Part shown: piece after piece, positions 1 to 6,728 of the stretch | How the letters are laid out: the number at the start of each line of letters is the position of its first letter | Numbering within the stretch: the first letter of the stretch is position 1 | NCBI GenBank assembly: GCA_027028665.1 | Contig: JALVIU010000404.1 | Coordinates: 1-6,728, forward strand | Reading direction: 5' to 3' | Length of the DNA: 6,728 nt | From: Candidatus Atribacteria bacterium | GTDB taxonomy: Bacteria; Atribacterota; JALVIU01 | Notes under the pieces: model-generated | The model's database searches: none | The model's input: the letters and a program-made list of their open reading frames with translations, nothing else | Told to the model about the DNA's origin: nothing | Position numbers and translations under genes: made by a program

Positions 1-641
1 GTAAGGATTCTATGGAACGTCCTCTTGACTATATGAGAAAAACGGCAGAGAAAAAAGCCAAGGTAATAAAAGGAAAAGATGTAACGCCTCAGATAGTGGA
101 AAAGGAAGAACCAGATGTAATAATAGTGGCCACAGGTGCTGAACCTAATGTCCCACCCATCCCTGGACTTTCTGATTATCCTCATCAAACAGGACATGAT
201 TACTTCCGTACTGGCAGTGTAAAGGGAGATAGGATCATGATCTTAGGTGGTGGCATGATAGGAATGGAGGCAGCAGAGCAGCTTATAGAAAAGGGCAAAG
301 AAGTCATGGTTGTAGAGATGCTTCCAGATGTGGCAAGGGATATGGAGCCTATTACAAAGAAGATTCTCTTTAATAAAATTGAAGGAAAGGTCAAGATATT
401 GGTTAATACAAAGGTAAAAGAGTTTACAAAAAATGGCGTAATAGCTATTCAAGATGATAAAGAGGTAAATCTTGGAAACTTTGATGATGTAATTCTTACA
501 GTGGGTACACATCCAGTAAATAACTTATATGATCAGGTAAAGGATCTGGCAAAAGAGGTCTATATAATAGGGGATGCCGAAAAACCAGGGCAGATCTATC
601 ATGCAACCCATAAGGCTTTAGAAATCGCAAAGAATATATAA
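1..641 (+). CDS. FAD/NAD(H)-dependent oxidoreductase, C-terminal part (NADH:flavin oxidoreductase / 2,4-dienoyl-CoA reductase-like); 5' end outside window
   Basis: The reading frame is already open at base 3, so the ATG at 12 is probably internal; it has no ribosome site and sits inside conserved sequence. About 212 residues are visible. In order they show a lead-in resembling the linker after the TIM barrel of old-yellow-enzyme-type reductases, an FAD-site ATGAEPNVPPIPG (residues 43-55), a second Rossmann fold with GGGMIGMEAAE (about 82-92), an acidic residue after the next strand (VVEML, about 103-107), and a C-terminal FAD motif IIGDAEKPGQIYHAT (about 188-202). The family carries electrons from NAD(P)H through FAD (and FMN plus 4Fe-4S in the barrel half) to enoyl or dienoyl substrates. 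The Glu after the second strand favours NADH over NADPH by family rule. The barrel half cannot be seen, so a stand-alone pyridine-nucleotide-disulfide-type oxidoreductase is an alternative. The C-terminus looks complete and is followed at once by a terminator. Confidence 0.8.
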   Translation, partial: KDSMERPLDYMRKTAEKKAKVIKGKDVTPQIVEKEEPDVIIVATGAEPNVPPIPGLSDYPHQTGHDYFRTGSVKGDRIMILGGGMIGMEAAEQLIEKGKEVMVVEMLPDVARDMEPITKKILFNKIEGKVKILVNTKVKEFTKNGVIAIQDDKEVNLGNFDDVILTVGTHPVNNLYDQVKDLAKEVYIIGDAEKPGQIYHATHKALEIAKNI

Positions 642-664
642 AGAGGGGCGGTGCCCCTCTTTAT
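640..664 (+). terminator. Rho-independent terminator of the oxidoreductase gene
   Basis: A perfect 10-bp stem runs from 640-649 to 653-662 with a 3-nt GGT loop (650-652), and a short T-rich tail follows. The stem begins inside the TAA stop codon at 639-641, so termination is tightly placed. The outer A-T pairs can act as the U-tract. The next gene has its own promoter, which fits transcription ending here. Confidence 0.85.
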
Positions 665-731
665 TAACTCCCTCTACTTTTTAATCAAATCCACTCTTTT
701 AGTGCTAAAATTTATCTTCATTTACTTCTTA

Positions 732-759
732 TTGACAAATCTGATAAGTATGTTATAAT
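732..759 (+). promoter_or_regulatory. Sigma-70-type promoter of the transporter/kinase operon
   Basis: A perfect -35 TTGACA (732-737) and a perfect -10 TATAAT (754-759) are separated by 16 bp. A TG dinucleotide one base before the -10 (751-752) makes it an extended -10 element. Transcription should begin at about 766-767, leaving a leader of roughly 100 nt before the binding-protein gene. The bases upstream are A/T rich, which could help polymerase binding. A match this close to consensus implies high intrinsic strength, so control would have to come from a repressor or from downstream steps. Confidence 0.8.
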
Positions 760-761
760 AG

Positions 762-781
762 TTGTAAACATGTACATACAA
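762..781 (+). promoter_or_regulatory. Possible operator: imperfect dyad overlapping the transcription start
   Basis: Outer half-sites TTGTA (762-766) and TACAA (777-781) form an inverted repeat around a 10-nt centre that includes the 8-bp palindrome ATGTACAT (770-777). It lies just after the -10 box, over the predicted start, where repressors often bind. The dyad is imperfect and the region is AT-rich, so chance is a real possibility. No cognate regulator gene is visible in the window. Confidence 0.3.
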
Positions 782-867
782 GTATTTAATTTAATTTATC
801 CATCCTATATTGTACCCCGACAATCACCAAAAATTCTTTAAGTACAAAAGAAAAGGGGGTAAAAAGT

Positions 868-2373
868 ATGAAAAAAATTAGTTTATTAGTTTTATTTTCC
901 TTCCTACTTGGTTTATTTCTTATCACTCCTCTTTATGCATCTACACTAAGGGTAGGAATTGAGCAAGAGGCAGTAGGGCTTGATCCAAATATTGTTACTG
1001 CATTTGCATCCTTTAGGAGGATTGAGCTACTCTACAATAGGTTGGTTACATATGATGCATCTATGAAAGTGATTCCAGATCTTGCAGAGTCCTGGGATAC
1101 TCCTAACAATACTACCTATATCTTTCACTTGAGGAAAGGGATAAAATTTCATGATGGAAAAGAGCTTACAGCTCAGGATGTAAAGTTTACATTTGACAGG
1201 ATTCTTAATCCAAAAACAGGTTCTCCTGCAAGGGCCTATCTTAAGAATGTGAAGACCATTGAAGTACTTGACCCATATACAATAAAGATTACACTTGATC
1301 AGCCTGTGGCATCCTTTTTGGTAGGACTTGCATCTGGCAATTGTTCTATTGTCCCAAAACATACTGTGGAAGAACTGGGCAACCTCCAGAGAAAGGAAAA
1401 TGGTACAGGTCCATATAAGCTTTCCAAATGGGTACCTGATAACTATATGGAGTTTACCAAAAACGAGGCATACTTTGAAAAAGGGAAACCTTATATAGAC
1501 AAGGTAGTATATAAGGTAATACCTGACCAGATGTCGATGTATACAGCACTTAAAGGAAAAAGCCTTGACCTTGCCATTATAAGAAGTGGAAGTGTATTAA
1601 AGCTTGCGGAGAAAGACAAAGATATAGTAGTGGTAAAGGTACCTGGCATAAATGTACACACATTTGGATACAACCTAAAGAGGAAACCTTTTGATAATCT
1701 TTATGTAAGACAGGCTATAGCAAGTGCAATAGATAGAGAGGAGATAGTAAAGACAGCGGCATTTGGATTTGGCAAACCTACAGGACCTATACCTATTGCT
1801 GCATCCTATTGGGCAATACCTCCTGAGGAGCTCCCATTTGGTAAACCAGATCTAAAAAAGGCAAAGGAACTGCTTAAGAAAGCAGGATATGAGAATGGCT
1901 TAAGCTTTAAGATCCTTGCTGCAAATAAATACAAACTTGCAGATATTGCACAGGTTATCCAGGCACAGCTTAAAAGAGTAGGCATTAACACCCAGATAGA
2001 GATAGTAGAATGGGGTATGTATGTAAACAGATGGAAAAAGAGAGACTATGATGCGATAGTAGAGCTAAGAGGTGGATCACCTGATCCTGATAGATTCCTA
2101 TACAGAATGGTCTATACTAATGGACCTGTAAATAACTTCTTCTTCTCTGACAAAGAGATAGACAAGCTCTTAGATGAAGGTCGTGTACTTACAGACCCAA
2201 AGGAGAGGAAAAAAATCTACGATAAAGTCCAGTATCTCCTGGCAGAGCGTGCACCTATCGTATTTTTGTATTCACCAACTGTAAGTGTTGCTCACAGAAA
2301 GGGTCTTGAAGGATTTAAACTAATACCCAATGAAAGTCTTTTATATATAAAAGATACAAAAATAGAAAAATAA
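868..2373 (+). CDS. ABC transporter periplasmic substrate-binding protein, family 5 (DppA/OppA type)
   Basis: This 501-residue protein should capture a peptide-like or glycopeptide-like solute in the periplasm and deliver it to the permeases encoded next. The N-terminus is a Sec signal peptide: Lys-Lys, a hydrophobic core to about residue 20, then a likely cleavage after LYA at residue 24. There is no lipobox cysteine, so the mature protein is soluble, which suits a diderm envelope. The family-5 signature lies at about residues 71-113, with PDLAESW, an FHLRKGIKFHDG segment and AQDVKFTFDRI. Length is typical. The ATG is supported by AAAGGGGGT at 852-860. It is the first gene after a strong promoter and is followed by a hairpin that may keep its message more abundant than that of the permeases. 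Family-5 proteins bind di- and oligopeptides, murein peptides, nickel, haem or oligosaccharides, so the ligand cannot be read from sequence; the kinase gene downstream hints at a cell-wall fragment. Confidence 0.92.
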   Translation: MKKISLLVLFSFLLGLFLITPLYASTLRVGIEQEAVGLDPNIVTAFASFRRIELLYNRLVTYDASMKVIPDLAESWDTPNNTTYIFHLRKGIKFHDGKELTAQDVKFTFDRILNPKTGSPARAYLKNVKTIEVLDPYTIKITLDQPVASFLVGLASGNCSIVPKHTVEELGNLQRKENGTGPYKLSKWVPDNYMEFTKNEAYFEKGKPYIDKVVYKVIPDQMSMYTALKGKSLDLAIIRSGSVLKLAEKDKDIVVVKVPGINVHTFGYNLKRKPFDNLYVRQAIASAIDREEIVKTAAFGFGKPTGPIPIAASYWAIPPEELPFGKPDLKKAKELLKKAGYENGLSFKILAANKYKLADIAQVIQAQLKRVGINTQIEIVEWGMYVNRWKKRDYDAIVELRGGSPDPDRFLYRMVYTNGPVNNFFFSDKEIDKLLDEGRVLTDPKERKKIYDKVQYLLAERAPIVFLYSPTVSVAHRKGLEGFKLIPNESLLYIKDTKIEK

Positions 2374-2376
2374 AGG

Positions 2377-2406
2377 AAAAAATGGGGGGAAATAATCCCC
2401 CCTTTT
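2377..2406 (+). terminator. Intercistronic G6/C6 hairpin, attenuator or mRNA-stabilising element
   Basis: Six G (2384-2389) pair with six C (2397-2402) around the 7-nt loop AAATAAT. A-rich flank before it and TTTT (2403-2406) after it can extend the pairing, with T2383 bulged. It lies between the binding-protein stop codon and the permease start, where partial terminators or 3'-end-stabilising hairpins commonly let binding protein exceed permease. The T tract is only four long, so substantial read-through into the permease genes is expected. The minus strand has a longer T run after the same stem, but no minus-strand gene nearby would use it. Confidence 0.65.
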
Positions 2407-2408
2407 GA
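2382..2408 (+). CDS. Candidate 8-codon leader ORF coupled to the permease start
   Basis: An ATG at 2382 opens the frame MGGNNPPF and ends at TGA 2406-2408, two bases before the permease ATG at 2411. AAAGGA at 2372-2377, overlapping the end of the binding-protein stop codon, can serve as its ribosome site with a rather short 4-nt spacer. The frame runs straight through the G6/C6 hairpin, so a translating ribosome would open that stem and finish beside the permease start, which has no ribosome site of its own. Translation of so short a frame cannot be shown from one sequence, and it may simply be a by-product of the hairpin. Confidence 0.3.
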   Translation: MGGNNPPF

Positions 2409-2410
2409 TT

Positions 2411-3361
2411 ATGAGCACATATATTATAAAGCGATTACTCATAATATTTCCACTTCTTTTGGGCATATCAATAGTGGTCTTTTTTGTAAGCCACCTCATA
2501 CCTGGCTCTGCTATGGAGATCTTTATGGGTACACAGGTAGAGGCAACCCCTGAACAGGTGGCAGAGCTAAAGAAGATCTTTGGAGAGGATAAACCCTTGA
2601 TAGTTAGATATTTTGAATGGGTAAAGGATTTACTAAAAGGGGATTTTGGGGTATCCCTTCGCACCTCCAGAAAGGTACTCCCAGATATAATGGCAAGACT
2701 CCCCCTTACTGTAGAACTCACTATATTATCACTTACATTGGCAGTACTTATTGGTATACCTATAGGTATATATGCGGCACTTAAACACAATCCCCTTGTC
2801 TCTCTTATCATACGAATAGGCTCACTTCTGGGTCTATCTATACCTCAGTTCTGGCTTGCCACAATGCTTATACTGTTTTTTGCAAGATATTTCCATATGT
2901 CAGACATAGGAAACTTTGTACCGTTTTTCGAAAATCCTATAGGAAATTTAAAGTTTATGTTACTTCCCTCTATCTCCATGGCCCTGGGGATGGCATCTGT
3001 CCTTGTAAGATTTACCCGTACATCCATGCTTGAGGTGTTAGGTGCAGATTACATAAGAACAGCCCGTTCTAAAGGGCTATCCGAAGGTGTTGTACTTAAA
3101 AAGCATGCCTTAAAAAATGCACTTTTACCTGTTATAACTGTTATAGGCTTTTATGCAGGGTATCTTTTGGGGGGTGCAATAGTGATCGAAGAAATCTTTG
3201 CACTACCAGGGATAGGAAGGCTCATGCTCTATGCAATAGAGAAAAGGGATTACCCTGTGATACAGGGAACGGTTATCATTGTAGCCCTTCTCTTTATATT
3301 CATAAATCTACTGGTAGATATACTTTATGGAATAATAGATCCGAGGATAAGATATGAATAG
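2411..3361 (+). CDS. ABC transporter inner-membrane permease, DppB/OppB type
   Basis: This is one of two subunits forming the membrane channel of the Opp/Dpp-type importer. From ATG 2411 the protein has 316 residues, typical for the family. The N-terminal helix (about 5-30) follows MSTYIIKRLL, the usual start of DppB proteins, and a periplasmic loop carries a DLLKGDFGVSLRTS segment (about 73-86). Further membrane spans lie near 98-123, 130-160, 185-203, 239-262 and 284-308. The cytoplasmic coupling loop that docks on the ATPase is present as DYIRTARSKG followed by LKKHALKNALLP (about 213-240), with the invariant Gly at 222. An in-frame TTG at 2405 would add two residues but is buried at the foot of the hairpin, so I prefer the ATG. 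Neither start has a normal Shine-Dalgarno site, so translation probably depends on coupling from upstream. The stop overlaps the next gene by 8 bp. Confidence 0.93.
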   Translation: MSTYIIKRLLIIFPLLLGISIVVFFVSHLIPGSAMEIFMGTQVEATPEQVAELKKIFGEDKPLIVRYFEWVKDLLKGDFGVSLRTSRKVLPDIMARLPLTVELTILSLTLAVLIGIPIGIYAALKHNPLVSLIIRIGSLLGLSIPQFWLATMLILFFARYFHMSDIGNFVPFFENPIGNLKFMLLPSISMALGMASVLVRFTRTSMLEVLGADYIRTARSKGLSEGVVLKKHALKNALLPVITVIGFYAGYLLGGAIVIEEIFALPGIGRLMLYAIEKRDYPVIQGTVIIVALLFIFINLLVDILYGIIDPRIRYE

Positions 3362-4178
3362 ATTGATAAAAAATTATGTATTCCTATTAGGTGTAATTAT
3401 AGTATTGCTCTATATATTCATTTCCCTCTTTACATCATATATAACAGGATACACCCCGGAGCAGATGAATCCAGATGATATGTTATCTGCTCCAAACAAA
3501 AAACACATTTTCGGCACAGACCAATTTGGGAGGGATATATTCACAAGGATAGTCTATGGGACAAGGGTCTCCTTTTTGGTAGCTACTTCATCTGTGGCCA
3601 TCTCTCTTATGACAGGGGTAACAGTAGGGCTTATAAGTGGATTTTTTGGTGGATGGATAGACAATCTACTTATGAGGGTAATGGATGTGATATTTACCTT
3701 TCCTGCAATGCTTCTTGCCATATTTATAATGGCAGTACTGGGAGAGACGATATTCAATATAGTATTGGCTATAGGAATTATCTACACACCTCAATTTGCA
3801 CGTGTCTCCCGTGCATCTGTTTTATCTGTTAAAAATATGGATTATATTCAGGCAGCTATAGCTCTTGGGGTCTCTCGTTTTGGGATTATAACAAGACATA
3901 TACTGAAAAATATTCTTGCATCTATCATTGTACAGGCATCACTTACATTATCACTTGCTATACTCCTGGAATCTGCCTTATCCTTTTTAGGACTTGGAGT
4001 ACAACCCCCTGCGCCTTCATGGGGAAACATGTTAAGCACATCAAGGGAGTTTATGATAATTGCCCCCTGGACCGCTATCTTCCCCGGTCTTGCCATAGTA
4101 TTACTTGTTTTGGGGTTTAACTTATTGGGTGATGGGCTCCGAGATATCCTTGATCCAAAGTTAAGGAGGATGCTATGA
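3354..4178 (+). CDS. ABC transporter inner-membrane permease, DppC/OppC type
   Basis: This is the second channel subunit, 274 residues, near the usual DppC length. After one N-terminal membrane helix (about 7-30) comes the family hallmark FGTDQFGRDIFTRI (53-66). The core spans follow, with the ATPase-docking loop DYIQAAIALG...RHILKN at about 163-186 (Gly 172). Next come ESALSFLGLGVQPPAPSWG (206-224) and the C-terminal GFNLLGDGLRDILDP (254-268). The start overlaps the last 8 bp of the first permease gene and has GAGGA at 3343-3347 six bases upstream, so the two subunits should be made together. Its stop codon shares the ATGA at 4175-4178 with the kinase start. No ATPase (DppD/DppF) gene follows, although one or two normally do. 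Confidence 0.94.
   Translation: MNRLIKNYVFLLGVIIVLLYIFISLFTSYITGYTPEQMNPDDMLSAPNKKHIFGTDQFGRDIFTRIVYGTRVSFLVATSSVAISLMTGVTVGLISGFFGGWIDNLLMRVMDVIFTFPAMLLAIFIMAVLGETIFNIVLAIGIIYTPQFARVSRASVLSVKNMDYIQAAIALGVSRFGIITRHILKNILASIIVQASLTLSLAILLESALSFLGLGVQPPAPSWGNMLSTSREFMIIAPWTAIFPGLAIVLLVLGFNLLGDGLRDILDPKLRRML
4163..4178 (+). promoter_or_regulatory. Strong ribosome site plus ATGA overlap driving the kinase
   Basis: AAGGAGGA (4163-4170) is a near-perfect Shine-Dalgarno site inside the end of the permease gene, about 5 nt before ATG 4175. The ATG shares bases with the permease TGA (ATGA). This is the best ribosome site in the operon, so the kinase can be translated well both by coupling and by fresh initiation. 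Confidence 0.8.
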
Positions 4179-5326
4179 TACCTTACAAAAATATAGAAGG
4201 GGAAAGATTGGTAGTAGGGGGTATGTCCGGTACATCATCAGATGGGGTAACCGTATCACTTGTAAGTGTAAAGGGTACATATCTTAACAAGAAAATAAAG
4301 TTTATCGATTATCTGGATAGAAAATATCCAGAATCACTCAGAGATGAGATATTTGTCCTATACCCTGGAGAGAAATTTTCCATAGAAGAGTTTGCAAAAA
4401 CAGGATATAAGGTAATGGGTTTTTATTTAAATACCATAGAAGAGCTTATAAAAAAGACGGGTATAAAAAAAGAAGATATCTCACTTATATCCTATCAAGG
4501 ACCTATACTTTACTACAAACCTCCTCTATGCATAGAACTCTCCATGCCTTCTATATTAAGCGAGGGATTTGGTATACCTGTCATATCCCACTTAAGGGCA
4601 CAGGATATCGCAGCAGGAGGAAGAGGTGCCCCCCTTTCTCCATATGTAGATTATCTATTATTTCATAGCAGGGAAAAGGGACGCATCATTCAAAATATAG
4701 GAGGTATCGCAAATCTTACAGCAATATTTAGAAATAGCAAGATAGATGATATAATTTCCTTTGATACAGGGCCTGGAAATATGATAATAGATTATCTTAC
4801 AAAGTCACTTTTTGGAAAACCCTATGATAAAGATGGATTGCTTGCCAAAAAGGGGAATATAAATGGAGATCTGCTTAGATGGCTTATGGAACACCCATAT
4901 ATTAAAAAATTCCCTCCAAAGACTACAGGGAGAGAGGTTTTTGGCAAGTCATTTGGAGATAAAATTATTCAAAAAAGTAAAGAATCTGGTATTTTGCCAG
5001 AGGATATTATAGCAACGGTTACTGCATTTACAGTAGAATCTATTGCAACAAATTATGAAAGATTTGTATTTCCATACGGAAAAGTAGATGAGGTAATATT
5101 GGGGGGTGGAGGAGTGTTTAATAAAACACTTATTGATATGTTAAAAAAACGGCTACCAGATATAGAAATAAACACACATGACACCTATGGTATACCCTCT
5201 GAGGCAAGAGAGGCACTTACATGGGCTGTGCTTGGTGATGAGACACTCTGTAACACCCCAGGAAATCTACCTCATATCACAGGTGCAAAAAAGAAAGTGA
5301 TTATGGGAACCATTACCTTCCCATGA
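4175..5326 (+). CDS. anmK: Anhydro-N-acetylmuramic acid kinase-like protein (AnmK family, divergent)
   Basis: Known AnmK enzymes use ATP to open the 1,6-anhydro ring of anhydroMurNAc, giving MurNAc-6-phosphate in cytoplasmic peptidoglycan recycling. At 383 residues this is close to family length (about 370). Visible landmarks are the phosphate-binding MSGTSSDG (17-24), DIAAGGRGAPLSP (144-156), NIGGIANLT (174-182), FDTGPGN with the likely catalytic Asp197 (196-202), TGREVFG (251-257), GGGG (309-312), GIPSEAREALTWAVLG (339-354) and PGNLPHITGA (362-371). Departures from consensus are notable. The usual DGxD has Thr26 in place of the second Asp, the usual SHGQTVxH block reads SYQGPILYY (106-114), and SDFR reads SHLR (138-141). 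An ideal AAGGAGGA (4163-4170) and the ATGA overlap support the start and couple it to the permease. Fold and anhydrosugar kinase chemistry are likely; the exact sugar is less certain, since levoglucosan kinases share this fold. Confidence 0.85.
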   Translation: MIPYKNIEGERLVVGGMSGTSSDGVTVSLVSVKGTYLNKKIKFIDYLDRKYPESLRDEIFVLYPGEKFSIEEFAKTGYKVMGFYLNTIEELIKKTGIKKEDISLISYQGPILYYKPPLCIELSMPSILSEGFGIPVISHLRAQDIAAGGRGAPLSPYVDYLLFHSREKGRIIQNIGGIANLTAIFRNSKIDDIISFDTGPGNMIIDYLTKSLFGKPYDKDGLLAKKGNINGDLLRWLMEHPYIKKFPPKTTGREVFGKSFGDKIIQKSKESGILPEDIIATVTAFTVESIATNYERFVFPYGKVDEVILGGGGVFNKTLIDMLKKRLPDIEINTHDTYGIPSEAREALTWAVLGDETLCNTPGNLPHITGAKKKVIMGTITFP

Positions 5327-5332
5327 TGGCTA

Positions 5333-5698
5333 TTATTCTTGATAAAGCATTGTTTTTATCTTTATCTCTCCCTGTGTCTCAAGGCCATCATAGCGTTTTC
5401 CTGACTTTCTGTACATAAAAAATGCACACCTATTATATGGCTCATCTTTATAAAATATGGTCAGCTTTAAAGAGATAAGCTCTCCGCTCTTTTCTATTAT
5501 CCAGAACATAGTAGTCTTTCCTGATACAGACTTAAAGGCAAATTCTTTCTGGACAACATTATAAGTTTTAAACCAATCTTCCATGGACTTTTTAAAAGAA
5601 TTTTCAATCTCTTCTCTTAATCCGCCATCTATCTCACATATTGCAGGATTTACAAGTTCCCTGGAAAAAGGGGACACCTTTTTTAAAAAATCAAGCAT
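5333..5698 (-). CDS. Conserved-looking small protein of unknown function (121 residues)
   Basis: I do not recognise this protein. It is a 121-residue soluble protein with no signal peptide or membrane segment. The first half (about 26-48) looks helical and amphipathic. The second half (about 52-99) alternates hydrophobic and polar residues as three or four beta strands, rich in aromatic residues (FAF, MFWII, LTIFY, AFFMY), so a small alpha+beta domain is likely. Two Cys (21, 91) do not form a metal motif. It is probably a real gene: AGGAGGA (5704-5710) lies 5 nt before the start, and a good promoter lies just upstream. Its stop faces the kinase stop across 6 bp, so the two genes converge. It follows the histidine kinase gene on the same strand but has its own promoter, so a shared role is not implied. 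Confidence 0.7.
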   Translation of the reverse strand: MLDFLKKVSPFSRELVNPAICEIDGGLREEIENSFKKSMEDWFKTYNVVQKEFAFKSVSGKTTMFWIIEKSGELISLKLTIFYKDEPYNRCAFFMYRKSGKRYDGLETQGEIKIKTMLYQE

Positions 5699-5771
5699 AT
5701 CTTTCCTCCTTTTCTCTTTCTATGAAACGAAGAAATTTTATCATACGGACATTAAAAAGTCAATGAAGGAT
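5699..5771. other. Short intergenic gap between the kinase and the 121-residue protein
   Basis: This 73-bp gap contains the minus-strand promoter and ribosome site described separately. I see no convincing terminator for the histidine kinase gene in it; the only inverted repeat is a 4-bp GGAT/ATCC at 5768-5777. Kinase transcripts may therefore read into the small gene. Confidence 0.5.
5735..5763 (-). promoter_or_regulatory. Promoter of the 121-residue protein gene
   Basis: On the minus strand, TTGACT (5763-5758) and TAAAAT (5740-5735) are separated by exactly 17 bp, with a TG one base before the -10 (5743-5742), an extended -10 element. Transcription would start near 5728, leaving a leader of about 30 nt that carries the AGGAGGA ribosome site. 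It sits within the 73-bp gap after the histidine kinase stop codon. Confidence 0.65.
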
Positions 5772-6728
5772 TTATCCCAAAATCTTTTGCATCCAGGAAA
5801 TAAGCTCAGTAGATGAAAAGGGTTTATGTAAGAAATTCACACCCTCTTTAATCATACCCTCATGGGTTATGTGGTTTTGGGTATAGCCAGATATGAAAAG
5901 TATCTTTACACTGGGGTATATATCCTTTATTTTTCTGGAAAGCTCCTCTCCATTCATCTCAGGCATTATTACATCAGCAATCAGAAGGTCTGGCTTCACA
6001 TTTTTATCCTCAAGAATCTCTAATGCCTCTTTTCCATTCCTTGCCTCATAGATCCTGGCACCCAATTTCTTTAGAGTATTTACTATAAAAAATCTCACAT
6101 CATTATTATCCTCTGCCACAAGAATACACTTATCATTATATGATACATCATTATCTATTAATACCTCTTCATCTCTCATATTACCCTCTTTTTCTCTACT
6201 GGTGACAGGCCAGTATACTTTAAATGTAGTTCCTTCCAGGGGTTCACTATATACATAGATCATGCCATTGTTCTGTTTTATAATACCGTACACGGTAGAG
6301 AGACCAAGCCCTGTACCCCTACCCTGTTCCTTTGTAGTAAAGAAAGGTTCAAATACTTTATCTATAGTTTTTTGATCCATACCTATACCATTATCTGAGA
6401 CAGAAATCAAAATAAACTCACCTATATAACTTCCAGGATGTGCTTTTACATACTTACTATCCAGATGTCTTTTAGCACTCTCTATGGTAATTATTTTTTT
6501 ATATGAAGTTTTTAAGACTTTCTCCTTCTCCATTAAGGCATCTCTTGCATTTAACACCAGATTCATAATTACCTGTTCAATTTGTATGGGATCTGCATAT
6601 ATAAAGGGCAAATCTTCTCCAAGAGCTACTTGTAGTTCTATATTTTCTGGGATCAGGCGCAGGAGCATCTTTTCAAGCCCTTTAATCTGAATATTTATAT
6701 CCAATACCTTTGGTTCATAAAGCTGACG
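5772..6728 (-). CDS. Hybrid sensor histidine kinase, C-terminal part (ATPase domain plus receiver); N-terminus outside window
   Basis: The frame stays open to the window edge (RQLYEPKVL precedes the first candidate start), so the sensor region and the phosphorylated His lie outside. Numbering from the first visible residue, 318 residues show a HATPase domain: N-box MNLVLNARDAL (55-65), G1 DNGIG (112-116), F-box FEPFFTTK (126-133) and G2 GRGTGLGLS (136-144). A linker of about 25 residues leads to a receiver domain from about 200, with Glu206/Asp207, phospho-acceptor Asp252 in ADVIMP, Ser280 in ISGYT and Lys302 in HKPF. All key catalytic residues are present. The type autophosphorylates on His in response to an unknown signal, then passes phosphate to its own receiver. 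There is no DNA-binding output in this part and no response regulator beside it, so the partner is unknown. The protein ends cleanly 73 bp before the next gene. Confidence 0.93.
   Translation of the reverse strand, partial: RQLYEPKVLDINIQIKGLEKMLLRLIPENIELQVALGEDLPFIYADPIQIEQVIMNLVLNARDALMEKEKVLKTSYKKIITIESAKRHLDSKYVKAHPGSYIGEFILISVSDNGIGMDQKTIDKVFEPFFTTKEQGRGTGLGLSTVYGIIKQNNGMIYVYSEPLEGTTFKVYWPVTSREKEGNMRDEEVLIDNDVSYNDKCILVAEDNNDVRFFIVNTLKKLGARIYEARNGKEALEILEDKNVKPDLLIADVIMPEMNGEELSRKIKDIYPSVKILFISGYTQNHITHEGMIKEGVNFLHKPFSSTELISWMQKILG

Follow-up and report, generated by a model that had tools for sequence, protein, structure and literature searches.

We analyzed a 6,728-nucleotide window, meaning the whole stretch of DNA, of which positions 868 to 5,326 are shown above. 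It carries a four-gene operon for a peptide-type ABC importer and an AnmK-family kinase. All four genes are on the + strand, and the open reading frames and strands match the initial annotation. The features are as follows.

732..759, + strand: sigma-70-like promoter, TTGACA-16-TATAAT, with TG before the second hexamer; the sole 12/12 match in the window
868..2373, + strand: family 5 solute-binding protein (SBP), 501 aa
2384..2402, + strand: G6-AAATAAT-C6 hairpin followed by TTTT, resembling a terminator or attenuator, in the gap between the binding protein and DppB genes
2411..3361, + strand: DppB-type permease, 316 aa; alternative TTG start at 2405
3354..4178, + strand: DppC-type permease, 274 aa; 8-bp overlap with DppB (3354-3361)
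4175..5326, + strand: AnmK-family kinase, 383 aa; ATGA overlap with DppC (4175-4178); final gene of the operon
4493..4507, + strand: YQGPI, kinase residues 107-111, replacing the near-universal (S/T/Y)HGQT of AnmK and levoglucosan kinase
4763..4765, + strand: kinase Asp197 in FDTGPGN, retained

The single strong promoter of the initial annotation is confirmed, and we infer that all four genes are transcribed from it. Weaker promoter matches are not enriched (27 in the window versus 24.6 in shuffled sequences). The tight packing described earlier holds for the two overlaps, DppB/DppC and DppC/AnmK, but the binding protein and DppB genes do not overlap and are separated by 37 nt. The hairpin lies inside this gap, which suggests that expression is probably graded. 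Pfam scores far exceed the cut-offs for the binding protein (SBP_bac_5, 334 bits) and both permeases (BPD_transp_1, 141 and 115 bits). This confirms their families. The operon has no ATPase gene: none was found in the window, nor directly at most ortholog loci.

Ligand-contact residues of the importer

The N-terminus of the binding protein is hydrophobic and ends in LYAS, without a lipobox cysteine; the protein is therefore probably soluble and periplasmic. The binding protein and both permeases belong to the same families as those of Escherichia coli DppABCDF, in which DppA R383 and D436 (precursor numbering) hold the dipeptide, and DppA mutated at both positions does not bind dipeptides (PMC12136057). 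Unlike that system, the window operon lacks DppD and DppF, and equivalents of R383 and D436 are both absent from its binding protein, as they are from all full-length orthologs aligned. The protein also falls below the cut-off of the DppA equivalog model (183 versus 1005). In the permease, the E. coli DppB scoop-loop pair E41-R42 is replaced by T-Q, and T-Q is present in every DppB ortholog examined. Together, the missing anchors and the changed scoop pair make a plain dipeptide an unlikely ligand. Other family 5 binding proteins, unrelated to this one, lack DppA-type anchors as well, so the loss points to no particular ligand. Single-sequence AlphaFold models were too poor for use (pLDDT 36 for the binding protein and 34 for the kinase).

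E. coli MppA-OppBCDF is likewise an Opp/Dpp-type importer that serves murein recycling, and the ligand of MppA is the free murein tripeptide rather than a sugar fragment. MppA retains an Asp at the DppA D436 position, whereas the window binding protein does not, and MppA scores below DppA and others against the profile of the window binding protein.

A kinase clade with an altered motif

The assignment of the fourth gene to the AnmK family is secure by both models, PF03702 (276 bits, cut-off 24) and NCBIfam NF007148, “anhydro-N-acetylmuramic acid kinase” (396.7, cut-off 387). The kinase shares this family with AnmK of E. coli and Pseudomonas and with Lipomyces levoglucosan kinase, and all have the Asp of the (F/Y)DTGPGN motif (FDTGPGN in the window kinase), which we take to be the catalytic position of AnmK and levoglucosan kinase. 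The window kinase differs from these enzymes in having QGPI for HGQT, Glu for Gln at 121, Leu for Phe at 140, and Thr/Ser at 26. QGPI occurs only in the window kinase and in those of two other genomes (G127 and G269), while all other rows of the alignment have HGQT or HGHT. The changes at 121 and 140 are private to the same three kinases, and D26, 87% conserved, is replaced in this clade. The QGPI kinases form a single branch (support 100/99). Given the loss of HGQT, anhMurNAc is at most a putative substrate of the kinase. HGQT is a conserved motif but not a formal criterion of the AnmK family.

The closest solved relative is levoglucosan kinase (5e-56, versus 1e-47 for AnmK 3cqy). This top PDB match was considered as the main identity and set aside because HGQT is intact in levoglucosan kinase and the gene neighborhood is a muramic one.

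Linkage to peptidoglycan genes and genome context

Two scans of genome contigs, one with the single kinase and one with the trio alignment, yielded no kinase relatives because the chosen patterns were poorly conserved; relatives were instead found in whole genomes. Orthologs of the binding protein and permeases occur in two further lineages, with neighboring gene families confirmed using NCBIfam/Pfam. In G127 and G269, the order is GntR-AnmK-PIG-L deacetylase-SBP-DppB-DppC, with the kinase gene overlapping the PIG-L-type deacetylase gene. Four species of one genus (g208) have NagZ-MurQ-GntR-SBP-DppB-DppC. At other loci, AnmK-serine hydrolase-GntR is divergent to the transporter (L179), AnmK is convergent to it (L161) or downstream of it (L173), and either MurQ (L172) or NamZ (L158) is divergent to it. 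The exact order SBP-DppB-DppC-AnmK is found only in this window; what is conserved is the linkage, which exceeds chance, as it recurs with AnmK in four other arrangements. In four further genera (g354, g326, g338, and g349), no peptidoglycan gene adjoins the transporter. In G241 and G462, AnmK is linked to a distinct five-gene Opp system as well, which makes the muropeptide importer of these two genomes ambiguous. We looked for an operator common to the upstream regions of the operons and found none.

The window genome (413 contigs, 2.84% contamination) contains two contig-end fragments: the N-terminal half of MurQ (191.6 bits, cut-off 168) and a piece of GH3/NagZ. The N-terminus of the NagZ fragment is hydrophobic, so this NagZ may be exported rather than cytoplasmic. 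As had been anticipated, no match to AmpG (TIGR00901) was found in this genome, which is ~90% complete, and the E. coli control was positive. Elsewhere in the genome are at least six further Dpp-type loci, none with an adjoining AnmK. AnmK was found in 0 of 49 other genomes of the same phylum. AnmK is present in 23 of 26 genomes with the binding protein versus 21 of 54 without it (P = 3e-5, phylogeny ignored), and MurQ in 24 of 26 versus 17 of 49 (P = 1.5e-6, phylogeny likewise ignored). MurQ is found in G127 and G269 and is missing from three relatives that lack AnmK; G450 has the binding protein and neither AnmK nor MurQ.

Proposed uptake route and alternatives

We propose, with a probability of about 0.6, that the operon specifies a Dpp-like ABC importer dedicated to an amino-sugar fragment from peptidoglycan, with a 1,6-anhydro-muramic acid compound as the most likely cargo, and provides a route that is independent of AmpG. 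Candidate ligands are anhMurNAc and GlcNAc-anhMurNAc, the latter either bare or carrying a peptide stub. The fragment would be captured in the periplasm by the binding protein and carried inward by DppB-DppC, presumably powered by ATPase subunits encoded elsewhere. In the cytoplasm, NagZ would trim any GlcNAc present, and the AnmK-like kinase would use ATP to open the anhydro bond, giving the 6-phosphate. MurQ would then remove lactate, and GlcNAc-6-P would enter metabolism. The earlier claim that the importer feeds a wall fragment to its kinase without AmpG is partly borne out: linkage to AnmK, NagZ, MurQ, or NamZ, the MurQ and NagZ fragments, the lack of an AmpG match, and the lost DppA anchors favor it, while the lost HGQT, the orthologs lacking a peptidoglycan neighbor, and the lack of AnmK in the same-phylum genomes searched weigh against it. 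The same importer lies beside different wall-recycling genes in distant bacteria, so it probably serves AmpG-free import of peptidoglycan sugar fragments. Uptake of wall fragments by bacteria without AmpG or PTS is known for few lineages. If our reading is correct, importers annotated as “dipeptide” transporters in many deep-branching and thermophilic bacteria would in fact carry wall sugars and could be recognized by a GTQ scoop loop together with the absent Arg/Asp pair; the kinase clade with the unusual motif would allow the determinants of AnmK specificity to be tested directly.

The kinase could instead be an AnmK relative of changed specificity, with the importer taking a different 1,6-anhydro sugar or a muramic compound that has been modified (e.g., de-N-acetylated). 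The clade-specific QGPI, the substitutions at 121, 140, and 26, the well-supported branch, the closer match to levoglucosan kinase, and the deacetylase gene overlapping the kinase gene in G127 and G269 are consistent with this. We consider it rather unlikely, as levoglucosan kinase itself retains HGQT, transporter orthologs adjoin MurQ and NagZ, which are enzymes for muramic compounds, and MurQ is present in G127, in G269, and, as a fragment, in the window genome. A related and tentative possibility is that the QGPI clade uses a muramic or other anhydro sugar that differs from anhMurNAc, for instance by de-N-acetylation, and is accompanied by a Dpp-type importer of its own, with a binding site and scoop loop that would have been refitted to that ligand.

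It is quite improbable that this is an ordinary peptide importer with AnmK as a mere neighbor. Peptides are the cargo of many family 5 systems, and the binding protein family, the DppBC permeases, and the other Dpp-type loci that lack AnmK all fit such a role, but AnmK linkage in five arrangements and MurQ, NagZ, or NamZ linkage in others argue against it, as do the parallel change in the DppB scoop pair and the loss of both anchors, given that the double DppA mutant binds no dipeptides (PMC12136057). There is also a very small chance that the contig is a contaminant of a fragmented metagenome assembly, in which case the operon would be real but its connection to the MurQ, NagZ, and AmpG absence of this genome spurious. 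The contig number, the contamination estimate, and the lack of AnmK elsewhere in the phylum point that way; nonetheless, the window matches the genome in G+C and tetranucleotide profile (mean 0.56), as do the MurQ contig (0.46) and the NagZ contig (0.53), versus 0.32-0.33 with other genomes, and we judge contamination unlikely.

Our literature search found no report of such an importer adjoining anmK or murQ. Peptidoglycan recycling via an ABC importer is itself already known from YejBEF-YepA of Agrobacterium tumefaciens, likewise a peptide-type importer with a dedicated binding protein. It takes the place of AmpG and supplies NagZ, AnmK, and additional recycling enzymes; reports of YepA are confined to Alphaproteobacteria (PMC9790009). 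The window permeases fall below the cut-offs of the corresponding models (DppB far short, 157 versus 445 for YejB; DppC 119 versus 439 for YejE), and the operon has no YejF-like ATPase gene. The MurNAc route ends in MurU with YejBEF-YepA and in MurQ here, and, unlike in that system, the kinase gene lies inside the importer operon.

Proposed function and operon layout

Our preferred reading, at a probability of roughly 60%, is that this operon takes up and phosphorylates a peptidoglycan (PG)-derived anhydro amino sugar independently of AmpG. An ABC-type recycling importer is already known, YejBEF-YepA of Agrobacterium (PMC9790009); the window importer differs from it in permease type and occurs in other phyla, and our literature search found no report of an importer of the window type. 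The four genes, common strand and both overlaps described in the initial annotation were confirmed on the window sequence, and its single strong promoter is the sole perfect match to TTGACA-16-TATAAT within the window. By Pfam and NCBIfam, the first gene product is a family 5 solute-binding protein (SBP), the next two are permeases of the Dpp/Opp type, and the last is a kinase of the AnmK family.

Features of the window
732-759: promoter, TTGACA-16-TATAAT
868-2373, plus strand: SBP
2384-2402: hairpin (perfect G6/C6, six G-C pairs) plus TTTT, between the SBP gene and DppB
2411-3361, plus strand: DppB
3354-4178, plus strand: DppC, overlapping DppB by 8 bp (3354-3361)
4175-5326, plus strand: AnmK-like kinase, overlapping DppC at ATGA (4175-4178)
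5333-5698, minus strand: 121-aa ORF convergent with the kinase gene, zero Pfam/NCBIfam matches

Because of the hairpin-TTTT, expression of the permeases and kinase may fall below that of the binding protein; the DppB start has no clear Shine-Dalgarno sequence ahead of it. The hydrophobic N-terminus of the binding protein, which has no lipobox cysteine, suggests a soluble periplasmic protein of a two-membrane cell. The window includes no ATPase gene. Further DppBC loci in this genome (L078, L079, L070) also lack one; shared ATPases seem likely. The L078 locus adjoins an amidohydrolase and a probable GH38 alpha-mannosidase, and L079 adjoins an M20-type peptidase and a DmpA-like peptidase.

Distribution and gene neighbourhoods

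Among ~390 genomes across bacteria searched with a binding-protein profile, orthologs occurred only in the window's genome, two genomes of genus g100 (G127 and G269; 56-58% identity to the window protein) and genome G241. Searching relatives of G241 yielded 26 genomes in five families. Genus g100 is probably a Dictyoglomus relative and the G241 group probably Thermotogota; in a quick tree, the window and g100 proteins group together as sister to those of the G241 group, included paralogs aside.

The initial annotation had proposed checking whether the binding protein-permease-anmK order is conserved. Linkage to PG genes does recur (8/12 genera, counting the window's own), but the exact window order is not repeated.

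PG genes beside the orthologous transporter (the single genomes are from genera other than g100 and g208)
Genus g100: GntR-AnmK-PIG-L-type deacetylase-SBP-DppB-DppC
Genus g208, four species: NagZ-MurQ-GntR-SBP-DppB-DppC
Locus L179, single genome: AnmK-serine hydrolase-GntR, divergent to transporter
Locus L161, single genome: AnmK convergent to transporter
Locus L173, single genome: AnmK downstream, in the transporter's cluster
Locus L172, single genome: MurQ divergent to transporter
Locus L158, single genome: NamZ divergent to transporter

No AnmK, MurQ, NagZ or NamZ adjoins the transporter in genera g354 (n=10 genomes), g326 (n=5) and g338 (n=2) or in genome G450 (g349). In most g354 genomes (L157, L169-L178), where no PG genes adjoin, a gene for a ~1490-residue protein precedes the binding-protein ortholog.

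AnmK is present in 23/26 genomes with the binding protein versus 21/54 without (Fisher p=3e-5), and MurQ in 24/26 versus 17/49 (p=1.5e-6); as both tests ignore phylogeny, this co-occurrence is supportive only. Within the g100 family, both cassette-bearing species have MurQ, and three AnmK-less relatives do not; in G269, MurQ is followed by a gene assigned as NamZ-like by reading its sequence.

Ligand and kinase substrate

In E. coli, DppA R383 and D436 hold the dipeptide, the double mutant no longer binds dipeptides, and the E41-R42 pair of the DppB scoop loop contacts both residues (PMC12136057). In contrast to DppA, both residues are missing from the window protein and from every full-length ortholog aligned (Gly or a gap stands at the D436-equivalent position), and E41-R42 is replaced by T-Q in the window and every orthologous DppB aligned. 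These changes argue against a plain dipeptide as ligand; neither names the ligand itself. R383 and D436 are also missing in some unrelated family 5 proteins, and T-Q is by itself no signature, since an unrelated DppB of the window's genome (contig C184) has it too.

An alignment of ~70 AnmK sequences covering many phyla shows HGQT, or rarely HGHT, in every row except the window and g100 kinases, which have QGPI. Only these kinases are altered at two near-universal positions (Gln to Glu at 121, Phe to Leu at 140), and they also carry another residue in place of Asp 26, which is 87% conserved; the window kinase retains the FDTGPGN Asp. Levoglucosan kinase, the top match among solved structures, has HGQT, unlike the window kinase. 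The QGPI kinases group in a single clade with 100/99 support, and canonical HGQT enzymes are its neighbours in the tree. The window kinase thus belongs to the AnmK family, but given QGPI and the other altered positions its exact substrate cannot be assumed. A modified muramic compound is a serious possibility, because in g100 the kinase gene overlaps the PIG-L-type deacetylase gene. The remaining genomes with transporter-AnmK linkage encode canonical HGQT kinases, so the transporter is not tied solely to the QGPI clade.

Host genome and other importers

The assembly comprises 1.79 Mb in 413 contigs, of which the window is one entire contig (C404), and its closest relatives in our genome collection share only its phylum; AnmK was found in 0/49 of these same-phylum relatives. 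In tetranucleotide use and G+C, the window and the contigs bearing MurQ and NagZ fragments match their own genome better than others. The MurQ fragment is an N-terminal half running off the end of contig C175 (191.6 bits; NF003915 cut-off 168), and a GH3/NagZ fragment lies at the edge of contig C237. AmpG, whose absence was among the points to check in the initial annotation, had no match in this ~90% complete genome, and the E. coli control was matched. Seven further Dpp-type regions of the genome were inspected, and none has AnmK, MurQ, NagZ or NamZ as a neighbour. On C175 (L124, 321-4711), the genes directly ahead of the MurQ fragment encode a transporter of the tripartite tricarboxylate type and an aldolase resembling DapA/NanA.

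Other importers also lie near PG genes. In G241 (L128, 7866-15797), genes for a PF00144 serine hydrolase and AnmK come after a five-gene Opp system, and G462 (L173) has a similar arrangement; this is a second importer with a link to PG salvage. Genome G180 (L055, 4909-10126), of a different lineage, has another linked Dpp-type permease pair: a NagZ-like gene, DppC and DppB lie divergently to AnmK and the gene of an M20 peptidase. In other phyla (L058, L060, L064, L067), AnmK appears to adjoin NagZ, NamZ-like or MurQ/MurR-like genes, and some of these loci also carry putative sugar-type ABC importer genes; ABC import of wall sugars may thus be common.
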